Shown here: one piece after another, positions 1 through 64,000 of the stretch | How the letters are laid out: each line of letters starts with the position of its first letter | Position numbering within the stretch: the stretch's first letter is position 1 | Assembly (NCBI RefSeq): GCF_011297335.1 | Contig: NZ_JAAOTJ010000001.1 | Coordinates: 496,001 to 560,000, forward strand | From: Catellatospora methionotrophica | Lineage (GTDB): Bacteria; Actinomycetota; Actinomycetes; Mycobacteriales; Micromonosporaceae | Direction: 5' to 3' | DNA: 64,000 nucleotides | Position numbers and translations under genes: made by a program | The notes under the pieces: model-generated | The model's input: the letters and a program-made list of their open reading frames with translations, nothing else | What the model was told of the DNA's origin: nothing | The model's database searches: none

Positions 1-14
1 GCGCCACCCCCGCC

Positions 15-30
15 CACCGGCAGGCCGGTG
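15..30 (-). terminator. Possible terminator hairpin after the secreted hydrolase
   Basis: CACCGG and CCGGTG form a 6-bp stem with loop CAGG, starting 2 bases past the stop codon of the minus-strand hydrolase. There is no T tract and the window edge cuts off the context, so this is only a candidate. Confidence 0.35.
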
Positions 31-31
31 C

Positions 32-1402
32 TCAGCCGCCCACTCCGGAGCCGACCGCCGCCCGCAGGTTCTCCCGGGCGTCGGCGGGCAGCAGGTATCC
101 GGCACGGACGTTGCCGAGATCGGCGAGCGCGACGCGGGCCAGGTAGCCCGCCCGGCTCGGATAGAGCCCGTGCAGCGTGGCCTCGTCGAACGGCTGGTGG
201 CTGCCGAACAGGAAGCAGAACGACTGCCCGGCGTTGTCCCCGGTGTTCACCGCCGTCGGCACCGAGACCTGCGAATACCGGATGCCGCCCAGGGCCAGGC
301 CCAGGCTGTCGCGCGCCTTGGTCCCGTCGGCGTTGAACACCAGCGGCGGGGCGGTCGGCGGCGCGACGCCGGTGCGGACCCACCGCACCAGGTGGTCGTA
401 CGCCGCCGCGGTGGCGTGGTCGACCGGCACCCGGCTGAACGGCGGCTGGGCGCAGTCGTAGACCGGCGCCGTGCCGAGGTCGCGCACTGAGATCGGGGCC
501 CGGTACTGCTGGCCGCGCCAGCCCGAGTGCGCGCCACCGGCGACCTCCCAGCGGCGGAACCTGTCAGTGTCGGGCGACGGCCGGACCGGGGTGCGCACGT
601 CGGTCTCCGACAGCACCTGGAACACCGGCTCCGGACCGACCCGGGTCGGCGCGCTGCCGACGATGAACGCGTACCCGTCGAACACCGGCGCGACCTGCGG
701 CAGGATGCTCTGGTAGTAGACGGTCATCCGGGCCGCGGACTGCGACGCGCCGATCGCCAGGACCGTACGCAGACCCAGCCGGGCCAGCGGAGCGTCCTTG
801 CCACGGGCGCGGACGGCCTGGGCCGCCTGGGCGAAGATGTCGTAGGACAGCTCGTCGGCGGTGAACCGCCCCTCGCCGGTGACGTCGAGCGCGCCGTACC
901 GGGCCGGGCTCCAGCCGCGCAGCTGGTCGACGCCGACCCGCTGCGCGGAGACGCCGATCCAGGCATACCCCGCCCGCATCATCGCCTCGCCGTTCCACAG
1001 CGCGTCCAGGTCGTAGCCCGCGGTGACGTTCTGCCACTCGACCAGCGCGGTGCCGTTGAAATTCCGGTCCTGGGCGGGTCGCCGGACCACGATCCGGGTC
1101 CGGTACGGCACGTCGGTGGCGACCTGGTTGCCGAGCTGGTCCCAGCCGTCGGCGACGCCCGACAGGTAGAACTCGCGCTCGACGTAGCCGCTGGCGGCCA
1201 GGTCGTCGGGGGTGGAGAAGAACGGGTAGGTGTCCTCGACGGCCTCGGCGAGCCGGTCGCCGGGCACCGTGCCCGGGATCGGCCCGGAGACCACCGGGGA
1301 CGAGACGGGTGTCGGCTGGTCGGCGAGCGCGGGCGAGGCCGGGAGGAGCGTCACGATCACCGCGGCCGCGAGGGCCGCGCGGTAGGCGCGTGGGAGCTTC
1401 AT
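32..1402 (-). CDS. Secreted alpha/beta-hydrolase domain protein
   Basis: 456 aa when started at the ATG of MKLPRAYR, which opens a clear signal peptide (about residues 1-24, cleavage after SPALA). The much longer upstream reading frame runs through the preceding gene and has no signal, so I reject it. The mature part resembles the uncharacterised alpha/beta-hydrolase domain family (Abhydrolase_10 type). A nucleophile-elbow-like GASQSAAR lies near residue 218, inside a stretch of hydrophobic strands and Tyr/Gly-rich loops. The substrate is unknown; esters of complex natural products are possible. It is the last gene of a minus-strand group after the FHA-HTH gene, 68 bases downstream of it; the spacing leaves room for its own promoter, but I see no convincing one. 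The ribosome site is weak. Family fairly sure, function not. Confidence 0.8.
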   Translation of the reverse strand: MKLPRAYRAALAAAVIVTLLPASPALADQPTPVSSPVVSGPIPGTVPGDRLAEAVEDTYPFFSTPDDLAASGYVEREFYLSGVADGWDQLGNQVATDVPYRTRIVVRRPAQDRNFNGTALVEWQNVTAGYDLDALWNGEAMMRAGYAWIGVSAQRVGVDQLRGWSPARYGALDVTGEGRFTADELSYDIFAQAAQAVRARGKDAPLARLGLRTVLAIGASQSAARMTVYYQSILPQVAPVFDGYAFIVGSAPTRVGPEPVFQVLSETDVRTPVRPSPDTDRFRRWEVAGGAHSGWRGQQYRAPISVRDLGTAPVYDCAQPPFSRVPVDHATAAAYDHLVRWVRTGVAPPTAPPLVFNADGTKARDSLGLALGGIRYSQVSVPTAVNTGDNAGQSFCFLFGSHQPFDEATLHGLYPSRAGYLARVALADLGNVRAGYLLPADARENLRAAVGSGVGG

Positions 1403-1470
1403 AAGCCGACATTCGTCCTGGACCGGTGGTACGCGCATCGGCGATGTCACCAGTGTCGGCGACTGCGCGC

Positions 1471-2067
1471 TCAGCCGAGGTCGGCGCGGGTGATGGCGTT
1501 GCGGGCCATCGCCTCGTTGGCCAGGCGGGCGCGGCGTCGCTCGCCCTCGCCGGCGATCCCGAACTTCTCGTACAGGCGCAGCAGGTGCTGCTTGACCGCC
1601 GCCTCGGTGACGACCAGCGCGGCGGCGATCTCGCGGCTGGACGCGGGCTCGGTGAACACCGCCCCGGCCAGCAGCGGGCGGCACAGCTGCACGAGCACGT
1701 CGCGTTCGCGGCCGGTCAGCTCCGGCGGGGCGGCGCCCGCCTCGGTGACCTGACCGGCGGGCGCTCTACCGGAGCGCAGCACGAACCGGGACGACCCGGC
1801 GCGGATCTCGTCGCCGTCGGCCAGCACGTGCTCCTGCCAGATACGGCGGCCGTTGACGAAGGTGCCGTTGCGGGAGCCGAGGTCGCGTACGCACCAGCCG
1901 GCCGGGTAGCGCTCGAACACGGCGTGCAGCCGCGACAGGAGGCGGTCGCCGGGCACGGCCAGGTCGTTGGAGTCGGCGCTGCCGAGGGTGACCCGGTCAC
2001 CGGCGAGCGGCACCGCCGACGCGCCCGCCGCCGTCCACATCTCCAGGTGCGCCGCCGCGCCGCTCAC
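1471..2067 (-). CDS. FHA domain protein with C-terminal helix-turn-helix
   Basis: 198 aa starting at a GTG that overlaps the kinase stop codon (GTGA), so the two genes are translationally coupled. The FHA phosphothreonine-binding domain spans about residues 18-100, with the family signatures SRLH and NGTFVNGR. After a linker, residues about 118-198 hold a sequence-specific DNA-binding segment that starts like a LuxR-type HTH (LTGRERDVL) and contains a recognition-helix-like stretch VTEAAVKQHL. No signal peptide or membrane segment, so it is cytosolic. The natural inference is that the neighbouring Ser/Thr kinase phosphorylates a partner, or this protein itself, and FHA binding is converted into transcriptional control. 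The FHA assignment is secure; a DNA-binding role is likely but untested. Confidence 0.88.
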   Translation of the reverse strand: MSGAAAHLEMWTAAGASAVPLAGDRVTLGSADSNDLAVPGDRLLSRLHAVFERYPAGWCVRDLGSRNGTFVNGRRIWQEHVLADGDEIRAGSSRFVLRSGRAPAGQVTEAGAAPPELTGRERDVLVQLCRPLLAGAVFTEPASSREIAAALVVTEAAVKQHLLRLYEKFGIAGEGERRRARLANEAMARNAITRADLG

Positions 2068-3683
2068 CGGGCGGTCACCTTGAGCGCGAAGCTGCCCTCG
2101 AACCCGTCTCCGCCGAGCCGCAGTTCGTAGTCCCCGGCGCGCAGCGTCAGGGGACCGTACTGCAGGCAGCCGAGGTTCTCCCCGGCGACGCGGGCACCGC
2201 CGAGGTGGAAGAGCTGCCAGGGCACCAGGTCCCGGCAGACGTAGCCGGTCAGGTAGAGGCGGCGGTCGGTGTCGAGGTGCAGCAGGTAGCTGCGGGTCTT
2301 CTCGAAGCCCAGCGAGACTTCGCCCTGCTCCGGAACCCGGACACCGATCGTGATCGGTTGCAGCCCCGAACCGCCCACCGACGGCGTCCGCTGCCCGGCC
2401 GGTGTGGACACCCGGCCGGCCGGTGTGGACGGCTGGCCTGCCGACGCGGAGACGGACGGGTCACCACCGGGGGTCTGCCCGCCGGGATCGCCGCCCCACC
2501 AGCCCTGCGACGCCGCCACGACGACCACGGCGGCCAGCGCCGCGGCGGCGAGCGCGCCGAGTGCCCGCGTCCGGCGGGACCGTCCGGCGGGTGAACGCTC
2601 TACCACCCGGCGGCCGAGCAGCGGCCCGGTGGCCTGGCTGTCACCCGGCCTGGTCGGCGCAGGGCCGTCGCCCGGCCCGGTCCGCGCGGGGCCGTCGCCC
2701 GGCCCGGTCCGCGCCGGGTCGTCGTCCAGCCTGGTCGGTGCCGGGTCAGGCAGGGTCGCGGCCGCGGGCGGCGGGGTCCACTGTGCCGACAGGATGCGGG
2801 TGCCCGCGTCGATCGGGTCGGCGGCGTCGCCGACGAGGGCGAGCAGCAGCGCCCGCGCGGTCGGGCGGCGATCCGGGTCCTTGTCCAGGGCCTGCGCGAC
2901 GAGGCCGCGCAGCGGCTGCTCCAGGCCGTCCAGGCGCGGTGGGTCGGTCAGGATGCGGTGCATCAGCTCGTACGGCGCGCCGGTGCCGAACGGCGGCCGC
3001 CCGGTCGCGGCGTAGGTGACCACCGCGCCCCAGCTGAACACGTCGGTTGCCGTGGTGGCGGTGCCCCGGAACTGCTCGGGAGCCATGTACGCCGGGGTGC
3101 CGACGATGTCACCGGACGCGGTCAGGCGGGCCTGGTCGTCGAGCGCGCGGGCGATGCCGAAGTCGATGACCTTGGGCCCGACCCGCGACAGGATGACGTT
3201 GCCGGGTTTGAGGTCGCGGTGCGCGATGCTCGCGGCGTGGATGCCGTTGAGCGCGACCGCGATGCCGATGGCCAGGCTGTCCAGCGTGGACCCGCGCATC
3301 GGCCCGTCGGTCTCCAGCGCGGCGGTGAGCGTCGGCCCCTCGATGTACTCGGTGACGAGATAGGCGACGTCGCCGTCGGTCCCCGCGTCGAGGACCTGGG
3401 CGGTGCAGAAGCGCGCGACCCGGCGGGCGGCGGCGGCCTCGGCCGCGAACCGGGCCAGAAAGTGCCGGTCGCGGGCGTAGTCGGGCCGGATCACCTTGAA
3501 GGCGACGCGCCGCCCGTCGGCGGCCTGGCCGAGGAAGACGACGCCCATGCCGCCTTCGCCCAGCCGCCCGAGCAACCGCACACCGCCCGCCTGTCGCGGG
3601 TCGCCAGGATGCAGGACCGGCGCGGGTGCACCGGTCCCCTGTGCTCCGTCACCGCGGCCGGCGTCCACCGTCATCGCGGGCAT
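2064..3683 (-). CDS. Transmembrane serine/threonine protein kinase (PknB-like)
   Basis: 539 aa. Kinase domain about residues 35-290 with all motifs: glycine loop GEGGMGVV, lysine in VAFKVI, HRDLKPGN catalytic loop, DFG, and APE in YMAPEQ. A Pro/Gly/Asp-rich juxtamembrane linker with roughly 9-residue repeats (PARTGPGDG type) leads to one transmembrane helix near residues 375-395 (ALGALAAAALAAVVVVA). An extracellular tail of about 140 residues ends in a compact beta-rich domain instead of PASTA repeats. The gene starts 10 bases after the lipoprotein stop and overlaps the FHA gene, so lipoprotein, kinase and FHA-HTH form a likely surface-sensor to transcription pathway. A second in-frame ATG lies three codons downstream; neither start has a strong ribosome site. 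Confidence 0.95.
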   Translation of the reverse strand: MPAMTVDAGRGDGAQGTGAPAPVLHPGDPRQAGGVRLLGRLGEGGMGVVFLGQAADGRRVAFKVIRPDYARDRHFLARFAAEAAAARRVARFCTAQVLDAGTDGDVAYLVTEYIEGPTLTAALETDGPMRGSTLDSLAIGIAVALNGIHAASIAHRDLKPGNVILSRVGPKVIDFGIARALDDQARLTASGDIVGTPAYMAPEQFRGTATTATDVFSWGAVVTYAATGRPPFGTGAPYELMHRILTDPPRLDGLEQPLRGLVAQALDKDPDRRPTARALLLALVGDAADPIDAGTRILSAQWTPPPAAATLPDPAPTRLDDDPARTGPGDGPARTGPGDGPAPTRPGDSQATGPLLGRRVVERSPAGRSRRTRALGALAAAALAAVVVVAASQGWWGGDPGGQTPGGDPSVSASAGQPSTPAGRVSTPAGQRTPSVGGSGLQPITIGVRVPEQGEVSLGFEKTRSYLLHLDTDRRLYLTGYVCRDLVPWQLFHLGGARVAGENLGCLQYGPLTLRAGDYELRLGGDGFEGSFALKVTAR

Positions 3684-3693
3684 TCTACGACCG

Positions 3694-4608
3694 TCAATCG
3701 ACGGCTATCGCCAGCGCACCCTTGTCGAACCGGTCCCAGCTCAGCACGTACGAGCCGGTGGCCGGGGCGGGCACGAGGAAGCAGGCGAGCCCGCCGGTGG
3801 CCGTGGCGTGCGGCGCGGGGTAGATCTGGGCGCGGCTGCAGTTGTCGGCGGTCGCGAGCGACGTGCCGTCCGGCATCCTCAGGTGCAGGTCGCGGTCGAA
3901 CACCCAGGCGAACCCGGCGTCGGTGTTGTTGGTGGCGGTGAACGTCACCCGCAGATACTCCTGGCCGGTCGGGGCCTGGCCGTGCAGCAGCGGCTCGTCG
4001 GCGCGCACCTCGGCCTCGGACACGGTCATGAAGACGCTGCCGGTCTTCTCCCGCAGCACCTTGCCGGTGATCGACACCGGTTTGGGCTCCAGCGGGATCA
4101 GCCCGTCCGGGCCGTTGAACGGGACCGTCGCCTGCCGCAGCGTGGGCTTGCCGACCACGAGCACGGCCTCGGTGAGCACGAAGTGCTCGTCCACGGTGAC
4201 GGCGTACACGCCGGGCTGGCTGCGCTGGGCGGGGACCTCGGTCAGCTTCGACAGGGGGTTGTCCAGCTCGGCGTAGGTGCGGTCGCCGACGGTCAGCGCG
4301 ATGTCGGACGTGGGACTGCGCGGGTATTCGGGGCTGAGGTTCTGGAAGACGGCCTCGATCGCCACGGCTTTGCCCTCGCCGAAGGACGACGCGACGATCC
4401 GCGCGGTGCCGACGGTGACCTTGAATCCGGCGTACCAATAGGATTTGTTGATCTGGATCTCGGTGACCGCCGCCGGTGCGGGGCTGCCTGACGCCGCCGG
4501 ACCGGTGGGGTCGCCCTCACCGCTGCCGGTTCCGGCGGCACATCCGGTCAGTGCCAGCACGATCGCCGCCGTGACGGCCGGGAAACGCAGTCTGCTCATC
4601 GTGCTCAT
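3694..4608 (-). CDS. Secreted lipoprotein of unknown function
   Basis: 304 aa. A short positively charged N-terminus, hydrophobic core and lipobox LTGC (Cys near residue 23) mark a lipid-anchored extracytoplasmic protein. A Gly/Ser/Pro linker follows, then two beta-sandwich-like segments (about 55-160 and 185-300) with alternating hydrophobic strands reminiscent of DUF4352-type domains, though I cannot assign a family with certainty. It is the first gene of the kinase operon, 10 bases upstream of the kinase start, so it may bind a ligand or modulate the kinase outer domain (inference). The chosen ATG has a GAGG-like site about 8 bases upstream; a second ATG three codons in would also keep the signal. 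Confidence 0.75.
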   Translation of the reverse strand: MSTMSRLRFPAVTAAIVLALTGCAAGTGSGEGDPTGPAASGSPAPAAVTEIQINKSYWYAGFKVTVGTARIVASSFGEGKAVAIEAVFQNLSPEYPRSPTSDIALTVGDRTYAELDNPLSKLTEVPAQRSQPGVYAVTVDEHFVLTEAVLVVGKPTLRQATVPFNGPDGLIPLEPKPVSITGKVLREKTGSVFMTVSEAEVRADEPLLHGQAPTGQEYLRVTFTATNNTDAGFAWVFDRDLHLRMPDGTSLATADNCSRAQIYPAPHATATGGLACFLVPAPATGSYVLSWDRFDKGALAIAVD

Positions 4609-4721
4609 CGCCCTCAGCCTCTCGTCGCGCCGGTTGCGTGCCGGCTGCCGAGACCAATATGTCGCCCGGTCGATGGCCGACGATATGGCCGCGAGGTGAC
4701 ATTTCCGGGATGGACAGACAG

Positions 4722-4749
4722 GCCCGCCTTACCTTCCGGTAAGGCGGGC
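4722..4749 (-). terminator. Strong hairpin terminator after the NDH-2-like gene
   Basis: A 12-bp perfect stem (GCCCGCCTTACC with its complement) and TTCC loop begins 16 bases past the stop of the minus-strand flavoprotein gene. There is no T run, typical of high-GC actinomycete terminators. Confidence 0.75.
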
Positions 4750-4764
4750 GCGGTCAGCGGCCGG

Positions 4765-6066
4765 TCAGCTGTCCGTGGTGCTCCAGTCGATGCGCGGGGT
4801 GTCGATGCGCGACGGGTCGAGCAGCGCGGCGGAGCGGTGGTGCGGCCGCAGGTAGAACTCCTGCGCCCAGGCGATGTACGCCTTCAGCTCCGCGTCGACC
4901 TCGCCCAGCAGCTCCAGGTGCACGCCCAGCCACGCGACGAAGGCGAACCGGCCGTGCAGCTCGTGGCGGTGCGGGCCGATCTCGGCGATCGCGGCCTTGG
5001 TGCCGATCATCGCCATGATGCCCTTGTCGCGGTAGTGGAACGGGTGCGGCGGCTTGCCGCCGACCTGCGCGATGATGTTGTCGGCCGCCCACCGGCCGGA
5101 CTGCTGCGCGACGCTGCCGAGCTGAGGCAGGGCGGGCTCGTCGCCCGACGGGATGTTCGCGATGTCGCCCAGGGCGTACACGCGGGGGTGGCCGGGCACG
5201 GTCAGGTCGGGCTGGACGTCGATGCGCCCGCCCCGCCCGGTCGGCAGACCGCCGGTCGTGGCGACGTCGGCGGCCTGCTCGCCGCCGCCCCACACCACCA
5301 GCCGTGTCTTGATCACCTCGCCGTCGCCCAGGGTGACGGAGTCGGCGTCGACCTGCTTGACCGACGTGCCCAGCCGCACCTGGACGCCACGGCGGTGCAA
5401 CTGCTTGGCCGCGTACGCACCCGCCTGGTCGGAGAACGCCGACAGCAGCGCGTGGCCACGGTCCACCAGGATGATCTGCGCGTGGCCGCAGGGTGCCTGG
5501 GAGTACACGCCCGGCAGCACGTCGTGGATCAGTTCGGACAGCGCGCCCGCCGTCTCGACCCCGGTCGGGCCGCCGCCGACGATGACGAAGTTGAGCGCGC
5601 CCTCGTCGACCAGCCGCGGCTCGCGGGCGACATCGGCGAACACGGTGAGGATGCGGCCCCGGACCTGCCGCGCGTCCTCGACGCTGTAGAGCGGGAACGA
5701 GTGCTCGCGAGCCCCCGGGGTGTGGAAGAAGTTGGGCTGCGCGCCCGCCGCGACGACCAGGTAGTCCGCGGTCAGGGTCTCGCCGCCGTCCAGGGTGACC
5801 GTCATCGTCTGCGGGTCGACGCCGGTCACGTCGGCCTGGCGCACCTCGACGCCGGGCCGGTGGCGGAAGATCCGGGTCAGGTCGAAGCGGATGTCCTGTG
5901 AGGTCAGCTCGGCGGTCGCCACCTGGTACAGCAGCGGCTGGAACTGCTGGAATCCGCCGCGGTCGAGCAGCACCACACGGATGCCGTCCGTCCCGGCCAG
6001 GCGGCGCGCGCACGCCACCCCGGCGAAGCCGCCGCCCACGATGACGACGCTGGTTTCCGCACTCAT
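4765..6066 (-). CDS. ndh: Type II NADH dehydrogenase-like FAD/NAD(P) oxidoreductase
   Basis: 433 aa from the ATG of MSAETSVV; an in-frame ATG at 6108 would add 14 residues that precede the FAD motif without adding any domain, and its GGAAG site lies too close to the start. The FAD-binding Rossmann motif GGGFAG sits at the N-terminus, a second Rossmann motif for NAD(P)H (VGGGPTGVETAG) near residue 160, and the third FAD contact YALGDIA near residue 300. The C-terminal region with aromatic and amphipathic stretches fits peripheral membrane attachment in NDH-2. Expected role: non-proton-pumping NADH:quinone oxidoreductase on the inner face of the membrane. It is monocistronic, divergent from the GH15 gene and followed by a strong hairpin. 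Other members of this pyridine nucleotide-disulfide family cannot be excluded. Confidence 0.85.
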   Translation of the reverse strand: MSAETSVVIVGGGFAGVACARRLAGTDGIRVVLLDRGGFQQFQPLLYQVATAELTSQDIRFDLTRIFRHRPGVEVRQADVTGVDPQTMTVTLDGGETLTADYLVVAAGAQPNFFHTPGAREHSFPLYSVEDARQVRGRILTVFADVAREPRLVDEGALNFVIVGGGPTGVETAGALSELIHDVLPGVYSQAPCGHAQIILVDRGHALLSAFSDQAGAYAAKQLHRRGVQVRLGTSVKQVDADSVTLGDGEVIKTRLVVWGGGEQAADVATTGGLPTGRGGRIDVQPDLTVPGHPRVYALGDIANIPSGDEPALPQLGSVAQQSGRWAADNIIAQVGGKPPHPFHYRDKGIMAMIGTKAAIAEIGPHRHELHGRFAFVAWLGVHLELLGEVDAELKAYIAWAQEFYLRPHHRSAALLDPSRIDTPRIDWSTTDS

Positions 6067-6179
6067 GCCCGCCCCCCGACCCGCCCCGGTGGCGACGTCC
6101 GCGTTCATGGCTTCCGGCCGCCATCATCACACGGCTCGACCGGCCGAAGGCGCACTTCGATGGGATCGCCCCTGCCGTC

Positions 6180-6200
6180 AGATATGCCATAAAATGGTGT
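6180..6200. promoter_or_regulatory. AT-rich island in divergent promoter region
   Basis: In the 188-base gap between the divergent NDH-2-like and GH15 genes, an unusually AT-rich stretch contains CCAT-AAA-ATGG (a 4-bp dyad) and a TAAAAT hexamer at 6190-6195 that could be a -10 box. No good -35 box is seen on either strand, so the direction is unresolved. Confidence 0.3.
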
Positions 6201-6254
6201 CATGGTGCTGAAAGCCGCAAGGCTGCCAGGATACGGCGACGACGGGGTGGCCGC

Positions 6255-8147
6255 ATGACAGCGATCGACGCCCGCGTCACCGCCGAGCAGAACACCACGG
6301 TGCCCTCACCGTTCCCGCCGATCGCGCAGTACGCGTTCCTGTCCGACTGCCACACCGGGGCGCTGGTCGCCCCCGACGGGTCGGTCGACTGGCTGTGCGT
6401 GCCCGCCTTCGACTCCCCCAGCGTTTTCGGCAGCCTGCTGGACCGCGAGGCGGGCATGTTCCGGTTCGGCCCGTACGCCATCGCGCACCCGACGGCACGG
6501 GTGTACCGGCCGGGCACCAACGTGCTGGAGACGACCTGGCGGACCACGTCGGGCTGGCTGCTGGTCACCGACGCGCTGATCATCGGCCCGCGCGAGGGCG
6601 CGGACACGGTCACCCCGCACACCCGGCCACCGGCCGACGACGACGCCGCCCACCTGCTCGTACGCACCGCCGTCTGCCTCAAGGGCCAGGTGGAGCTGGA
6701 AATGGTCTGCGAACCCGTCTTCGACTACGGGCGTACGCCCGCCGCGTGGGCGCTGGCTGCCGACGACCCGTCGATCGCCGCGACCGTCAACGGCTCGCCC
6801 GACCTGCGGCTGCGCTCGGACCTGCCGCTGGGCATCGAGGGGACGCGGGTCCGGGGCAGGCACGTGCTGCACGCGGGCGAACGGGCGTACTGCACGCTGT
6901 CCTGGGCGGACCCGTCCAGGGTCCCGCCGGACAGCAGCCGGGCGCACGCCATGATCGAGGCCACCACCGAGTACTGGCGCACCTGGCTGGCCGGGGCGCG
7001 TATCCCCGACCACCGCTGGCGCGACCCGCTGCAGCGTTCGGCGCTGGTCATCAAGGGCCTGACCTACATGCCCACCGGGGCCACGGTCGCCGCGCTGACC
7101 ACGTCGCTGCCCGAGACGCCCGGCGGGGAGCGCAACTGGGACTACCGCTACACGTGGATGCGCGACACCACGTTCACCCTCAAGGCGCTGCACTGGCTCA
7201 ACCTCGAATGGGAGGCCGAGGAGTTCATGCAGTTCGTCGCCGACGTCGAGGCGACCGAGGACGGCTCACTGCAGATCATGTACGGCATCGACGGTCGCCG
7301 TGACCTGACCGAGTCGACCCGCGACGACCTGTCCGGCTACGACGGCGCGCAGCCGGTGCGCATCGGCAACGGGGCCTTCGACCAGCGGCAGAACGACGTG
7401 TACGGCTCGGTGCTCGCCTCGATCCTGCTGCACACCCGGCACAGCAGGCGGCTGCCCCGGCGGCTGTGGCCGATCGTGGTCTCCCAGGCCGAGTGCGCGA
7501 CCGCCGTCTGGCAGGAGCCCGACCAGGGCATCTGGGAGGCGCGCGGCGAGCCGCAGCACTACGTGTCGAGCAAGCTCATGTGCTGGGTGGCCCTGGACCG
7601 GGCCGCGACCCTGGCCGGCATCCGGGGCGACAGCACCCGCGCGGCGGCCTGGCGCGACACCGCCGAGCAGATCCGCGCCGACATCCTCGCCCACGGCGTC
7701 AGCGAGCGCGGCGTGCTGCGCCAGCACTACGCGACCGACGCCCTGGACGCCTCGACGCTGCTGGCGGTGCTGTTCGGCTTCCTGCCGCCGCACGACGAGC
7801 GGCTGCACAACACCGTAGAGGCGATCGCGACCGAGCTGACCGAGCACGGGTACGTGCTGCGCTACCGCACCGACGAGACCGACGACGGCATGAGCGGCAA
7901 GGAGGGCACGTTCCTGATCTGCTCGTTCTGGCTGGTGTCGGCGCTGGCCGCGACCGGGCGGCTGGACCGCGCCCGCGACATGATGGAACGGCTGCTCACC
8001 ATCGCCTCGCCGCTGGGCCTGTACGCGGAGGAGTTCGACGCCGAGGCCGGACGGCACCTCGGCAACTTCCCGCAGGCGTTCTCGCACCTGGCGCTGATCG
8101 AGGCGGCCGGGCGCATCATCCTGTCCGAACTGCTCAAGGAGCTGTGA
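6255..8147 (+). CDS. GH15 family glycoside hydrolase (trehalase/glucoamylase-like)
   Basis: 630 aa, no signal peptide, so cytosolic. The N-terminal segment (about 25-250) matches the beta-sandwich domain preceding GH15 catalytic domains in actinobacterial proteins (IAQYAFLSDCHTGALV, GSVDWLCVPAFDSPSVF). The (alpha/alpha)6 catalytic domain follows, with the family motif GERNWDYRYTWMRD near residue 287 and the C-terminal signature LGNFPQAFSHLALIEAA near 605. Characterised cytosolic actinobacterial GH15 proteins of this type include trehalases and glucan glucohydrolases; substrate cannot be set from sequence. A GGGGTGG stretch about 6 bases upstream may serve as the ribosome site. The last 14 bases overlap the convergent c-di-GMP gene. 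A role in trehalose or glycogen turnover is inference. Confidence 0.92.
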   Translation: MTAIDARVTAEQNTTVPSPFPPIAQYAFLSDCHTGALVAPDGSVDWLCVPAFDSPSVFGSLLDREAGMFRFGPYAIAHPTARVYRPGTNVLETTWRTTSGWLLVTDALIIGPREGADTVTPHTRPPADDDAAHLLVRTAVCLKGQVELEMVCEPVFDYGRTPAAWALAADDPSIAATVNGSPDLRLRSDLPLGIEGTRVRGRHVLHAGERAYCTLSWADPSRVPPDSSRAHAMIEATTEYWRTWLAGARIPDHRWRDPLQRSALVIKGLTYMPTGATVAALTTSLPETPGGERNWDYRYTWMRDTTFTLKALHWLNLEWEAEEFMQFVADVEATEDGSLQIMYGIDGRRDLTESTRDDLSGYDGAQPVRIGNGAFDQRQNDVYGSVLASILLHTRHSRRLPRRLWPIVVSQAECATAVWQEPDQGIWEARGEPQHYVSSKLMCWVALDRAATLAGIRGDSTRAAAWRDTAEQIRADILAHGVSERGVLRQHYATDALDASTLLAVLFGFLPPHDERLHNTVEAIATELTEHGYVLRYRTDETDDGMSGKEGTFLICSFWLVSALAATGRLDRARDMMERLLTIASPLGLYAEEFDAEAGRHLGNFPQAFSHLALIEAAGRIILSELLKEL

Positions 8148-10224
8148 CCGGCGCGGCCCGGGGCGATCCGCGCCCGTCGGCGAGCCAGCGCAGTGTCTGC
8201 GCCTCGGGCAGCGGCGTCGAGAACAGATAGCCCTGGCCGTACCGGCACCCGGTCGCGGCCGACGCCTGGCGCTGGTGCTCGGTCTCGATGCCCTCGGCCA
8301 CGATGTCGAGGTTCAGTGCCCGGGTCAGCGTGACGATGCCCTCCACCAGGTCCCGCTGCCGCCGGGACGTGCCCAGCCCCCGGACGAACACCCGGTCCAG
8401 CTTGACGATGTCGAGCGGGATCTGCCGCAGGTAGCCCAGCGCGGAGTAGCCGGTGCCGAAGTCGTCGATGGCGACCCGCGCACCCCTGGCCCGCAGCAGT
8501 TCCAGCGCGTGCCACACCTTGTCGTCGTCGCGCAGCAGCTGGCTCTCGGTGATCTCCAGGACGATCCGCTGCGCGGGCAGCCCGGTCTCGGCGAGCAGCC
8601 GCGTCACCGTGTCGACGAAGTCGTCCGACCGGAACTGCTGCGCCGAGACGTTGACGCTGACGTACGGGGCACGGGCCCGCGCCCCGGCAGACCACCGGCA
8701 GGCCGCGCGCATCGCGCTCGCCAGCACCCATTCGCCGATCGGGACGATCAGCCCGGACTCTTCGGCGAGGTCGATGAACTCCCCCGGCAGGAGCCGCCCG
8801 TGGGCCGGATGCTGCCAGCGCAGCAGGGCTTCGAACCCCACGGTGCGCCCGGTGCCCAGGGCGACGATCGGCTGGTATTCGAGGAACAGGGTGTCCTCGC
8901 CGACCGCCCGGCCCAGGGCCGCGCGCAGCTCCGACTGCCGCGTCCGGTCGGTCATCGACGGCTCGTACCGCCGCCACTGCCCGGCCCCGGCCGACTTCGC
9001 GGCCCGCAGCGCCAGGTTGGCGTTGCGCAGCAGCTCGTGCGCACTGCGGGCGTTCCTGGTGGTGGCGACCCCGATGCTCGCCTCGCAGACGACGACCGCG
9101 CCGCCGCTGGTGCGCATCGGCACGGCCAGCGCCCGGCACAACTGGATCGCGGTGTGCTCGACGTCGGCGGCGGTGTCGGCGTCGGTGATCAGCGCGGCGA
9201 ACTCGTCCCCGCTGTACCGGGCGGCGAGGCCTTGGTCGCCGATGATGTCGCGCAGCCGCACGCTCAGCTGGTGCAGCACCTCGTCGCCGACGGCGTGGCC
9301 GAAGCTGTCGTTGACGGACCCGAAGTCGTCGAGGTCGATCAGGACGACGGCGACCGGGCCGGTGCCCGCGGCGACGGCGTGTTCGGTGCGTTCGGCGAAC
9401 AGAACCCGGTTGGGCAGCCCCGTCAGGGCGTCGTGGAACATGCGGTCGGTCAGGTCGTGCTCGAGCCGCCGCTGGGCGGTGACGTCGTGCAGGGTGAGCG
9501 CCACGTCGCGGGCCGCGTCGCCGGGCCGCAGCTCGCGGCAGGTGACCTCGACCACCGGTGTCCGGCCGTCCAGCGCCTGGATGGTCCAGTCGGCGCGGCT
9601 CTCGCCCGAGCCCGCCTGCACGTGCCGCAGCAGGAACGCGGCCGCCGGCCGCTGGCTGGCGGCGACGAAGTCGAGCAGCCTGACGTGGCGCAGGGCGGAG
9701 GTGCCGAAGACGTGGCGCGCCGACGGGCTCGCGTACCGGATGCAGCTGTCGGCGTCGACGATCAGCACCACGTCGCGGGTCTGCTCCATCAGGGTTTCGA
9801 TCTCGCGGAAGCGGCGGTGCCGGTCCACCTCGGCGGTCAGCCTGATCCGGTCCATCGCCAGTGCGGCCTGCACCGACAGTGCTTCGAGATCCGGTCGCAG
9901 GTGTACGTCGCCCGCGGTGACCGGGTCGACCAGCAGGATCCCGGCGCGGCCCACCGCGGTGTCCACCTCGATCGGCAGGAGCTTTCCGCCCGGGTCTCGG
10001 CCGCTCAGGTCGCCGTCCGCCGGGTCGGGATCCTCGATCAGCTTGAGGCACAGCTCATGGGCCCACCCGGGCGGCATGAGCCGGGTGACGGCGCGGTCCA
10101 GTGCCGCCACCACCTCCCCGGCGGACGAGGCCACGACGAGGTCGACCGCCGCGTCACGCAGCACCCGACAGGCGTCCGCTCGGCCGGGCGGCGACGGGGG
10201 CTGCTGTCGCATGTGGGCGGTCAT
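8134..10224 (-). CDS. GAF-PAS-GGDEF-EAL bifunctional c-di-GMP enzyme
   Basis: 696 aa, cytosolic. Order: GAF-like sensor (about 30-170), PAS domain (about 185-300, DVVLIVDADSCIRYASPSA), GGDEF (about 310-445) and EAL (about 455-690). The GGDEF motif reads SGDEF, with no RxxD inhibitory site five residues before it, so cyclase activity may be weak but is not excluded. The EAL half is canonical: EALLRW near 464, NVSAQQF, EITES, the IDDFGTGYS metal loop, KLD and AEGIE. It therefore probably hydrolyses c-di-GMP, possibly with GTP sensing through the degenerate GGDEF. It lies 28 bases downstream of the GAF gene, likely co-transcribed, and overlaps the convergent GH15 gene by 14 bases. Confidence 0.95.
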   Translation of the reverse strand: MTAHMRQQPPSPPGRADACRVLRDAAVDLVVASSAGEVVAALDRAVTRLMPPGWAHELCLKLIEDPDPADGDLSGRDPGGKLLPIEVDTAVGRAGILLVDPVTAGDVHLRPDLEALSVQAALAMDRIRLTAEVDRHRRFREIETLMEQTRDVVLIVDADSCIRYASPSARHVFGTSALRHVRLLDFVAASQRPAAAFLLRHVQAGSGESRADWTIQALDGRTPVVEVTCRELRPGDAARDVALTLHDVTAQRRLEHDLTDRMFHDALTGLPNRVLFAERTEHAVAAGTGPVAVVLIDLDDFGSVNDSFGHAVGDEVLHQLSVRLRDIIGDQGLAARYSGDEFAALITDADTAADVEHTAIQLCRALAVPMRTSGGAVVVCEASIGVATTRNARSAHELLRNANLALRAAKSAGAGQWRRYEPSMTDRTRQSELRAALGRAVGEDTLFLEYQPIVALGTGRTVGFEALLRWQHPAHGRLLPGEFIDLAEESGLIVPIGEWVLASAMRAACRWSAGARARAPYVSVNVSAQQFRSDDFVDTVTRLLAETGLPAQRIVLEITESQLLRDDDKVWHALELLRARGARVAIDDFGTGYSALGYLRQIPLDIVKLDRVFVRGLGTSRRQRDLVEGIVTLTRALNLDIVAEGIETEHQRQASAATGCRYGQGYLFSTPLPEAQTLRWLADGRGSPRAAPVTAP

Positions 10225-10252
10225 CCCCGCCGCCGCACGCTGTCCGGCCGCC

Positions 10253-10780
10253 TCAGCCGGCCATCGCGCCGTCCGCCAGGCCGCTGCCGAGGCCCGGACG
10301 GTCGACGGAGATGCCGGTCAGCGCCTGTCCTGCCGCCGTGGCGAGCCGTTCCAGGACGTCGACCTCAGCGGCGGTCGCCTGGTGCGGCTCGGCCCAGTAG
10401 GCGCCGATCGCGCCGACCGGTGACCCCTGCACCCGGATCGGCACCATCAGCAGGCTGCGGACGAACGTGGGACGGTAGGCCGCCTGCGGGATGCGCTCGT
10501 CGGTGCGGATGTCCGGGATGGCCACGGTCTGGTCGTGGAGCATCGCCCACCCGCTCACGCACGTCGTAGCGGGGAAGCGCTGGCCCGCCCAGAGCGGGCT
10601 CATCGCGTCCTCGTAGAGGTAGTGGCACTGGCCGTCCTCCAGCTGCACGATGGTCACCCCCTGCGCCTGGACCGCGGCGCGGGCACTGCAGCGCAGGGCG
10701 CTCTGGACGTCATCGGCCGTTTTCGACTGGTACAGCATCTCGATCGCCCATTCGATGGGACTGACCGCATTGACATGCAT
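10253..10780 (-). CDS. Stand-alone GAF domain protein
   Basis: 175 aa. Apart from short terminal extensions the protein is one GAF fold (about residues 15-155) with the typical cores SGWAMLHDQTVAIPDI and RSLLMVPI. It starts with a strong AGGAGG site (10789-10794, minus strand) 8 bases before the ATG. The gene is 28 bases upstream of the GAF-PAS-GGDEF-EAL gene, so it is probably a small-molecule or redox sensor feeding c-di-GMP turnover (inference). No DNA-binding or catalytic domain is present. Confidence 0.85.
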   Translation of the reverse strand: MHVNAVSPIEWAIEMLYQSKTADDVQSALRCSARAAVQAQGVTIVQLEDGQCHYLYEDAMSPLWAGQRFPATTCVSGWAMLHDQTVAIPDIRTDERIPQAAYRPTFVRSLLMVPIRVQGSPVGAIGAYWAEPHQATAAEVDVLERLATAAGQALTGISVDRPGLGSGLADGAMAG

Positions 10781-10810
10781 TATCCGCCCCTCCTACTCTC
10801 GACTCGCCGA

Positions 10811-10822
10811 ACATAAATATAT
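10811..10822 (-). promoter_or_regulatory. Possible -10 region of the GAF/c-di-GMP operon
   Basis: A run of 12 bases that is almost all A/T (TATATTTATG on the minus strand) stands out about 30 bases upstream of the GAF start codon. A -35 element is not recognisable. Confidence 0.3.
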
Positions 10823-10922
10823 CGCCCCAAACCCCCCGCGCACCCGGCATCCAGCGCGGCTCAGGCTGCGGTGACGGCGGAAACGGTTTGCGCGGCGGGG
10901 GCGGGCGTGTGAGCGTTGCCGG

Positions 10923-11540
10923 GTGGCCCAACCGATCTTGCGCACTGAGCGACTGCTGCTGGTTCCGCTCGCCGACCGGCACCTCGAGCTGGAGGTGCAG
11001 CTCGACTCCGATCCGGAGGTGCTGCGCTACCTCTTCGGCCGGGCACGCCCCCGCGATGAGGTGGTCGCGGCCCATGCCGACCGGATGGCCCACGCGGGCA
11101 AGGTGGACGGCCTGGGTTTCTGGACAGCGTTCGGGCCCGTCGGCGGCGCACCCGGCGCGACGCCACCAGCGAGTGAGGAAGACGGCGAGTTCATCGGGCT
11201 GATGATGCTGCCCCCGGCGCACGGCCCCGACCAGCCCGCCGATCCGACCGTCAGCGACCTGGGTTACCGCATCCTCCGTCGGCACTGGCGGAAGGGCTTC
11301 GCCAGCGAGGCGTCCCGCGCCCTGCTGCGGCACGCCTTCGACGGCGTCGGGCAGAGCCGGGTGATCGCGCAGACCATGGCCGTGAACGCCGGGTCGCGCG
11401 GCGTGATGGAGGCCATCGGCATGCGATACGTGCGCACGTACTTCCCCACCTGGGACGACCCGCTGCCGGGAGCGGACCTGGGCGAGGTCGAGTACGAGCT
11501 GACCCGCGAGATGTGGCAGGCGGGACAGTTCCCCCACTGA
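10923..11540 (+). CDS. GNAT family N-acetyltransferase (RimJ/RimL-like)
   Basis: 205 aa from a GTG start. The opening LRTERLLLVPL is typical of RimJ/RimL-type GNATs that acetylate protein N-termini or small molecules. The acetyl-CoA region falls near residues 118-140 (LGYRILRRHWRKGFASEAS), in the place of the Q/RxxGxG/A loop, followed by the NAGSRGVMEAIGMRYVRTY segment that closes these proteins. No signal or membrane segment. It is divergent from the GAF gene. The ribosome site is poor, so a leaderless or weakly translated message is possible. The substrate is unknown. Confidence 0.85.
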   Translation: MAQPILRTERLLLVPLADRHLELEVQLDSDPEVLRYLFGRARPRDEVVAAHADRMAHAGKVDGLGFWTAFGPVGGAPGATPPASEEDGEFIGLMMLPPAHGPDQPADPTVSDLGYRILRRHWRKGFASEASRALLRHAFDGVGQSRVIAQTMAVNAGSRGVMEAIGMRYVRTYFPTWDDPLPGADLGEVEYELTREMWQAGQFPH

Positions 11541-11573
11541 GCCCGGCCGACTGTCCAGGTATCGACGCCTTTC

Positions 11574-11602
11574 TTGACGGCATCGCGTGCGGGCCGGAGA
11601 CT
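11574..11602 (+). promoter_or_regulatory. Promoter of the secreted propeller gene
   Basis: TTGACG (11574-11579), a 17-base spacer, then GAGACT (11597-11602), close to the common actinomycete -10 TAGACT. The CebR-like palindrome sits just downstream, about where the transcript would start. Confidence 0.5.
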
Positions 11603-11611
11603 GTGGCCGCC

Positions 11612-11625
11612 GGAGAGCGCTCTCC
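11612..11625. promoter_or_regulatory. CebR/LacI-type operator palindrome
   Basis: GGAGAGCGCTCTCC is a perfect 14-bp palindrome with the central GAGCGCTC shared with the published CebR/CelR operator TGGGAGCGCTCCCA that controls cellulose use in Streptomyces and Thermobifida. It lies 10 bases past the proposed -10 box and 37 bases before the start codon, where a repressor would block transcription. Confidence 0.6.
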
Positions 11626-11661
11626 CACGCCGGCGCTTCCCTTCTCTCCAGGAGTCCACCC

Positions 11662-12618
11662 ATGAAACGTCGACGGCTCACGCTGCGCCTCTGCGCCGCC
11701 ACGATCGCCGCCACCGTGCTCGCCGCCACCGGCGGCGTGCCCGCTTCCGCGCTCACGCTCGGCAACACCGGCAGCGGCAGGCCCGCGCTGGCGCTGGCCG
11801 GGGCCCGGATGTACATCGCCTGGGCCGGATCGTCCGGCACCGCTGCCGCCAAGCAACTGGTCGTCGGCTACTCCACCAGCGCGGGGCTGCGCATCACCAA
11901 GGTGCCCGGCGAGGAGCGGGTGCCGCAGGGCGAGGGCGCGGCGCTCGACTCCGACGGCACCGGCGTCTACGTCGCGTGGCCCGCGGGCGACAACGGCAAC
12001 ACGCTGACCGCCGCGTACACCACCGGCGCGGCGCTGACCTGCCGGACCGCGTTCACCGGGGTCGCGTCCGCGCACGCGCCCGCGCTGGCCACCGACCCCG
12101 CGGGCGTACGCCATGTGGCCTGGATCGACCCGGCCGGGCACCTCAACGTCGGCCGCCTCAACAGCGCGGCCTGCGCCACCGGCGGCACGATGACGCTGAC
12201 CCACCGCGTCGTGCTGCCCGAGACCAGCGTCGCCGGTCCCGCGCTCGTCTACGACGACAGCGGCAGCAGCAACCTGGGCATCGTGCTGGCCTGGGCGTCC
12301 GGCGACGCCGCGCACAGCATCCAGGTCGGCTCGTTCACCGGGTCGGCGACGCTGAGCCACCGGTCACAGGTCACCGCGTCGGCGGGCAGCACCCACGCGC
12401 CCGGCCTGTCGTCGGCGACCGCCGACCTGTACGTGACCTTCCGCGGCGACAACGGCTCGGTCTTCTACGGCTACTCCGAGGGCTGCATCCCGACCTGCTT
12501 CCACGCCAGCGACATGGGCGAGCAGGCCGCGGCCGGTGTGGGGCAGCCCGCCGACGGCGACTACCACTACTACACCTACTTCGACCCCACCGGACACCTG
12601 GTCATCGCGCACCTGTGA
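11662..12618 (+). CDS. Secreted six-repeat beta-propeller-like protein
   Basis: 318 aa. The ATG of MKRRRLTLR follows an AGGAG site by about 7 bases and opens a signal peptide (cleaved near VPASA, residue about 33). The mature protein consists of about six repeats of 45-50 residues, each with an alanine-proline-alanine-leucine or similar strand, an aspartate-containing turn, and a V/I-A/T-W/F strand (MYIAWAG, VYVAWPAGD, RHVAWIDPAG, GIVLAWASGD, LYVTFRGDNG, YHYYTYFDPTG). This spacing resembles BNR/sialidase-like six-bladed propellers, but no complete Asp-box or catalytic set is visible, so a lectin or polysaccharide-binding role is as likely as catalysis. A CebR-like operator upstream suggests control by a sugar. 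Confidence 0.75.
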   Translation: MKRRRLTLRLCAATIAATVLAATGGVPASALTLGNTGSGRPALALAGARMYIAWAGSSGTAAAKQLVVGYSTSAGLRITKVPGEERVPQGEGAALDSDGTGVYVAWPAGDNGNTLTAAYTTGAALTCRTAFTGVASAHAPALATDPAGVRHVAWIDPAGHLNVGRLNSAACATGGTMTLTHRVVLPETSVAGPALVYDDSGSSNLGIVLAWASGDAAHSIQVGSFTGSATLSHRSQVTASAGSTHAPGLSSATADLYVTFRGDNGSVFYGYSEGCIPTCFHASDMGEQAAAGVGQPADGDYHYYTYFDPTGHLVIAHL

Positions 12619-12646
12619 CCGGTCCGGCGCCAAGCGGCGCGGGACA

Positions 12647-12685
12647 CCGCTGGGGCGGCCCCGTGAAGGCATGCCGCCCCAGCGG
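12647..12685 (+). terminator. Terminator after the secreted propeller gene
   Basis: Twelve perfectly paired bases (CCGCTGGGGCGG with its complement) around a 15-base loop start 29 bases after the stop codon. No T tract. Confidence 0.75.
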
Positions 12686-12699
12686 CGCTCTCGGGCAGT

Positions 12700-13086
12700 A
12701 TGGACACCATGCCCGTACAGCTCAATCACACCATCGTCATGGCCACCGACCGCGACCGCACCGCCGACTTCCTGGTCGACCTGCTCGGCCTCGCCCCCGC
12801 CGCGAGCTACGGCCCGTTCCGGGTAGTCGCCCTGGCCAACGGCGTGTCGCTCGACGTCGTACGGGCCGACGGTCCGATCCGCACCCAGCACTACGCGTTC
12901 CTGGTCACCGAGGACGAGTTCGACCAGATCTGGACGCGCATCCGCGAGCGCAGGCTGACCTACTGGGCCGATCCGTTCCACGGCAGACCGAACGAGATCA
13001 ACACCAACGACGGCGGCCGTGGGCTGTACTGGGAGGACCTGGACGGGCACAACCTCGAAATCATCACCCGGCCCTACGGCGGCTGA
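12700..13086 (+). CDS. VOC-fold (glyoxalase/bleomycin-resistance superfamily) protein
   Basis: 128 aa, a single VOC domain. It opens with the usual LNHTIVMATDRDRTADFLVDLLGL strand-helix unit (residues about 7-30, quoted only in outline) and closes with GLYWEDLDGHNLEIITRP, in which the glutamate is the canonical metal ligand position. No signal peptide. The first ATG and one three codons later are both possible starts; neither has a strong ribosome site. It sits alone between two terminator-flanked secreted genes. Such proteins range from lyases and dioxygenases to antibiotic-binding resistance proteins; no specific function can be assigned. Confidence 0.85.
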   Translation: MDTMPVQLNHTIVMATDRDRTADFLVDLLGLAPAASYGPFRVVALANGVSLDVVRADGPIRTQHYAFLVTEDEFDQIWTRIRERRLTYWADPFHGRPNEINTNDGGRGLYWEDLDGHNLEIITRPYGG

Positions 13087-13105
13087 CGACGGCATATCGA
13101 AGGTG

Positions 13106-13135
13106 TTGACAGTCCTGAGATCAGCCATGTTTAGT
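13106..13135 (+). promoter_or_regulatory. Promoter of the alginate-lyase-family gene
   Basis: A perfect -35 box TTGACA (13106-13111) is followed after 18 bases by TTTAGT (13130-13135) as a possible -10. The proposed -10 runs into the GTAAGG dyad, so a bound repressor would mask it. Confidence 0.5.
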
Positions 13136-13152
13136 AAGGAAAGTTACCTTAC
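13134..13152. promoter_or_regulatory. Operator-like inverted repeat GTAAGG-N7-CCTTAC
   Basis: A 19-bp dyad with 6-bp perfect outer arms and a central AAGTT core overlaps the -10 region of the following secreted lyase gene. Related AT-rich dyads lie upstream of the PQQ-dehydrogenase/GH5 pair (19857-19869) and of the GH76 gene (44043-44060). Confidence 0.55.
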
Positions 13153-13197
13153 AGTTCATGGCTTGGCCGCTCCCGAGCCGTCTCAGGGAGGACGCCG

Positions 13198-14391
13198 ATG
13201 CTCCACACCCGACGGCGGATGCCGCTCACCCTCGCCCTGATCGCCCTGCTCGGAACCGCGCTCGCCGTGGTCCCCGCCGGAACCGAGCGCCGCGCCGAGG
13301 CCGCACCCGCCACCTTCGCCCACCCCGGCGTGCTGGTCAGCCGCGCGCAGCTCGACTTCGTCCGGGGCAAGGTCAACAGCAACGCCCAGCCCTGGCGGCA
13401 GGCGTACGACCAGATGATGGGCAGCCGCTACGCCTCGCTGACCCGTGCCCCGAAGCCGCGTGCCGTGGTCGAATGCGGCTCGTACTCCAATCCCAACCTC
13501 GGCTGCACCGACGAGCGCGAGGACGCCATCGCGGCGTACACGATGGCGCTGGCCTGGTACATCACCCGTGACAACCGGTACGCGGACAAGGCGATCCAGA
13601 TCATGGACGCCTGGTCGGCGGTGATCGTGGACCACACCAACAGCAACGCGCCACTGCAGACGGCGTGGGCCGGGTCGACCTGGCCGCGCGCCGCCGAGAT
13701 CATCCGTTACACGTACACGGGCTGGCCCAACGTGAACCGGTTCGCCACCATGCTGCGCAACGTGTACCTGCCCGAGGTGATCAACGGCAACACCACCAGC
13801 AACGGCAACTGGGACCTGAGCATGAACGAGGCGACGCTGGGCATCGCGGTGTTCCTGGAGGACCGCAGCGCCTACGACCGGGCGGTGACCAGGTTCCGCA
13901 ACCGTATGCGCGCCTACTTCTACCTCGCCACCGACGGCTCGGTGCCGTACGGGCCCGGCGGCGGCATCGACACCCCGAGCGAGATCATCAACTACTGGCA
14001 GGGCCAGAGCACCTTCGTCGACGGGCTGTCGCAGGAGACCTGCCGCGACTTCACGCACACCGGCTACGGCATCTCCTCGGCCACCCACATCGCCGAGACC
14101 AGCCGCATCCAGGGCCAGGACCTCTACCCGGAGTTCACCGACCGGCTGCGCCACGCGCTGGGCCTGCACAGCAAGTACCAGCTCGGCACGGCCCCGCCGT
14201 CGTGGCTGTGCGGCGGCAGCCTGCACCTGGGACTCGGCCCGATCACCGAGGTCGGCTTCAACGCGCTCAACTTCCGGCTGGGCATCGGCATGACCAACAC
14301 CCAGACGCTCACCCTCAACCAGCGTCCCGCCGGCACCAACAACCTGTTCGTCGCCTGGGAGACCCTCACCCACGCCGCCAACCCGAACTGA
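13198..14391 (+). CDS. Secreted alginate lyase family protein
   Basis: 397 aa. Signal peptide about residues 1-37 (two ATGs; the first follows a GGGAGG stretch by about 7 bases). The mature part is an all-alpha toroid of the alginate_lyase family (PF05426 type): HPGVLVSRAQLDFV at the start, DAIAAYTMALAWYIT repeats of an (alpha/alpha) barrel, and the conserved SNGNWDLSMNEATLGIAVFLEDR region near residue 202-220 with the asparagine seen in PL5-like active sites, then a tyrosine-rich DFTHTGYGISSATHIAE near 285. It probably cleaves a uronic-acid polysaccharide by beta-elimination, outside the cell. The exact substrate is open. Promoter with an operator-like dyad upstream, long hairpin downstream: a single-gene unit. 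Confidence 0.87.
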   Translation: MLHTRRRMPLTLALIALLGTALAVVPAGTERRAEAAPATFAHPGVLVSRAQLDFVRGKVNSNAQPWRQAYDQMMGSRYASLTRAPKPRAVVECGSYSNPNLGCTDEREDAIAAYTMALAWYITRDNRYADKAIQIMDAWSAVIVDHTNSNAPLQTAWAGSTWPRAAEIIRYTYTGWPNVNRFATMLRNVYLPEVINGNTTSNGNWDLSMNEATLGIAVFLEDRSAYDRAVTRFRNRMRAYFYLATDGSVPYGPGGGIDTPSEIINYWQGQSTFVDGLSQETCRDFTHTGYGISSATHIAETSRIQGQDLYPEFTDRLRHALGLHSKYQLGTAPPSWLCGGSLHLGLGPITEVGFNALNFRLGIGMTNTQTLTLNQRPAGTNNLFVAWETLTHAANPN

Positions 14392-14399
14392 GCGTCCGG

Positions 14400-14433
14400 C
14401 AGCGCCACAGCGGTGACGTCCGCTGTGGCGCTG
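14400..14433 (+). terminator. Terminator after the alginate-lyase-family gene
   Basis: A 14-bp perfect stem (CAGCGCCACAGCGG and complement) with a TGACGT loop begins 8 bases after the stop codon. No T tract. Confidence 0.8.
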
Positions 14434-14513
14434 TCGCGTCGCCGACGCCACGACCACGAAAAGCGCCGCAGCGGCGAAGGTGTAGCTGTCGATCGTCCCC
14501 TTCGGAGGCAGCC

Positions 14514-15341
14514 GTGTCCGCTCGTCCCCGCACCACCCGGTTCCGGCGTCTGCTGCTGGCCGTGACCGTGGCGCTCACGTCAGCGCCGTTCCTCGTGGCG
14601 GCCCCGGCGCAGGCGCTGCCCAGCGGCGCGGGCTGGGGCGCGTCCTGGGACTACTACACCGGCACGTCGTACCAGTACAGCGCGACGCTTCCCGGGGTGA
14701 AGCTGACCGGCTACGGCACCGACAGCGGCGGCGACCGCACCACGCTGGGCACCATCCAGGACACCGCCGACGACGGCATGTGCGCCCGCGCGCTGATCTA
14801 CGCCGACGGCGTGGGCTACCTCGCCGACGTCAAGGCCTGCGGCAACGGCGTCACCAAGACGTACGCCTACCAGCAGCACTTCGACGGCAAGCTGCTCGTC
14901 GTCATCCAGCACTCATACCCGCAGTCGACCTCGTACGAGGAGTCGCTGCACCTGTGGATCCCCAGCTCCAAGAACGACCCCACGCTGCGCTCGGTCGGCA
15001 CCGGGATGCGCTGGAAGTACCTGACCGGCTCCACCTACGAGTACGCGATCAAGCGGCCCGGCGTCGAACTGGACGGCGACGGCCAGCACCTGCCCGGCGA
15101 CCTGCGCTCGGCGCTGTCGTCGCTGGACCCGACCGGCGCGATGACCTGCGCCAAGGTCCACGTCAGCACCTGGAACAACTGGCTCGACGGCGACGCCTGC
15201 CTGAACGAGATCGACACCGTCATGGGGTGGTCGTGGGAGGGCTGGATCGACATCGAGGTGTGCAGCCGCCCGATGCTGGGGCAGGTCGGGCAGCCCGTCA
15301 TCTGGCGCTGCATCGACATGCTCATCCCCGCGCCGTACTGA
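14514..15341 (+). CDS. Secreted protein with a duplicated Trp/Tyr-rich domain, unknown function
   Basis: 275 aa from a GTG preceded by GGAGG at 5 bases; the upstream reading frame runs over the preceding gene. Signal peptide about residues 1-41 (cleavage near APAQA). Two copies of one motif are visible: WDYYTGTSYQYSATLPGVKL around residue 50 and WKYLTGSTYEYAIKRPGVEL around residue 170, each followed by a segment containing Asp/Gly turns and two cysteines (MCARALIY / MTCAKVHV) that may form a disulfide. This points to an internal duplication of a compact domain of about 115 residues. I recognise no family. No catalytic motif stands out; a binding role is possible. Confidence 0.7.
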   Translation: MSARPRTTRFRRLLLAVTVALTSAPFLVAAPAQALPSGAGWGASWDYYTGTSYQYSATLPGVKLTGYGTDSGGDRTTLGTIQDTADDGMCARALIYADGVGYLADVKACGNGVTKTYAYQQHFDGKLLVVIQHSYPQSTSYEESLHLWIPSSKNDPTLRSVGTGMRWKYLTGSTYEYAIKRPGVELDGDGQHLPGDLRSALSSLDPTGAMTCAKVHVSTWNNWLDGDACLNEIDTVMGWSWEGWIDIEVCSRPMLGQVGQPVIWRCIDMLIPAPY

Positions 15342-15376
15342 GCGGTGCCGCCCCGGGGACTCCGGAGCGGCACCGC
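15342..15376. terminator. Bidirectional terminator between convergent genes
   Basis: GCGGTGCCGC and GCGGCACCGC pair perfectly over 10 bp, filling the gap between the plus-strand stop at 15341 and the minus-strand stop at 15384. Confidence 0.75.
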
Positions 15377-15383
15377 GCCCGGC

Positions 15384-17258
15384 TCAGCCGGTCGGGAAGT
15401 TGTCGGCGGTGCGGATGCGGTCGCGCACCCATACCCCGGCGGGTTTGAGCCTGCTGGTTCCGGCGTATGGCCCGGTGCCGCAGGTGCCCGTGGTGAAGAC
15501 GGCTCCGGTGCGGAAGTCGTCGCTGTAGTTCCAGTTCGTCCAGCTGATCTTCTTGGCGGCCATCAGGTCCAGGTACGCCTGGGCCTGGGTGAAGTTGTTC
15601 GGGCCGTCGCCGGAGGCCTCCTGGGTGCCGAACTCGGTGACGAACATCGGGATCTGGTCGGCGGCCCGCGACAGCGCGTTGAGGTAGCTGCTGCCGTGCG
15701 ACGCGGCGTAGAAGTGGAACGTGTACATGATGTTGGTCGCGTTGACCTTGTTGTTGATCACTTCGGTCTCGCTGGACCCGTCAGACAGGCCCAGCGACGA
15801 CCAGGCCCGGGTCCCGACCAGCACGACCGCGTCGGCGTCGATGGCCCGGATGGTCGGGATGATCTGCTCGGCGTAGCTCTTGATCGCCGGCCAGCCGACG
15901 CCGTTGGGCTCGTTGGCGACCTCGTACAGGATGTTGGTCTTGTTCGCGTGGCGCTGCGCGATGGCGGTGAAGAAGGTGCGGGCGCGGGCCAGGTTGTAGT
16001 TCGGGTCGCCGGGGGTGAGCATGTGCCAGTCGACGATGACGTACATACCGCGGGCGGTGGCCTGCTCGATGTAGCCGTGCACCCGGTCGGTGAACAGCTG
16101 CGGGTTGGTCTCGTAGCCGCCCTCCTGGACGTACATCGACACCCGGAGCACGTCGGCGTTCCAGTCGGTCGCCAGCGCGTTGAGCGAGGAGTCGTTGACG
16201 CACTGCGGATACCACTGGATGCCGTGCGTCGACATGCCGCGCAGTTGGATCGGCTGGTTGTAGCGGTTGCACAGCTTCACGCCGCAGACCCGCAGCTGCC
16301 CGTTGATCGCGACGGGCGTCGTGCCGGTCGGCGGGCTGGGCGGGGCCGACGGGCTGGGCGGCACCGACGGTCCGGTGCCGTACACGTCGAACTCCCACAG
16401 CGAGTAGCCCCACTGGGTGGCCCGCGCCGTGCCGTACACCCGGACGTAGCGGCCGTTCGCGCCGAGCCCGGTGATCGCGTCCGTGCCGCCGTTGCCGGTG
16501 GTGGTGCTGTAGACGCTGGTCCAGGCCGAGCCGTCGGCGGAGACCTCGATCCGGTAGCCGGTCGCGTACGCCGCCTCCCAGTTCAGCTCCACCCGCGTGA
16601 TCGACGACGGCGCGCCCAGGTCGACCCGTACCCACTGCGGGTCGACCCCGGCCGCGCTGGCCCAGCGCGTCGTGGTGCTGCCGTCGACGGCGTTGGCCGC
16701 CGGCAGCGTGGCGTCCTCGACCGACGACGCGGTCGCGGGCCTGCCGCGTGACAGCAGCGTCTCGCTCGGAGCGGTGATCACCTCGACGTCGAGGTAGTCC
16801 AGGTTGGCGGTGCCCTGGGCGGTGGTGGCGGCGACCCGGATCGTATTGGTCCCGGCGGCCAGCAGGGCGGTGACGGACTTGTCGGTCCAGGTCGTCCACG
16901 CGCTGGTGACGTTGAAGGCGCTGGCCGCGGCGACCGTCGTGCCGTTGACGATGATGTCGGCGGGCCGGTTGGCGCCGCTGGCGTTGGCGTACCGGATGGT
17001 CAGGGTGGCGTTGCCCGCGCTGGGCAGCGTCACCGACCACTGCACGGCCGAGCCGACCGCGTTGTCGGTGTTGACGAAGCCGGAGCCGGAGAACCCGGCG
17101 TGGTTGGACTCGACGACACCCTGTGAGATGGTCGCCGACTCGGCCTCGTAGCGGGTGGGCGCGGCCCAGGCGGGCAGGGTGACGCCGACGGCGAGCGCCG
17201 CCAGCGTCACCAGTGACGCCAGCCCGGCCGCCCGCAACGGCCTGTTGAGGATCTTCAT
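15384..17258 (-). CDS. Secreted GH5 cellulase with CBM35-like and F5/8 type C domains
   Basis: 624 aa; the ATG of MKILNRPL has AGGAG 7 bases upstream and opens a signal peptide (about 1-32). Modules: CBM35/CBM6-like (about 35-155, YEAESATISQGVVESNHAGF), F5/8 type C (about 165-300, RYVRVYGTARA), Pro/Ser linker (PPSPSAPPSPPTGT), GH5 domain (about 315-624). GH5 marks: RGMSTHGIQWYPQ, YVIVDWHML, acid/base Glu in EVANEPNG, HFYAASH, and nucleophile Glu in FVTEFGTQE. It most likely cuts beta-1,4-glucan or a related beta-glycan. It follows the PQQ-dehydrogenase gene by 65 bases in the same direction, and both carry near-identical CBM35-like modules, so they probably work on the same polymer. The longer frame upstream is a shadow of that gene. 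Confidence 0.93.
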   Translation of the reverse strand: MKILNRPLRAAGLASLVTLAALAVGVTLPAWAAPTRYEAESATISQGVVESNHAGFSGSGFVNTDNAVGSAVQWSVTLPSAGNATLTIRYANASGANRPADIIVNGTTVAAASAFNVTSAWTTWTDKSVTALLAAGTNTIRVAATTAQGTANLDYLDVEVITAPSETLLSRGRPATASSVEDATLPAANAVDGSTTTRWASAAGVDPQWVRVDLGAPSSITRVELNWEAAYATGYRIEVSADGSAWTSVYSTTTGNGGTDAITGLGANGRYVRVYGTARATQWGYSLWEFDVYGTGPSVPPSPSAPPSPPTGTTPVAINGQLRVCGVKLCNRYNQPIQLRGMSTHGIQWYPQCVNDSSLNALATDWNADVLRVSMYVQEGGYETNPQLFTDRVHGYIEQATARGMYVIVDWHMLTPGDPNYNLARARTFFTAIAQRHANKTNILYEVANEPNGVGWPAIKSYAEQIIPTIRAIDADAVVLVGTRAWSSLGLSDGSSETEVINNKVNATNIMYTFHFYAASHGSSYLNALSRAADQIPMFVTEFGTQEASGDGPNNFTQAQAYLDLMAAKKISWTNWNYSDDFRTGAVFTTGTCGTGPYAGTSRLKPAGVWVRDRIRTADNFPTG

Positions 17259-17323
17259 GCAGGAACTCCTTGCTGGTCTGGGGTGCGGGCCCGCGAGCGG
17301 GTGCGCGCGGGCCCGCGGGCCGG

Positions 17324-19765
17324 TCAGGAGGCGAAGCGCAGGCGCACGATGACGTTGTTGAGCACGGTCGGCGTGCCGCCGTTCATGTCGTTGTTGGTCG
17401 AGGTGAGCCACAGCCCGCCGTCGGGGGTCTTGACCACGGTGCGCAGCCGTCCCCAGGAGCCGTTGAAGAAGGCGCGCGGAGTGTCGGTGGTGTTCCCGGT
17501 GATCCGCATGACCCACAGCCGGGTGCCGCGTACGGCGGCCATGTAGATCCAGTCGTTGACGATCTCCAGGCCGCTCGGCGAGGCCGACGCGGTGCTCCAG
17601 GTGCGCACCGGGTTGACGAAGGACGGGTTGCTGCAGGTGCCCTCGCAGGTCGGCCAGCCGTAGTTGGAGCCCGGCGTGATGATGTTGAGCTCGTCCCAGG
17701 TGTTGTCGCCGAACTCCGACGACCACAGCCGCCCCTGCGAGTCCCAGGCCAGGCCCTGCGGGTTGCGGTGGCCCAGGCTGTAGACGCGGGTGCCGAACGG
17801 GTTGCCGGGCGCGGCCGCGCCGGTGGTGGTGACCCGCAGGATCTTGCCGTTGAGCGAGTTGAGGTTCTGCGAGCGGCTGCTGTCCTGCCCGTCGCCGGTG
17901 GTGACGTAGATGTAGCCGTCGGGGCCGAACTTGACCCGGCCGCCGTTGTGGAAACGGTTCTTGGCGATGCCGGTGACCAGCGCCTCGCGAGCGCCGATGA
18001 CGCCGTTCTCGAACTTGAACCGGACCAGGCGGTTGTCGGAGGCGGCGGTGTGGAACGCGTACACCCAGTGGTCGGTGGCGAAGTTCGGCCCGACGGCCAG
18101 ACCGAGCAGGCCGCCCTCGCCGGCGGTGGTGACCGCCTCGGTGATGGTGCCGACGACGGTCTTCTGCCCGGCCAGGGTCACCTGGACGATCTCGAACCGG
18201 TCGCGCTCGGCGACCAGCGCGCTGCCGTCGGGCAGGAACGCGATGCCCCACGGCAGGTCGAGCTGGGTGTTGACGTTGCGGTCGAAGACCGGGTCGCCGC
18301 CACCGGCCTGGGTGGACGTCGTCACCGGCAGGACGGTGCTGGCCGGGGACGTGTTGCCGTTGGCGTCGTAGGCCAGCACCGTGTACTGGTACGTGGTCGC
18401 GGCGGTCAGGCCGGTGTCGGTGGCGGTCAGGTCCGGCACGTCGGCGATCTGGGTGCCGTTGCGCGACACCCGGTAGCCGCGTACGCCGACGTTGTCGGTG
18501 GACGCGTTCCAGGCCAGCGTCACGGTGCTCGCGGTGACGCCGGTGGCGCGCAGGTTTCCCGGCGTGGTGGGCGGCTGCGCGTCGGTGCTGGGCGGGGTGG
18601 TGACGGGCAGGTTGTTGCTGCCCTGCGACGGGTTGCCCGCCGCGTCGTAGGCCAGCACGCTGAACACGTACGACGTGTTCGGCTGCAGGGTCAGCGTCGC
18701 GGTGAGGATGTTGCCGCCGACCTCGGCGACGACGTTGCCGCCGTTGTAGACGACGTAGCGGGCCACGCCGACGTTGTCGGTCGCGGCGTTCCAGGCGAGG
18801 TCGACGCCGGTGGGGCGGACCACGCCGACGACGCGCAGGCTGCTGGGCGCGGTCGGCGGCTGGCTGTCCGACGGCGCGGTGACCCGCAGCCGGTCCAGGT
18901 TCGGGCCGCCGTTGACGGTGGTCGAGGCGGCCCGGATCGTGTTGGTGCCGGCGGTCAGACTCGCGGTGATCGTCTTGTCGACCCAGGTCGGCCAGGCGCC
19001 CGTGCCGGGGAAGGACAGTCCGGGGGCGGCGGGGCTGCCGTTGACGGTGACGTCCATGGGCCGGTCGATGGTGGTGCCGTTGGCGTAGCGCAGCGTCAGC
19101 GGGTAGACGCCCGCCGTGGCGACCGTGACGGTGAACTGCACGTACGACCCGGTCACGTTGTCGTAGTTGACGAAGCCGGTGCCGGTGTAGCCGGCGTGAT
19201 TGGACTCGACCAGGCCCTGGGAGATCGTGGCGTTCTCGGCCTGGTAGTCGGTGAACGCGGGCGGCGGGCCGGTGGTCAGGTTCCACTGCTGGCTGGTCAG
19301 GTTCGCGATGCAGGTCCACAGGTGCAGCTTGGCGGCGTCGGCGGTGGAGCCGTTGACGACGTCGAGGCACTTGCCGGTGGCCGGGTTGACCAGGGTGCGG
19401 GCCGTGCTGCTGTACGTCCACTGCTGGTTGGGGTTGGTCGTCGAGCAGTCCCAGATCTGCACCTTGGTGCCGTTGGCGTTGACGCCGCCCGCGACGTCGA
19501 GGCACTTGCCGCCCAGCGCGCGGATCGTGCCGTCGGTGCCGACGGTCCAGGTCTGCGGGGCGGTGCCGTTGCAGGTGTAGATCTGCAGCTGGGTGCCGTT
19601 GACGGTGGTGCCGGACGGGATGTCGATGCATTTGCCGGACGCGACGCCGGTGATCGGGCCGACGGTGTCGGCCGCGGCCGGTGCGGCGGCGGCGACCTCG
19701 ACGGTCGCGGCCACGCAGAGCGCGGCGGCGAAGAGCGCGATGCGCCTGATCGGCGGGGAGTTCAT
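17324..19765 (-). CDS. Secreted ricin-B / CBM35 / FnIII / PQQ-type sugar dehydrogenase
   Basis: 813 aa from the ATG of MNSPPIRR, which opens the signal peptide (about 1-34) and has GGAG upstream. Modules: ricin-B beta-trefoil (about 38-165; repeated SGKCIDIPSG, GKCLDVAGG and QQWTYSS units), CBM35-like (about 175-300; YQAENATISQGLVESNHAGY), two fibronectin III domains (about 305-395 and 402-490; ends such as YVFSVLAYDAAGNPS), then a glucose/sorbosone dehydrogenase propeller (about 500-813; LDLPWGIAFLPDGSALVAERD, EGGLLGLAVGP, SEFGDNTWDELN). The family includes soluble aldose dehydrogenases and the CAZy AA12 pyranose dehydrogenases; PQQ use is inferred from family. It would oxidise released sugars near the polymer surface. 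First gene of a pair with the GH5 cellulase, behind a good promoter with a dyad. Confidence 0.92.
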   Translation of the reverse strand: MNSPPIRRIALFAAALCVAATVEVAAAAPAAADTVGPITGVASGKCIDIPSGTTVNGTQLQIYTCNGTAPQTWTVGTDGTIRALGGKCLDVAGGVNANGTKVQIWDCSTTNPNQQWTYSSTARTLVNPATGKCLDVVNGSTADAAKLHLWTCIANLTSQQWNLTTGPPPAFTDYQAENATISQGLVESNHAGYTGTGFVNYDNVTGSYVQFTVTVATAGVYPLTLRYANGTTIDRPMDVTVNGSPAAPGLSFPGTGAWPTWVDKTITASLTAGTNTIRAASTTVNGGPNLDRLRVTAPSDSQPPTAPSSLRVVGVVRPTGVDLAWNAATDNVGVARYVVYNGGNVVAEVGGNILTATLTLQPNTSYVFSVLAYDAAGNPSQGSNNLPVTTPPSTDAQPPTTPGNLRATGVTASTVTLAWNASTDNVGVRGYRVSRNGTQIADVPDLTATDTGLTAATTYQYTVLAYDANGNTSPASTVLPVTTSTQAGGGDPVFDRNVNTQLDLPWGIAFLPDGSALVAERDRFEIVQVTLAGQKTVVGTITEAVTTAGEGGLLGLAVGPNFATDHWVYAFHTAASDNRLVRFKFENGVIGAREALVTGIAKNRFHNGGRVKFGPDGYIYVTTGDGQDSSRSQNLNSLNGKILRVTTTGAAAPGNPFGTRVYSLGHRNPQGLAWDSQGRLWSSEFGDNTWDELNIITPGSNYGWPTCEGTCSNPSFVNPVRTWSTASASPSGLEIVNDWIYMAAVRGTRLWVMRITGNTTDTPRAFFNGSWGRLRTVVKTPDGGLWLTSTNNDMNGGTPTVLNNVIVRLRFAS

Positions 19766-19856
19766 CGGTGGGCTCCGTTCCTGGCGGCCGACCGCGCGAG
19801 ACCGGATTCCCGGGGGCTCAGGCAGGGTCCGCGTCACGATGCCGACCGCGAGTGTT

Positions 19857-19869
19857 AGTTAAGTTAACT
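19857..19869. promoter_or_regulatory. Operator-like dyad AGTTAA-G-TTAACT
   Basis: A perfect 13-bp dyad in otherwise GC-rich DNA lies about 6-18 bases downstream of the predicted transcription start of the PQQ-dehydrogenase/GH5 pair, a blocking position for a repressor. It shares an AAGTTA-type core with dyads at 13134 and 44043. Confidence 0.55.
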
Positions 19870-19881
19870 TATAGACTGAGA

Positions 19882-19910
19882 ACGATATTGTCTCCCGCCA
19901 ATCCAGTCAA
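19882..19910 (-). promoter_or_regulatory. Promoter of the PQQ-dehydrogenase / GH5 pair
   Basis: On the minus strand TTGACT (19910-19905), a 17-base spacer, then TATCGT (19887-19882). Both boxes and the spacing fit a vegetative promoter; the predicted start is near 19875. Confidence 0.6.
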
Positions 19911-19983
19911 CCCGAACACCCCGAAATGGCACAAACGCGCCCGCCACCCCCCTCCCGCCCGCCACGGGCGCGCGCCCCCTCCT

Positions 19984-20008
19984 GCCGCAACTCTTAAAGA
20001 GTCGCGGC
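19984..20008. repeat. Palindrome copy 1 (GCCGCAACTCTT type)
   Basis: Arms GCCGCAACTCTT and AAGAGTCGCGGC around a single A pair with one mismatch. It is a near copy of the palindrome at 20025-20051, 16 bases away. Confidence 0.65.
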
Positions 20009-20024
20009 CTCGGGGACAGCCTGA

Positions 20025-20051
20025 TGCCGCAACTCTTTAAGAGTTGCGGCA
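20025..20051 (-). terminator. Perfect 13-bp-arm palindrome downstream of M23 gene, REP-like
   Basis: TGCCGCAACTCTT and its exact complement flank one T. It lies 45 bases past the stop of the M23 gene and may terminate it, but the duplicated form with the copy at 19984 also fits a dispersed REP-like element. Confidence 0.6.
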
Positions 20052-20095
20052 GGGGGTGGGGCGGGGGCGGCCGGAGGCCGGGGTGGGGTGGTGGG

Positions 20096-20791
20096 TCAGG
20101 CGCCGTAGGGGGACTCGATCTCCAGGTCGAAGTCGAGGCCCTGCTTCTGGAACCAGGTCAGCGCGTTCTGGGGTACGCCGTTGACGTGCACTTCGAGGTG
20201 CAGGTGGGGGCTGCGGGACAGGCCGGTGTTGCCGACCAGGGCGATCATGTCGCCGGCGGCGACCTTCTGGCCGACCGGGACCAGGACCCTGCTGGCGTGC
20301 GCGTACACGGTCTGCACGCCGTCGCCGTGGTCGATGATGATCGAGATCCCGAACGCGCCGTTCCAGCCCGACTGCGTCACGGTGCCCGCGTGCACCGCCG
20401 CGAACGGCGTGCCCTCCGGCAGACCGGTCAGGTCGATGCCCTGGCGCGGGTCGCCGTGGCGGGTGCGCAGTTCGTAGTCGTGCAGCGGCAGCACCCACGC
20501 GACGGCCGTGTCGGCGGTCGCGGCCATGGTGCGCTCTTCGCTGCGGTTGGCGCGCTCGGCGGCGTCGGCGCGCGCGCCGTCACCCTGCGACTGCGCGTAG
20601 GCGGCCACCTCACCGGTGAACGGGTCGGTCTTGGCGTCGTCGATGGCCGCGCCCGAACTGAGCACCACCGCTCCGGCGCCGACGGCGGCGGTCGCGAGCA
20701 CCGCGGCGTACCTGCGGCGGGAGGGCACCGGTGCGCGTCGGCGGCCTCGGTAGCGTTCGCTTTCCTTCAGCAGCTCTGGCCGGTAGGTCAC
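20096..20791 (-). CDS. M23/LytM-domain protein lacking a zinc ligand
   Basis: 231 aa from a GTG preceded by GGAG at 6 bases; the longer frame upstream lacks a ribosome site. A basic N-terminus (about 1-35) leads to a membrane anchor (AAVLATAAVGAGAVVLSSGA, about 34-53), then an Ala/Arg/Glu-rich coil-like stretch and the LytM domain (about 110-231). The domain has TVYAHAS and the HLHLE motif, but the first metal motif, normally HxGxD, reads RQGID: the His is Arg. That loss suggests a non-hydrolytic LytM factor that regulates another cell-wall enzyme, though some activity cannot be ruled out. It is monocistronic, with a structured region upstream and strong palindromes downstream. Confidence 0.87.
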   Translation of the reverse strand: MTYRPELLKESERYRGRRRAPVPSRRRYAAVLATAAVGAGAVVLSSGAAIDDAKTDPFTGEVAAYAQSQGDGARADAAERANRSEERTMAATADTAVAWVLPLHDYELRTRHGDPRQGIDLTGLPEGTPFAAVHAGTVTQSGWNGAFGISIIIDHGDGVQTVYAHASRVLVPVGQKVAAGDMIALVGNTGLSRSPHLHLEVHVNGVPQNALTWFQKQGLDFDLEIESPYGA

Positions 20792-20816
20792 GAACGCTCC
20801 ATAGCTCTCGGGTGGT

Positions 20817-20979
20817 CTCCGGACAGCCCGGAGTCGGTTGAACCGTGATGCGACCACCAACGTAACGAGCCCCGTCGGCGCCGACAAACACTTAGCCGTC
20901 ACTGGTCGATCACGCCGTGTAGCGGAGGTGATCGATGACGCAGGCCCGGACGCTGCCGTCGCCCGCCGCCGACAAACAC
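20817..20979 (-). promoter_or_regulatory. Structured upstream region of the LytM gene
   Basis: Several elements occur in 160 bases: CTCCGG-N5-CCGGAG hairpin (20817-20833), the CGGTT-G-AACCG dyad (20835-20845), an 8-bp inverted repeat TCGATCAC/GTGATCGA with 14-base loop (20906-20935), and a 13-bp direct repeat CGCCGACAAACAC (20879-20891 and 20967-20979). Actinobacterial wall-hydrolase genes often carry c-di-AMP riboswitches, but I could not match that consensus here. Confidence 0.4.
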
Positions 20980-21035
20980 GCCGAGTGACGAACGTCACCC
21001 GCTCGTGGACGAACGGCTGCGGCGGGTCGCCCGGC

Positions 21036-22343
21036 TCAGGACATCGGCGCGGCGATACTCCAGACCCCCAGCCGGTTGCCGCCGTACACGCAGGCGAGTC
21101 GCTGCGCGGCGTAGTGACACTGGCGGACCGGTGGCAGCGTGCCCAGCAGTCTGACCTGCCCGTTCTCGATGCGCGCGAACTGTGTGCCGTCGGGGGTCGG
21201 GCGGGCCAGCAGCGCCTGCCGGCTCTCGTCGAACGCGAGCTGGAGCCCCCAGCCGGTCAGGTCCAGCAGCGGGTGGCCGTCGGCCAGGTCGATCAGCTGG
21301 CGCGCGGGGGCCCCGAGCGCCGCCGTCGCGTCGGCCGCGACCGTGATCGCACCCTGCGTCGTCGGTATCAGGTGCATGCCGGGCGCGAGCCGGTAGCGCT
21401 CGGTCAAGGTGTCGCGATCCAGCACCGCCAGCGGGAGGCGGTTGCCGCCCGCGTCACCGACCTGGCAGACGTACTCGCCGCAGGCGAACCTGAGCGGCGA
21501 GCCGGTCGGGGCGACCACCCGCAGCGTCAGCGTGTCGTACCTGATCTCCATGAAGTCGCCGTTGGACAGTTGGGACGACACCACCAGCATCCCGCCGTAC
21601 ACCGTGGCGAACCGCGCTTCGCCGGGCGGGAACGCGACCTTCCCGCGGCGCAGGACCCGGCCGTCGCCGAGGTCTTACACGGTGAACTCGCCGCGCGGGG
21701 TGACCGACCAGCCCTCGATCCTCGTCTCGTCGGCGGCCGCGAACGGCTCACCCCGCAGCGTCCACCGGGCGCGGCCGGTACGCAGTTCGCGCACGGTCAG
21801 GTCCATCGCGGCGGGCTCGGACGGCAGGTGGTCACCGGGCGACACCGTGCGGATCCGGCTGTCCAGCGCGTACTCGCCGACGACCCCGACGCTGCCGGGT
21901 GTGCTCCACCGCACGGCCCCGGTCGCGACGTCGACGACGCTCACCGACGACCTGCCGTCCTCGAAGTCGTCGGTCAGCACCAGCACGCCGGGCACCAGCG
22001 CGGGGGATACGACGTCGCGCTGGCGGACCGCGGCCTGCGGCAGCCGCCAGCGCAGCGAGCCGTCGTCCAGCGCGTACGCCGACAGCGCCTCGTCGCCGCG
22101 CACCAGGACCAGGTCGCCCACCAACTCGACGGCGTCGAGCCGGACCGCGGCGGAGCCGGTCAGGTCCAGCACGGCGACCTGTTCGAAGATCGGCCGCACG
22201 GGGGCCGCAGCGCTGAGCGAGGCGGCCATCAGCAGCGCGCACGCCATGGCCAGAAGCCTGAGATGGCGGGCCGGGCGTCGCGGGTGACCGCCGGGATCCG
22301 CGTGGTCCCCGATCTCGCCCAGATCGATGATCTCCGGCTCCAC
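21036..22343 (-). pseudogene. Membrane-anchored PQQ-like beta-propeller protein broken by one stop codon
   Basis: One 436-codon reading frame is split by a single TAA at 21675-21677. Before it the protein reads to RGEFTV, after it continues without a frame change as DLGDGRVLRR; restoring TAC would give the natural VYDLGDG strand-turn of a propeller blade. The N-terminal part (222 aa) has a cytosolic tail of about 28 residues, a transmembrane helix (LLAMACALLMAASLSAAA), then blades such as VRGDEALSAYALDDGSLRW and VVDVATGAVRWSTPG, typical PQQ-like repeats. The 188-aa C-terminal piece holds the remaining blades and ends naturally. Either this is a recent nonsense mutation or a base-call error. 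Convergent neighbours are absent: the SMI1-like gene diverges upstream. Confidence 0.8.
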
Positions 22344-22458
22344 CCGTGCTCTCCCCCGGCGTCATGTGGACAGTCGTTCACGTGAGCGCAGACTAATCCA
22401 GCAGGTTCGCCCCGACCGGCGCGGTCTGGGCGATCCGTGCGGCCGCTACCATCTGCCG

Positions 22459-23025
22459 ATGGCGCTCACGCTTGATCACGTCAGCGGGTATGTCGACCGC
22501 GACCTCGACGCCGACCTGGCCCGCTGGTTCCCCGGCGCATCACGGGTGGACCTCCCGGCGTCGGTCCGGCCAGTCGAGCCGTTCCTCGCGAAGCTCCCGC
22601 CCGCCGCTGCCGCCGCGCTGTCGGCGTTCGACCTCCGGGTCCGCTCCCGGACCATGGCGCAGTTCCTGGACGTCTTCGACTGGTCGTACGGGTTCGACTT
22701 CGCCGCCAACGAATGCGAGATCCTCGACGCCGACTACGCAACACCGGTGCCGAGCGACGACGTGTGGTCGATCGGGGCCGACGGATCCGGCAACTACTAC
22801 GTCGTGCTCACCAACGGCAGGGTGGCGACGTGGTTCCACGAGGAGCAGGTCATCGAGGGGCACACCCAGTTCGACGACCTCGACGTGTTCCTCTGGTCGG
22901 CGGTCCGCTACCGCGCCGTACGCGCCGGGGTGCCGGACCGGGCGTCGGTCGAGGACGACTTCCGGTCGCTGGCCCAGCCCGGAGTGCTGGCCCCCGAGGT
23001 CGGGATGCTGGCGTACCTGCCGTGA
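22459..23025 (+). CDS. SMI1/KNR4-like protein
   Basis: 188 aa, cytosolic. I start at the ATG of MALTLDHV; the longer frame has no support. Residues about 105-165 show the family pattern: an acidic VWSIGADGSGNYYVVL strand pair, then ATWFHEE and a Phe/Asp-rich helix (FDDLDVFLW). SMI1/KNR4 proteins in bacteria are frequent immunity proteins of contact-dependent or polymorphic toxins, but no toxin gene is adjacent, so the role here is open. It is divergent from the broken propeller gene and followed by a long hairpin. Confidence 0.65.
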   Translation: MALTLDHVSGYVDRDLDADLARWFPGASRVDLPASVRPVEPFLAKLPPAAAAALSAFDLRVRSRTMAQFLDVFDWSYGFDFAANECEILDADYATPVPSDDVWSIGADGSGNYYVVLTNGRVATWFHEEQVIEGHTQFDDLDVFLWSAVRYRAVRAGVPDRASVEDDFRSLAQPGVLAPEVGMLAYLP

Positions 23026-23045
23026 CGGCCCGGCAGGTGGACGCC

Positions 23046-23100
23046 GCCGGGGCGTGCTCGTCTTCGGACGCTTGAGCGTCCCGCAACGAGCACGCCCGGC
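23046..23100. terminator. Long bidirectional terminator with internal hairpin
   Basis: GGCGTGCTCGT and its complement pair over 11 bp, extended by GCCGG/CGGC with one bulged G; an inner GGACGC-TTGA-GCGTCC hairpin sits in the loop. It lies between the convergent SMI1-like and HAF-repeat genes. Confidence 0.75.
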
Positions 23101-23167
23101 GAGAACCACTGCCAGGACTGTCCGCCCCTCGTGCGGCGCCTGGTGCCGAGCGGGGCCGACTTCTGGA

Positions 23168-24172
23168 TCAGGGCTTCCAGAGCACCGCACGGTTCGTGCC
23201 GTCCGCCGCGCGCGCCCAGCCGACGACCTGGCTGGCGTTGTTGATCCGGGTCGCGCCGGCCTGCCCGCCGGGCACGAGGCTCGGCAGGCTGTGCACCACG
23301 CCGGTCTCGGACCAGTACACCGCGCGGCTGATGTTGTTGTTGCCGGTGTTGGCGCTGCCGACCGCGTCGCCGTCGGCGTTGATGCCCGTCGGCCAGACCC
23401 GGTCCGCGCCTGCGGGGACCTGCAGCGGCCGCGTGGAGCCGTCGGCCTTCCACACGTACGCCCGCTCGGCCGGCGCGTACTCGGTGACGGTGACGTCGCC
23501 CGCCGCGTTGACGCCGCCGGACCAGGCACCGGCCACCCCGGCCAGCGCGACCACACCGTTCACCCACCGGGCGGCCAGGTCACGGCAGTCACCGGCGATC
23601 ACACCGCTGCCGTTGACCTGCACGGGCACGAACCTGCGCCAGTCCAGATCGGAGCCGCCGGTCACGTCCTCCACGACGGTCGTCACGCCGTTCTCCCAGC
23701 GGAAGCCCCGCCGTCCGAAGCCCGGATCGAAGCCGTGGCCGACCACGACACCCGCGTCGTTGACGTCGTCGGCGTAGCTCTCCGCCGGGCCGATCGCGAT
23801 CATGGGCTGCCCCGGCCGCCACAGGAACGCGCGGCTGGAGACGTTGTCGGCGAGCGTGCTGGTGCCCGTGATCCAGCCGTTGTTGTTGATCCCGGTGACG
23901 TTGACCCGCTGCCCGCCAAGGGAGCCGAGGTCGGTCAGGACACCATTCTTCCAGCGGAACCCGCGGGAGACCTGACCCGCGGAGCTGTTGCCGACTACGA
24001 CACCGTGCTCGTTGAGGTCGGTGGCGACGCTGTCGGTCATCCCGGGCAGCAGGCCCAGCCCGATGATCTGCGGACCGGCCGCGGCGGCCGGGGACGCCGC
24101 CAGCGGCGCGGTGGCGGCCGCGACGACGGCGGACACGCCGATGGACAGCACTTGACGACGATCTGCCTTCAA
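23168..24172 (-). CDS. Secreted HAF-repeat protein
   Basis: 334 aa if started at the TTG just before KADRRQVL; a GTG at 24229 would add 19 residues. Both starts lack a good ribosome site, so the 5' end is uncertain. A twin-arginine-like signal (ADRRQVLSIGVSAVVAAATA) precedes an Ala-rich cleavage region. The mature part is a chain of about seven repeats of 35-45 residues: D(V/L)N..G.VVG..., G(F/A)RW.NG, typical of the extracellular HAF family (VATDLNEHGVVVGNSS, RGFRWKNGVLTDLGSLGG, GINNNGWITGTS). Function of HAF proteins is unknown; they probably form a propeller or solenoid. Confidence 0.8.
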   Translation of the reverse strand: MKADRRQVLSIGVSAVVAAATAPLAASPAAAAGPQIIGLGLLPGMTDSVATDLNEHGVVVGNSSAGQVSRGFRWKNGVLTDLGSLGGQRVNVTGINNNGWITGTSTLADNVSSRAFLWRPGQPMIAIGPAESYADDVNDAGVVVGHGFDPGFGRRGFRWENGVTTVVEDVTGGSDLDWRRFVPVQVNGSGVIAGDCRDLAARWVNGVVALAGVAGAWSGGVNAAGDVTVTEYAPAERAYVWKADGSTRPLQVPAGADRVWPTGINADGDAVGSANTGNNNISRAVYWSETGVVHSLPSLVPGGQAGATRINNASQVVGWARAADGTNRAVLWKP

Positions 24173-24396
24173 CAGGCGCTCGCTTTCTCGATGGCGAACC
24201 CGGGCCGCACTGCTCCCAGGCGTGATCACCGCAGTATGCCCCGTGCCGGGTGACCTGCCATCGGCGTGACGATCGGGGGCTGATCCTCCATTGGCGACAC
24301 TGCGGTCGGCTGTTGAGACAGACTGCTCACCACCGGCTGTCGCGATGGCGACGCACCCGATGACATCGGCCGCCCGGCGGCTATCGGCGCAGCGCG

Positions 24397-26346
24397 CTAC
24401 GGGCCGGTCGGCTCGTGCGGCCTCGCGCCGCGTGCCCGGCCGTTGATCCGGACCGGGCCTTTGCCCGGCCGCCCGTCGTCCTGTGCCCGCGCCTGGTACA
24501 TGGCCTCGTCGGCGCGGGCCATCAGATCCTCGATCGTGCCCGGCGTGTCGTGGTCGAAGACCGTCGCCCCGACGGTGACGGCGAGCCGGTAGTGCTCCCG
24601 GGCCGACTCGTTGTGGCGGGCGACCCGTTCGCGCAGGCGCCCGGCCCACTGGTCGGCGTCGCCGAGCGTGCTCGCCTCGGTGAGCATCACGCAGAACTCG
24701 TCGCCGCCGATGCGCCCGAGCACGTCGTGGCGGCGGATGCTGGCGCGGAGCAGGTCAGCCGCGCTCAGCAGGGCGCTGTCGCCCGCGCTGTGGCCGTGCC
24801 GGTCGTTGATCGCCTTGAGCCCGTCGACGTCGATGAACAGCAGCACCCCGGCGCGGCGGGCCTGGCGGGCCAAGGCCAGCTCGGTGCGGGCGGCGAGCAG
24901 GAAACCCCGGCGGTTGTTGACCCCGGTCAGCTCGTCGACGACGGCGAGCTGGCGCAGCTCGTCGGCCATCCGGTGCTCGGCGGTGATGTCGGTGAACGCG
25001 GTCAGCACGTACCGGATGCGCTCGCCCTCACGGATCGGCGCGGCCACCACGCGCAGGTGCCGCCGCTGCGCGCCGTGTTCGACCTCGATGTCGTCGACGC
25101 TGCTGACGTTTCCGCGCAGCGCCTGCACGAGCGGCAGGCGTTCGGGCGGGAACGGCTCGGCGGTGCCGCTGGTGAACAGGTGCGGGTAGCCGTCGTAGCC
25201 AATGACCTGTGCGGGGTCGTAGCCGAGCAGGTGGCCGGCCACCTTGTTGACGTACACGGGCCGGGCTGTCTCGGCGTCGCGTACGTCGACCCCGATGGGT
25301 ATGGCCTCCAGGAACTGCTGCAGGCGCTGCCGCTCCGCGTGCCCGGCCTTGATGATCTTCGAGATCAGGTCGCCGACGCGCAGCATCAGCAGCACGAACA
25401 TGAGCGCCGAGGCGCAGGCGAGGATGATCGGTATCGCCCGGTGCCCCTTGCTCACCGTGGCGACGACCATCCCCGGCGCGAGGATGCCGCACAGCCCGAG
25501 CGCGATGAGCCTGACCCGGCCCGCGATGCGCGGCTGCTCGCGTTCGGCGGTGACGGCCCGCATCGCCGGATGCAGCGCGGCGACGCCCATGAACAGGAAC
25601 GACGCCAGGTAGCCGAGGAACGACCAGTCGCCGTCCTGCCCGGCGCTGCGGACCTGGCCCAGGCCGTAGGCGATGTCGGCCAGCAGTAGCGCCGCCGCCC
25701 AGGCGGCCAGCGGGGCGAGCGCGCCACGGGCGCCTCCGGCGCCCAGGAACAGCCTGATCGCCAGTACCAGGAAGATCATGTCAAGGAACGGGTAGATCCC
25801 GGCGAGCAGCTGACCGTACGGGGTGAGTGAGGTCTCGGCCAGTTGCGGTGCGACGACGAGCACCAGGTTCACGCAACTGAACGCGATGGCGATGATGAGG
25901 GCGTCGAGCATCGCCGACCAGTCCCCGCCGACCCGGCGGGCCCGGATGAGCTGCAGTAGCGCGAGCGCGCTGATCAGGTAGGAGAGCAGGAACAGTTCGG
26001 CGCTCGGTGACGGGAAGGCCGTGGGCCGGCCCTCGACCGCCGGGGCGAGATACCAGGTGATGTTCGCCGCCAGGTAGACGGCCTGGCCGGTGGCGAGCAG
26101 GTACCACGGCTGCCGCCGGGTGGGCCGGTGCAGCCGGATGCCGACCAGGATCGCCAGCACGGAGGCGAGGTTCGCCACCGTGAAGACGATCGCCTGGGCC
26201 AGGTCGTGGCCGTTGGCGGTCACGTAGGCCGCCAGCAGGGCCAGCCACAGGATCGCGTACCCCAGCCAGGATCGTTCCCTAACGCCTCTGCACGGTCCTC
26301 CAGCGCCGTCGATGGGGGGCGTGCGGGCGCCTGCGTCTGCGGACAT
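24397..26346 (-). CDS. Membrane diguanylate cyclase with PAS and GGDEF domains
   Basis: 649 aa from the ATG of MSADAGAR (an upstream ATG at 26388 would add 14 residues). About eight transmembrane helices fill residues 20-300, a MASE-like membrane sensor. A PAS domain (about 325-455; FLEAIPIGVDVRDAET, YVNKVAGHLLGYDPAQV) and a GGDEF domain (about 480-635) follow. The signature GGDEF is intact near residue 547, and the inhibitory I-site RxxD (RRHD) lies exactly five residues before it. It should therefore make c-di-GMP and be feedback-inhibited. The gene stands alone and is divergent from the WD40-like gene. Together with the EAL protein at 8134 it gives both synthesis and breakdown of c-di-GMP in this window. 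Confidence 0.94.
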   Translation of the reverse strand: MSADAGARTPPIDGAGGPCRGVRERSWLGYAILWLALLAAYVTANGHDLAQAIVFTVANLASVLAILVGIRLHRPTRRQPWYLLATGQAVYLAANITWYLAPAVEGRPTAFPSPSAELFLLSYLISALALLQLIRARRVGGDWSAMLDALIIAIAFSCVNLVLVVAPQLAETSLTPYGQLLAGIYPFLDMIFLVLAIRLFLGAGGARGALAPLAAWAAALLLADIAYGLGQVRSAGQDGDWSFLGYLASFLFMGVAALHPAMRAVTAEREQPRIAGRVRLIALGLCGILAPGMVVATVSKGHRAIPIILACASALMFVLLMLRVGDLISKIIKAGHAERQRLQQFLEAIPIGVDVRDAETARPVYVNKVAGHLLGYDPAQVIGYDGYPHLFTSGTAEPFPPERLPLVQALRGNVSSVDDIEVEHGAQRRHLRVVAAPIREGERIRYVLTAFTDITAEHRMADELRQLAVVDELTGVNNRRGFLLAARTELALARQARRAGVLLFIDVDGLKAINDRHGHSAGDSALLSAADLLRASIRRHDVLGRIGGDEFCVMLTEASTLGDADQWAGRLRERVARHNESAREHYRLAVTVGATVFDHDTPGTIEDLMARADEAMYQARAQDDGRPGKGPVRINGRARGARPHEPTGP

Positions 26347-26590
26347 GAGCACCGCCTTCGGCCACCGCGGTCTCGTCCGGGTGCTCACCCGGCGATACGG
26401 AGACCAAATGTGACTTTACTTCAGGATTCAGATGGTCCTCCGCCTTCGCGTAACGTCTGACGATCCGGCCCCACCGGCACCACGGCCACCGGGGAGGTGG
26501 CGTTTCGTTCCCGAGGGGGCGGGCGTCACCCTCAGGGCGGGCCTGCCCCGCTACGCTCCGGCCGAAGACGGGGACGACGGAGGAGACGCC

Positions 26591-27862
26591 ATGGATTCCA
26601 CCCTGCGGGAGCTCCTTGCCGCCGCGCCCTCGGCCGAAGCCTGGCGAGAGGTGTGCCGCCTGCTCGCCGACGCCGGGCCCCGGGACATGCTCGCGGCCGT
26701 GTCGCATCTGCGGACCTGGCCTGCCGATCTGCGGCCGATGCCCGACGGCTGGTGGGACGAGCGCGGCCGGGGCGTGCACCGTCCCTGGCACGCGGCGGCG
26801 GCCTGGCGTGCGCTCGGGGACCTCGAAGACGTCCAGAACGGCCGCCCGCCCGCCGCCGGGGCCGACGATGGCGACGAGACCGACTTCGCGTGCTTCTCCG
26901 AGGGCGCCACCGCGGTCGCCGTTCCGGCTGACCCGAGCTGGCTGCTGCTGTGCGCCGCCGCCGAGTGGCACCACAACGGCGGCGACATCGTCGTATGGGG
27001 CACCGGCGGCCAAACCGCCCCGGCGATGCTGCTCGACGGGTCCGGCTTCCACGACGAGGCGCTCGACGCCCAGCTCAGCCCGGACGGAACCGTCGCGGTG
27101 TGTTCGGTCGAGGGGCGGCTGCACGCCTGGCGGACGCCCGGCGGCGAGCCGCTGTGGCAGCTCGCGCTCGCCGAGACCACCGACCCCGCCGACGGCGACA
27201 TGGCGCACACGGCGGTCCGCATCGGGTTCAGCGGCGACGGGCGGCGGGTCGTGGCGGGCTCGGCGGCGCGGGGCGTCCACCTCGTCGACACCGGCACCGG
27301 CGAGCTGCTGCACCACGTGCGCGCCGCATACTGCGGGCCGGTGGCGCTGGACCGGGACGGTGCGCGGCTCGCGCACGCGGGCACGTCCGGCGGGGTCGTC
27401 GTTCGCGACGCCGCGACCGGCGCGGTCCTGCTGTGCCACGACACCGGCCTGGCCGCCGTCAACGCCCTGGCGTTCGCCCCCGACGGCACCGGCCTCGCCG
27501 TCGCGGGCGGCCTGCCGGACACCGGCGGCTCCCGGCACGTACGCCCCGCGGCGTGCGTGCTGGACCTGGCCGGGAACACGGTGACGGGTACGCGCCTGGT
27601 CATGCCGTCCGGCGTCCCGGCGAAGCTCGCGGCGGACTCGCCACTGGCGGCGGTGTCGACCCGGTGCGTGTGGGGTGGACACGGCCCGCTGGTCAACGCG
27701 GTCGACGACGCCGGTGCGGTGCTGTTCGACGCCACGGGTCAGGTGCTGTGGACCGCACCGGAGATGACGGTGGGCGGTTTCTCCGCCGACGGCCGTGTCC
27801 TGGTGACCGTCGGCGAGGACGTGACCGCCGTCCTGCTCGACGGTCTGGTGACGCCGCGTTAG
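26591..27862 (+). CDS. WD40-like repeat protein, cytosolic
   Basis: 423 aa from an ATG with AGGAG 5 bases upstream. No signal peptide. The N-terminal 90 residues are helical (STLRELLAAAPSAEAWREV). The rest has propeller-type repeats: DAQLSPDGTVAVCSVEGRLHAW, GFSGDGRRVVAGSAARGVHLVDTGTGELL, AFAPDGTGLAVAGGL, each with the FSPDG-like turn followed by strands. About six blades are visible. Such proteins act as scaffolds in actinomycete regulatory complexes; no partner is adjacent. The stop overlaps the convergent monooxygenase stop by four bases. Confidence 0.75.
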   Translation: MDSTLRELLAAAPSAEAWREVCRLLADAGPRDMLAAVSHLRTWPADLRPMPDGWWDERGRGVHRPWHAAAAWRALGDLEDVQNGRPPAAGADDGDETDFACFSEGATAVAVPADPSWLLLCAAAEWHHNGGDIVVWGTGGQTAPAMLLDGSGFHDEALDAQLSPDGTVAVCSVEGRLHAWRTPGGEPLWQLALAETTDPADGDMAHTAVRIGFSGDGRRVVAGSAARGVHLVDTGTGELLHHVRAAYCGPVALDRDGARLAHAGTSGGVVVRDAATGAVLLCHDTGLAAVNALAFAPDGTGLAVAGGLPDTGGSRHVRPAACVLDLAGNTVTGTRLVMPSGVPAKLAADSPLAAVSTRCVWGGHGPLVNAVDDAGAVLFDATGQVLWTAPEMTVGGFSADGRVLVTVGEDVTAVLLDGLVTPR

Positions 27863-28980
27863 GCCTCACCGTTGAGGACGCTGCTGACGCCGCGCAGCTG
27901 TGCCGCGTACGCCGCGGTGATGGCGCTGCGCGGGATGAGGCTGGTGAGCAGCCGCAGTGCCGCGGGCACGGGTTTGTTGGTCCGTTCGCTGGCCGCCCGG
28001 CGGGAGACCTTGCGGACCCGTGGCGCGCGCAGCCGTTCGTAGCGCCGCAGCGCGTCGGCGGGTGAGCTCCGGGTCTCGCGAAGCACCCGGTTGAGCACCC
28101 ACGCGTCTTCGAGCGCCTGGTTGGCGCCCTGGGCCTGGGTGGGCGGGAAGGCGTGCGCGGCGTCGCCGAGCAGCGTCACCCCTGCTCTGCCCCACTGGTC
28201 CGGGATGCGGTGGGTGACGTGGCGGAACGCCTCCAGGTCCGCGTCGCGGATCTCGTTCAGCAGCGCCGCGACCAGCGGACCGTAGCCGGCGAAACGTTCG
28301 GCCAGCGCGGCGGCGGGTGACCCGGTGAGCGGCTGGTGCACGTCGAACCACCACTGCAGCAGTCCGCCGCCGGAGGGCAGCATGCCGACGAGCCCGGCGG
28401 GTCCGACGACGCAGACGCCGGTGCTGCCGGACGCGAGTTCGGGCAGCACCGCTGTCAGGCCCTGCCAGGTGGTCCATTGATTCTCGGCGGCGGGCGCCGG
28501 ATCGACGACCGCGCGGCGTACGGCGGAACGGTGGCCGTCCGCGCCGACCAGGACATCGGCCTCGTGCCGGGTGCCCGTGGCGTCGGTGACGGTGATCCGG
28601 TTCTCGCCGACCTCGACGCCGACGATCTCGCGGGAGAACTCGACGTCGACGCCCATGGCCAGGTGCTCGATCAGCCGCGCGCGGGGCGTGCTGACGACGG
28701 GGAAGCCGATGCGGCGCGCGACGCCGGCCAGGTCGGCGGTGACCATCGTCGCCCCGGCCGCGGTGTCGAACCGCAGGGTGTCCAGCCGCCCGCCGAAGCC
28801 CGCGAGGGGCACGCCGAGTCCGGCGAGCGCGGCCGCCCCGTTGCTGAAGACCGTGAACGCGGCGCCTCCGGTACGCAGCGCGGGCGCGGCCTCCAGCACC
28901 CGCACCCGGTGACCGGAGCCGGTCAGGCCGCGGGCCAGGGCCAGTCCGCCGACGCCGCCTCCGGCGATCAGAATCTCCAC
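27859..28980 (-). CDS. FAD-dependent monooxygenase (PHBH-fold)
   Basis: 373 aa from the GTG of (V)EILIAGGG, which has GGAGA 5 bases upstream; a GTG five codons earlier has no such site. FAD motif GGGVGGLALARGL at the N-terminus, the DG motif VGADGHRSAVRR near residue 155, and the GD motif LLGDAAHAFPPTQAQGAN near residue 275 place it in the class A flavin monooxygenases (aromatic hydroxylase or TetX-like). It probably hydroxylates a small aromatic or a drug. It is divergent from a TetR-family gene, and the shared 56-base gap holds a palindromic operator, so the regulator most likely controls this enzyme in response to its substrate. Confidence 0.92.
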   Translation of the reverse strand: MEILIAGGGVGGLALARGLTGSGHRVRVLEAAPALRTGGAAFTVFSNGAAALAGLGVPLAGFGGRLDTLRFDTAAGATMVTADLAGVARRIGFPVVSTPRARLIEHLAMGVDVEFSREIVGVEVGENRITVTDATGTRHEADVLVGADGHRSAVRRAVVDPAPAAENQWTTWQGLTAVLPELASGSTGVCVVGPAGLVGMLPSGGGLLQWWFDVHQPLTGSPAAALAERFAGYGPLVAALLNEIRDADLEAFRHVTHRIPDQWGRAGVTLLGDAAHAFPPTQAQGANQALEDAWVLNRVLRETRSSPADALRRYERLRAPRVRKVSRRAASERTNKPVPAALRLLTSLIPRSAITAAYAAQLRGVSSVLNGEA

Positions 28981-29001
28981 GACATCTCCGTTCACTACGA
29001 T

Positions 29002-29013
29002 CGTTGTACAACG
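29002..29013. promoter_or_regulatory. TetR operator between divergent monooxygenase and regulator
   Basis: CGTTGTACAACG is a perfect 12-bp palindrome, extended by partly matching ATC/GAT flanks, centred in the 56-base gap. It covers the -35 position of the TetR gene and lies just upstream of the monooxygenase leader, so one bound dimer could shut both. Confidence 0.7.
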
Positions 29014-29023
29014 GATGGTGCCA

Positions 29024-29029
29024 TATAAT
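29024..29029 (+). promoter_or_regulatory. Consensus -10 TATAAT, leaderless start of TetR gene
   Basis: TATAAT ends 6 bases before the GTG at 29036, so the transcript should begin at or next to the start codon. The -35 position (29001-29006, TCGTTG) is weak and lies inside the operator. Confidence 0.6.
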
Positions 29030-29035
29030 CACCGG

Positions 29036-29704
29036 GTGCCACCACCCAACGAGCAGCGGCGGGCGTCACTCGCGGACGCCGCCATCGCGCTGCTGGTCGA
29101 GTCCGGGGTCCACGGCGTCACCCACCGGGCCGTCGACCACCGGGCCGGGCTGCCCGCCGGGACCGCGTCGAACTACTTCCGCACCCGCGAGGCGCTGCTC
29201 GTGGCGACGGCCCGGCGCGTGATCGAGCAGCACCAGGCCGACATGGCGCAGGCCGCCCGCGACCACGACCCGTCAGCGGGGCGCGGCACGGCCGCCGACG
29301 ACCGCACGCGCGCGATCGACCTGATCACTGGCTCGCTCCTGCTATCCGCGGGCCAGCACCGCACGCGGTATCTCGCGATCTTCGAGTTGCGCCTGGAAGG
29401 CCTGCGCAGACCGGCCCTGGCGGCCGCGATCGACGACCTGAGCGCGGCGATGGCCGACTTCACCGGCGGCCACCACGCCGAGGTGGGGCTCCCGATCCCA
29501 CCGGCCGCCATCCCGGCGATGCTCGTGATGTACGGCGGCGCACTGTTCGCCCTGGTGACCGGCCCGGCCGAGCTGGTGACCCCGGAGGCGGTCCGGCCGC
29601 TGGCCGTGGCCATCGTCGACGGCGGACTCGCCGCCGGACACGACGCCGCCGGGCAGAGCGTCCATCCGACCGCCGCCGGACACGCCACGCAGATCAGCGG
29701 GTAA
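29036..29704 (+). CDS. TetR family transcriptional regulator
   Basis: 222 aa from a GTG that I choose because TATAAT ends 6 bases upstream and the upstream ATG would lie in the promoter. N-terminal HTH about residues 5-52: RRASLADAAIALLVESGVHG, THRAVDHRAGLPAGTASNYFRT with the usual recognition helix ending in YF. Ligand domain about 70-205. Divergent from the FAD monooxygenase, it probably represses that gene and itself through the CGTTGTACAACG site and is released by the enzyme's substrate (inference). Confidence 0.92.
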   Translation: MPPPNEQRRASLADAAIALLVESGVHGVTHRAVDHRAGLPAGTASNYFRTREALLVATARRVIEQHQADMAQAARDHDPSAGRGTAADDRTRAIDLITGSLLLSAGQHRTRYLAIFELRLEGLRRPALAAAIDDLSAAMADFTGGHHAEVGLPIPPAAIPAMLVMYGGALFALVTGPAELVTPEAVRPLAVAIVDGGLAAGHDAAGQSVHPTAAGHATQISG

Positions 29705-29732
29705 CAGCGTCGGCCTGGCCGACAATGGCACC

Positions 29733-31193
29733 ATGCGCCGCTGGCTGTTCGCCGATCAGCTCGGACCACACTTCCTCGACGAACCCGGCCAGCCGGTGCT
29801 GCTCGTCGAGTCCAAGTCGGTGTTCCGCCGCCGCGCCTTCCACCGCCAGAAGGCGCACCTGGTGCTGTCCGCGCTGCGCCACCGCGCCGCCGAACTCGGC
29901 GACCAGGCACTGCACCTGCGCACCGAGACCTACCGCGAGGCGCTGGCCAAGGTACGCGAACCGCTCGACGCCTGCCACCCGACGTCGCGCGCCGCGCGGG
30001 ACCTGCTGCGCGCGACCGGGGTCACCGTGCACGGCCCGCGTGGCTTCGTCACGTCCCCCGACCAGTTCACGGCCTGGGCGGCCGGGAAGCGGCGGCTGCG
30101 CATGGAGGACTTCTACCGGCACGCCCGCGTCCTGCACGACGTGCTCATGGACGGCGACGAGCCCACCGGAGGGCGCTGGAACCTCGACGCCGACAACCGC
30201 GAGCCGCCCCCGGCCGACGGCAGGCTGGACGTGCCGCCCCCGCCGATGCCCGCCGAGGACGACATCGACGCCGAGGTCCGCGCCGATCTCGACCGCTGGC
30301 AGGAGGAAGGCATCGTCTTCACCGGACGCGACGGGCCCCGGCTGTTCCCGGTCACGCACGCCGAGGCCGACGCCCGGCTGCGGCACTTCGTCACGCACCG
30401 GCTCGCCGCCTTCGGCCCGTACGAGGACGCGATGCTCACCGGCGACCCGTGGCTGGCGCACAGCATGCTGTCCGCGCCGCTCAACCTCGGCCTGCTGGAC
30501 CCGCTCGACGCCGTGCACCGGGCCGAGGCCGCCCACCGCGCCGGGCGGGTGCCGCTGGCCAGCGCGGAGGGCTTCATCCGGCAGCTCATCGGCTGGCGCG
30601 ACTACATCTGGCACCTGTACTGGCACCTCGGCGAGCGCTACCCCAGCTCGAACAAGCTCGCCGCGCGCCGCGCGCTCCCCCGCTGGTTCGCCGACCTCGA
30701 CGCCGACGCCGTGCAGGCCCGCTGCCTGTCCGACGTGCTCGCCGGGGTGCGCGACCGCGGCTGGGTGCACCACATCCCCCGGCTGATGGTGCTGGGCAAC
30801 TACGCGTTGCAGCGCGGCTGGCAGCCCGCCGCACTGGCCGACTGGTACCACCGCAACTTCGTCGACGGCTACGAGTGGGTGATGACCGCCAACGTCGTCG
30901 GCATGAGCCAGTACGCCGACGCGGGCGCGATCACCACCAAGCCGTACGCGGCCGGGGGCGCGTACCTGAACCGGATGAGCGACTACTGCGGCCCGTGCCG
31001 CTACGACCCGCGCCACCGGCTCGGCGACGACGCCTGCCCCTACACGGCCGGGTACTGGGCGTTCCTGGACCGCAACCGGGAGCGGCTGCACGGCAACGTC
31101 CGGCTCGCCCAGCCGCTGCGCCAGCTCGACCGGCTGGCCGATCTGGACGCCGTCGTCGAGCAGGAGCGCCACCGCGGCTCGCACGCGCCCTGA
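29733..31193 (+). CDS. FeS-cluster cryptochrome/photolyase (DPRP, PhrB-like)
   Basis: 486 aa, usual length of the family. N-terminal Rossmann-like antenna domain opens with RRWLFADQLGPHF; the FAD-binding helical domain carries GFIRQLIGWRDYIWHLYW and the conserved VMTANVVGMSQYADAG. Four cysteines match the iron-sulfur ligands of Agrobacterium PhrB: one near residue 330 (ARCLSDV), the pair in YCGPC (about 419 and 422), and one near 435 (DACPYT); the last two are 13 residues apart as in PhrB. It should repair (6-4) photoproducts using FAD, a ribolumazine-type antenna and a 4Fe-4S cluster (family knowledge). The gene lies 28 bases after the TetR stop; no strong ribosome site. Confidence 0.93.
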   Translation: MRRWLFADQLGPHFLDEPGQPVLLVESKSVFRRRAFHRQKAHLVLSALRHRAAELGDQALHLRTETYREALAKVREPLDACHPTSRAARDLLRATGVTVHGPRGFVTSPDQFTAWAAGKRRLRMEDFYRHARVLHDVLMDGDEPTGGRWNLDADNREPPPADGRLDVPPPPMPAEDDIDAEVRADLDRWQEEGIVFTGRDGPRLFPVTHAEADARLRHFVTHRLAAFGPYEDAMLTGDPWLAHSMLSAPLNLGLLDPLDAVHRAEAAHRAGRVPLASAEGFIRQLIGWRDYIWHLYWHLGERYPSSNKLAARRALPRWFADLDADAVQARCLSDVLAGVRDRGWVHHIPRLMVLGNYALQRGWQPAALADWYHRNFVDGYEWVMTANVVGMSQYADAGAITTKPYAAGGAYLNRMSDYCGPCRYDPRHRLGDDACPYTAGYWAFLDRNRERLHGNVRLAQPLRQLDRLADLDAVVEQERHRGSHAP

Positions 31194-31209
31194 TCGCCAC
31201 AGGACGGGG

Positions 31210-33663
31210 TCAGTGAATGCCGCCGCACGCGCTGCACACGTTCGGGGTCCGGACCATCAGGCCGAGCTTCTCCAGCGTCCACTCGTCGGTGATCTTCTCG
31301 TCCTCGGCCAGCAGCATGATCCGGGTGAGCACCCGCAGGGTCGGGTAGTCGGGGGTGTCGACGGTGCGGAACAGCGACCGGTGCAGGTTCTCCCCGAAGG
31401 AGTACGGCAGGTCGCGGAGCTGCCGGCCGGTGCCGACGATGACCTCGCCGGTGCCCAGGTGCACCCGGTAGCCCGCGCGCGTGCCGTCGACCACGACGGT
31501 GTCGCCGTGCCGGGTGACCCGGTCGATCCGGTCGCCGAACACGGCGGTCATCAGGTCCGCGCGGGCGCGGGCCAGGCCGGTCGCGTAGTCGCCGGCGCTG
31601 CGCCGTCCCGCCAGGGCTGCCTGGTCAAGGTCGCGTACCGCCTCGGAGAACACTCGCGCGGGCACCTCGCGGGCGGGCACGGCGGTGCCGCCGTCGCGGA
31701 ACCCCAGCCGCGCGAAGCCGACCTCGCCCGCACTCCAGCAGCCGGTCGTGACGCCGTCCAGCACGGCGGTGTACGCACCGAAGCACCTGATCGCCTGCGG
31801 CGGCGCGCCATCGAGCAGCGTCCAGCCACGAGCCACGAGCTGCCTGCCCGCCGCGCCGCCGTCGATCGCGCGGCCCGTGAAGCGGGTGGCCTGCCCGGCG
31901 GCCTCGTCGGGGGTCGGCGCGTACCACTCGCGGAACAGCTGCGACGTCGGCTGGCACAGCCTGCGCCGGGCCGCCTCGGCCTGCCAGGTGCCCAGCACCC
32001 CGGCGGCGGCCAGTTCAGCGGGGTGCGCCGCGGTCACCGGGCCGCTGGTGTCCACCTCGTCGAGCAGACCGAACCGCCCCTCCCCGTCCTGCCACACCAG
32101 CAGCGGCAGCAGGGCGGCACCGGCCTGGGTGGCGCGCAGCCGGGCCAGCTCCGCGGGCGGCAGCGGCGTGCCCGTGGTGACCAGGCGGTGCAGCATCGTA
32201 CGCAGCCGCGCGGTGTGCCCGCGCAGCAGTTCGTGCTGCTCCCGCAGCGGGGCGAGGGCCTTGTCGTCGCGTACGGCCTTGGGCAGCGTCTTCAGGACGC
32301 GGGAGCCTTTCGTCGCGACGAGCGCCGGCTCACCGCCGTCGAACCCGGTCACGGTCGTGTACCCGCCGGTGACCAGCGGCGGCGGCACCGGCGTGGGCGC
32401 GTGGGCCTGCCCGGCGGCGTCCAGCGCCGCCGCGTGCGGGTAGCCGCCGACCTGGGCCAGGTGCTCCAGGGCGACGTTCACGGCAGCCTCGTGCTGGCGG
32501 CGGCGCTCCCCGGCGGACAGCGCCATGCCGCGCCGGTGCACGTCGCGCAGCGCCACCCAGCGGTCGAGCGCGGTCTCGCCGTCGGCGAGCGGCAGCATCC
32601 CGTACGCCGTGATCCCGACCGGCGAGTCCTTGGCGACCCGCGTCATGATCGGGCCGCGGCGCAGGCCGAGCGCCGCCGCGACCACGTCGTTGGGTGCCAG
32701 TTTCAGCAGCCGGGCCGCGGCGGCGTCACCGAGAGCGGCGGCCGCGGCGAGGATCGCGGCGCGGTCGAGGCGCAGCACCCGGTTGACCGCCTGACCGGCC
32801 TGGATCAGCCGCAGCAGCCGCTCGCCGCCGGCCAGGCCGAGCAGCGGCAGCAGCACCTGCGCGTCCCCGGCCCCCAGCCGCAGCGTGAACGCCTGCTCGC
32901 GGCGTTCGGCCGGGGCGTCGCGCAGCCACTCGACCAGCTCGGCCCGCTCGGCCGGGGTCAGCTCGGCGGCGCCGATGTGCCGGGCGACGCGCCAGTTGCC
33001 GGTGAAGTCCAGCGCCCACCGTACGAAACGCAGCCCGCGCGGCCGGGGCCGGATCTGGACGCGGTCCCAGTCGGGGTCCGGCGCGTGGAGCATCCGCCAG
33101 ACGTGGTCGTCCCAGGCGGGCCGGAACCGGTCGCCGGTCGCGGCGTGGACCACGGGTTTGGCGGGGTTGACCAGGGCGCGGACGAAGTCCTCGTCGGCGG
33201 CGACCCGGGTGACCAGTTCGTCGTCGAGCTCTCCGGCCGCCTGGAGGGCGTCGAGCAGCGGCGGCCACGAGTCGTCGCAGACGACGCCGAGCGGGGTGCG
33301 CGCGATGGCCCGTAACAGCCGCAGGTCGCCGGCTTCGAGCGCGGCCTCGGCGAGCGGATCCAGCCTCCTGTCGGGAAAGGACCGCTCGTCGAGCAGTTTC
33401 TCCAGCGCGCCGAGCCGGGCCGTGGTCGGCCAGGGCGCGTCGAGCACATCGGCGGCGTCGGTCGGGTCGGTGAGCGGGAACGCCTCGTCGTAGATCCGGT
33501 CCAGTTCCTGCCGGTCGGCGTTGGCCAGGGTGCCGTCACCGAGCTGGCGCAGCAGGTGCCCGGCGGTCGTACGCAGCGCGGCCGGGTCCGCCGACGCGGC
33601 GTCCCTGCGTGCCCGGTGGATCAGCGCCATCAGCGCCAGCGTGCCGCCCGGCATGTCCAGCAT
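31210..33663 (-). CDS. DUF4132-like large cytosolic protein
   Basis: 817 aa from the ATG of MLDMPGGT, which has GGAGG 5 bases upstream; the longer frame has no site. No signal or membrane segments. The N-terminal two thirds are helical with HEAT-like helix pairs (AALEAGDLRLLRAIARTPLG, WLRDAPAERREQAF). The C-terminal 300 residues contain LTRIMLLAEDEKITD and GTRAGYRVHLGTGEVI, which resemble the WGR/MolR-type DUF4132 (DUF7737) C-terminal region. No enzymatic function is established for the family. The final CSACGGIH adds a CxxC pair. Convergent with the photolyase (16-base gap) and divergent from the ThuA fusion gene. Confidence 0.65.
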   Translation of the reverse strand: MLDMPGGTLALMALIHRARRDAASADPAALRTTAGHLLRQLGDGTLANADRQELDRIYDEAFPLTDPTDAADVLDAPWPTTARLGALEKLLDERSFPDRRLDPLAEAALEAGDLRLLRAIARTPLGVVCDDSWPPLLDALQAAGELDDELVTRVAADEDFVRALVNPAKPVVHAATGDRFRPAWDDHVWRMLHAPDPDWDRVQIRPRPRGLRFVRWALDFTGNWRVARHIGAAELTPAERAELVEWLRDAPAERREQAFTLRLGAGDAQVLLPLLGLAGGERLLRLIQAGQAVNRVLRLDRAAILAAAAALGDAAAARLLKLAPNDVVAAALGLRRGPIMTRVAKDSPVGITAYGMLPLADGETALDRWVALRDVHRRGMALSAGERRRQHEAAVNVALEHLAQVGGYPHAAALDAAGQAHAPTPVPPPLVTGGYTTVTGFDGGEPALVATKGSRVLKTLPKAVRDDKALAPLREQHELLRGHTARLRTMLHRLVTTGTPLPPAELARLRATQAGAALLPLLVWQDGEGRFGLLDEVDTSGPVTAAHPAELAAAGVLGTWQAEAARRRLCQPTSQLFREWYAPTPDEAAGQATRFTGRAIDGGAAGRQLVARGWTLLDGAPPQAIRCFGAYTAVLDGVTTGCWSAGEVGFARLGFRDGGTAVPAREVPARVFSEAVRDLDQAALAGRRSAGDYATGLARARADLMTAVFGDRIDRVTRHGDTVVVDGTRAGYRVHLGTGEVIVGTGRQLRDLPYSFGENLHRSLFRTVDTPDYPTLRVLTRIMLLAEDEKITDEWTLEKLGLMVRTPNVCSACGGIH

Positions 33664-33722
33664 CGCGTCCTCCGCATGTTCCGCACCCTTGATCGCCGAG
33701 CAGACCCTAAGGGACGGCTGCG

Positions 33723-33753
33723 ACAGGTGCTGCGGCACGACTGCCGCACCTGT
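33723..33753. repeat. Imperfect inverted repeat in divergent promoter
   Basis: ACAGG and CCTGT flank TGCGGCA and TGCCGCA, giving a dyad of 5 + 7 bp with a three-base bulge and CGAC centre. It abuts the -35 of the ThuA fusion gene, so an operator role is more likely than termination. Confidence 0.45.
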
Positions 33754-33782
33754 TGACGCATTCGCCTTCACCAATTTACGAT
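33753..33782 (+). promoter_or_regulatory. Promoter of the ThuA fusion gene
   Basis: TTGACG (33753-33758), an 18-base spacer, TACGAT (33777-33782). The start codon lies about 50 bases past the predicted transcript start. Confidence 0.55.
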
Positions 33783-33839
33783 GTGCGTCTTCGGCGACCG
33801 GTAAGCGTTTTCCCTCCGTCCCCACGGGAGTGCCCCACC

Positions 33840-36800
33840 ATGACTCGCCGTCGTCTCATCGTGCCCGCCATCGTCGCCCTCGCCGCCCTGGTGCTGTCGA
33901 CGTCGGTGGCCGGCCCCGCCTCCGCCGCACCCCGTTTCCGGGTGCTGGTCTTCTCCAAGGTCACGAACTTCTACCACGACTCGATCCCGGCGGGCGTGGC
34001 CGCCGTCCAGCAGCTCGGCGTCGCCAACAACTTCGAGGTCGAGGCGACGACCGACGCCGCCGCGTTCACCGACGCGAACCTGGCCCGGTTCGACGCGCTG
34101 GTCTTCAACAACACCAACTCCACGCCCGCCTCGGGCGCGCTGCTCAACGCCGCGCAGCGGCTGGCGCTGCAGAACTTCGTGCGGGGCGGGGGCGGCTGGG
34201 TCGGCCTGCACGCCGCGTCGGCCAGCGAACGCGACTGGGCCTGGTACGACGGGCTGGTCGGCACTATCTTCGACCAGCACCCGGACTTCAGCTCCACGGG
34301 CGGGGTGTTCCCGGGCCGGGTCAAGGTGCTCGACCGTGCGCACCCGTCCACAAAGAACCTTCCTGAGCTGTGGGAACGCAGCGAGGAGTGGTACAACTGG
34401 ATCACCAACCCGACCGGCCGGGTGCACACCCTGGCCCAGATCAAGGTCCGCGACGGCATCCCCGGCATGAACGAGGGCGTCGACCACGCGTACTCGTGGT
34501 GCCAGAACTACGACGGCGGCCGGTCCTGGTTCACCGCGGGCGGGCACAGCATCTCGTCGTTCTCCGAGCCGTACTTCCTCGACCACCTGCGCTACGGCAT
34601 CGAGTGGGCCGCCGGGGCGGTCGCCGGCGACTGCAGCGCCACCCAGAACGGGCAGTTCCAGCGCGTCCCGCTGGTGACCGAGGACCTGGCCGACCCGTTC
34701 GAGCTGGCTGTCGCGCCGGACCGGCGGGTGTTCTACATCCAGCGCACCGGCAAGGTGAAGGTCATCGACCAGGCGACCCTGGCGGTCACCACGCTGATCG
34801 ACTTCGCCTACACCCCGGCCCAGACCAGCCAGTCCGACGGGCTGCTCGGCCTGACCCTGGACAACAACTTCGCCACCAACAACTGGCTGTATCTGCTGTG
34901 GTCGGACAAGACACTGAACCAGCTGAACCTGTCCCGGTTCACGGTCACCGGGTCGACGATCGCGCTCAGCTCGGAGAAGCGGCTGCTGACGGTCCCGACG
35001 CTGCGCGGGGAGGCCCGCGCCAACTCGCACATGGGCGGGTCCATCGCGATGGGCCGGGACGGCAACCTCTACGCCGCGATCGGCGACAACACCGACCCGT
35101 TCGAGTCCAGCGGCTACACCCCGATCGACGAGCGGTCCGGCCGCCGGGCGTTCGACGCCCAGGGCACCTCGGGCAACACCAACGACCTGCGCGGCAAGAT
35201 CCTGCGCATCCGGCCGCAGGCCGACGGGACCTACACCGTCCCTTCGGGCAACCTGTTCGCGCCGGGCACGGCCAAGACCAGGGCCGAGGTGTACGCGATG
35301 GGCTTCCGCAACCCGTTCCGCATCACCATCGACCCGTCCACCAACGCCGTCATGGTCGCCGACTACGGCCCCGACGCGACGGCCGCCAACGCCAACCGGG
35401 GCCCCGAGGGCACCGTGGAGTTCAACCGGGTGACCAGCGCGGGCAACTACGGCTGGCCGTACTGCATCGGCAACAACATCGCCTTCAACGACTACAACTT
35501 CGCGACCAGCACCTCGGGGGCGAAGTTCAACTGCGCCGCGCCGGTCAACAACTCGCCGAACAACACCGGCCTGACCACGCTGCCCGCCGCCCGCTCCGCC
35601 CTGGTCTGGTACGCCTACTCGGCCTCCGCCCAGTTCCCGGAGCTCGGCACCGGCGGCGGCGGCCCGATGGCCGGCCCCGTCTACGACTACGACCCGGCCA
35701 ACCCCCGGATCTCGAAGTTCCCGCAGTACTTCGAAGGCAAGTGGATCGTGTACGAGCTGACCCGGCAGTGGTGGAAGACGCTGTCGCTGCACCAGACGGC
35801 GCAGACGTTCACCGACCCGCGCTTCGGGGCGACCACGGTCGGCTCGCTGCAGTCCATCAACGGCATCTTCGCGGGCATGAGCTGGATCCAGCCGTTCGAG
35901 GCCGAGTTCGGGCCCGACGGGTCGCTGTACGTCATCGACTTCGGGGCCGGGTCCGGCAGCGGGCGCGGCGGCTCCAACGAGGGCGCGGGCATCTACCGCA
36001 TCGACTACGTGGCCAACGGGGTGCCGCCGACGGCGAAGATCACCGCGAGCCGTGACAACGGCCCGGCACCGCTGGCCGTGACGTTCTCCAGTGCCGGATC
36101 GGTGGGGGCGACCAGCTACGCGTGGGACTTCGACGGCAACGGCACCGTCGACTCCACGGCCGCGAACCCGTCGTACACGTACACGGTCAAGGGCCGGTTC
36201 AACGCGCGGCTCACCGTGACCGGCGCGGGCGGGCTGACGGCGGTGGCCAGCACCGAGATCACCGTCGGCAACACCCGCCCGACGGTGACCATCAACGTGC
36301 CGCAGGGCGGGTTCTTCGAGTTCGGCGACCGCATCCCGTACACCGTGACGGTCACCGACCCGGAGGACACCACGATCGACTGCAACCGTGTCGTGGTGCA
36401 GACCCTGCTCGGGCACGACTCGCACGCCCACCCGCTGGACAACTACGTCGGCTGCTCGGGCACGCTGGTCACCGAGTCCGGCGGCGGCGACGGCCACGGA
36501 CCGGGCACCAACCTGTTCACCCTGATCAGCGCCCAGTACACCGACGCCGGCGCGACCGGGGCACCCGCCCTGGTGGGCTCGCTGCAGGTCGAGTTGCAGA
36601 CCCGCAGCATGGAGGCCGAGCACTTCGACGCCTCCTCCGGTGTCACCGTGCTCGACCGGGCCACGGCGCAGGCCGGCCGCCGCCTCGGCGACGTCGACAA
36701 CGGGGACTGGATCAACATCGGGCCGGTCAACCTGCAGAACATCGGCGGCGTCGTGGTCGGGGCCAGCTCCGGCGGCACCGGCGGCACGATCGAGTTCCGC

Positions 36801-37271
36801 AACGGCTCCCCCACCGGGGCACTGCTGGGCACGGCGACCATCCCGGTCACCGGCAGCTACGACTCGGTGGTGTCGCCGACGATCCCGCTGACCAATCCGG
36901 GCGGCACGTTCACGCTCTACCTCAAGTTCGTCAAGTCCGGGCAGACCGGCGACCCCGACATCATGGCGCTGGACTGGCTGCGTTTCAACGGGCGCGGCGT
37001 CAAGTCCGAAACCGGCGCGACGCTGACCGTCTCGGCCACGCCCACCACCGGCACCGGCCCGCTGACCGTCGCCTTCAACAGCACGTCCACGGCCCCGCCG
37101 GGGCGCACCATCGTGGACCGGGAGTGGCGCTTCGGCGACAACACCGCCACGGTGCACGCCGCGTCGGCCAGCCACGTCTACAGCCGCAAGGGCACCTACA
37201 CGGCCTGGCTGACCCTGACCGACAGCGTCGGGGCCACCCATTCCAGCAGTGTGGTGATCACCGTCAACTGA
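33840..37271 (+). CDS. Secreted ThuA / PQQ-type sugar dehydrogenase / PKD / CBM6 fusion
   Basis: 1143 aa from an ATG preceded by GGGAG. Signal peptide about 1-29 (ASAAP). Modules: ThuA-like trehalose-utilisation domain (about 32-258; VLVFSKVTNFYHDSIP, GGGWVGLHAAS), glucose/sorbosone dehydrogenase propeller (about 275-640; DRRVFYIQRTGKVKVID, NLYAAIGDN, GFRNPFRITIDP, NYGWPYC), PKD (about 728-815; SYAWDFDGNGTVDS), a beta-rich linker (820-915), CBM6-like (about 920-1055; MEAEHFDASSGV, WLRF) and a last PKD (about 1060-1143). It is probably exported to bind and oxidise sugars of a polymer. ThuA in such fusions is assumed to process 3-keto or related sugars. No linked GH gene in the same operon. Good promoter and terminator: a single-gene unit. 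Confidence 0.93.
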   Translation: MTRRRLIVPAIVALAALVLSTSVAGPASAAPRFRVLVFSKVTNFYHDSIPAGVAAVQQLGVANNFEVEATTDAAAFTDANLARFDALVFNNTNSTPASGALLNAAQRLALQNFVRGGGGWVGLHAASASERDWAWYDGLVGTIFDQHPDFSSTGGVFPGRVKVLDRAHPSTKNLPELWERSEEWYNWITNPTGRVHTLAQIKVRDGIPGMNEGVDHAYSWCQNYDGGRSWFTAGGHSISSFSEPYFLDHLRYGIEWAAGAVAGDCSATQNGQFQRVPLVTEDLADPFELAVAPDRRVFYIQRTGKVKVIDQATLAVTTLIDFAYTPAQTSQSDGLLGLTLDNNFATNNWLYLLWSDKTLNQLNLSRFTVTGSTIALSSEKRLLTVPTLRGEARANSHMGGSIAMGRDGNLYAAIGDNTDPFESSGYTPIDERSGRRAFDAQGTSGNTNDLRGKILRIRPQADGTYTVPSGNLFAPGTAKTRAEVYAMGFRNPFRITIDPSTNAVMVADYGPDATAANANRGPEGTVEFNRVTSAGNYGWPYCIGNNIAFNDYNFATSTSGAKFNCAAPVNNSPNNTGLTTLPAARSALVWYAYSASAQFPELGTGGGGPMAGPVYDYDPANPRISKFPQYFEGKWIVYELTRQWWKTLSLHQTAQTFTDPRFGATTVGSLQSINGIFAGMSWIQPFEAEFGPDGSLYVIDFGAGSGSGRGGSNEGAGIYRIDYVANGVPPTAKITASRDNGPAPLAVTFSSAGSVGATSYAWDFDGNGTVDSTAANPSYTYTVKGRFNARLTVTGAGGLTAVASTEITVGNTRPTVTINVPQGGFFEFGDRIPYTVTVTDPEDTTIDCNRVVVQTLLGHDSHAHPLDNYVGCSGTLVTESGGGDGHGPGTNLFTLISAQYTDAGATGAPALVGSLQVELQTRSMEAEHFDASSGVTVLDRATAQAGRRLGDVDNGDWINIGPVNLQNIGGVVVGASSGGTGGTIEFRNGSPTGALLGTATIPVTGSYDSVVSPTIPLTNPGGTFTLYLKFVKSGQTGDPDIMALDWLRFNGRGVKSETGATLTVSATPTTGTGPLTVAFNSTSTAPPGRTIVDREWRFGDNTATVHAASASHVYSRKGTYTAWLTLTDSVGATHSSSVVITVN

Positions 37272-37275
37272 ACGA

Positions 37276-37310
37276 CGGGGCGGTCGGCTGCCACGCGGCC
37301 GACCGCCCCG
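37276..37310. terminator. Bidirectional terminator after the ThuA fusion gene
   Basis: CGGGGCGGTCGGC and its exact complement form a 13-bp stem with a 9-base loop, starting 5 bases after the stop and 16 bases past the convergent membrane-protein stop. Confidence 0.8.
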
Positions 37311-37325
37311 CCCAGCGAATCCGCG

Positions 37326-38027
37326 TCAGCTCTGCGACACCGGCTCGATAGCGGGCTCGGATGCGGGCCGCATGGCCCGCACGACGAAACCGAGCGCGAT
37401 CAGCGTGTACATCGGATAGCCGAGTTCCCGGAAGTCGAGGGCGTCGCCGATGTACCAGGTGGCCGGGTCGAGGCCGAAGTCGTAGTCGACGAGCGCGAAC
37501 ACCAGCCACAGCGGCGCGTACGACCGGTCGAGGATCTCGGCCGGGTCGGCGGCGGCCACGGCCGACGGCATGAGCTGCACCAGCACCGCCACGTCGGCGA
37601 TCACGACGGCCCCGAGCACCCCGGCGATCCACGCCGCCCGGACCATGCCCCGGCGCGCGAGGACCGCGGCGACGGCCAGCACGACCACCAGGCCCGCCAG
37701 CCAGACCAGGCCGCCGTCCCGCCTGTTCGGGGTCTTGTCCCACTGCAGGACAGCGAACACGACCGCCGGGACCAGGACCGCGAGCACCGCATACCAGCCG
37801 CGCAACCGCAGCGGACCCGCGAGGCGGTACGCGGCCGCGGCCAACAGTCCGGAGACGACCACGGCAGCCAGCAGGTAGACCCAGTCCACGTCCGCGTGGT
37901 CCATCGTCCTGCCGGTGGTCAGACCCCAGCCGAGCACGGTCGCGAGCACCCCCGCCACCAGCAGCACCACAGCCAGCACCGGGGTCAGCACGATCCCGGC
38001 GATCTTTCTTGGATTGACGTCGGCCAT
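37326..38027 (-). CDS. Multi-pass membrane protein, unknown function
   Basis: 233 aa from the ATG of MADVNPRK (an ATG five codons upstream is possible). Six or seven hydrophobic segments are clear: IVLTPVLAVVLLVAGVL, WVYLLAAVVVSGLLAA, WYAVLAVLVPAVVFAVL, GLVWLAGLVVVLAVAAV, AAWIAGVLGAVVIADVAVLV and a last one near the C-terminus (YTLIALGFVVRAM). No motif beyond the helices is recognisable. It stands alone, divergent from the GH51 gene. Confidence 0.7.
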   Translation of the reverse strand: MADVNPRKIAGIVLTPVLAVVLLVAGVLATVLGWGLTTGRTMDHADVDWVYLLAAVVVSGLLAAAAYRLAGPLRLRGWYAVLAVLVPAVVFAVLQWDKTPNRRDGGLVWLAGLVVVLAVAAVLARRGMVRAAWIAGVLGAVVIADVAVLVQLMPSAVAAADPAEILDRSYAPLWLVFALVDYDFGLDPATWYIGDALDFRELGYPMYTLIALGFVVRAMRPASEPAIEPVSQS

Positions 38028-38089
38028 GCCGCATGGTGCCACGAGCCGGCGTCACGTGCTGTCCCCGCGCCACGGCGACGGAGCGCCAT

Positions 38090-38101
38090 CGAAAACTTTC
38101 G
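38090..38101. promoter_or_regulatory. CGAAA/TTTCG dyad upstream of the GH51 gene
   Basis: CGAAAACTTTCG has 5-bp arms CGAAA and TTTCG with a two-base centre. CGAAA-N-TTTCG-type repeats are described upstream of Streptomyces xylanase and BxlR-controlled genes; the spacer here is one base longer. It lies just ahead of the -35 box. Confidence 0.45.
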
Positions 38102-38108
38102 TAAACCG

Positions 38109-38137
38109 TTGACGCCCTGCTTCCGGACGGATAGACA
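38109..38137 (+). promoter_or_regulatory. Possible promoter of the GH51 gene
   Basis: TTGACG (38109-38114), 17-base spacer, TAGACA (38132-38137). The -10 lacks the final T, so this is moderate evidence. Confidence 0.45.
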
Positions 38138-38151
38138 GTGACAGCAGCGAA

Positions 38152-38165
38152 TGTGATCGCTCACA
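38152..38165. promoter_or_regulatory. LacI-family operator TGTGATCGCTCACA
   Basis: The sequence differs by one base from the core of the ideal symmetric lac operator (TGTGAGCGCTCACA). It lies about 14 bases past the proposed -10 box, where a repressor would block the GH51 transcript, and about 85 bases before the start codon. Confidence 0.6.
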
Positions 38166-38250
38166 ACGATCGTCCCGTCGGCGCTCCGGCACACCGGAGC
38201 CTCCCCGCAGCGGCGGGCGGTCGCCCCTTCACCGTCCCTGGAGGAGCCCC

Positions 38251-41136
38251 ATGCAGCACCGAGCACGGCCCATCCTGCTCGCCCTGGCCCTGGCGGCCGG
38301 AGCGACGACCGTCCCGGCCGCGCCCGCCTCGGCCGCACCGACCGCCTGGCTGACCGTCGACGCCGGACACACCACCGCAGCCGTCAACAGCACCCAGTTC
38401 GGGCACATCGTCGAGGACATCAACCACTCCGTCGAGGGCGGCCTCAACGCCAACACGGTCCGCAACGCCACCATGAAGGAGAACGGCATCTCCTCGTGGT
38501 CGCTGCTGACCTCCGGCGGCGGCACCGGCGCGGTCGCCCTGGACACCGCGAACGGCCTGAACGCCGCGAACCCGAACTCGCTGCGCCTGACCGTCGGCGC
38601 CAACGGCGCGGGCCAGCGTGTCGGGGCCGCCAACGCCGGGTTCTACGGCGTCGGCGTACGCCCGTCGGCGACGTACCAGGTCTCCTTCTTCGCCCGCGCC
38701 GACCAGGCGTTCGGGCCGGTCACGGTCAGCCTGGAGAGCACCGGCGGCACCGTGTACGCCAGCGCGCCCGTCGGCACCGTGGGCACGGGCTGGGCCCGCT
38801 ACACGGCCACGCTGACCACGTCGGCGTCCGCGCCGGTGTCGACCGCCAACCGGTTCGTGGTGTCGGCCAACGGCACCGGCGCGGGCCGCACGCTGTGGCT
38901 GACCGTGGTGCAGTGCAACGCGCCGACGTTCGCCCCGACCGGCAACATCCGCGCCGACCTGCAGCAGAAACTCGCCGACACCAACCCCGGCTTCATCCGG
39001 GTGCCCGGCGGCAACTACCTCGAAGGCGGCGTGCTGGCCAACCGGTTCGCGTGGAAGAACACCATCGGCGCGGTCGAGCAGCGCGCCGGGCACCTCAACG
39101 ACGCCTGGGGCTACTGGTCCACCGACCACTTCGGCCTGCTCAACTACCTGCTGATGGCCGAGCAGGCCGGGGCCGAGCCGCTGCTGGGCGTGTTCGCCGG
39201 ATACACGCTCAACGGCAGTGTCACGCCGCAGAACCAGCTCGCGCCGTTCGTCCAGGAGGCGCTGGACGAGATCGAGTACATCACCGGCAGCACCAGCACC
39301 ACCTGGGGCGCGCGCCGCGCCGCCGACGGCCACCCGGCCCCGTTCCCGCTGCGCTACGTCGAGATCGGCAACGAGGACTGGTTCGACGGCAGCGGCAGCT
39401 ACAACGCCTACCGGTACCCGATGTTCTACGACGCGATCAAGGCCGCGTACCCGCAGCTGGAGATCGTCGCGTCGATGCCGGTGACCTCCCGGCCCATGGA
39501 CGTCATCGACGACCACTACTACAACGGCAACCCGGCCGGCATCGCCGCGCTGGCCACCCGCTACGACAGCGCCGACCGCAACGGCCCGAAGGTGCTCGTC
39601 GGCGAGTACGGCGTCACCAACGGCAGCTCGGCGAACCCGACCGGCACCCTGTCCGGCGCGATCGGCGAGGCGGCGTTCATGACCGGCCTGGTCCGCAACG
39701 CCGACCTGGTCATGGCGGCCGCCTACGCCCCGGCGCTGACCTCGGTCGACAACTGGCAGTGGTCGTCGAACCTGATCGGCTTCAACGCGGTGTCCTCGTA
39801 CGGCTCGCCGTCCTACCACGTGCAGAAGATGTTCGGCACGCTGCTCGGCGACCACGTCGTGCCGGCGCAGCTGACCGGCGCGTCCGCCGACGTGCGCGCG
39901 GTGGCCACCCGCACCACGTCGGGCACCGTCTACGTGACCGTGGTCAACCCGACCGCGAGCGCGGTCGAGACCCAGCTGACGATCAACGGAGCGACGTCCG
40001 TCGGCGGCACGGCGACGGTCACCACGCTGACCGGTGACCCGAACGCGCGCAACAGCATCACCGCCCCGAACACGATCGCGCCCACCACCACGACCACGGC
40101 CGCCGGGGCGAGCTTCGTACGCACCTTCCCCGCGAACTCGGTCGTCGTGCTGACCCTGTCGACCACGGGCTCGGCGACGCCGCTGCTGGCCGTCGGCAAG
40201 GGCACATCGCTGCGGGCCACCACACCCGGCTACACCGACCGGTCGGTACGCCACTCCGGCGGGGTCGCCGTCACCGCGGCCATCACCGCGACCAGCGCCG
40301 CCACCGACAAGAAGAACGCGTCGTTCCTGGTCCGGACCGGGCTGGCGGGCAGCGGCTGCTACTCGCTGGAGTCGCGGGACAACCCCGGCAGCTTCCTGCG
40401 GCACTACAACTACCAGGTGCGGCTGGCGGCCGACGACGGCAGCGCCCAGTTCGCCGCCGACGCGACGTTCTGCGCGGCCGACGGCAACAGCGGGCAGGGC
40501 GTGTCGCTGCGGTCGTACAACTTCCCGACCCGCTACCTGCGCCACCACGCCAACCAGGTGTGGATCGCCAGCAACGGCGGCGCCCTGCCCAGCGACGCGA
40601 CCGCCAACTGGGCCCAGGACACCACGTGGCGGCTCACCACGGCCTGGTGGCGCAGTGACGCGAACGTGACCGCCGGGTCGTACCAGTCGCTGCAGGCGAC
40701 CACCCCCGGCTTCACCGACCGGTACGTGCGCCACCAGGGCTACCTCGGCTACACCGCCCAGGTCGCCGGTGCCTCGGCGGCCACCCTCAAGCAGGACGCT
40801 ACGTTCCGGATCGTCACCGGGCTGGCCGACAACTCGTGCTACTCGTTCGAGTCGCGCAACTTCCCCGGCTACTACCTGCGGCACACCGACTACCGGGTCC
40901 GGCTGGACGCGTTCAGTTCGGCTCCGCTGTACGCGGCCGACGCGACGTTCTGCGCGCAGCCGGGCAACAGCGGCAGCGGGCTGTCGTGGCAGTCGTACAA
41001 CTTCGCCAACCGCTACCTGCGCCACTACAACAGCGAGGTGTGGGCGGCGGGCAACGGCGGCACGCTGGCCGCCGACGCCCCGGCCAACTTCGCCGCCGAC
41101 ACCAGCTGGCTGACGGCCGCGCCGTGGGCGCCGTGA
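38251..41136 (+). CDS. Secreted GH51-like alpha-L-arabinofuranosidase with two AbfB domains
   Basis: 961 aa; GGAGG lies 7 bases before the ATG. Signal peptide about 1-29. Residues 30-230 hold a beta-sandwich/CBM4-9-like part (RNATMKENGISSWSLL, YQVSFFARADQAFGPV). The (beta/alpha)8 core about 235-530 has the acid/base Glu in EIGNEDW (near 373) and the likely nucleophile in LVGEYGVTNG (near 452). A beta-sandwich follows, then two AbfB/CBM42-type arabinose-binding trefoils (about 645-790 and 805-961; SLRATTPGYTDRSVRH, YSFESRNFPGYYLRH). It should remove arabinofuranose from arabinoxylan or arabinan outside the cell. Operator-like sites in front suggest a LacI-type and perhaps a xylan-type repressor. 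Terminated by a 14-bp hairpin. Confidence 0.93.
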   Translation: MQHRARPILLALALAAGATTVPAAPASAAPTAWLTVDAGHTTAAVNSTQFGHIVEDINHSVEGGLNANTVRNATMKENGISSWSLLTSGGGTGAVALDTANGLNAANPNSLRLTVGANGAGQRVGAANAGFYGVGVRPSATYQVSFFARADQAFGPVTVSLESTGGTVYASAPVGTVGTGWARYTATLTTSASAPVSTANRFVVSANGTGAGRTLWLTVVQCNAPTFAPTGNIRADLQQKLADTNPGFIRVPGGNYLEGGVLANRFAWKNTIGAVEQRAGHLNDAWGYWSTDHFGLLNYLLMAEQAGAEPLLGVFAGYTLNGSVTPQNQLAPFVQEALDEIEYITGSTSTTWGARRAADGHPAPFPLRYVEIGNEDWFDGSGSYNAYRYPMFYDAIKAAYPQLEIVASMPVTSRPMDVIDDHYYNGNPAGIAALATRYDSADRNGPKVLVGEYGVTNGSSANPTGTLSGAIGEAAFMTGLVRNADLVMAAAYAPALTSVDNWQWSSNLIGFNAVSSYGSPSYHVQKMFGTLLGDHVVPAQLTGASADVRAVATRTTSGTVYVTVVNPTASAVETQLTINGATSVGGTATVTTLTGDPNARNSITAPNTIAPTTTTTAAGASFVRTFPANSVVVLTLSTTGSATPLLAVGKGTSLRATTPGYTDRSVRHSGGVAVTAAITATSAATDKKNASFLVRTGLAGSGCYSLESRDNPGSFLRHYNYQVRLAADDGSAQFAADATFCAADGNSGQGVSLRSYNFPTRYLRHHANQVWIASNGGALPSDATANWAQDTTWRLTTAWWRSDANVTAGSYQSLQATTPGFTDRYVRHQGYLGYTAQVAGASAATLKQDATFRIVTGLADNSCYSFESRNFPGYYLRHTDYRVRLDAFSSAPLYAADATFCAQPGNSGSGLSWQSYNFANRYLRHYNSEVWAAGNGGTLAADAPANFAADTSWLTAAPWAP

Positions 41137-41145
41137 CGTCCTGAG

Positions 41146-41177
41146 GCCGTGGGCCCGGGTTGTCCCGGGCCCACGGC
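41146..41177. terminator. Bidirectional terminator after GH51 gene
   Basis: GCCGTGGGCCCGGG and its exact complement pair over 14 bp with a TTGT loop, between the convergent GH51 and VOC genes. Confidence 0.85.
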
Positions 41178-41180
41178 ACG

Positions 41181-41882
41181 TCAGCGCAGGCAGAACTCGT
41201 TGCCGTCGGGGTCGGCCAGCGCCGTCCAGCCGGGTTCGCACTGCCCGCCGTCGCGCCGGGTCGCGCCGAGGGAGAGCAGGCGCTCGACCTCGGCCTCCCG
41301 GTCGCCGGCGGGCGGCGTCAGGTCGAAGTGCAGCCGGTTGCGGCCGGTCTTCTCCCGCACCGGCGGGCCGCCCCAGGTGAACTTGGTGCCGCCGTGCGGG
41401 GACTGGACCGCAGTCTCCTCGTCCTGGTCCCAGACCAGCGGCCAGCCGAGCGCCGCGCTCCAGAAGTAGCCGACCGCCCGGGTGCCGTCGCAGGCCAGGG
41501 CCCCGATGACGCCGCATCCGGCGAGGAAGTTGTTGCCGGGCTCGATGACGTCGAACTCGTTGCCGTCGGGGTCGCCGAGCACCACGTGGGCCGCGTCCGG
41601 GCCCTGGCCGATGTCCAGCCGTGCTCCGCCGAGCGCGAGCGCCGTGTCCACCCGCTGGCGCTGATCCTCCAGCGAGGTGCTGGTCAGATCGAAGTGCGCC
41701 TGGTTGGGCGCGGTCTTGGGCTCGACGGTCGGCACGAAACGGAGCAGGTATCCCGGGTCGCCGTCGGGCAGGATCGTGACGCCGTCGTCGGCCAGCCGCC
41801 GCCCCAGCACCCCCGCATAGAACCGTGCGAGCTCCCCCGGTCGGAACGCGTCGAAGCACACCGCATACAGCTGACTGGCCAT
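41181..41882 (-). CDS. Two-domain VOC family protein
   Basis: 233 aa made of two VOC modules (about 1-112 and 118-233). Each ends with the same signature, LGDPDGNEFDVI and LADPDGNEFCLR, in which the Glu is the usual metal ligand, and each contains a histidine strand (NQAHFDLT, NRLHFDLT). The pair would form one glyoxalase-like barrel. No signal peptide. It may be a small-molecule lyase, dioxygenase or antibiotic-binding protein; nothing nearby fixes the substrate. Confidence 0.88.
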   Translation of the reverse strand: MASQLYAVCFDAFRPGELARFYAGVLGRRLADDGVTILPDGDPGYLLRFVPTVEPKTAPNQAHFDLTSTSLEDQRQRVDTALALGGARLDIGQGPDAAHVVLGDPDGNEFDVIEPGNNFLAGCGVIGALACDGTRAVGYFWSAALGWPLVWDQDEETAVQSPHGGTKFTWGGPPVREKTGRNRLHFDLTPPAGDREAEVERLLSLGATRRDGGQCEPGWTALADPDGNEFCLR

Positions 41883-41926
41883 TACCTGATCATCTCCGTC
41901 CGCCGGTTACCCAGCCCGGAGCCTAC

Positions 41927-41943
41927 GGCGGGCCCGGCCCGCC
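41927..41943 (-). terminator. Weak terminator candidate after GH76 gene
   Basis: GGCGGG-CCCGG-CCCGCC lies about 20 bases past the GH76 stop on the minus strand. Stem of six GC pairs only. Confidence 0.4.
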
Positions 41944-41963
41944 CGCAGCCGAGTTACCGCCCT

Positions 41964-43958
41964 TCACAGCCGTTGCCACAGCGCGGGCACGTTCGGCGGC
42001 TCCCAGCCGACCTGCGACAGGTGCGGCTGACGGCACTGCCAGCGCGCCCCGGCGTACGTCACGACGGCGCCGGTGGCATATGACGTGTTCACCGTCCACG
42101 CGGCCTCGGTCGGCGGCTGGGTGGGCGGGGTCGACGGACCGGCCGTGGCCGCGAGCACCGCGCCGAGCCCGGAGGCCTGGGTGCGCCAGTCGCGGGCGTT
42201 CGGGGTCGCGCCGGTCCAGCGCTGGCCGATCCGGTTGAGGCTGTCGCGGTCGGACTGCCAGATCGTGTCGGCCTGCCGCTGCGCGTAGGTCCGGTACGCG
42301 GCGACCCCGGAGGCGTCGGCGAGGTCCATCAGATACCGCATGAAGATGCCCTTGAACTGCTTCTGGTTGTCGTCGCAGCTGTTGGCCGGGTCGCAGGACT
42401 CGGTGAGGATGCCCGAGCGGGTCAGCACGGTCGAGTTCATCGCCGCGTCGGCCAGCTGCCGCGCCCTGGTCAGCAGTGCCGCGTTGCCGGTGGCCCGCCA
42501 CAGCTCGACCGCCCCGCCGATGGCCAGCCCCTGGTTGTACGTCCACACGGTCTGGCCGTTGTTGGCGCAGCCGCCGGTGATCCCGTCGTTGACCAGCCCC
42601 GACGCATTGACCATGCCGCTGGCCGAGAACCAGTTCCAGCCCGCGTTCGCCCGGTTCAGCCACAGCGTGTCGCCCGCGATGCGGTTGTGCAGCGCGGCGG
42701 TGAGCTTGATGTACAGGCCGATGGTGACCGCGTTCTTGTAGGTGCGCTCGCGGTTCCACCAGACCCCGCCGCCGCAGACCCCGTCCCAGTACGAGTGCAT
42801 GTAGTTGCCGATGGTGACGGCCATGTTCAGGTACTTCGCGTCGCGGGTGACGTCGTAGGCCTGCACCCAGGCCAGCGCCCACCAGCCGGTGTCGTCGATC
42901 GCGCGGCTGATGAAGTTGCCCTCGATCGCGTCACCGCTCTTCTGCCCGGCGGGCATCACGCCCTTGTTCAGCTCGTACGTCCGGTCGATCAGCCAGCGGT
43001 AGTCGGTCCGGCCGGTGCGTGCCGCGTAGTCGGCGAGCGCGGTGACCGCGACCGCGGAGTTCCACCAGCTCGACGGCCACCACGCGGTGTCGGTGCGGTA
43101 GGCCCAGGCCAGCGCGTCCGCGGCGGCGGCCGGGCGGTCGGCGGCGGGGCGGGCCCAGGCCGTGCAGCTGCCGTTCGCGCTGCCGGTGGCCCGGCCGCAG
43201 GCACGGACCGCGCCGCCGTAGAGCAGCGAGCGCGGGTCACGGCTGTTGACCATGGTGGTGCGCACCGAGGCAGCCCCGGACGGGACGCTGATCCGGCCCA
43301 GCGACGAGCCGTCCGGCCACGAGACGCCCTCGTCCCAGGACCGGTCCAGCCACACCTCGTCACCGGCGGTGCCCGCGGCGAGCGTGGCCCAGGCCAGGCC
43401 GCGGTTGTCCAGGTGCAGGTCGATGCGGCGGTTGCTGATCGTGGTGCCCGGCACGGGCTGGTTGTCGCCGACGGCGGTGGCCGGATCGGCTCCGTCGCAG
43501 ACCGCGTCGCAGACCTTGGTGTACGCCCAGGCGGTGCAGGTGACACCGCCCGCGTCGCCGCACGCGCGGACCATGCCGCGCCGGTGCGCTGCGGGATCGC
43601 CCACGTTGTACATCAGGGTGCGGGTGCCGGTCCAGGTCGCCGGGATGCTGGCCCGGCCGAGCAGGCCGTCCCAGGTGGAACCGTTGGTCCAGGTGCGGTC
43701 GAGCCACACGGAGTCGCCGAGCACGCCGTGGTCGATGCTGGCCCAGGCCATCCGGTCGGTGTCGGACACGTGCAGGACCAGGCGACGCCCGTTGAGGTTG
43801 ACCTCCGGCACGGGGAACGTCTCCTGGCGGGCCAGCGACGGGTCGCGGGTGTCGCAGTAGAGCGCGCACACGGTCGGCGCGGCGGCGGCCGGGGTCGCGA
43901 CGACCGCGCCCGCGAGCCCGGCGAGCAGCGCCGTGATGAGAACCGTCAGTCTGCGCAT
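41964..43958 (-). CDS. Secreted GH76 alpha-1,6-mannanase-like enzyme with CBM5/12
   Basis: 664 aa from the ATG of MRRLTVLI; a GTG three codons earlier is also possible. Signal peptide about 1-27. Two related all-beta segments (about 30-130 and 135-245), each with two cysteines and a WLDR/SW motif (GDSVWLDRTWTNGSTW, GDEVWLDRSWDEGVSW), are a tandem duplication. The GH76 (alpha/alpha)6 domain (about 255-605) shows the catalytic Asp pair in SRAIDDTGWWALAW (near 353). After a Pro/Thr linker a C-terminal CBM5/12 (about 618-664; AWTVNTSYATGAVVTYAGARW) binds chitin or related glycans. It likely degrades fungal or yeast alpha-mannan. Neighbouring dyad/promoter; the serpin gene diverges. Confidence 0.93.
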   Translation of the reverse strand: MRRLTVLITALLAGLAGAVVATPAAAAPTVCALYCDTRDPSLARQETFPVPEVNLNGRRLVLHVSDTDRMAWASIDHGVLGDSVWLDRTWTNGSTWDGLLGRASIPATWTGTRTLMYNVGDPAAHRRGMVRACGDAGGVTCTAWAYTKVCDAVCDGADPATAVGDNQPVPGTTISNRRIDLHLDNRGLAWATLAAGTAGDEVWLDRSWDEGVSWPDGSSLGRISVPSGAASVRTTMVNSRDPRSLLYGGAVRACGRATGSANGSCTAWARPAADRPAAAADALAWAYRTDTAWWPSSWWNSAVAVTALADYAARTGRTDYRWLIDRTYELNKGVMPAGQKSGDAIEGNFISRAIDDTGWWALAWVQAYDVTRDAKYLNMAVTIGNYMHSYWDGVCGGGVWWNRERTYKNAVTIGLYIKLTAALHNRIAGDTLWLNRANAGWNWFSASGMVNASGLVNDGITGGCANNGQTVWTYNQGLAIGGAVELWRATGNAALLTRARQLADAAMNSTVLTRSGILTESCDPANSCDDNQKQFKGIFMRYLMDLADASGVAAYRTYAQRQADTIWQSDRDSLNRIGQRWTGATPNARDWRTQASGLGAVLAATAGPSTPPTQPPTEAAWTVNTSYATGAVVTYAGARWQCRQPHLSQVGWEPPNVPALWQRL

Positions 43959-44042
43959 CGGATCCACCTCGCTCCGGGGCGCGTACGAGTTCCGGCACGT
44001 AGCAACGGATTTTCGTCGGCACCTGTCGATGTCTGGGGGTCG

Positions 44043-44072
44043 AAGTTAACAAACTTAACGGTTGACTGTCCA
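44043..44072 (-). promoter_or_regulatory. Promoter with overlapping dyad upstream of GH76 gene
   Basis: On the minus strand TGGACA (44072-44067), 18-base spacer, TAACTT (44048-44043). A GTTAA-N5-TTAAC inverted repeat (44046-44060) covers the spacer and -10, so it is a good repressor site. The core resembles dyads at 13134 and 19857. Confidence 0.5.
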
Positions 44073-44159
44073 CGGCGCGGCCGTGCCATCACGGCGAGGG
44101 GGAACCGGCGACGGGCAGCGCGGCGTCTCAGGTGTCGACTACCGGCAATGGAGGGGACC

Positions 44160-45455
44160 ATGCACGTAGGACATCTGGACACCGCCACCGCGACGCGGCG
44201 GGCGCTGCTGCTGGGACTGGCGGCTGCCGCAGCGGTGCCGCTCGTCGGCTGCGGCGGCGAGGACGGCGGCCCGGAACTGGTAACCGCGGCGGGCGTGGAC
44301 CACGTCGCCCCGCCCGCCGACGCACCGGTCGGGGCCACCGCCGACGGGCTGACCGCCTTCGGCCACCGGGTGTTCCAGGCGGCGGCCGAGCCGGGGAAGA
44401 ACTTCGTCGCCTCGCCGCTGAGCATCGCGCTCGCGTTCTCGATGGTGCGCGCCGGTGCGGGCGGCACGACCGCCAAGGAGCTCGACAGCGTCTTCGGGTT
44501 CCCGGCCACCGGCCGCGACCAAGCGTACAACGCCATCAGCGCGCGGCTCGCCACCGTGGACATCCCGCCAGAGCCGGAAAAGGGCCCGCGCGACCCGAAC
44601 GGAAAGCGCAACCCGCCGGTGGTGAGCATCGGCAACGCCCTGTTCCCGCGGCAGGGCCTCACCATCGGCGCGGACTTCCTGCGCACCCTGGCCGAGCAGT
44701 ACGCGGCGGGTGTGCGCCCGGTCGACTTCGGCGGCGACGCGACGAAGCAGATCAACGCCTGGGTGGACCGCCAGACGGCAGGCCGGATCAAGGAGGTGTT
44801 CGACACCCTCCCGGCGAGCACGATGCTGGTGCTGGCCAACACCATCTACTTCAAGGCCGACTGGCGCGCCTACTTCCTCGACGTCGCCGACGCCGCGTTC
44901 ACCCCAGCCGACGGCACGGTGATCCAGACGCCGACCATGCGCGCCTCCCTGCGGACCCGCTACGCCGAGACGGGCGGCGTCACCGCGGTCGAACTCCCCT
45001 ACGCCGAGGGCCCGTACGCGATGTGGCTGATCCTGCCGCCGCCCGGCGGCAAGCCGGAGGACACCCTGGCCGGGCAGGTGCTGGCCCGGCTGCGGGGCTC
45101 GTTCACCGAACAGCAGGTCGAGGTCGCCTTCCCGAAGTGGGACTTCGCGTCCGACATCGATCTCGGCACCGTGCTGCCCGCGCTCGGTGTCAAGGAGGCT
45201 TTCGGCGGCGGAGCGGACTTCAGCGGCATCTCCCCCGGGCTGTTCATCGCGAAGGCGGTGCACAAGGCCAACATCACCGTGGACGAGTACGGCACCGAGG
45301 CCGCCGCCGTCACGGGCATCGCCATGGCGATGAGCGGGCCGCCGACGCCGACGGCGCGGTTCGTCGCCGACCGGCCGTTCGCGTTCGCCATCGTCGGCGG
45401 ACCCGACCGCATCCCGCTGTTCATCGGCCGCGTCAGCGACCCCTCGGCCAAGTGA
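44160..45455 (+). CDS. Lipid-anchored inhibitory serpin
   Basis: 431 aa; GGAGG lies 5 bases before the ATG. Basic N-terminus with a TRRALLLG twin-arginine-like stretch, hydrophobic core and lipobox VGC (Cys near 31) give a surface lipoprotein. The rest is one serpin fold: NFVASPLSIALAFSMV, LANTIYFKADW, VAFPKWDF. The hinge DEYGTEAAAVTG fits inhibitory serpins (P15 Gly, P14 Thr, P12-P10 Ala, P8 Thr), so it should trap proteases. Counting from the hinge puts P1 at Ser or the preceding Met (AMAMSGPP), suggesting elastase- or subtilisin-like targets. It is divergent from the GH76 gene. A role in shielding surface enzymes from proteases is inference. Confidence 0.92.
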   Translation: MHVGHLDTATATRRALLLGLAAAAAVPLVGCGGEDGGPELVTAAGVDHVAPPADAPVGATADGLTAFGHRVFQAAAEPGKNFVASPLSIALAFSMVRAGAGGTTAKELDSVFGFPATGRDQAYNAISARLATVDIPPEPEKGPRDPNGKRNPPVVSIGNALFPRQGLTIGADFLRTLAEQYAAGVRPVDFGGDATKQINAWVDRQTAGRIKEVFDTLPASTMLVLANTIYFKADWRAYFLDVADAAFTPADGTVIQTPTMRASLRTRYAETGGVTAVELPYAEGPYAMWLILPPPGGKPEDTLAGQVLARLRGSFTEQQVEVAFPKWDFASDIDLGTVLPALGVKEAFGGGADFSGISPGLFIAKAVHKANITVDEYGTEAAAVTGIAMAMSGPPTPTARFVADRPFAFAIVGGPDRIPLFIGRVSDPSAK

Positions 45456-45473
45456 CCTGCGTCTGCGTGGCAC

Positions 45474-45506
45474 GGCGCGGGGCCGCGAAAGCGGTTGCCG
45501 CGCCGC
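45474..45506 (+). terminator. Terminator after serpin gene with GAAA tetraloop
   Basis: Outer arms CGGCGCGG/CCGCGCCG and inner CCGC-GAAA-GCGG form a bulged hairpin with a GNRA-type loop, 19 bases after the stop. Confidence 0.7.
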
Positions 45507-45530
45507 GCCGGTCCCGGCGATGCTGCCCGG

Positions 45531-46424
45531 GTGCAGATGCATCCCGGACAGCTCTCCGTGACCGCGCAGACCGTCGCCTCGCTCATCGCCGAACAGTTCC
45601 CGCAGTGGCGGGACCTGCCCGTTGCCGGAGTGCGCTCGCAGGGCACGGTCAACGCCATCTTCCGGATCGGCGACGAGCTCACCGCGCGCCTGCCGCTGCA
45701 GGCCGGTGACGTCGGCGCGATCCGACGGGACCTGGTGGCCGAGGCGGCGGCGGGTCGCGAGCTGGCATCGCGTACCCGGTTCGCGACACCCGAGCCGGTC
45801 GCCCTCGGCGAGCCCGGCTGCGGATACCCGCTGCCGTGGTCGGTGCAGACCTGGGTGCCCGGCGTCATCGCCACCGAAAACGACCCCGGCGGCTCGGCGG
45901 CGTTCGCGCGCGACCTCGCCCTGTTCATCGGCGACGTGCGCGCGATCGACACCGGCGGCCGCACGTTCGGCGGCCGGGGCCGGGGCGGTGAGCTGCGCGG
46001 GCACGACGACTGGGTGCGGCACTGCCTGGACCGCAGCGAGGCGTTGTTCGACGTGCCACGGCTGCGGGCGATGTGGGCGCGGCTGCGGGAACTGCCGCGC
46101 GGTGACGCCCCGGACGTGATGAGCCACGGCGACCTGATCCCCGGCAACATACTCGTCGCGGGCGGGCGCCTGGCCGGGGTCCTCGACGTGGGCGGGCTCG
46201 ACCCGGCCGACCCCGCACTGGACCTGGTCGGCGCGTGGCACCTGCTCGACCCCGGGCCACGGCAGGTGCTGCGGGCCGCTCTCGGCTGCGACGACGCGAC
46301 CTGGGAACGTGGCATGGCCTGGGCGTTCCAGCAGGCGATCGGCGTGGGCTGGTACTACGTCGACAGCAACCCGGCGATGAGCCGGATGGGCCGGCGCACC
46401 ATGGCGCGGATCCTGGCCGCCTGA
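45531..46424 (+). CDS. Aminoglycoside phosphotransferase-family kinase
   Basis: 297 aa from a GTG (an ATG two codons on is equally possible). APH/choline kinase fold: N-lobe with VNAIFRIGDELTARLPL; the catalytic loop MSHGDLIPGNIL (HGDxxxxN) near residue 200, and the metal-binding segment where DFG would be reads LDVGGLDPADPALDL, normal for this family. No signal peptide. Substrate may be an aminoglycoside, macrolide or a metabolic alcohol; context gives no hint. It lies 7 bases from the convergent epoxide-hydrolase stop. Confidence 0.85.
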   Translation: MQMHPGQLSVTAQTVASLIAEQFPQWRDLPVAGVRSQGTVNAIFRIGDELTARLPLQAGDVGAIRRDLVAEAAAGRELASRTRFATPEPVALGEPGCGYPLPWSVQTWVPGVIATENDPGGSAAFARDLALFIGDVRAIDTGGRTFGGRGRGGELRGHDDWVRHCLDRSEALFDVPRLRAMWARLRELPRGDAPDVMSHGDLIPGNILVAGGRLAGVLDVGGLDPADPALDLVGAWHLLDPGPRQVLRAALGCDDATWERGMAWAFQQAIGVGWYYVDSNPAMSRMGRRTMARILAA

Positions 46425-46431
46425 AGCCGCC

Positions 46432-47523
46432 TCACCGGTCAGCCGCCGTGCCGAGCGCCTGGAAGAACTCGCGGACGTCCCCGGCGAGCAGGTCTGGGAC
46501 CTCCATCGCGGCGAAGTGGCCGCCACGGTCGAACTCCGACCAGTGCCGGACGTCGTAGAGCCGCTCGGCCAGTGGCCGCACCGCCTGCGTGATGTCGTGG
46601 GCGAACACGGCCACGCCGAGCGGCACCCGGCACGTCAGCGGACCACCCCGCGGGGTGTCGTGGTGGAAGCGGCCCGCGGAGGCCGCGGTCCTGGTCAGCC
46701 AGTACAGCGAGATGTCGGTGAGCATCCGGTCGTCGCTGACCGGGGTGGCGGGGTCGGTCCACTGTGCGAAGCGTTCGGCGATCCACACGAGCTGGCCGAC
46801 CGGCGAGTCGGTGAGCGCGTAGCCGATGGTCTGCGGGGTGAGGGCCGTCAGGGCCTGGTAGGGCGGCCGGTTCGCGATCAGCGCGCGGACCTTGTCCAGG
46901 CGCGCCTCGTCGGTGGCGGACACCACGACAGCCGGATCGGGCCGGGTCGGCAGGTAGTTGACGTGCACCCCGATGACCTGCTCGGGTGCCACCGCGCCGA
47001 GCATCATCGAGATGCCCGCGCCGAGGTCGCCGCCCTGCGCGCCGTAGCGCTCGTAGCCGAGGCGGCGCATCAGCTCGGCCCAGGCCCGCGCGACCCGGAC
47101 GGCGTCCCAGCCGCGCTCGCGGGTCGGCCCGGAGAACCCGTAGCCGGGGATGGACGGGATCACCAGGTGGAAGTCGCGCGACAGCGGCTCGATGACATCG
47201 AGGAACTCCAGGAACGAGCCCGGCCAGCCGTGGGTGAGGATCAGCGCCAGCGCGTCGGGGTTCGCGGACCGGACGTGGACGAAGTGGATGTTCTGGCCGT
47301 CGATCTCGGTGATGTAGTGCGGCAGCTCGTTGAGCGCGGCTTCGTGGATACGCCAGTCGTAGCCGGTGCGCCAGTATTCGGCCAGCTCCTTGAGCCGGAC
47401 CAGCGGAAAGCCGTACTCTCCGGCCGCGTCGGGGACCTCGTCGGGCCAGCGGGTTCGGGCGAGCCGGTCCGTCAGGTCGTCGAGGTCGGCTTGGGGGATG
47501 TCGATCCGGAATGGCGTGATCAT
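46432..47523 (-). CDS. Epoxide hydrolase (EHN-type alpha/beta hydrolase)
   Basis: 363 aa from the ATG of MITPFRID; the ATG five codons earlier lies in the repeat-rich upstream region. The N-terminal EHN domain opens [20 protein letters not shown]; the alpha/beta-hydrolase core has the oxyanion-hole motif [10 protein letters not shown] near 105, the nucleophile Asp in QGGDLGAG near 177 and a C-terminal His region ([16 protein letters not shown]). Microsomal-type epoxide hydrolases open epoxides through this Asp. A large nested dyad sits just upstream, so the gene is probably under a dedicated repressor. Substrate unknown. Confidence 0.9.
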
Positions 47524-47554
47524 GAATGGCGACCTCATTCGTTCGAGTGCCTAA

Positions 47555-47599
47555 CGTTTGACTCCCTAACGATAGCGAATATCGTTAGGGCACCAAACG
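47555..47599. promoter_or_regulatory. Nested 45-bp dyad upstream of epoxide hydrolase
   Basis: Inner arms CCCTAACGATA (47564-47574) and TATCGTTAGGG (47580-47590) match perfectly around GCGAA; outer arms CGTTTG (47555-47560) and CAAACG (47594-47599) share the same centre. Located 32 bases upstream of the start codon, in AT-richer DNA than its surroundings: an operator for a dimer of dimers, or a hairpin leader. Confidence 0.65.
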
Positions 47600-47647
47600 A
47601 TTCGTGGGGTCGATCACACGATCACGGTTCACCGCCGGACGATCCGG

Positions 47648-48151
47648 CTACTCGCCGCCGCCCTCGGTGGCGTACCACGAGTCGAACCTGGCGCCCGGCG
47701 GGCGCAGGCTGTGCGCACCCGAGCGTGCCACCACGCGCAGGCCGTCCTCCCGCCGCGCGTCCCGCCGGCGGTAGAACGCCAGCACGGCCAGTCCCGGCAC
47801 CGCCATGAAGCCGACGACCATGAACCAGGCCACCGGGGTGGTGGCAGGCCGGTCCGGCAGGTGGTCCGCGAACGTCGCGCCGACCGCACCGGCCAGCACC
47901 ACGGCCCCGACGGCGCACAGGGCCGCGAGCAGCCACCACCGCCACCGCAACCGGCGCGTGGCGTCGACGCTGTACACGGTGCACTCGACCGGGATGCCGC
48001 AGACGTCGCAGACGACCGGTACGGTGATCTTCCCGTGCGGCGGGCGCGCGACCCCCAGCGGTTGCAGGGCGTACTCGCTGTAGCCGCCGCTGGGGTTGCT
48101 CTCGGACGCCACCAGGTGCGCCAGGTGCCGGTCCGGCACGTCAGCAGCCAT
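47648..48151 (-). CDS. Small membrane protein with CxxC motif, unknown function
   Basis: 167 aa from the ATG of MAADVPDR. The N-terminal 55 residues contain the CDVCGIPVEC cysteine cluster, which could bind zinc. Two transmembrane helices follow (WWLLAALCAVGAVVLAGAVG about 74-96, and VAWFMVVGFMAVPGLAVLAF about 108-130), then a charged cytosolic tail. No known domain. It follows the PadR-GyrI gene by 56 bases in the same direction and may be co-transcribed with it. Confidence 0.65.
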   Translation of the reverse strand: MAADVPDRHLAHLVASESNPSGGYSEYALQPLGVARPPHGKITVPVVCDVCGIPVECTVYSVDATRRLRWRWWLLAALCAVGAVVLAGAVGATFADHLPDRPATTPVAWFMVVGFMAVPGLAVLAFYRRRDARREDGLRVVARSGAHSLRPPGARFDSWYATEGGGE

Positions 48152-48207
48152 CAACGCCTCCGCATCGCGTGGTGTCCGCCGTCGACCGTACACAATGGAG
48201 TCCCGGC

Positions 48208-49359
48208 TCAGGCGGGTTTGACGGGCTGGCGGAGGATCGTCTTGAGCTTGGCCGGTTCGGTGCGGCGCGGGTCGCTGAGGTAGATCTCGTGGTGGTCGCC
48301 GTTGAAGGTCAGGCCGCGCTCGGGTAGATAGCCTCGGTGCAGCCGGTCCAGGATCGGGCCTTCGTCGTCGTACGATCCGATGTGCAGGATCTGCACGCTT
48401 CTGCCCTCGGCCAGGGTGCGCAGCCCGACGGCGGCCAGCGCCGGATTGTCCTTCTTCCTGGCGGCCTCGGCCACGGCGGCGCGGACCATCTCCTCGGTGA
48501 TCCAGTCCGGCTGGCTGATCAGCATGGTCCACGCCCAGGCGGCCTTGTCCCGGGTGATGAAAACCGAAGGGTCGGCGGCCCGCCACAGCCCTTCGAGAGG
48601 GCCGACCACGAAATCCCGGTCGAGGGTCTTCTTGCCGGCGAACTTCAGCGTGTACGCGACCGTGAACAGCGCCTCGACGGCCTCGGTGTACGCCGGGGAG
48701 GTGTTCGGATCGCCCTCGCCGTCGACCGCCAGGTAGCGCAGCTCGGGCACGTCGACTTCGGTGAAGTCCTTCGACGGTGCGGTGTACAGGTCGCGGCGGG
48801 CCTTCTTGACGTCGTACCTGTCCAACGCGGTCTCCTTCGTCAGCGCACCGAGGGTGCGTTCGGCCCAGGCGGCGTCGGCCTGGAGCATGGCTTCGCAGTA
48901 GTCGAAGATCGCCACCGCGGCGGCGGGCAGCGGAGCCTGAGCCGCCCTGGCGGCGCGCACCTCGGCTAACTGCTCCCCGAGCGCCGCGAGCCGCCTGGTG
49001 AGCCCTGCCGCCACGTCCTGCTCCGCCAGCCCCGGACTGTTCGCCATGGCGACCAGGACCCGCGAGCGCACCGGCGTCAGGGCGGACAGCGCCTCCAGCG
49101 TCGCCGCCGCGCACAGGTCGCGGCCCACCCCGGTCACCCGGTAGGTGGCTCGCGACTTCGCCGGTCGCGGCCCCTCCCCGACGGCCTCGATCAGGCCCCG
49201 CCCGGCGAGCTTGTCGAGCAGGTAGTAGATGGAGGAGAAGCCCAGCGCGGTCCAGGCTCGGATGCCGCGCTGCTCGATGACCCGCTCCAGTTCGTAGCCG
49301 TGGCGCGGCTGTTCGAGCAGCAGTCCCAGCACGGTCAGCTCGGCGTCGGTCAGCGTCAC
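48208..49359 (-). CDS. PadR HTH fused to GyrI-like ligand domain
   Basis: 383 aa from a GTG at 49359. Residues 1-80: PadR-type winged helix (TDAELTVLGLLLEQPRHGYELE, SSIYYLLDKLAGRGLIE). A helical dimerisation part follows (about 85-175). Residues about 180-375: a GyrI-like small-molecule domain (YTAPSKDFTEVDVPELRYLAVDGEGDPN opening in outline, then FVVGPLEGLWRAAD, ILHIGSYDDEGPIL, DHHEIYLSDPRR), the fold found in BmrR/SbmC drug binders. Such PadR-GyrI single-chain fusions probably sense drugs or metabolites directly. An 18-bp palindrome ends 7 bases upstream of the GTG, pointing to autoregulation. The start codon follows a TAGAAT box closely, so the message may be leaderless. Confidence 0.9.
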   Translation of the reverse strand: MTLTDAELTVLGLLLEQPRHGYELERVIEQRGIRAWTALGFSSIYYLLDKLAGRGLIEAVGEGPRPAKSRATYRVTGVGRDLCAAATLEALSALTPVRSRVLVAMANSPGLAEQDVAAGLTRRLAALGEQLAEVRAARAAQAPLPAAAVAIFDYCEAMLQADAAWAERTLGALTKETALDRYDVKKARRDLYTAPSKDFTEVDVPELRYLAVDGEGDPNTSPAYTEAVEALFTVAYTLKFAGKKTLDRDFVVGPLEGLWRAADPSVFITRDKAAWAWTMLISQPDWITEEMVRAAVAEAARKKDNPALAAVGLRTLAEGRSVQILHIGSYDDEGPILDRLHRGYLPERGLTFNGDHHEIYLSDPRRTEPAKLKTILRQPVKPA

Positions 49360-49365
49360 GGCGCA

Positions 49366-49383
49366 TATTCTAGCGCTAGAATA
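49366..49383. promoter_or_regulatory. 18-bp perfect palindrome operator/-10 of PadR-GyrI gene
   Basis: TATTCTAGCGCTAGAATA reads the same on both strands. On the minus strand TAGAAT can serve as a -10 box with 7 bases to the GTG, giving a leaderless start; on the plus strand the same element could serve the HEAT-repeat gene. Confidence 0.7.
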
Positions 49384-49480
49384 AAACTCGGCTCGACCGG
49401 CGTGACGGAACCCCGTGCCCCGGCGCCCACGACGGCATGACTCCAGGTGGTGCCCCTGCGACCGGTGCTATCGTCCGCCG

Positions 49481-50080
49481 ATGACCGACAGCCTCGATGC
49501 CGCCATCGCCGCCGCGCTCGACTGGGAACCGCACGCTGAGGACACCCTGCGAGCCGCCGGGCTGCCGGGAGCGATGCGCGTCTTCGACCTGTACTACGGC
49601 AGGGCCAAGGCGCGGCTCGTCACGCGGGCCAACGGCCGCGACCTGGTCGACGGCTGGTCGGCTGTGCTGCACCTCGCGGCTTCGATCGCGCCGGAGCAGT
49701 TCCTCGCGCAGCTACCCCGCCGCGTCGGCACCACGGAGATCGTGATCCTCGGCGACATCGACGATCCGCGCGCGACGAAGATCCTGCGCGAGCAGGCAAG
49801 GCATCCCGACTTCCTGCACCGGTGCAACGCCGTGCGAGCGCTGGCCACGCACACCGACCCGAAGGCGCGCAAAGCGATCGAGGGCGCCCTGCGTGATCCG
49901 CACCTCGTGGTCCGGAGCTACGCGATCCGCGCCGTCGCCGACGCTGATCCCGGCCGGGGTATCACCCTGTACGAGGCGCAACTGCAGGAGCCCGGCCTCA
50001 CCCCGCTCCTGCGGCAGGAGGCGCAGTGGGCACTCTCCTACCTCCGCGACGGGCAGCAGATACCGAAGAATCCCTGGTGA
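49481..50080 (+). CDS. HEAT-repeat protein
   Basis: 199 aa, cytosolic, ATG start. Two to three HEAT-like helix pairs lie at about 80-180 (ATKILREQARHPDFLHRCNAVRALA in outline, AIEGALRDPHLVVRSYAIRAVADAD). The first 80 residues are helical too. No catalytic motif. Divergent from the PadR-GyrI regulator, whose palindrome lies in the shared gap, so it may be regulated by it (inference). Confidence 0.7.
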   Translation: MTDSLDAAIAAALDWEPHAEDTLRAAGLPGAMRVFDLYYGRAKARLVTRANGRDLVDGWSAVLHLAASIAPEQFLAQLPRRVGTTEIVILGDIDDPRATKILREQARHPDFLHRCNAVRALATHTDPKARKAIEGALRDPHLVVRSYAIRAVADADPGRGITLYEAQLQEPGLTPLLRQEAQWALSYLRDGQQIPKNPW

Positions 50081-50176
50081 GCTTGGCAGAGCACCAGCGA
50101 AGGGATGCCGTGGCCTCCGGGAAGCCGCAGCAATGGGCCCCTGGTCCGTGCACTCTGCCCGACACTGCGGCGATCG

Positions 50177-50512
50177 TCAGTTGAGGTCGGCCAGGTAGAC
50201 GGCGACGATGGCGGCGGCGAAGACGACGACGCCCACGGTGACCAGCATGGCGCCGCGGCCGGAGGCGGGCAGGTCGCCCGCTCGGATGGCCGCGCCCGCC
50301 GCGCGGTAGCGCACGTAGCCGATCACGGCCGTGACGATACCGAGGGCGAAGATGCCCAGCGCGGAGGCGGTCGCGGCCGGGCGGGCGTCGGCCAGGTGCA
50401 GCAGCGCCACTCCCCCGGCGAGCATCGTCAGCGCGGTACGCAGCCAGGCGAGCAGGGTGCGCTCGTTGGCCAGCAGGAACCGTACGTCGACGTCGAGGCG
50501 TTCGGAGCTCAT
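50177..50512 (-). CDS. DUF202 family membrane protein
   Basis: 111 aa. The N-terminus has the DUF202 signature FLLANERTLLAWLRTALTML, followed by three transmembrane helices (about 22-40, 48-68, 85-108). Its start overlaps the FGE stop (ATGA), making it the last gene of the sulfatase operon. DUF202 proteins are small inner-membrane proteins of unknown function, and the close coupling here suggests a role in export, anchoring or copper/oxygen supply for FGE or sulfatases (inference). Confidence 0.85.
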   Translation of the reverse strand: MSSERLDVDVRFLLANERTLLAWLRTALTMLAGGVALLHLADARPAATASALGIFALGIVTAVIGYVRYRAAGAAIRAGDLPASGRGAMLVTVGVVVFAAAIVAVYLADLN

Positions 50513-51504
50513 CGGGGTAGTCCCGGTTCGTCGGCGGCGCAGCGGAACCCGGTGTGCCCGGTGGTGCTGTCCGGAGTGGACATGGTGCGGGCGGCGACCC
50601 GGTAGCGGTTGCAGTACGAGTCGTGGCACAGGTACGAGCCGCCGCGCACGACCCGGCCCGGCCCGCTGTCCGGGCCACGCGGGTCGGTCTGCGGGGCGCC
50701 GTCGCGGTGCAGGTCGGCGCTGAACCAGTCGCCGCACCACTCCCACACGTTGCCCGACGTGTTGAACAGCCCGTACCCGTTGGGCCGGTAGGCGTCGACC
50801 GGGGCGGTGCCGAGGTGGCCGTCGTCGCCGGTGTTGTGCCGGGGGAAGGTGCCCTGCCAGGTGTTGCAGCGGTGCTGCCCGCGCGGGGTGAACTCGTCGC
50901 CCCACGGGAAGCGCGCCTGGTCGAGGCCGCCGCGCGCGGCCTTCTCCCACTCGGCCTCGGTCGGCAGCCGCTTGCCCGCCCACGCCGCGTACGCGCCGGC
51001 GTCATGCCAGGACACGTGCACCACGGGATGGTTGGCGCGCTGGCCGACGTCGGAGCCGGGGCCCTCGGGCGCGCGCCAGGTCGCCCCGCCCACCGGCAGC
51101 CACCACGGGGCTCCCGGCACGTGCGCGTCGAGCACGTGTGCGGCGGCCTCCCGGCCGACGAACTGGTGGAAGACGTACGACCAGCCGAACCGCTCGGCGT
51201 CGGTGCGGTAGCCGGTGGCCTTGACGAACCTCGCGAACTGCGCGTTGGTGACGGCCTTCGGGTCGATCCGGAACCCGGCGACCGTCACCTCCCGCACCGG
51301 GCCCTCGCCGTCGGCGGGGAACGTGTCGGGGTCCTCGCTGCCCATCCGGAACATGCCGCCCGGAATGGCGACCATGCCGCGCACGACCGTCAGCGGGTCG
51401 TGCGCGGGCACGGCGAACCCCAGCTCGCGGGGCGGCTCGCCGGACGAGGACGCGGGGTGGGCACTGGGCCCGCAACAGGCCGTCACCTGCACATTGTCCG
51501 TCAT
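50509..51504 (-). CDS. Formylglycine-generating enzyme (sulfatase activator)
   Basis: 331 aa, no signal peptide, so cytosolic. FGE/SUMF1 fold throughout: MVAIPGGMFRMGS, GFRIDPKAVTNAQFARFV, RLPTEAEWEKAARGG, NVWEWCGDW. The two copper-binding active-site cysteines are present in SYLCHDSYCNRYR (C-x4-C, near 294 and 299), and the C-terminal GFRC is intact, so the enzyme should be active: it oxidises the Cys of CxPxR in sulfatases to formylglycine. The gene overlaps the sulfatase stop (ATGA) and the DUF202 start, so it is made together with its two likely substrates at 51501 and 54713. Confidence 0.95.
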   Translation of the reverse strand: MTDNVQVTACCGPSAHPASSSGEPPRELGFAVPAHDPLTVVRGMVAIPGGMFRMGSEDPDTFPADGEGPVREVTVAGFRIDPKAVTNAQFARFVKATGYRTDAERFGWSYVFHQFVGREAAAHVLDAHVPGAPWWLPVGGATWRAPEGPGSDVGQRANHPVVHVSWHDAGAYAAWAGKRLPTEAEWEKAARGGLDQARFPWGDEFTPRGQHRCNTWQGTFPRHNTGDDGHLGTAPVDAYRPNGYGLFNTSGNVWEWCGDWFSADLHRDGAPQTDPRGPDSGPGRVVRGGSYLCHDSYCNRYRVAARTMSTPDSTTGHTGFRCAADEPGLPR

Positions 51505-53009
51505 GCCCGCGCCGGGCCGGTCACGACGTCGAACGGCAGGCCGCTGGACGCGTCGCCGCAGATGTCCCGCAGCGCCTGATAGAGGTCCGCGACGACCTCC
51601 GGGCGGTCGTGCCACAGGTTGACGGTCTCGCCGGGGTCGGCGGCGACGTCGTAGAGCTGGCCCTGCGGGTGGTCGCGGTCCCACGGCGGGTTGGCGTGGG
51701 CCTTGCCGGAACCGGAGCTGAACAGGGCCGAGATCGACGGCTCGGAGAAGCCGCCGCCGGAGCCCTCGGCGAAGATCGCCTTCCAGGGTCCGCGCCGGAT
51801 CGCGAACCGGCCGCCCAGGCTGTGGTGGACCAGCGGCCGGTCGGCGGGCGGGGCCGCCGAAGCGTCTCCGGCCAGCGCGTCCAGCAGGTCGAAGCCGTCG
51901 GGTGCGGCCCCCTGCGGCAGGGCGACGCCGGTGGCGGCGGCGACCGTGGGCAGCACGTCGGTCAGGCAGATCGGGGCGTCGAGCACCGCCCCCTCGGGCA
52001 GCCGGCCCGGCCAGTTGGCGACGAACGGCTCGCGGTGGCCGCCGTCCCACAGGTCGCCCTTCTGGCCGCGCCAGTCGCCGTTGGGCCGGTGCACGCTGCT
52101 GTCCCCGTCGTCGTCGAAGATCGTGACGGCGCCGTTGTCGCTGGTGATGATGAACAGGGTCTGCTCGCGCTGGCCGCGCTCGTCGACGGCCGCGACGAGC
52201 TGCCCGACCATCCAGTCGACCAGGCACACCGCGTCGGCCCGGTCGCCGAGCCCGGACGCGCCGCGTACGACGTCGGGCGGCACGCACGGCCGGTGCGGGG
52301 CGCTGGGCGTCACGTAGCACAGGAACGGCTGGTCGGCCGGGACCGATCTGATCCAGTCGACGGCCTTCGCGGCGAACGTGAGGTCCACCGCCGCCTCGTC
52401 GAAGCCGTCGACGGCCAGGCCGGGGCGCTGCTCGGTGAGGTAGTACGGCTTCTCCCGGTCGGGGATGCCGACGGTGCGGTCCTGATCGAGGAACGCGTAC
52501 GGCGGCATGTCCAGTGACCCGGCGATGCCGAAGAACCGGTCGAAGCCCAGGTCGAGCGGCCCGCCGGTGAACGGGGCGGTGTAGTCGACGTCGCGGCCGA
52601 AGTCGGTCTCGACGTCGTCGTGCAGCCGCGCACCGGGCGCGAACGCGTCGCGCACGCTGCCGTCGCGGTGCCGCCAGCCCAGGCCCAGGTGCCACTTGCC
52701 GAACGCGCCGGAGGTGTAACCGGCGGTGCGCAGCAGGTTGGCCAGGGTCGGCCGCTCCGGTTCGATCAGCGCCGGGCCGTGGCCCATCAGCACGAAGTTC
52801 TTCAGCGGGCCGCGCCAGGCGTAGCGCCCGGTCATCAGCGCGTACCGGCTGGGGGTGCAGACCGCCGACGCCGCGTGGCAGTCGGTGGCCCGCACGCCCC
52901 GGGCGGCGAGCGCGTCGATGTGCGGGGTGGGGATCGCCGAGCCGTAGCAGCCCAGGTCACCCCATCCCATGTCGTCGGCCAGGACGATGACGATGTTCGG
53001 GTGGCTCAC
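51501..53009 (-). CDS. FGly sulfatase (CTPSR type)
   Basis: 502 aa from a GTG overlapping the GH49-like stop (GTGA). No signal peptide, so it acts in the cytosol on imported sugars, or is exported by another route. Alkaline phosphatase-superfamily marks: metal ligands IVIVLADDMGWGDLGCYG, FGly motif CTPSRYALMTGR near residue 70, AFGKWHLGLG, and the DNG site in IITSDNGAV. C-terminal substrate region about 400-502. The cysteine should be converted to formylglycine by the FGE encoded next. The substrate is probably a sulfate ester on a saccharide from the same pathway. Confidence 0.93.
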   Translation of the reverse strand: MSHPNIVIVLADDMGWGDLGCYGSAIPTPHIDALAARGVRATDCHAASAVCTPSRYALMTGRYAWRGPLKNFVLMGHGPALIEPERPTLANLLRTAGYTSGAFGKWHLGLGWRHRDGSVRDAFAPGARLHDDVETDFGRDVDYTAPFTGGPLDLGFDRFFGIAGSLDMPPYAFLDQDRTVGIPDREKPYYLTEQRPGLAVDGFDEAAVDLTFAAKAVDWIRSVPADQPFLCYVTPSAPHRPCVPPDVVRGASGLGDRADAVCLVDWMVGQLVAAVDERGQREQTLFIITSDNGAVTIFDDDGDSSVHRPNGDWRGQKGDLWDGGHREPFVANWPGRLPEGAVLDAPICLTDVLPTVAAATGVALPQGAAPDGFDLLDALAGDASAAPPADRPLVHHSLGGRFAIRRGPWKAIFAEGSGGGFSEPSISALFSSGSGKAHANPPWDRDHPQGQLYDVAADPGETVNLWHDRPEVVADLYQALRDICGDASSGLPFDVVTGPARA

Positions 53010-54643
53010 GTGTGACAGCTTCCGTCGGTGCTCTTGTAGATCCGGATGGCGTTGGTGGTGTTCTGGTCGATCTGGAAGTTGCCGGCCTGCGCGTTGTTGA
53101 AGCAAGTGGCGTTGGCGTACACGTTCTGGAAGCTGACGTTGCGGACCTTGTGCGTGGCGTCCATGCCCTGGACCACGTTGGGCTGCTGGTACGTCGTGTA
53201 CGCGTAGATGTTGCGGAAGATGATCTGGTCGAGTTCACCGTAGCCCTGGGCCGGGTCGTACCACTTGTTGTTCTCGATGGCCAGGTAGAACAGCCGCCAG
53301 GTGGCGTTCTCGACGCGGATGTCGTCGAACAGGTAGCGGCTCAGCGTGCCGCTGCCCGCGTGCAGCGCCCGGAAGATCGCGGTCTTGGCGATCTGGTAGT
53401 GCTCGGCGTGGATGACGTCGTTGTCGTAGACGTGGAACGTCTGCGGGTCCTCGTGGATGTTCCACGAGATCATGAACGACGCGCCGTTCTCCAGCTGCCA
53501 GATCGTGTTGCCGCGGGCGATGGTGTCACCCCAGAACAGCTTGATCGAGTCGTCGTTGGACTTGACGAAGTTGTTCTCCAGCAGGCTCTTGTGGCCGCCG
53601 ACCATGCCGTCGGTGCTGTACCACCACGACATCGTTTTGACGTTGTGGATCGTGGTGTACTGCGCGAGCGCCCGGACGTTGAACCGGGGCGCGTCAACGA
53701 AGGTGACGCCTTCGATGAGCACGTTCTGCGAGCCCTGGTCGGCGATGTCGATCATGCCGGGCTGGTCCTTGTTCAGGTCCTGGTTGCCGGTGTCCATGAA
53801 CAGGCCGGAGATGACGCCGCGGCCCTTGATGGCGAGGTTGCTGACCGGCCCGTTGGCGATGAACGCGGCCTCGACGAAGGCACCGCCCGCCAGGTAGATC
53901 GTCTGCCCGCTGACCAACTGCTGGCCCGCGCCGAGGAAGTGCTTGCCGGGACCGAAGTACCGCACGTTCGGGTCACTCGGGGAGGGCACGTCGACCTCGG
54001 GCGGGTTGGCGAACACCATCATCGGGTGCAGGACCGGGTTGTGGATGTTCGGCTCGAACTCCACCGACAGGTTGCCCGGCTGGGTGATCGTGAACGTGCA
54101 CACGTTGTTGGCGAAGCTGGTGGCGATCGCGGCCGAGTAGGGCCGGACCAGGCAGCCGGTCGCCGCGCCCGCGGACAGCTTGGTCACCCGTACGGTGACC
54201 GGGCCGGAGAACGAGAACGACGTCCAGGACGTGTCCAGCTCCCGGTTGGTGTCGGTCTTGCGGGCCAGGATCTTGTAGGCGAACGAGTTCTGCGGGGCTC
54301 CCGCGCCGAGCGCGGCGGTGACGCTGTACTGGTCGGAGGCGGTCACCCCGGCCGGTCCCGGATACACCGACAGCTGGTCGGGGGTGCCGAAGGCCGGGTA
54401 GATGCCGCCGTAGGGCAGCGTGTCGCGGTGCGTGGCGATCTCGGCGACGGTGGCCGCCGCCGAGGCCGCGATGTTGTCGGCGATCGCGTCGACGGTCGGC
54501 ACGGTGCCGGAGATCTGGGTGATCCCGCCGCCGAAGTCGTACTGCTTGCCGGTGTAGGGCGCGCCGTTCGCCGCGGCCGGAGCCGCGACGAGGGCGCTGA
54601 GGAGGGCGGTGACGAGCAGGGTGGTACCGGATCTGCGAAGCAT
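53006..54643 (-). CDS. Secreted GH49-like glycoside hydrolase (dextranase/isopullulanase type)
   Basis: 545 aa with a signal peptide (about 1-25, APAAA). N-terminal beta-sandwich (about 30-190) then a right-handed beta-helix (about 200-530; repeated NVLIEGVTF, NVRALAQYTTIHNVK, NNFVKSNDDSIKLFWGDT). The helix carries Asp residues in WWYSTDGM (near 333) and SNDDSIKLF (near 355), which match the acidic positions of GH49/GH28-type inverting glycosidases; GH49 is the best fit. Dextranases and isopullulanases cut alpha-glucans, but here the operon suggests a sulfated polymer. It is the only clearly exported enzyme of the operon. It has a 69-base gap upstream, the only one in the operon, filled with short repeats. 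Confidence 0.85.
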   Translation of the reverse strand: MLRRSGTTLLVTALLSALVAAPAAANGAPYTGKQYDFGGGITQISGTVPTVDAIADNIAASAAATVAEIATHRDTLPYGGIYPAFGTPDQLSVYPGPAGVTASDQYSVTAALGAGAPQNSFAYKILARKTDTNRELDTSWTSFSFSGPVTVRVTKLSAGAATGCLVRPYSAAIATSFANNVCTFTITQPGNLSVEFEPNIHNPVLHPMMVFANPPEVDVPSPSDPNVRYFGPGKHFLGAGQQLVSGQTIYLAGGAFVEAAFIANGPVSNLAIKGRGVISGLFMDTGNQDLNKDQPGMIDIADQGSQNVLIEGVTFVDAPRFNVRALAQYTTIHNVKTMSWWYSTDGMVGGHKSLLENNFVKSNDDSIKLFWGDTIARGNTIWQLENGASFMISWNIHEDPQTFHVYDNDVIHAEHYQIAKTAIFRALHAGSGTLSRYLFDDIRVENATWRLFYLAIENNKWYDPAQGYGELDQIIFRNIYAYTTYQQPNVVQGMDATHKVRNVSFQNVYANATCFNNAQAGNFQIDQNTTNAIRIYKSTDGSCHT

Positions 54644-54662
54644 GGGGGCGGTGCTCCTTGTC

Positions 54663-54705
54663 TGCGGTGTCCTTGCCTTGCGGTGTCCTTGCCTTGCGGT
54701 GTCCT
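54663..54705 (-). repeat. 16-bp tandem repeat in the operon's only gap
   Basis: Two perfect copies of TGCGGTGTCCTTGCCT (54663-54678, 54679-54694) and an 11-base partial third copy lie between the first sulfatase and the GH49-like gene. On the transcribed strand each copy contains AAGGA, a ribosome-site-like word. Confidence 0.7.
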
Positions 54706-54712
54706 GCGAAGG

Positions 54713-56125
54713 TCAGCCGAAGCGGCGCTGGAACTTCGCCTCGGGGTCCCACTCGTTGAGCCCGTCCTGCCCGAAGGCGGGGGCCAGCACGTAGTGGTCG
54801 TGGGTGTTGGCGAGCAGGTCGCGCAGCAGCCCGTGGTGGTGGGCGGCCTGCTCGGCGTGCTCGGGCGCGTCGACGAGGTTGGTCAGCTCGTACGGGTCGG
54901 TCTCCAGGTCGAAGAACTGCCACGGCTTGCCGCCGTGGGCGTCGCCGAGCACCGTGTACTTGTAGCGGCGGCTGCGCACACCGCGCCACGTCTCGTCGTG
55001 GAACGGCAGGCCGGGGCGCATCTCGGCGACGAACTCCAGCAGCACCGCCTCCCGGTCGAGGTGTTCGGTGGTGCCGTTGACCAGCGGGGTCAGGTCCAGG
55101 CCGGGTTTCGGGTCGCGTGGCGTGATCCCGGCCAGACCGAGCAGGGTCGGGAACAGGTCCTCGGTGCAGACCGGGTCGTCGACGGTCCGCGCGGTGGCGA
55201 CGCCGCCGCCGGACACGATCAGCGGGATGCCGATCGACTCCTCCCAGGGCCGCTGCTTGGCCAGCAGTCCGTGGCAGCCGAGCAGCTCGCCGTGGTCGGC
55301 GGTGAGCGCGATGACGGTGTTGTCGAGCTGGCCGTTGGCGCGCAGGGCCTCGACGAGGCGGCCGACGTTGTCGTCCAGGTTCTCGATCATGGCGTAGTAG
55401 GTGCGCAGGTCGTCGAGCAGGTCCTTGCCGTGCGGGCCGCGCTTGTTGTACTCCTTGGCCAGCTCGACGTTGTCGCGCACCTGCACCGGCCGGTCGGCCC
55501 AGCGCTGCAGGTACTCCTCCGGCGCGGTGAAGATCGGGTGCGGCGGTTCGACGGACAGGACCGTGGCGTACGGCTGCCCGTCGCGGGCGCGCTCGTCGGC
55601 GTACTCGATGGCCAGGTCGAACAGCCCGTCGGTCTGGAAGCCCTCGATCTTGTGCGGGGTCGGGTCGTCCTCGTTCCAGTAGTAGGTGTCCCACGGGTCG
55701 TTGCAGATGTCGAACCCGGCGAAGCGCTGGAAGCGGCCCTGGAACGGCCGGGGCACCGGGGTGCGCGACGCCTTGACGACGTTGTGGCCCGGGTAGTGGC
55801 CGAAGTTGCCGTACAGGTGCCACTTGCCGAACAGCGCGGTGTGGTATCCGGCCTCGTTGAACTCGTCGGCGATGGTGCGCTCGGCCGGCGACATGCGCCA
55901 CTCGATCGACGGGATGAACCGGGTGTGCGCGTGCTCGCCGGTGACCAGGCTGAACCGGAACGGCACGCACACCGGGTAGCTCGACGACGCGGCGTCGAAG
56001 CGGGTCCCCTGCCCGGCGAGGGCGTCGATGTGCGGGGTCGCCACGTTCGGGTCGCCGTAGCAGCCCAGGGCCTGGCGGCGCAGCTGGTCGGCGATGATGA
56101 GGATGACGTTGGGGCGGGTGGTCAC
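54713..56125 (-). CDS. FGly sulfatase (CVPFR type)
   Basis: 470 aa from a GTG overlapping the permease stop (GTGA). No signal peptide. Sulfatase marks: VILIIADQLRRQALGCYG at the N-terminus, FGly motif CVPFRFSLVTG near residue 51 (Cys-x-Pro-x-Arg kept although the usual Ser is Phe), ALFGKWHLYG, and the ALTADHGELLG metal site. C-terminus GLNEWDPEAKFQRRFG. Being a CxPxR protein it can still be matured by FGE. It differs from the second sulfatase (CTPSR), so the two probably act on different sulfate positions. It is the first gene after the importer genes. Confidence 0.92.
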   Translation of the reverse strand: MTTRPNVILIIADQLRRQALGCYGDPNVATPHIDALAGQGTRFDAASSSYPVCVPFRFSLVTGEHAHTRFIPSIEWRMSPAERTIADEFNEAGYHTALFGKWHLYGNFGHYPGHNVVKASRTPVPRPFQGRFQRFAGFDICNDPWDTYYWNEDDPTPHKIEGFQTDGLFDLAIEYADERARDGQPYATVLSVEPPHPIFTAPEEYLQRWADRPVQVRDNVELAKEYNKRGPHGKDLLDDLRTYYAMIENLDDNVGRLVEALRANGQLDNTVIALTADHGELLGCHGLLAKQRPWEESIGIPLIVSGGGVATARTVDDPVCTEDLFPTLLGLAGITPRDPKPGLDLTPLVNGTTEHLDREAVLLEFVAEMRPGLPFHDETWRGVRSRRYKYTVLGDAHGGKPWQFFDLETDPYELTNLVDAPEHAEQAAHHHGLLRDLLANTHDHYVLAPAFGQDGLNEWDPEAKFQRRFG

Positions 56126-57006
56126 TTGATACCTCCGGAGGTCAGCCCGGCGACGAACTTGCGCTGGAGCAGCAGGAACAGCAGGACCACGGGTCCGAGC
56201 ATGAAGATGGCGGCGGCGCTGGTCAGGCCCCAGTCGGTGGAGTACTGGTCCTGGAACGCCATGAAGCTGGTGGAGATGGGCCGCAGCTCGGGGTCGTGGA
56301 TGAAGGTGATGGCCCAGAAGAACTCGTTCCAGGACCACAGCCCGACGATCAGCGCGACGGTGAGCAGCCCCGGCCAGGCCAGCGGCAGCACCACCCGCCA
56401 GGCGATCTGCCAGTCGGACGCGCCGTCCAGGCGGGCCGCCTCGGTGAAGTCGTGTGGGATCTTGAGCAGGAACGAGCGCAGCAGCAGGGCCGCGAACGGC
56501 GCGTCGGTGGCGATGTAGATGAGGATCAGGCCGGGGCGGGTGTCGGTGAGGCCGAGGTTGGTCCACATGAAGAACAGCGGGACCACGAACAGCTGCACCG
56601 GCAGGGCGCTGGACAGGAACAGGTAGGCGACCACGCCGTTGCCGCCGCGCACGTTGAGGTGGCTGAGCGCGTACGCCGCCAGGCCCGCCACGAAGCAGGT
56701 GCCCACGACCGAGCCCAGGCACAGGATCGCGCTGTTGAGCATGGTGGTGGCGAAGTCGCCGCGGGTCCACGCCTCGGTGAAGTTGGACAGGCTCAGCGAG
56801 GTCGGCGGCGACAGCGGGTTCGCACCGATCTCGGCGTTGTTCTTGAACGCGTTGAACAGCAGCGCGATCATCGGGCCGATCGCGAACACGGCCAGCGCGA
56901 TCAGGATCAGGTAGTAGACGGGCATGGCGCGGCGCTCGCTGCGCATCGGCCGGGCGGCCCGCGGTGCGGCCTTCGTCGCGGGCCGCTCCAGGGTCGAGGT
57001 GGTCAC
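56122..57006 (-). CDS. ABC sugar transporter permease (MalG/CUT1-like)
   Basis: 294 aa from a GTG overlapping the first permease stop. Six transmembrane helices; the EAA loop reads EAARLDGASDWQIAWRVVLPLAWPG (outlined), the contact for the ATPase. C-terminus QRKFVAGLTSGGIK is typical of MalG-type permeases. It forms the membrane pore with the other permease. No ATPase is encoded nearby, so a shared MsiK-type ATPase is likely. Confidence 0.95.
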   Translation of the reverse strand: MTTSTLERPATKAAPRAARPMRSERRAMPVYYLILIALAVFAIGPMIALLFNAFKNNAEIGANPLSPPTSLSLSNFTEAWTRGDFATTMLNSAILCLGSVVGTCFVAGLAAYALSHLNVRGGNGVVAYLFLSSALPVQLFVVPLFFMWTNLGLTDTRPGLILIYIATDAPFAALLLRSFLLKIPHDFTEAARLDGASDWQIAWRVVLPLAWPGLLTVALIVGLWSWNEFFWAITFIHDPELRPISTSFMAFQDQYSTDWGLTSAAAIFMLGPVVLLFLLLQRKFVAGLTSGGIK

Positions 57007-57905
57007 TCTTCCCACCCCTTTCGCTTGAGGTACTGGTAGCCGGCGAGCACGAAGCCGATGATCACGGTCATGGTCAGGCCGAGGGCGGCCGCGTAGCCGG
57101 CCTCGTACTCGTTGAAGGCCTGCTTGTACATGAGCGTGGAGACGACTTCGCTGGACCCGGCGGGGCCGCCGCCGGTCATGATGAAGATGTAGTCGAACGC
57201 CTTGAGCGTCCAGATGACCGTCATCAGGCTCAGGAAGACCACGGTCGGGCGGATGCCCGGCAGGGTCACCGACGTGAACTGCTGCCAGCGGTTGGCGCCG
57301 TCCATCTTCGCGGCGTCGTACAGCTCCGGGTCGACGCCCTGCATCGCGGCCAGGTACACCACGGCCAGGAAGCCCCACCAGTGCCAGTCGACGACGAAGT
57401 TGACGCTGAGCAGCGAGGTGTCCGGGTCGCCGAGCCAGGCGTGGTCGATGCCCATGGCGTGGCCGATGCCGCTGGTCGGTGACAGCAGCATCTTCCACAC
57501 GGCGGCATTGACCACGCTGGCCACGACGTACGGGATGAAGTACAGCGCCCGGAACAGCACCTGGAACCGCTTGACCTGCGAGAGCAGGTACGCGCCGAGC
57601 AGTCCCATCGCCGTCGGGATCGAGCCGAACAGCACGAACCAGATGACGTTGTGCCACAGGGCGTCGTGCACGGCCGGGTCGGCGAAGGCGCGGGTGAAGT
57701 TGTCGAACCCGATGAAGGTCGCCGGTCCCAGACCGGACCAGTCGGTGAACGCGTAGTACACCGTGGCCAGGGCTGGGCCGAGGACGACGAGGCCGTTGAG
57801 GATCAGCAGCGGGCTCAGGAACAGCCAGGCCCGCTTGCTGCCGCGCGACTTCGGCCTACCCCCGGTCGGCGCGGTGTCCATGGTCGTCACCGACGGCGCG
57901 ATCAT
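57003..57905 (-). CDS. ABC sugar transporter permease (MalF/CUT1-like)
   Basis: 300 aa, ATG overlapping the solute-binding protein stop (ATGA). N-terminal cytosolic stretch rich in Arg/Lys, then six transmembrane helices (AWLFLSPLLILNGLVVLGPAL first). The EAA-type loop appears as ELYDAAKMDGANRWQQF. Together with the next gene it makes the importer channel for oligosaccharides or sugar derivatives bound by the lipoprotein. Confidence 0.95.
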   Translation of the reverse strand: MIAPSVTTMDTAPTGGRPKSRGSKRAWLFLSPLLILNGLVVLGPALATVYYAFTDWSGLGPATFIGFDNFTRAFADPAVHDALWHNVIWFVLFGSIPTAMGLLGAYLLSQVKRFQVLFRALYFIPYVVASVVNAAVWKMLLSPTSGIGHAMGIDHAWLGDPDTSLLSVNFVVDWHWWGFLAVVYLAAMQGVDPELYDAAKMDGANRWQQFTSVTLPGIRPTVVFLSLMTVIWTLKAFDYIFIMTGGGPAGSSEVVSTLMYKQAFNEYEAGYAAALGLTMTVIIGFVLAGYQYLKRKGWEE

Positions 57906-59308
57906 TTCGCCGGACCCCGTGCGGGCAGCGGCGGGATGTTGCCCTCGGCCTTCTCGGCCTTGAACTTGTCGGCGAGCTGCTGGCAGTACTGCGCCGGGGT
58001 CAGCTTGCCGGTGAGCACCTGCTCCAGGCCCTCGTAGATGAACACGTCGGTCTTCGGCGGCCACCAGGTCCAGGTGACGTAGCCGTAGTCACCGGTCGCG
58101 ACGGCCTTGTTGACCGAGGTCAGCACGCGTCCGGCGCGGGCGTCGATGGTCGAGGGGATGTCGGCGTCGGCGAAGTCGACCGGGATGTTGTAGGTCGAGG
58201 GCACGTCGGCCATGCGCTTGAGCGCGGCGGCCTTGTCGCCGTAGTACCAGTCGAGGTATTCGGCGGCGGCGTCCTTGTTCTTGCTGGCCGCGTTGACGGC
58301 CAGCGAACCGCCGATGCCGATCTCGAACAGCGGGTACTTGACCTCCTGACGCAGCGCGGGCATGGGCATCCAGTCCCACTCGTTGTCGTTCTTGGCCTTG
58401 GCGCCGAAGTACTGGCCGACCTGGCTCATGAACCAGTTGCCCTGCGGCACCATGGCCACGGTGCCCTTGCCGAAGTTCGCGCCGATCTCGGTCGACGGGA
58501 CGGAGAAGTACTTGTCGGTGCCACCGGCGATCCAGCCCTTGTCGAAGTACGACTTGACCAGCTCGACGGCCTCGACGAACACGGGGTCGGTGAACTGGAT
58601 CTGGCCGGACAGGGCCTGGTGCAGGGCGTCGGGACCCGAGTAGTGGTTCCAGAAGACCGTCATCAGCCACTCGCCGGCGGCCTTCCAGTCGACGTTGGAG
58701 GAGCCGAACGGCACGATGCCCTTGCCGTGGGCGTCGGCGGCGATGGCCTCCAGCTCGGACCGGTTCGTCGGGGTCTGCCAGCCGTTCGTGGCGAACAGGG
58801 ACTTGTTGTAGTACAGCAGCATGGTGTCCACGCGCATCGGCAGGGCGTAGAGCTTGCCGTCGTTGGTGAACGCCTGCATGGCCCACGTGGCCAGCTTCGA
58901 CTCCCAGCCGAACTTCTTGGCGTACGGGGTGAGGTCGGCCAGGATGTGCGCGCGGCTCCAGGCGATGGTCTGGGTGGCCGACGGGCCGCGGACCACGTCG
59001 GGGCCGGACTTGGCCTGCAGCGACGTCTGGATGAGGCGGCGCAGGTCCTCGCCCTTGTAGAAGGTCGCGTTCAGGTCGATCTTCGGGCGGGCCTTCTCGA
59101 AGTTACCCACGACGTTGTCGGTGAAGTACTTCTGGTTGGCGTCGCCCTGCACGTCGATCCAGAGGTCGATCTTGCCCTGGGCGTTGTCGCCCGGCACGAT
59201 CGGCTCCTCCTCACCGGCGCACGCGGCCAGCAGGCCGGGCGCGGTCAGGCCCAGGGCGGTCAGGCCGGCTGTGCCGAGCAGCCGGCGCCGGTTCATCGCG
59301 AGGTTCAT
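57902..59308 (-). CDS. ABC transporter sugar-binding lipoprotein
   Basis: 468 aa from an ATG 5 bases after GGAG; a second ATG four codons on is possible. Signal NRRRLLGTAGLTALGLTAPGLLAAC contains a Tat-like RRRLLG and lipobox LAAC (Cys near 30). The mature part is a CUT1 type I/II periplasmic-binding fold (DLWIDVQGDANQKYF, IAWSRAHILADLTPYAK, MRVDTMLLYYNKSLF). It should capture the operon's substrate at the cell surface. The start overlaps the ARH stop by one base (TGATG). Confidence 0.95.
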   Translation of the reverse strand: MNLAMNRRRLLGTAGLTALGLTAPGLLAACAGEEEPIVPGDNAQGKIDLWIDVQGDANQKYFTDNVVGNFEKARPKIDLNATFYKGEDLRRLIQTSLQAKSGPDVVRGPSATQTIAWSRAHILADLTPYAKKFGWESKLATWAMQAFTNDGKLYALPMRVDTMLLYYNKSLFATNGWQTPTNRSELEAIAADAHGKGIVPFGSSNVDWKAAGEWLMTVFWNHYSGPDALHQALSGQIQFTDPVFVEAVELVKSYFDKGWIAGGTDKYFSVPSTEIGANFGKGTVAMVPQGNWFMSQVGQYFGAKAKNDNEWDWMPMPALRQEVKYPLFEIGIGGSLAVNAASKNKDAAAEYLDWYYGDKAAALKRMADVPSTYNIPVDFADADIPSTIDARAGRVLTSVNKAVATGDYGYVTWTWWPPKTDVFIYEGLEQVLTGKLTPAQYCQQLADKFKAEKAEGNIPPLPARGPAK

Positions 59309-61308
59309 CAGGACTCCAAGGAGGTGAGGGGCGTGATGTTCACTTCGTGCGTGGTGGTGCGGCCCTCGGTGACCACGAGCGCGATGCCGCCGTGGGCGAG
59401 GGTTTCGTCGTGCAGGTCGAACAGGACCGTCCCGTCGACGGAGCCGGTGAGCCGACTGCCCGCGACGGTCAGGCGCAGCGTGTACGTGGTGCCGAACTCC
59501 CACGGCAGCGGCGCGCTGGCCAGCACCCGGTCGCCGCATACGAGCCGGGCGGTGTCGCGTCCGGCCAGTTCCAGGGCGTAGTAGTCGCGGGCGCCCTGGA
59601 CCCGGGCGGCCAATCCGGCGGCGCGGGCCAGGTGCGGGGTGACGTCGGCGGTGACCGTGTAGTCGCGCCAGCCCGCCTCGCCCTGTACGAGCAGGCCGGT
59701 GCCCTGGTTCTGGACCAGCCGGAACGGCTCGGGCCAGCGGTCGAACCACTGGTCGGCGGCCTGCACCCAGGCCCGCCGCCACATCGTGCCGCCACCGGCG
59801 GGCCGGGTCAGCCGCACCTCGGGTGCGCCGTCCCAGGTGAGCCGGTCCAGGGCCACCGGGCCGTCGGTGCGGAACCCGACGAACGCCACCGGGTATCCGC
59901 CGAGGTCCGGCACCCGGACGCGCAGCGTGCCCGCCGCCTGCTGCGGTGAGGCGACCGTGTGCAGCTGGTCGTCGGCCCCGTAGTAGCCGACGAGCAGGCT
60001 GACCTGCGCGTCGCCGGTGAACACGGCGGTGACGGTCTGCCCCGGGTACAGCGTCGGGCTGGCGACCATGCCGTAGATGGGCATGTCCAGGCCCTCGGGC
60101 GGGGTGAACGTCGGGGTGGTGACGGTCGCGGGGCCGTCGACGTCGAGCCGCCCGGCGGTGTTGCTCAGCGTGCCGGTGCCCGACGACGCGGTGAAGCCCT
60201 GCACCGAGCCGGGCAGCGCGAAGTGGAAACGCGCCCCGTCCTTGGGGACCAGCGGCTCGCGTCCGGCCCAGCGCAGGCCGTGGTTGGCCAGGATGACGGC
60301 CTGGGTGGCCGCGTCGGTGACGCTGGAGCCGCCGTCGACGGTCGGCAGGTACATGCGGTCGGCGATCGGACCGCGCCAGTCCGGTGCGGCGAGCCCGGCC
60401 AGTCCGAGGCGTACGCCGCAGATCGCGCCGACGTTGCCCGCGTTGGAGTCGGTGTCCCAGCCGGAGGTGCACACGACCTTCATCGCCTCGGCGAACTCGC
60501 CGCCGCTGTGCACCAGCGCGTGGATGACCGTGGCGTGGTTGGGCACCACGTGGCAGTTGCCGCCGTAGCGGTGGTAGCCGTACTTCTCGTCGATGCGGGT
60601 GCGGGTCTCGCGCCAGTCGGACGCCTGCGCCGACCACTCCCGCACGTCGGCGACGACCTGGGCGATGAGGCTGTCCCCCGGGATCAGGCCGACCGCCGTG
60701 TCCAGCAGCTTGTCCATGTCGGACTCGGTGAACGCCCCGGCGACCAGTGCCGCGACCACGCGGGCGGCGTGGATCGACTCGCCGTCGTGACTGACCCGGG
60801 CGGCGCGCTCGGCCAGGTCCGCGGCGGCGGCCGGGTCGCCCGGCCGGGTCATCGCGAAGCCCTCGACGAAGATCTGCGCGCCGACCTGCTCGGCGACGAC
60901 GGTGCCGTTGCGGGCGATCGAACCGCTCTCCGGCGGCACGACCCCGGCCTTCATCCGCAGGTACGCGGTGTGCTCGGTGGAGTTGCCCAGCCCGCCCCAC
61001 CACAGCACGCTGACGTTCTCGACGATCTCGTTGAGCCAGGTGTGCCCGACCTGGACGCTGGTCGGCTCCGGGTGGCGGGCCAGCACCCGCGGGAACACGA
61101 ACGTGCCGCTGATGTCGTCGTCGGCGACGACCAGCAGGTGGTGCTTGAGTGCCACGTCGTGCCGGTCGTTGACGTAGTAGGTCACGTCGCCCAGCTCGGC
61201 GGTGATCTTGTCGTGGGTCCAGCCCTCGAACGGCCTGCCCAGGTACACCGCGATGACCTTGCCCAGCACCCCGGCGTACACGCGCTCGGCGTAATCGTCG
61301 TTCACCAT
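59308..61308 (-). CDS. ADP-ribosylglycohydrolase-family protein fused to LamG-like domain
   Basis: 666 aa, cytosolic by sequence (no signal), starting at an ATG that overlaps the RbsD stop (TGATG). The first about 350 residues match the ARH/DraG all-helical fold: VYAGVLGKVIAVYLGRPFEG, the acidic ADDDISGTF near 65, NCHVVPNHATVIHAL, and the metal signature GWDTDSNAGNVGAICG near 280. Middle part (about 385-520) is beta-rich. The C-terminal about 145 residues resemble the concanavalin/LamG-like fold of 3-keto-glycoside hydrolases (AGLAARVQGARDYYALEL, YTLRLTVAGSRLTGSVDG). In a sulfatase/ribokinase operon it may hydrolyse a ribofuranosyl-like glycosidic bond; true ADP-ribosyl substrates are also possible. 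Confidence 0.87.
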   Translation of the reverse strand: MVNDDYAERVYAGVLGKVIAVYLGRPFEGWTHDKITAELGDVTYYVNDRHDVALKHHLLVVADDDISGTFVFPRVLARHPEPTSVQVGHTWLNEIVENVSVLWWGGLGNSTEHTAYLRMKAGVVPPESGSIARNGTVVAEQVGAQIFVEGFAMTRPGDPAAAADLAERAARVSHDGESIHAARVVAALVAGAFTESDMDKLLDTAVGLIPGDSLIAQVVADVREWSAQASDWRETRTRIDEKYGYHRYGGNCHVVPNHATVIHALVHSGGEFAEAMKVVCTSGWDTDSNAGNVGAICGVRLGLAGLAAPDWRGPIADRMYLPTVDGGSSVTDAATQAVILANHGLRWAGREPLVPKDGARFHFALPGSVQGFTASSGTGTLSNTAGRLDVDGPATVTTPTFTPPEGLDMPIYGMVASPTLYPGQTVTAVFTGDAQVSLLVGYYGADDQLHTVASPQQAAGTLRVRVPDLGGYPVAFVGFRTDGPVALDRLTWDGAPEVRLTRPAGGGTMWRRAWVQAADQWFDRWPEPFRLVQNQGTGLLVQGEAGWRDYTVTADVTPHLARAAGLAARVQGARDYYALELAGRDTARLVCGDRVLASAPLPWEFGTTYTLRLTVAGSRLTGSVDGTVLFDLHDETLAHGGIALVVTEGRTTTHEVNITPLTSLES

Positions 61309-61697
61309 CAGAAAGCCACTCCCGCTCGCAGGATCACGTTGGCGTACGGCGTCGCCTCGCCTGTGCGTACGACCGCATGGGCCCGGCCGCACAGCGCCTT
61401 GAGTTGTTCGTGGTCCACGGCCGCGACCGGCACGCCGCCGACCGCTTCGCGCAGCCCGGCCAGGAAGGCCGCGTCGGTCAGCTCGTGGGCGACCACCGCC
61501 TCCTGGACGACCAGCTCACCGGCCACCGCCCGCAGCACCGGCAGCAGCGCAGGCTCGCCGCGCCCCCACACCAGGTCGATGGTCTCGACCCCGCGCGGCA
61601 CCGGCAGGCCCGCGTCGGCGAGCACGATGCTGTCGTAGTGGCCCAGCGCCGCCAGCAGTTCGGCCAGCCGCGGATGCCAGATCCCGTCGCGCCGCAT
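61308..61697 (-). CDS. rbsD: RbsD/FucU-family sugar mutarotase (ribose pyranase-like)
   Basis: 129 aa. The ATG overlaps the ribokinase stop by one base. Signature motifs: LGHYDSIVLADAGLPVP near residue 17-34 with the catalytic His, and the C-terminal ATPYANVILRAGVAF. RbsD interconverts pyranose and furanose forms of D-ribose; FucU does the alpha/beta change of L-fucose. Pairing with a ribokinase favours ribose or a ribose-like sugar. It acts in the cytosol on the released monosaccharide. Confidence 0.92.
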   Translation of the reverse strand: MRRDGIWHPRLAELLAALGHYDSIVLADAGLPVPRGVETIDLVWGRGEPALLPVLRAVAGELVVQEAVVAHELTDAAFLAGLREAVGGVPVAAVDHEQLKALCGRAHAVVRTGEATPYANVILRAGVAF

Positions 61698-62647
61698 CAG
61701 GCCCTCCCGTTCCCGGTCAGGAACCCGTCGACCTCGGCGGCGGTGGGCAGCGCGGCCTGCGCGCCCATCCGGGTGGTGGCCAGCGCGCCGACCGCGCAGC
61801 TGCGCCGCAGCGCCTCGGCCGGTCCCCGGCCCTGCGCCAGCGACACCGCCAGCGCCCCGCAGAACGCGTCGCCCGCGCCGGTGGTGTCGACCACCGCCAC
61901 CGGGAAACCGGCACAGGCCAGCTCCCCGTCCGGTCCGGCCAGCACCGCGCCGTCGCCGCCGAGGGTCACCACGCACACGCGTGGTCCGTGCGCGGTCAGC
62001 TGCGCGGCCAGGCGCTGCCAGCCGGCGGTGTCCCGAGGCGGTGCGCCCTGCTGCCCGCTCAGGTGCCACGCCTCGCCCTCGTTCACCACCAGCACGTCGA
62101 CGGCCGCCAGCAGCTCGGCGAACACGGGGTCCATCACCTTCGGCAGCGGAGCGGCGTTGAGCAGCACCGTCGCTCCCGCCGCGCGCGCCAGCAGGGCCGC
62201 GTCCAGGCAGGTGGCGAGCGGGATCTCCAGCTGCAGCAGCAGCACCGCGCCCGGTGACAGCAGCTGCGGCAGCTGGGCGGTCAGCGGCTGGCCGTCGAGC
62301 AGCTCGTTCGCGCCGGGAGCGACGACGATCGTGTTCTCCCCCGCACCCTCCACCACGATCATGGCCAGCCCCGTTGCCGCGCCGTCGATCGTGGTCAGGC
62401 TCCCCGCGGGCAGCCCCTCAGCCTGCAGCGCGGTGCGCAGGTCCAGGCCGAACTGGTCCGCGCCGACCGCGGCGAACAGGATCGTGTCGGCCCCCATCCG
62501 GCGCGCGGCGACGGCCTGGTTGCCGCCCTTGCCGCCGGGCCGGAAGGAGACCTCCGAGCCCAGCACGGTCTCGCCCGGATCGGGCAGGTGCGACACCGCC
62601 ACGGTCAGGTCGAGGTTGACGCTGCCGACCACCGCCACCCTGGTCAT
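61697..62647 (-). CDS. rbsK: Ribokinase (PfkB family)
   Basis: 316 aa; its ATG overlaps the LacI stop (ATGA). PfkB marks: GSVNLDL near the N-terminus, GGKGGNQAVAARRMGA near 38-53, the ATP/anion-hole motif DTTGAGDAFCGAL with catalytic Asp near residue 253. It should phosphorylate the sugar, probably D-ribose at O5, bringing it into the pentose phosphate pathway. Other PfkB sugars cannot be excluded. Confidence 0.93.
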   Translation of the reverse strand: MTRVAVVGSVNLDLTVAVSHLPDPGETVLGSEVSFRPGGKGGNQAVAARRMGADTILFAAVGADQFGLDLRTALQAEGLPAGSLTTIDGAATGLAMIVVEGAGENTIVVAPGANELLDGQPLTAQLPQLLSPGAVLLLQLEIPLATCLDAALLARAAGATVLLNAAPLPKVMDPVFAELLAAVDVLVVNEGEAWHLSGQQGAPPRDTAGWQRLAAQLTAHGPRVCVVTLGGDGAVLAGPDGELACAGFPVAVVDTTGAGDAFCGALAVSLAQGRGPAEALRRSCAVGALATTRMGAQAALPTAAEVDGFLTGNGRA

Positions 62648-63702
62648 CGTTTCCCCATTTCGTTCGTACTGGTCGGTGCGCTGGCGCGGCCGCCGCCGGG
62701 CGGGTCGTCGCAGCCGCACGAGCCGCGGGCGAGCAGTTCGACAGGCAGCACCTGCGGCTGCTGTTCGGTGCCCGCGAGCTGCCCGAGCAGGTGGTCCATG
62801 GCCACCCGGCCGAGCTGCGGGAAGGGCTGCACCATCGTGGTGAGCCCCGGAGTCGTGAACGCCCCCGGCGCGATGCCGTCGAACGAGGCCAGGGCCACGT
62901 CGGTGGGGCAGCCGAGGCCCAGCTCGGCGATGGCCCGCAGGGCTCCGATCGCCTGCTGGTCGCTGGCGGCGAAGATCGCGTCCGGGCGGTCGCGCGGGTC
63001 GGCGAGGATCGCCCGGGTCGACTCGTACCCGGCGCGGCGGCCGAACGGCGCGTGCCAGGCGAGCATGTCGGCGGGGCGTACCCCGGCCGCGGTCAGCGCG
63101 TCGCGCCACCCGGCGACGCGGTCGGTGGCGGGCATGACGTCGCGCGGCCCGGCGATGCAGGCGATGCGGGTGCGGCCGTGGGCGAGCAGGTGCTCGACCG
63201 CGACCCGCGCGCCGCCCCGGTTGTCGACCAGCACCGCCGGGGCGGTGGCCCCGTCGACCTGCCGGTCCAGCGACACCCACGGCACCCGCGAGCGCTCCAG
63301 CTCCTCCAGGCAGCCGACCGGGCCGTGTGCCGGGACGAGGAACAGCCCGTCGACCTGGCGGGCCAGGAAGGTACGCACGTAGGTGGTCTGGCGCTGGTCG
63401 TCCTCGGCGGCGTTGCCGATCAGCAGCGTGTAGCCGCGGGCGAACGCCTCCTCCTCGATGGCGCGGGCCAGCTCGGCGAAGAACGGGTTCGCGTTGTCGG
63501 GCACCACCAGCCCGAGGGTCATGGTGCGGTTCATGCGCAGCGACCGGGCGATGCCGTTGGGCCGGTAGCCGAGCTGCTCGATCGCGGCCAGCACCTTCGC
63601 ACGGGTGTGCGCGGCGACCGGGCGTCCCCCGTTGAGGACATAGCTGACGACAGCCGGCGATGTTCCTGCCAGCTTCGCCACGTCAGCGCGCCGTACCGTC
63701 AC
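62644..63702 (-). CDS. LacI family regulator of the sulfated-glycoside operon
   Basis: 352 aa from a GTG with GGAGG 5 bases upstream; another GTG six codons earlier has no site. HTH at the very N-terminus (RRADVAKLAGTSPAVVSYVLNG), hinge-helix GIARSLRMNRTMTLGLVVPD, and a periplasmic-binding-like sensor (about 60-340; DNANPFFAELARAIEEEA, DAIFAASDQQAIGALRA). C-terminal CGCDD is unusual. First gene of the operon, so it should repress its own operon and be released by an intermediate sugar or sugar phosphate. Confidence 0.94.
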   Translation of the reverse strand: MTVRRADVAKLAGTSPAVVSYVLNGGRPVAAHTRAKVLAAIEQLGYRPNGIARSLRMNRTMTLGLVVPDNANPFFAELARAIEEEAFARGYTLLIGNAAEDDQRQTTYVRTFLARQVDGLFLVPAHGPVGCLEELERSRVPWVSLDRQVDGATAPAVLVDNRGGARVAVEHLLAHGRTRIACIAGPRDVMPATDRVAGWRDALTAAGVRPADMLAWHAPFGRRAGYESTRAILADPRDRPDAIFAASDQQAIGALRAIAELGLGCPTDVALASFDGIAPGAFTTPGLTTMVQPFPQLGRVAMDHLLGQLAGTEQQPQVLPVELLARGSCGCDDPPGGGRASAPTSTNEMGKR

Positions 63703-63713
63703 TCCAACCTCCG

Positions 63714-63728
63714 TCAACACGAGTTGCG
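63714..63728. promoter_or_regulatory. LacI operator O1
   Basis: TCAACACGAGTTGCG contains CAACACGAGTTG, one mismatch from the palindrome CAACACGTGTTG with the central CG typical for LacI family sites. It lies 12 bases upstream of the LacI start. Confidence 0.6.
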
Positions 63729-63769
63729 TTTCAGCGAGGTTGCCAGGATGTGACTAGCGGATGTGGTTG

Positions 63770-63784
63770 CGCAATACGTGTTGA
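63770..63784. promoter_or_regulatory. LacI operator O2
   Basis: CGCAATACGTGTTGA is the reverse complement of O1 except for two bases; its core CAATACGTGTTG is again one mismatch from CAACACGTGTTG. Centres of O1 and O2 are 57 bp apart, allowing co-operative binding or a loop. Confidence 0.6.
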
Positions 63785-63941
63785 TAGCTGTTACCTGACC
63801 GAGACAACGGATCTTGTCGATCGCTGTGCTGGACCCGCTCGTCTGCCGTACGCCGTCCGATCGTGCCTGGTCGGGCCGTCGCGCCGAAAGCGCAGGTCAG
63901 GAGCGGGAGACGTCCGGGCCGTTACGGCCGGCGGAACGTGT

Positions 63942-64000
63942 CTAGCCGGACAGGTAGGTGCCGGGGTGCGGCCGGTGGCGCGGCGGAACGCGGCGATGAA
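63942..64000 (-). CDS. C-terminal end of an AraC-family regulator, apparent frameshift
   Basis: On the minus strand the last bases of the window read FIAAFRRATGRTP, the classic end of an AraC/XylS DNA-binding domain, then after a one-base shift GTYLSG and a TAG stop. Without the shift the frame runs on for another 57 codons to a TAA at 63791. A missing G in the CCCCGG run near 63961-63965 would explain this; it may be real or a base-call error. The gene lies directly upstream of the LacI gene on the same strand and could be a neighbour regulator. Only the last residues are visible. Confidence 0.5.
   Translation of the reverse strand, partial: HRRVPPRHRPHPGTYLSG

Follow-up and report, generated by a model that had tools for sequence, protein, structure and literature searches.

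The window analysed here, a 64,000-nucleotide stretch of the Catellatospora methionotrophica genome, carries on its minus strand (50177-63702) twelve genes that probably make up a LacI-regulated operon for the utilization of a sulfated D-ribose-containing glycan. Eleven of these genes, without the one for a DUF202 protein, form a set in this soil-type actinomycete that is kept together in distant relatives. The encoded families suggest a pathway in which a secreted GH49 enzyme would cut the polymer, a CUT1 ABC importer would take up sulfated oligosaccharides, and two cytoplasmic formylglycine sulfatases, activated by a formylglycine-generating enzyme (FGE), would remove the sulfates. A protein with an ADP-ribosylhydrolase (ARH) fold would then hydrolyse the ribosidic bond, and RbsD and a ribokinase-like kinase would convert the ribose to ribose 5-phosphate. 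We infer both the identity of the polymer and the order of these steps.

Known systems resemble this operon in part. Sulfatase-bearing polysaccharide utilization loci of the carrageenan, fucoidan and ulvan types combine a secreted depolymerase, an importer, family S1 sulfatases and monosaccharide catabolism, as does the operon. Unlike those loci, it pairs CUT1 ABC import with cytoplasmic sulfatases and a GH49 depolymerase, has an ARH-fold enzyme in place of an exo-glycosidase, ends in ribose-type metabolism and includes FGE within the operon. With the ribose operon it shares RbsD, a ribokinase-like kinase and an RbsR-like regulator, but it encodes a CUT1 importer instead of RbsABC, and its sugar would derive from a sulfated glycoside.

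Gene organization

A preliminary description of this DNA had claimed a twelve-gene, same-strand set with overlaps at ten of eleven junctions, and coordinates and Pfam matches bear this out (Table 1). Read 5' to 3', the junctions measure -4, -1, -1, -1, -4, -4, -4, +69, -4, -4 and -4 bp, the sole gap lying between sulfatase 1 and the GH49 gene. Pfam models above their cut-offs are LacI, PfkB, RbsD_FucU, ADP_ribosyl_GH, SBP_bac_1, BPD_transp_1 (twice), Sulfatase (twice), FGE-sulfatase and DUF202. Domain content, together with signal peptides read by eye, also agrees with the flow predicted there, namely secreted cleavage, import, desulfation, glycoside cleavage, mutarotation and phosphorylation. 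The inclusion of DUF202 did not hold up: among the compared loci it occurs only in the window and in one relative (L050), and we reject it as a functional member. Rfam and tRNA scans of the whole window gave no matches. A terminator scan returned three sites against 3.9 expected and a scan for sigma-70-like promoters returned none, and both scans are uninformative either way.

Table 1. Genes and operator-like sites of the operon, in window coordinates
Feature	Position	Strand	Remarks
Distal LacI-type operator-like site O1, TCAACACGTATTGC	63771..63784	-	seen in window
Proximal LacI-type operator-like site O2, GCAACTCGTGTTGA	63714..63727	-	present in window
LacI-family regulator	62644..63702	-	best NCBIfam match RbsR, below cut-off
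Ribokinase-like PfkB kinase	61697..62647	-	GSxNxD, GGKGxNQ, QLE, DTTGAGD
RbsD, D-ribose pyranase	61308..61697	-	sole PF05025 match in genome
ARH-fold enzyme, then beta-sandwich regions, the last CBM66-like	59308..61308	-	Pfam match residues 13-306
CUT1 solute-binding protein	57902..59308	-	PF01547; lipoprotein signal read by eye
CUT1 permease 1	57003..57905	-	PF00528
CUT1 permease 2	56122..57006	-	PF00528
Sulfatase 1	54713..56125	-	PF00884; CVPFR; no signal peptide by eye
GH49-like beta-helix glycosidase	53006..54643	-	signal peptide read by eye
Sulfatase 2	51501..53009	-	CTPSR; no signal peptide by eye
Formylglycine-generating enzyme	50509..51504	-	PF03781, 279.9 bits; CHxSYCNRYR
DUF202 membrane protein	50177..50512	-	probably a passenger

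Proposed ribose-type metabolism

The proposed ribose end of the operon is supported by RbsD, which scores 121.9 bits against the NCBIfam D-ribose pyranase model (cut-off 93) and far below the cut-off for fucose mutarotase (27.5 bits against 141). Both the kinase and the regulator find their best NCBIfam matches in ribose proteins, each below the equivalog cut-off: ribokinase TIGR02152 for the kinase (267.1 bits against 299.65) and RbsR for the regulator (233.1 against 531). Ribokinase signatures are present in all 11 kinase sequences, and the protein may work like a ribokinase though not filed as one. The released sugar is probably ribose. Against this reading count the sub-threshold scores of the kinase and the regulator; RbsD, too, might point to a ribopyranoside as the substrate, and no ARH enzyme is known to cut ribopyranosides.

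Sulfatases, proposed depolymerase and the predicted glycan

Both sulfatases combine a Pfam Sulfatase match above cut-off with the CxPxR site of formylglycine (family S1) enzymes. CVP[FY]R is found in 13 of 13 sulfatase 1 sequences examined and CTPSR in 13 of 13 of those of sulfatase 2. Among the five solved structures closest to sulfatase 2 are a GalNAc-6-sulfatase and two that carry the name S1_15. The FGE motif CHxSYCNRYR recurs in 10 of 10 aligned sequences and contains, near the C-terminus, CxxSYC, the paired-cysteine motif of FGE.

The GH49-like protein has no Pfam match above cut-off (the GH49 N-terminal domain reaches only E 0.037) and was placed in its family by beta-helix profile similarity and closest predicted fold. 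Profile comparison with solved structures retrieved dextranase (6nzs, E 3.9e-22), 1wmr (4e-15), 3wwg (4.8e-15) and 1ogm (2.7e-7), isopullulanase being matched at E 4e-15. The predicted model (pLDDT 83.6) gave seven top Foldseek matches that are all GH49 (E 5.8e-17 to 7.0e-15, TM 0.55-0.65, rmsd 5.9-8.1). GH49 enzymes use three catalytic aspartates; of the candidate positions, D345 and D365 are invariant in 15 of 15 sequences, with glutamate preceding D365 in two paralogues. The overall fold is shared with dextranase and isopullulanase, as the aspartate pattern may be, whereas identity in the fold matches is only 17-18% and the neighbouring genes give no hint of an alpha-glucan. The idea that GH49 acts on sulfated arabinan found no support in the open-licence PMC literature, and we dropped it.

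That the solved GH49 relatives are alpha-glucan enzymes, and not riboside enzymes, counts against a ribose-containing substrate, as does the lack of a hexosidase in the operon. The GH49 relatives favour instead a sulfated glycan built of hexoses, such as an alpha-glucan, in which case the ribokinase and RbsD would act on another aldose or on a minor side-chain sugar and the ARH protein would remove a side group. The GalNAc-6-sulfatase among the structures nearest to sulfatase 2 and the kinase score below the ribokinase cut-off point the same way. We nevertheless consider this unlikely: the window operon contains no alpha-glucosidase or hexokinase, the operon gaps of complete loci (whose flanks are not annotated) leave no room for such genes, and RbsD sides with D-ribose pyranase over fucose mutarotase.

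The ARH-fold protein

Context argues that the ARH-fold protein would act on a riboside other than an ADP-ribosyl bond, and we infer that it is the glycosidase of the operon. Its membership of the ARH/DraG family follows from PF03747 (167 bits, above cut-off) and from its fold: the model (pLDDT 89.9) matches ARH3, DraG and MJ1187 at TMt of about 0.65-0.75, with DraG/ARH3 reaching about 0.75, and CBM66 at about 0.80. Residues E28, D63-D65, D285 and D287 are invariant in 47 of 47 sequences; D63-D65, D285 and D287 are the metal-binding acidic motifs of ARH/DraG, and MJ1187 aligns with them, if weakly (E 2.1e-5). Fold and acidic motifs are therefore shared with ARH3, DraG and MJ1187, from which the protein differs by a CBM66-like C-terminal part, sugar-catabolic neighbours and an identity of only 14-18%. 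The preliminary description had called it an ARH-LamG fusion. The ARH half of that label stands, but the remainder is a beta-sandwich stretch whose end resembles CBM66 and the galactocerebrosidase lectin domain; the first Foldseek matches of the whole model are to mouse galactocerebrosidase through this lectin-like part, not to ARH, which weighs against the favoured reading. Free ribose hydroxyls are required at the ARH metal site, and this would account for desulfation being placed before the ARH step.

ARH-fold enzymes cleave N- and O-ribosyl bonds, and the substrate could accordingly be a small sulfated riboside, nucleoside-like or another ribosylated metabolite, with GH49 only freeing it from a carrier. 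We regard this as improbable, as CUT1 importers carry mostly oligosaccharides and the presence of GH49 in three copies in each of three genomes (G064, G065, G030) suggests a polymer. A small riboside would fit the E. coli yegTUV locus, which like the operon places a predicted ARH (YegU) beside a putative sugar kinase (YegV) and a transporter, the putative nucleoside symporter YegT (PMC10819704). Unlike the operon, yegTUV has an MFS transporter and a GntR-family regulator, and the operon as given in that paper lacks sulfatase, GH49, FGE and RbsD genes.

Conservation and proposed regulation

The preliminary description had named a synteny search as one test that could overturn it, and the locus survived: gene order is conserved in relatives. 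Thirteen of 354 Micromonosporaceae genomes searched carry the ARH protein. Nine of the 13 have the complete order LacI-ribokinase-RbsD-ARH-CUT1 importer-sulfatase-GH49-sulfatase-FGE, three have variants and one a remnant. Protein identity to the window is 58-83% in seven of the eight other complete loci and 81-94% in L050. Twelve of the 13 ARH-positive genomes carry a close GH49 relative, whereas none of the 341 ARH-negative ones does; five weak GH49 matches score 113.5-138.5 bits. Two Kribbella loci share the arrangement without ribokinase and FGE, for which there was no match in 22 kb around either locus. A phylum sample of 396 genomes yielded the own genome and one partial match at a contig end, where the 2.5 kb available hold as neighbour only a 26% identical binding-protein homologue. 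It seems that the block was transferred from genus to genus in one piece.

The wider ARH family is encoded in at least 576 stretches. Among the best 80 of these, kinase homologues occur at seven loci (one just 26% identical), RbsD at five and GH49 at five. These counts, like the missing ribokinase and FGE matches at the Kribbella loci, weigh against the favoured reading. In its favour, ribokinase directly adjoins ARH at L040, L077 and L131, with no sulfatase matches. Clustering the neighbours of the best 80, many clusters of which derive from closely related MAGs, gave no hint of a substrate: of eight representatives, four had no Pfam match and the others were named ABC exporter-type, TonB plug, SDR and MR_MLE.

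Operator-like sequences are conserved along with the genes. All 14 loci carry CAACACGT upstream of lacI; where it was scored as a palindrome, it sits at -80 to -93. GCAACWCGTGTTGA is exact in 10 of the 14 lacI upstream regions, with near variants in the other four. The 13-base core of O2 occurs once in its own genome, at this locus. Across 13 genomes the operator core gave 24 matches, 21 of them at lacI. One, in Rugosimonospora, precedes a second unit, in which a pair of GH49 genes is joined by a GDSL esterase gene; the remaining two (G064, G065) have no homologue of an operon gene nearby and were taken as chance. We propose that the repressor binds these sites, and LacI would thus repress the unit through two operators and release them when an intermediate accumulates.

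Conserved order, gene co-occurrence and these operator-like sites support the operon reading. Sulfate scavenging and ribose use as independent functions, on one transcript by chance, would suit loci where ARH occurs with LacI, importer and/or ribokinase but no sulfatase match, yet is very improbable given joint conservation across several genera, close GH49 relatives only with ARH, one operator set and the apparent block transfer.

Biological implications

The favoured ribose-glycan reading has a narrower and tentative form, which we hold possible but doubtful. The substrate would be a sulfated ribofuranose polymer, either a ribofuranan or an exopolysaccharide of cyanobacterial type; GH49 would act on it as the endo-hydrolase, and true alpha-ribofuranosidase activity would fall to the ARH-CBM66 protein. 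The ARH fold would then found a new family of carbohydrate-active glycosidases, next to the ADP-ribose chemistry already known for it. Sulfate groups and pentoses including ribose are given as peculiarities of cyanobacterial exopolysaccharides in a review (PMC4500136), which suggests a testable link to actinomycetes feeding on cyanobacterial slime. Synechan was set aside as the substrate, ribose not being detected in its table (PMC8205485). The capsule of P. marincola has beta-ribofuranose, with sulfation not described in the passages considered (PMC7281560).

The open-licence PMC literature (preprints and most subscription papers lie outside its scope) yielded no description of this locus, in titles and abstract openings, or of a gene set for a sulfated ribose-containing glycan. 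If the favoured reading is true, the operon would be a gene set for using such a glycan, it would suggest a role for the broad ARH-fold family, and a natural polymer would have been predicted from its degraders.

Gene order and its conservation

The preliminary description had placed twelve overlapping genes on one strand, and this layout is borne out: all twelve lie on the minus strand at 50177-63702 of the window, part of contig C1 (496001-560000) in an 8.39 Mb genome, and at 10 of 11 junctions the neighbouring genes share either 1 or 4 bases. The sole non-overlapping junction is a 69-base gap from sulfatase 1 to GH49. Among the loci compared, the terminal DUF202 gene has matches only in the window and L050, and it is probably a passenger of the operon.

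The conserved synteny that the same description proposed as a check was found in relatives. The ADP-ribosylhydrolase-fold (ARH) protein occurs in 13 of 354 Micromonosporaceae genomes, its own included, and is absent from ten other searched genomes of the window's genus (both E <= 1e-80). Nine of the 13 carriers keep the full order: LacI, ribokinase, RbsD, ARH, binding protein, two permeases, sulfatase 1, GH49, sulfatase 2 and formylglycine-generating enzyme (FGE). These complete loci are the window, L037, L038, L050, L052, L053, L054, L055 (binding protein split over two frames) and L056. L039 is a contig beginning within ribokinase, and its GH49 lies after FGE and is truncated by the contig end. 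LacI through sulfatase 1 is followed by three GH49 copies in both L057 (genome G064) and L058 (G065); the fetched stretch of L058 stops there. In L057 sulfatase 2 comes next, and the fetched part of the G064 locus (L207) gave no match to FGE. Sulfatase 1 of G064 lies in two frames, so either the gene is disrupted or the sequence contains an error. The three-gene Asanoa iriomotensis locus is likely a decay remnant. Two Kribbella records (L060, L065) hold the gene set without a ribokinase or FGE match in the 22 kb fetched but with RbsD and both sulfatases retained, so the two functions may be supplied from elsewhere in the genome.

GH49 tracks ARH closely. Twelve genomes, every one ARH-positive, encode GH49 relatives scoring above 840 bits, leaving a single ARH carrier without one (G135, Asanoa). 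The 341 ARH-negative genomes have none as strong, giving 5 weak matches of 113.5-138.5 bits (E <= 1e-30).

Between the window and L050 (genome G305), an alignment with 89% nucleotide identity spans 13.6 kb; it runs from 63795, a little upstream of the operator-like sites, to 50232, within the last DUF202 codons. Their flanks do not align over the comparable 205 bases upstream (window end) and 1.3 kb downstream (L050 end). The operon of G199, from the same genus as G305, is 79.4% identical to the window's. By the rpoB region, G305 and G199 are equally distant from the window (89.2 and 89.6%) and are 94.4% identical to each other. These identities are most simply explained if the operon travelled between genera as one unit.

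Operator-like sites

The pattern CAACACGT lies upstream of lacI in 14 of 14 loci. As read from the output, 11 of 14 loci carry TCAACACGTGTTGC as the distal site, and L055, the window and L050 differ from it by a single base. For the proximal site, 10 of 14 have GCAACWCGTGTTGA, and L037, L038, L057 and L058 have close variants. Because the loci are related, shared descent accounts for part of this conservation. The pattern, derived from these same sites, has no other match across the 64 kb (0.12 expected).

A 13-base core, GCAACWCGTGTTG, gave 24 matches over 13 genomes, and the reversed pattern, a control, gave none. By coordinates, 21 of the 24 are at lacI; G064 and G065 each have one at a spot without operon homologues. 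The last, in Rugosimonospora (G030 C30), stands immediately ahead of two more GH49 genes and a GDSL esterase. This sequence match would tie GH49 to the LacI regulator independently of gene order, and the esterase suggests that the target polymer may also be acylated.

Coordinates of features in the window and in related loci
Feature	Location	Strand	Remarks
DUF202 gene	window 50177-50512	minus	overlaps FGE gene
Distal operator-like site	window 63771-63784	minus	pattern match
Proximal operator-like site	window 63714-63727	minus	pattern match
Sulfatase 1 of G064	L057:5345-6747		
Asanoa iriomotensis locus (L051)	L064:8066-11998		LacI, ribokinase, ARH only; operator-like sites retained
Rugosimonospora africana second unit	L202:6324-11108		same operator-like sites
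LacI, ribokinase, ARH locus	L040:8051-15696		also with CUT1 importer
LacI, ribokinase, ARH locus	L077:8018-12091		
LacI, ribokinase, ARH locus	L131:785-5074		

Predicted function

RbsD, the genome's sole PF05025 match, scores above the D-ribose pyranase cut-off and far under that for fucose mutarotase; it could point to a pyranoside. Ribokinase signatures are present in 11 of 11 kinase sequences examined and the nearest solved relatives carry the name ribokinase; the kinase falls under the TIGR02152 equivalog cut-off. The regulator most resembles RbsR, yet is under the equivalog cut-off.

Judged by eye, the GH49 protein has a signal peptide and neither sulfatase does. The placement of that protein in GH49 rests on a profile search and a predicted fold (pLDDT 83.6); solved GH49 relatives are alpha-glucan enzymes, which limits the ribose reading. 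The sulfatase motifs CVP[FY]R and CTPSR are each retained in 13 of 13 sequences and the FGE motif CHxSYCNRYR in 10 of 10. The genome that carries the window has 11 sulfatase-family and 4 FGE-family matches.

In the ARH fusion model (pLDDT 89.9), the ARH domain matches ARH3, DraG and MJ1187 (TMt about 0.65-0.75). For the C-terminal sandwich, the structural matches are CBM66 (TMt about 0.80) and the lectin part of galactocerebrosidase, source of the top three Foldseek matches; by sequence the sandwich is weakly matched (CBM66, E 3e-4; Glyco_hydro_59_C, E 0.0062). Levanase CBM66 binds terminal fructofuranosides. All 47 aligned relatives share E28 and the acidic motifs of ARH without variation.

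We propose that secreted GH49 would depolymerise the glycan, CUT1 would take up the sulfated oligosaccharides, FGE-activated sulfatases would desulfate them in the cytoplasm, ARH would cut the ribosidic bond, and RbsD and ribokinase would yield ribose 5-phosphate. Known ARHs engage the ribose cis-diol through metal ions, and ARH3 cleaves the bond between two riboses in poly(ADP-ribose). By this analogy, desulfation would be a precondition for the ARH step and ARH a plausible ribofuranosidase. Searches of the open-licence PMC literature turned up no publication on this arrangement.

The ARH family is broad, with at least 576 stretches encoding a relative. The best 80 of these, Chloroflexi, Gammaproteobacteria and Acidobacteria among them, hold homologues of permease 2 (20), permease 1 (17), LacI (14), the binding protein (10), sulfatase 1 (10, several below 30% identity), ribokinase (7), sulfatase 2 (6), RbsD (5), GH49 (5) and FGE (3). 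Ribokinase directly adjoins ARH in L040, L077 and L131, loci with no sulfatase matches that may show the ancestral substrate of the operon's ARH clade. Together, these counts and the three loci suggest an older module of ARH, LacI, importer and kinase, to which sulfatases, GH49 and FGE would have been added in actinomycetes.
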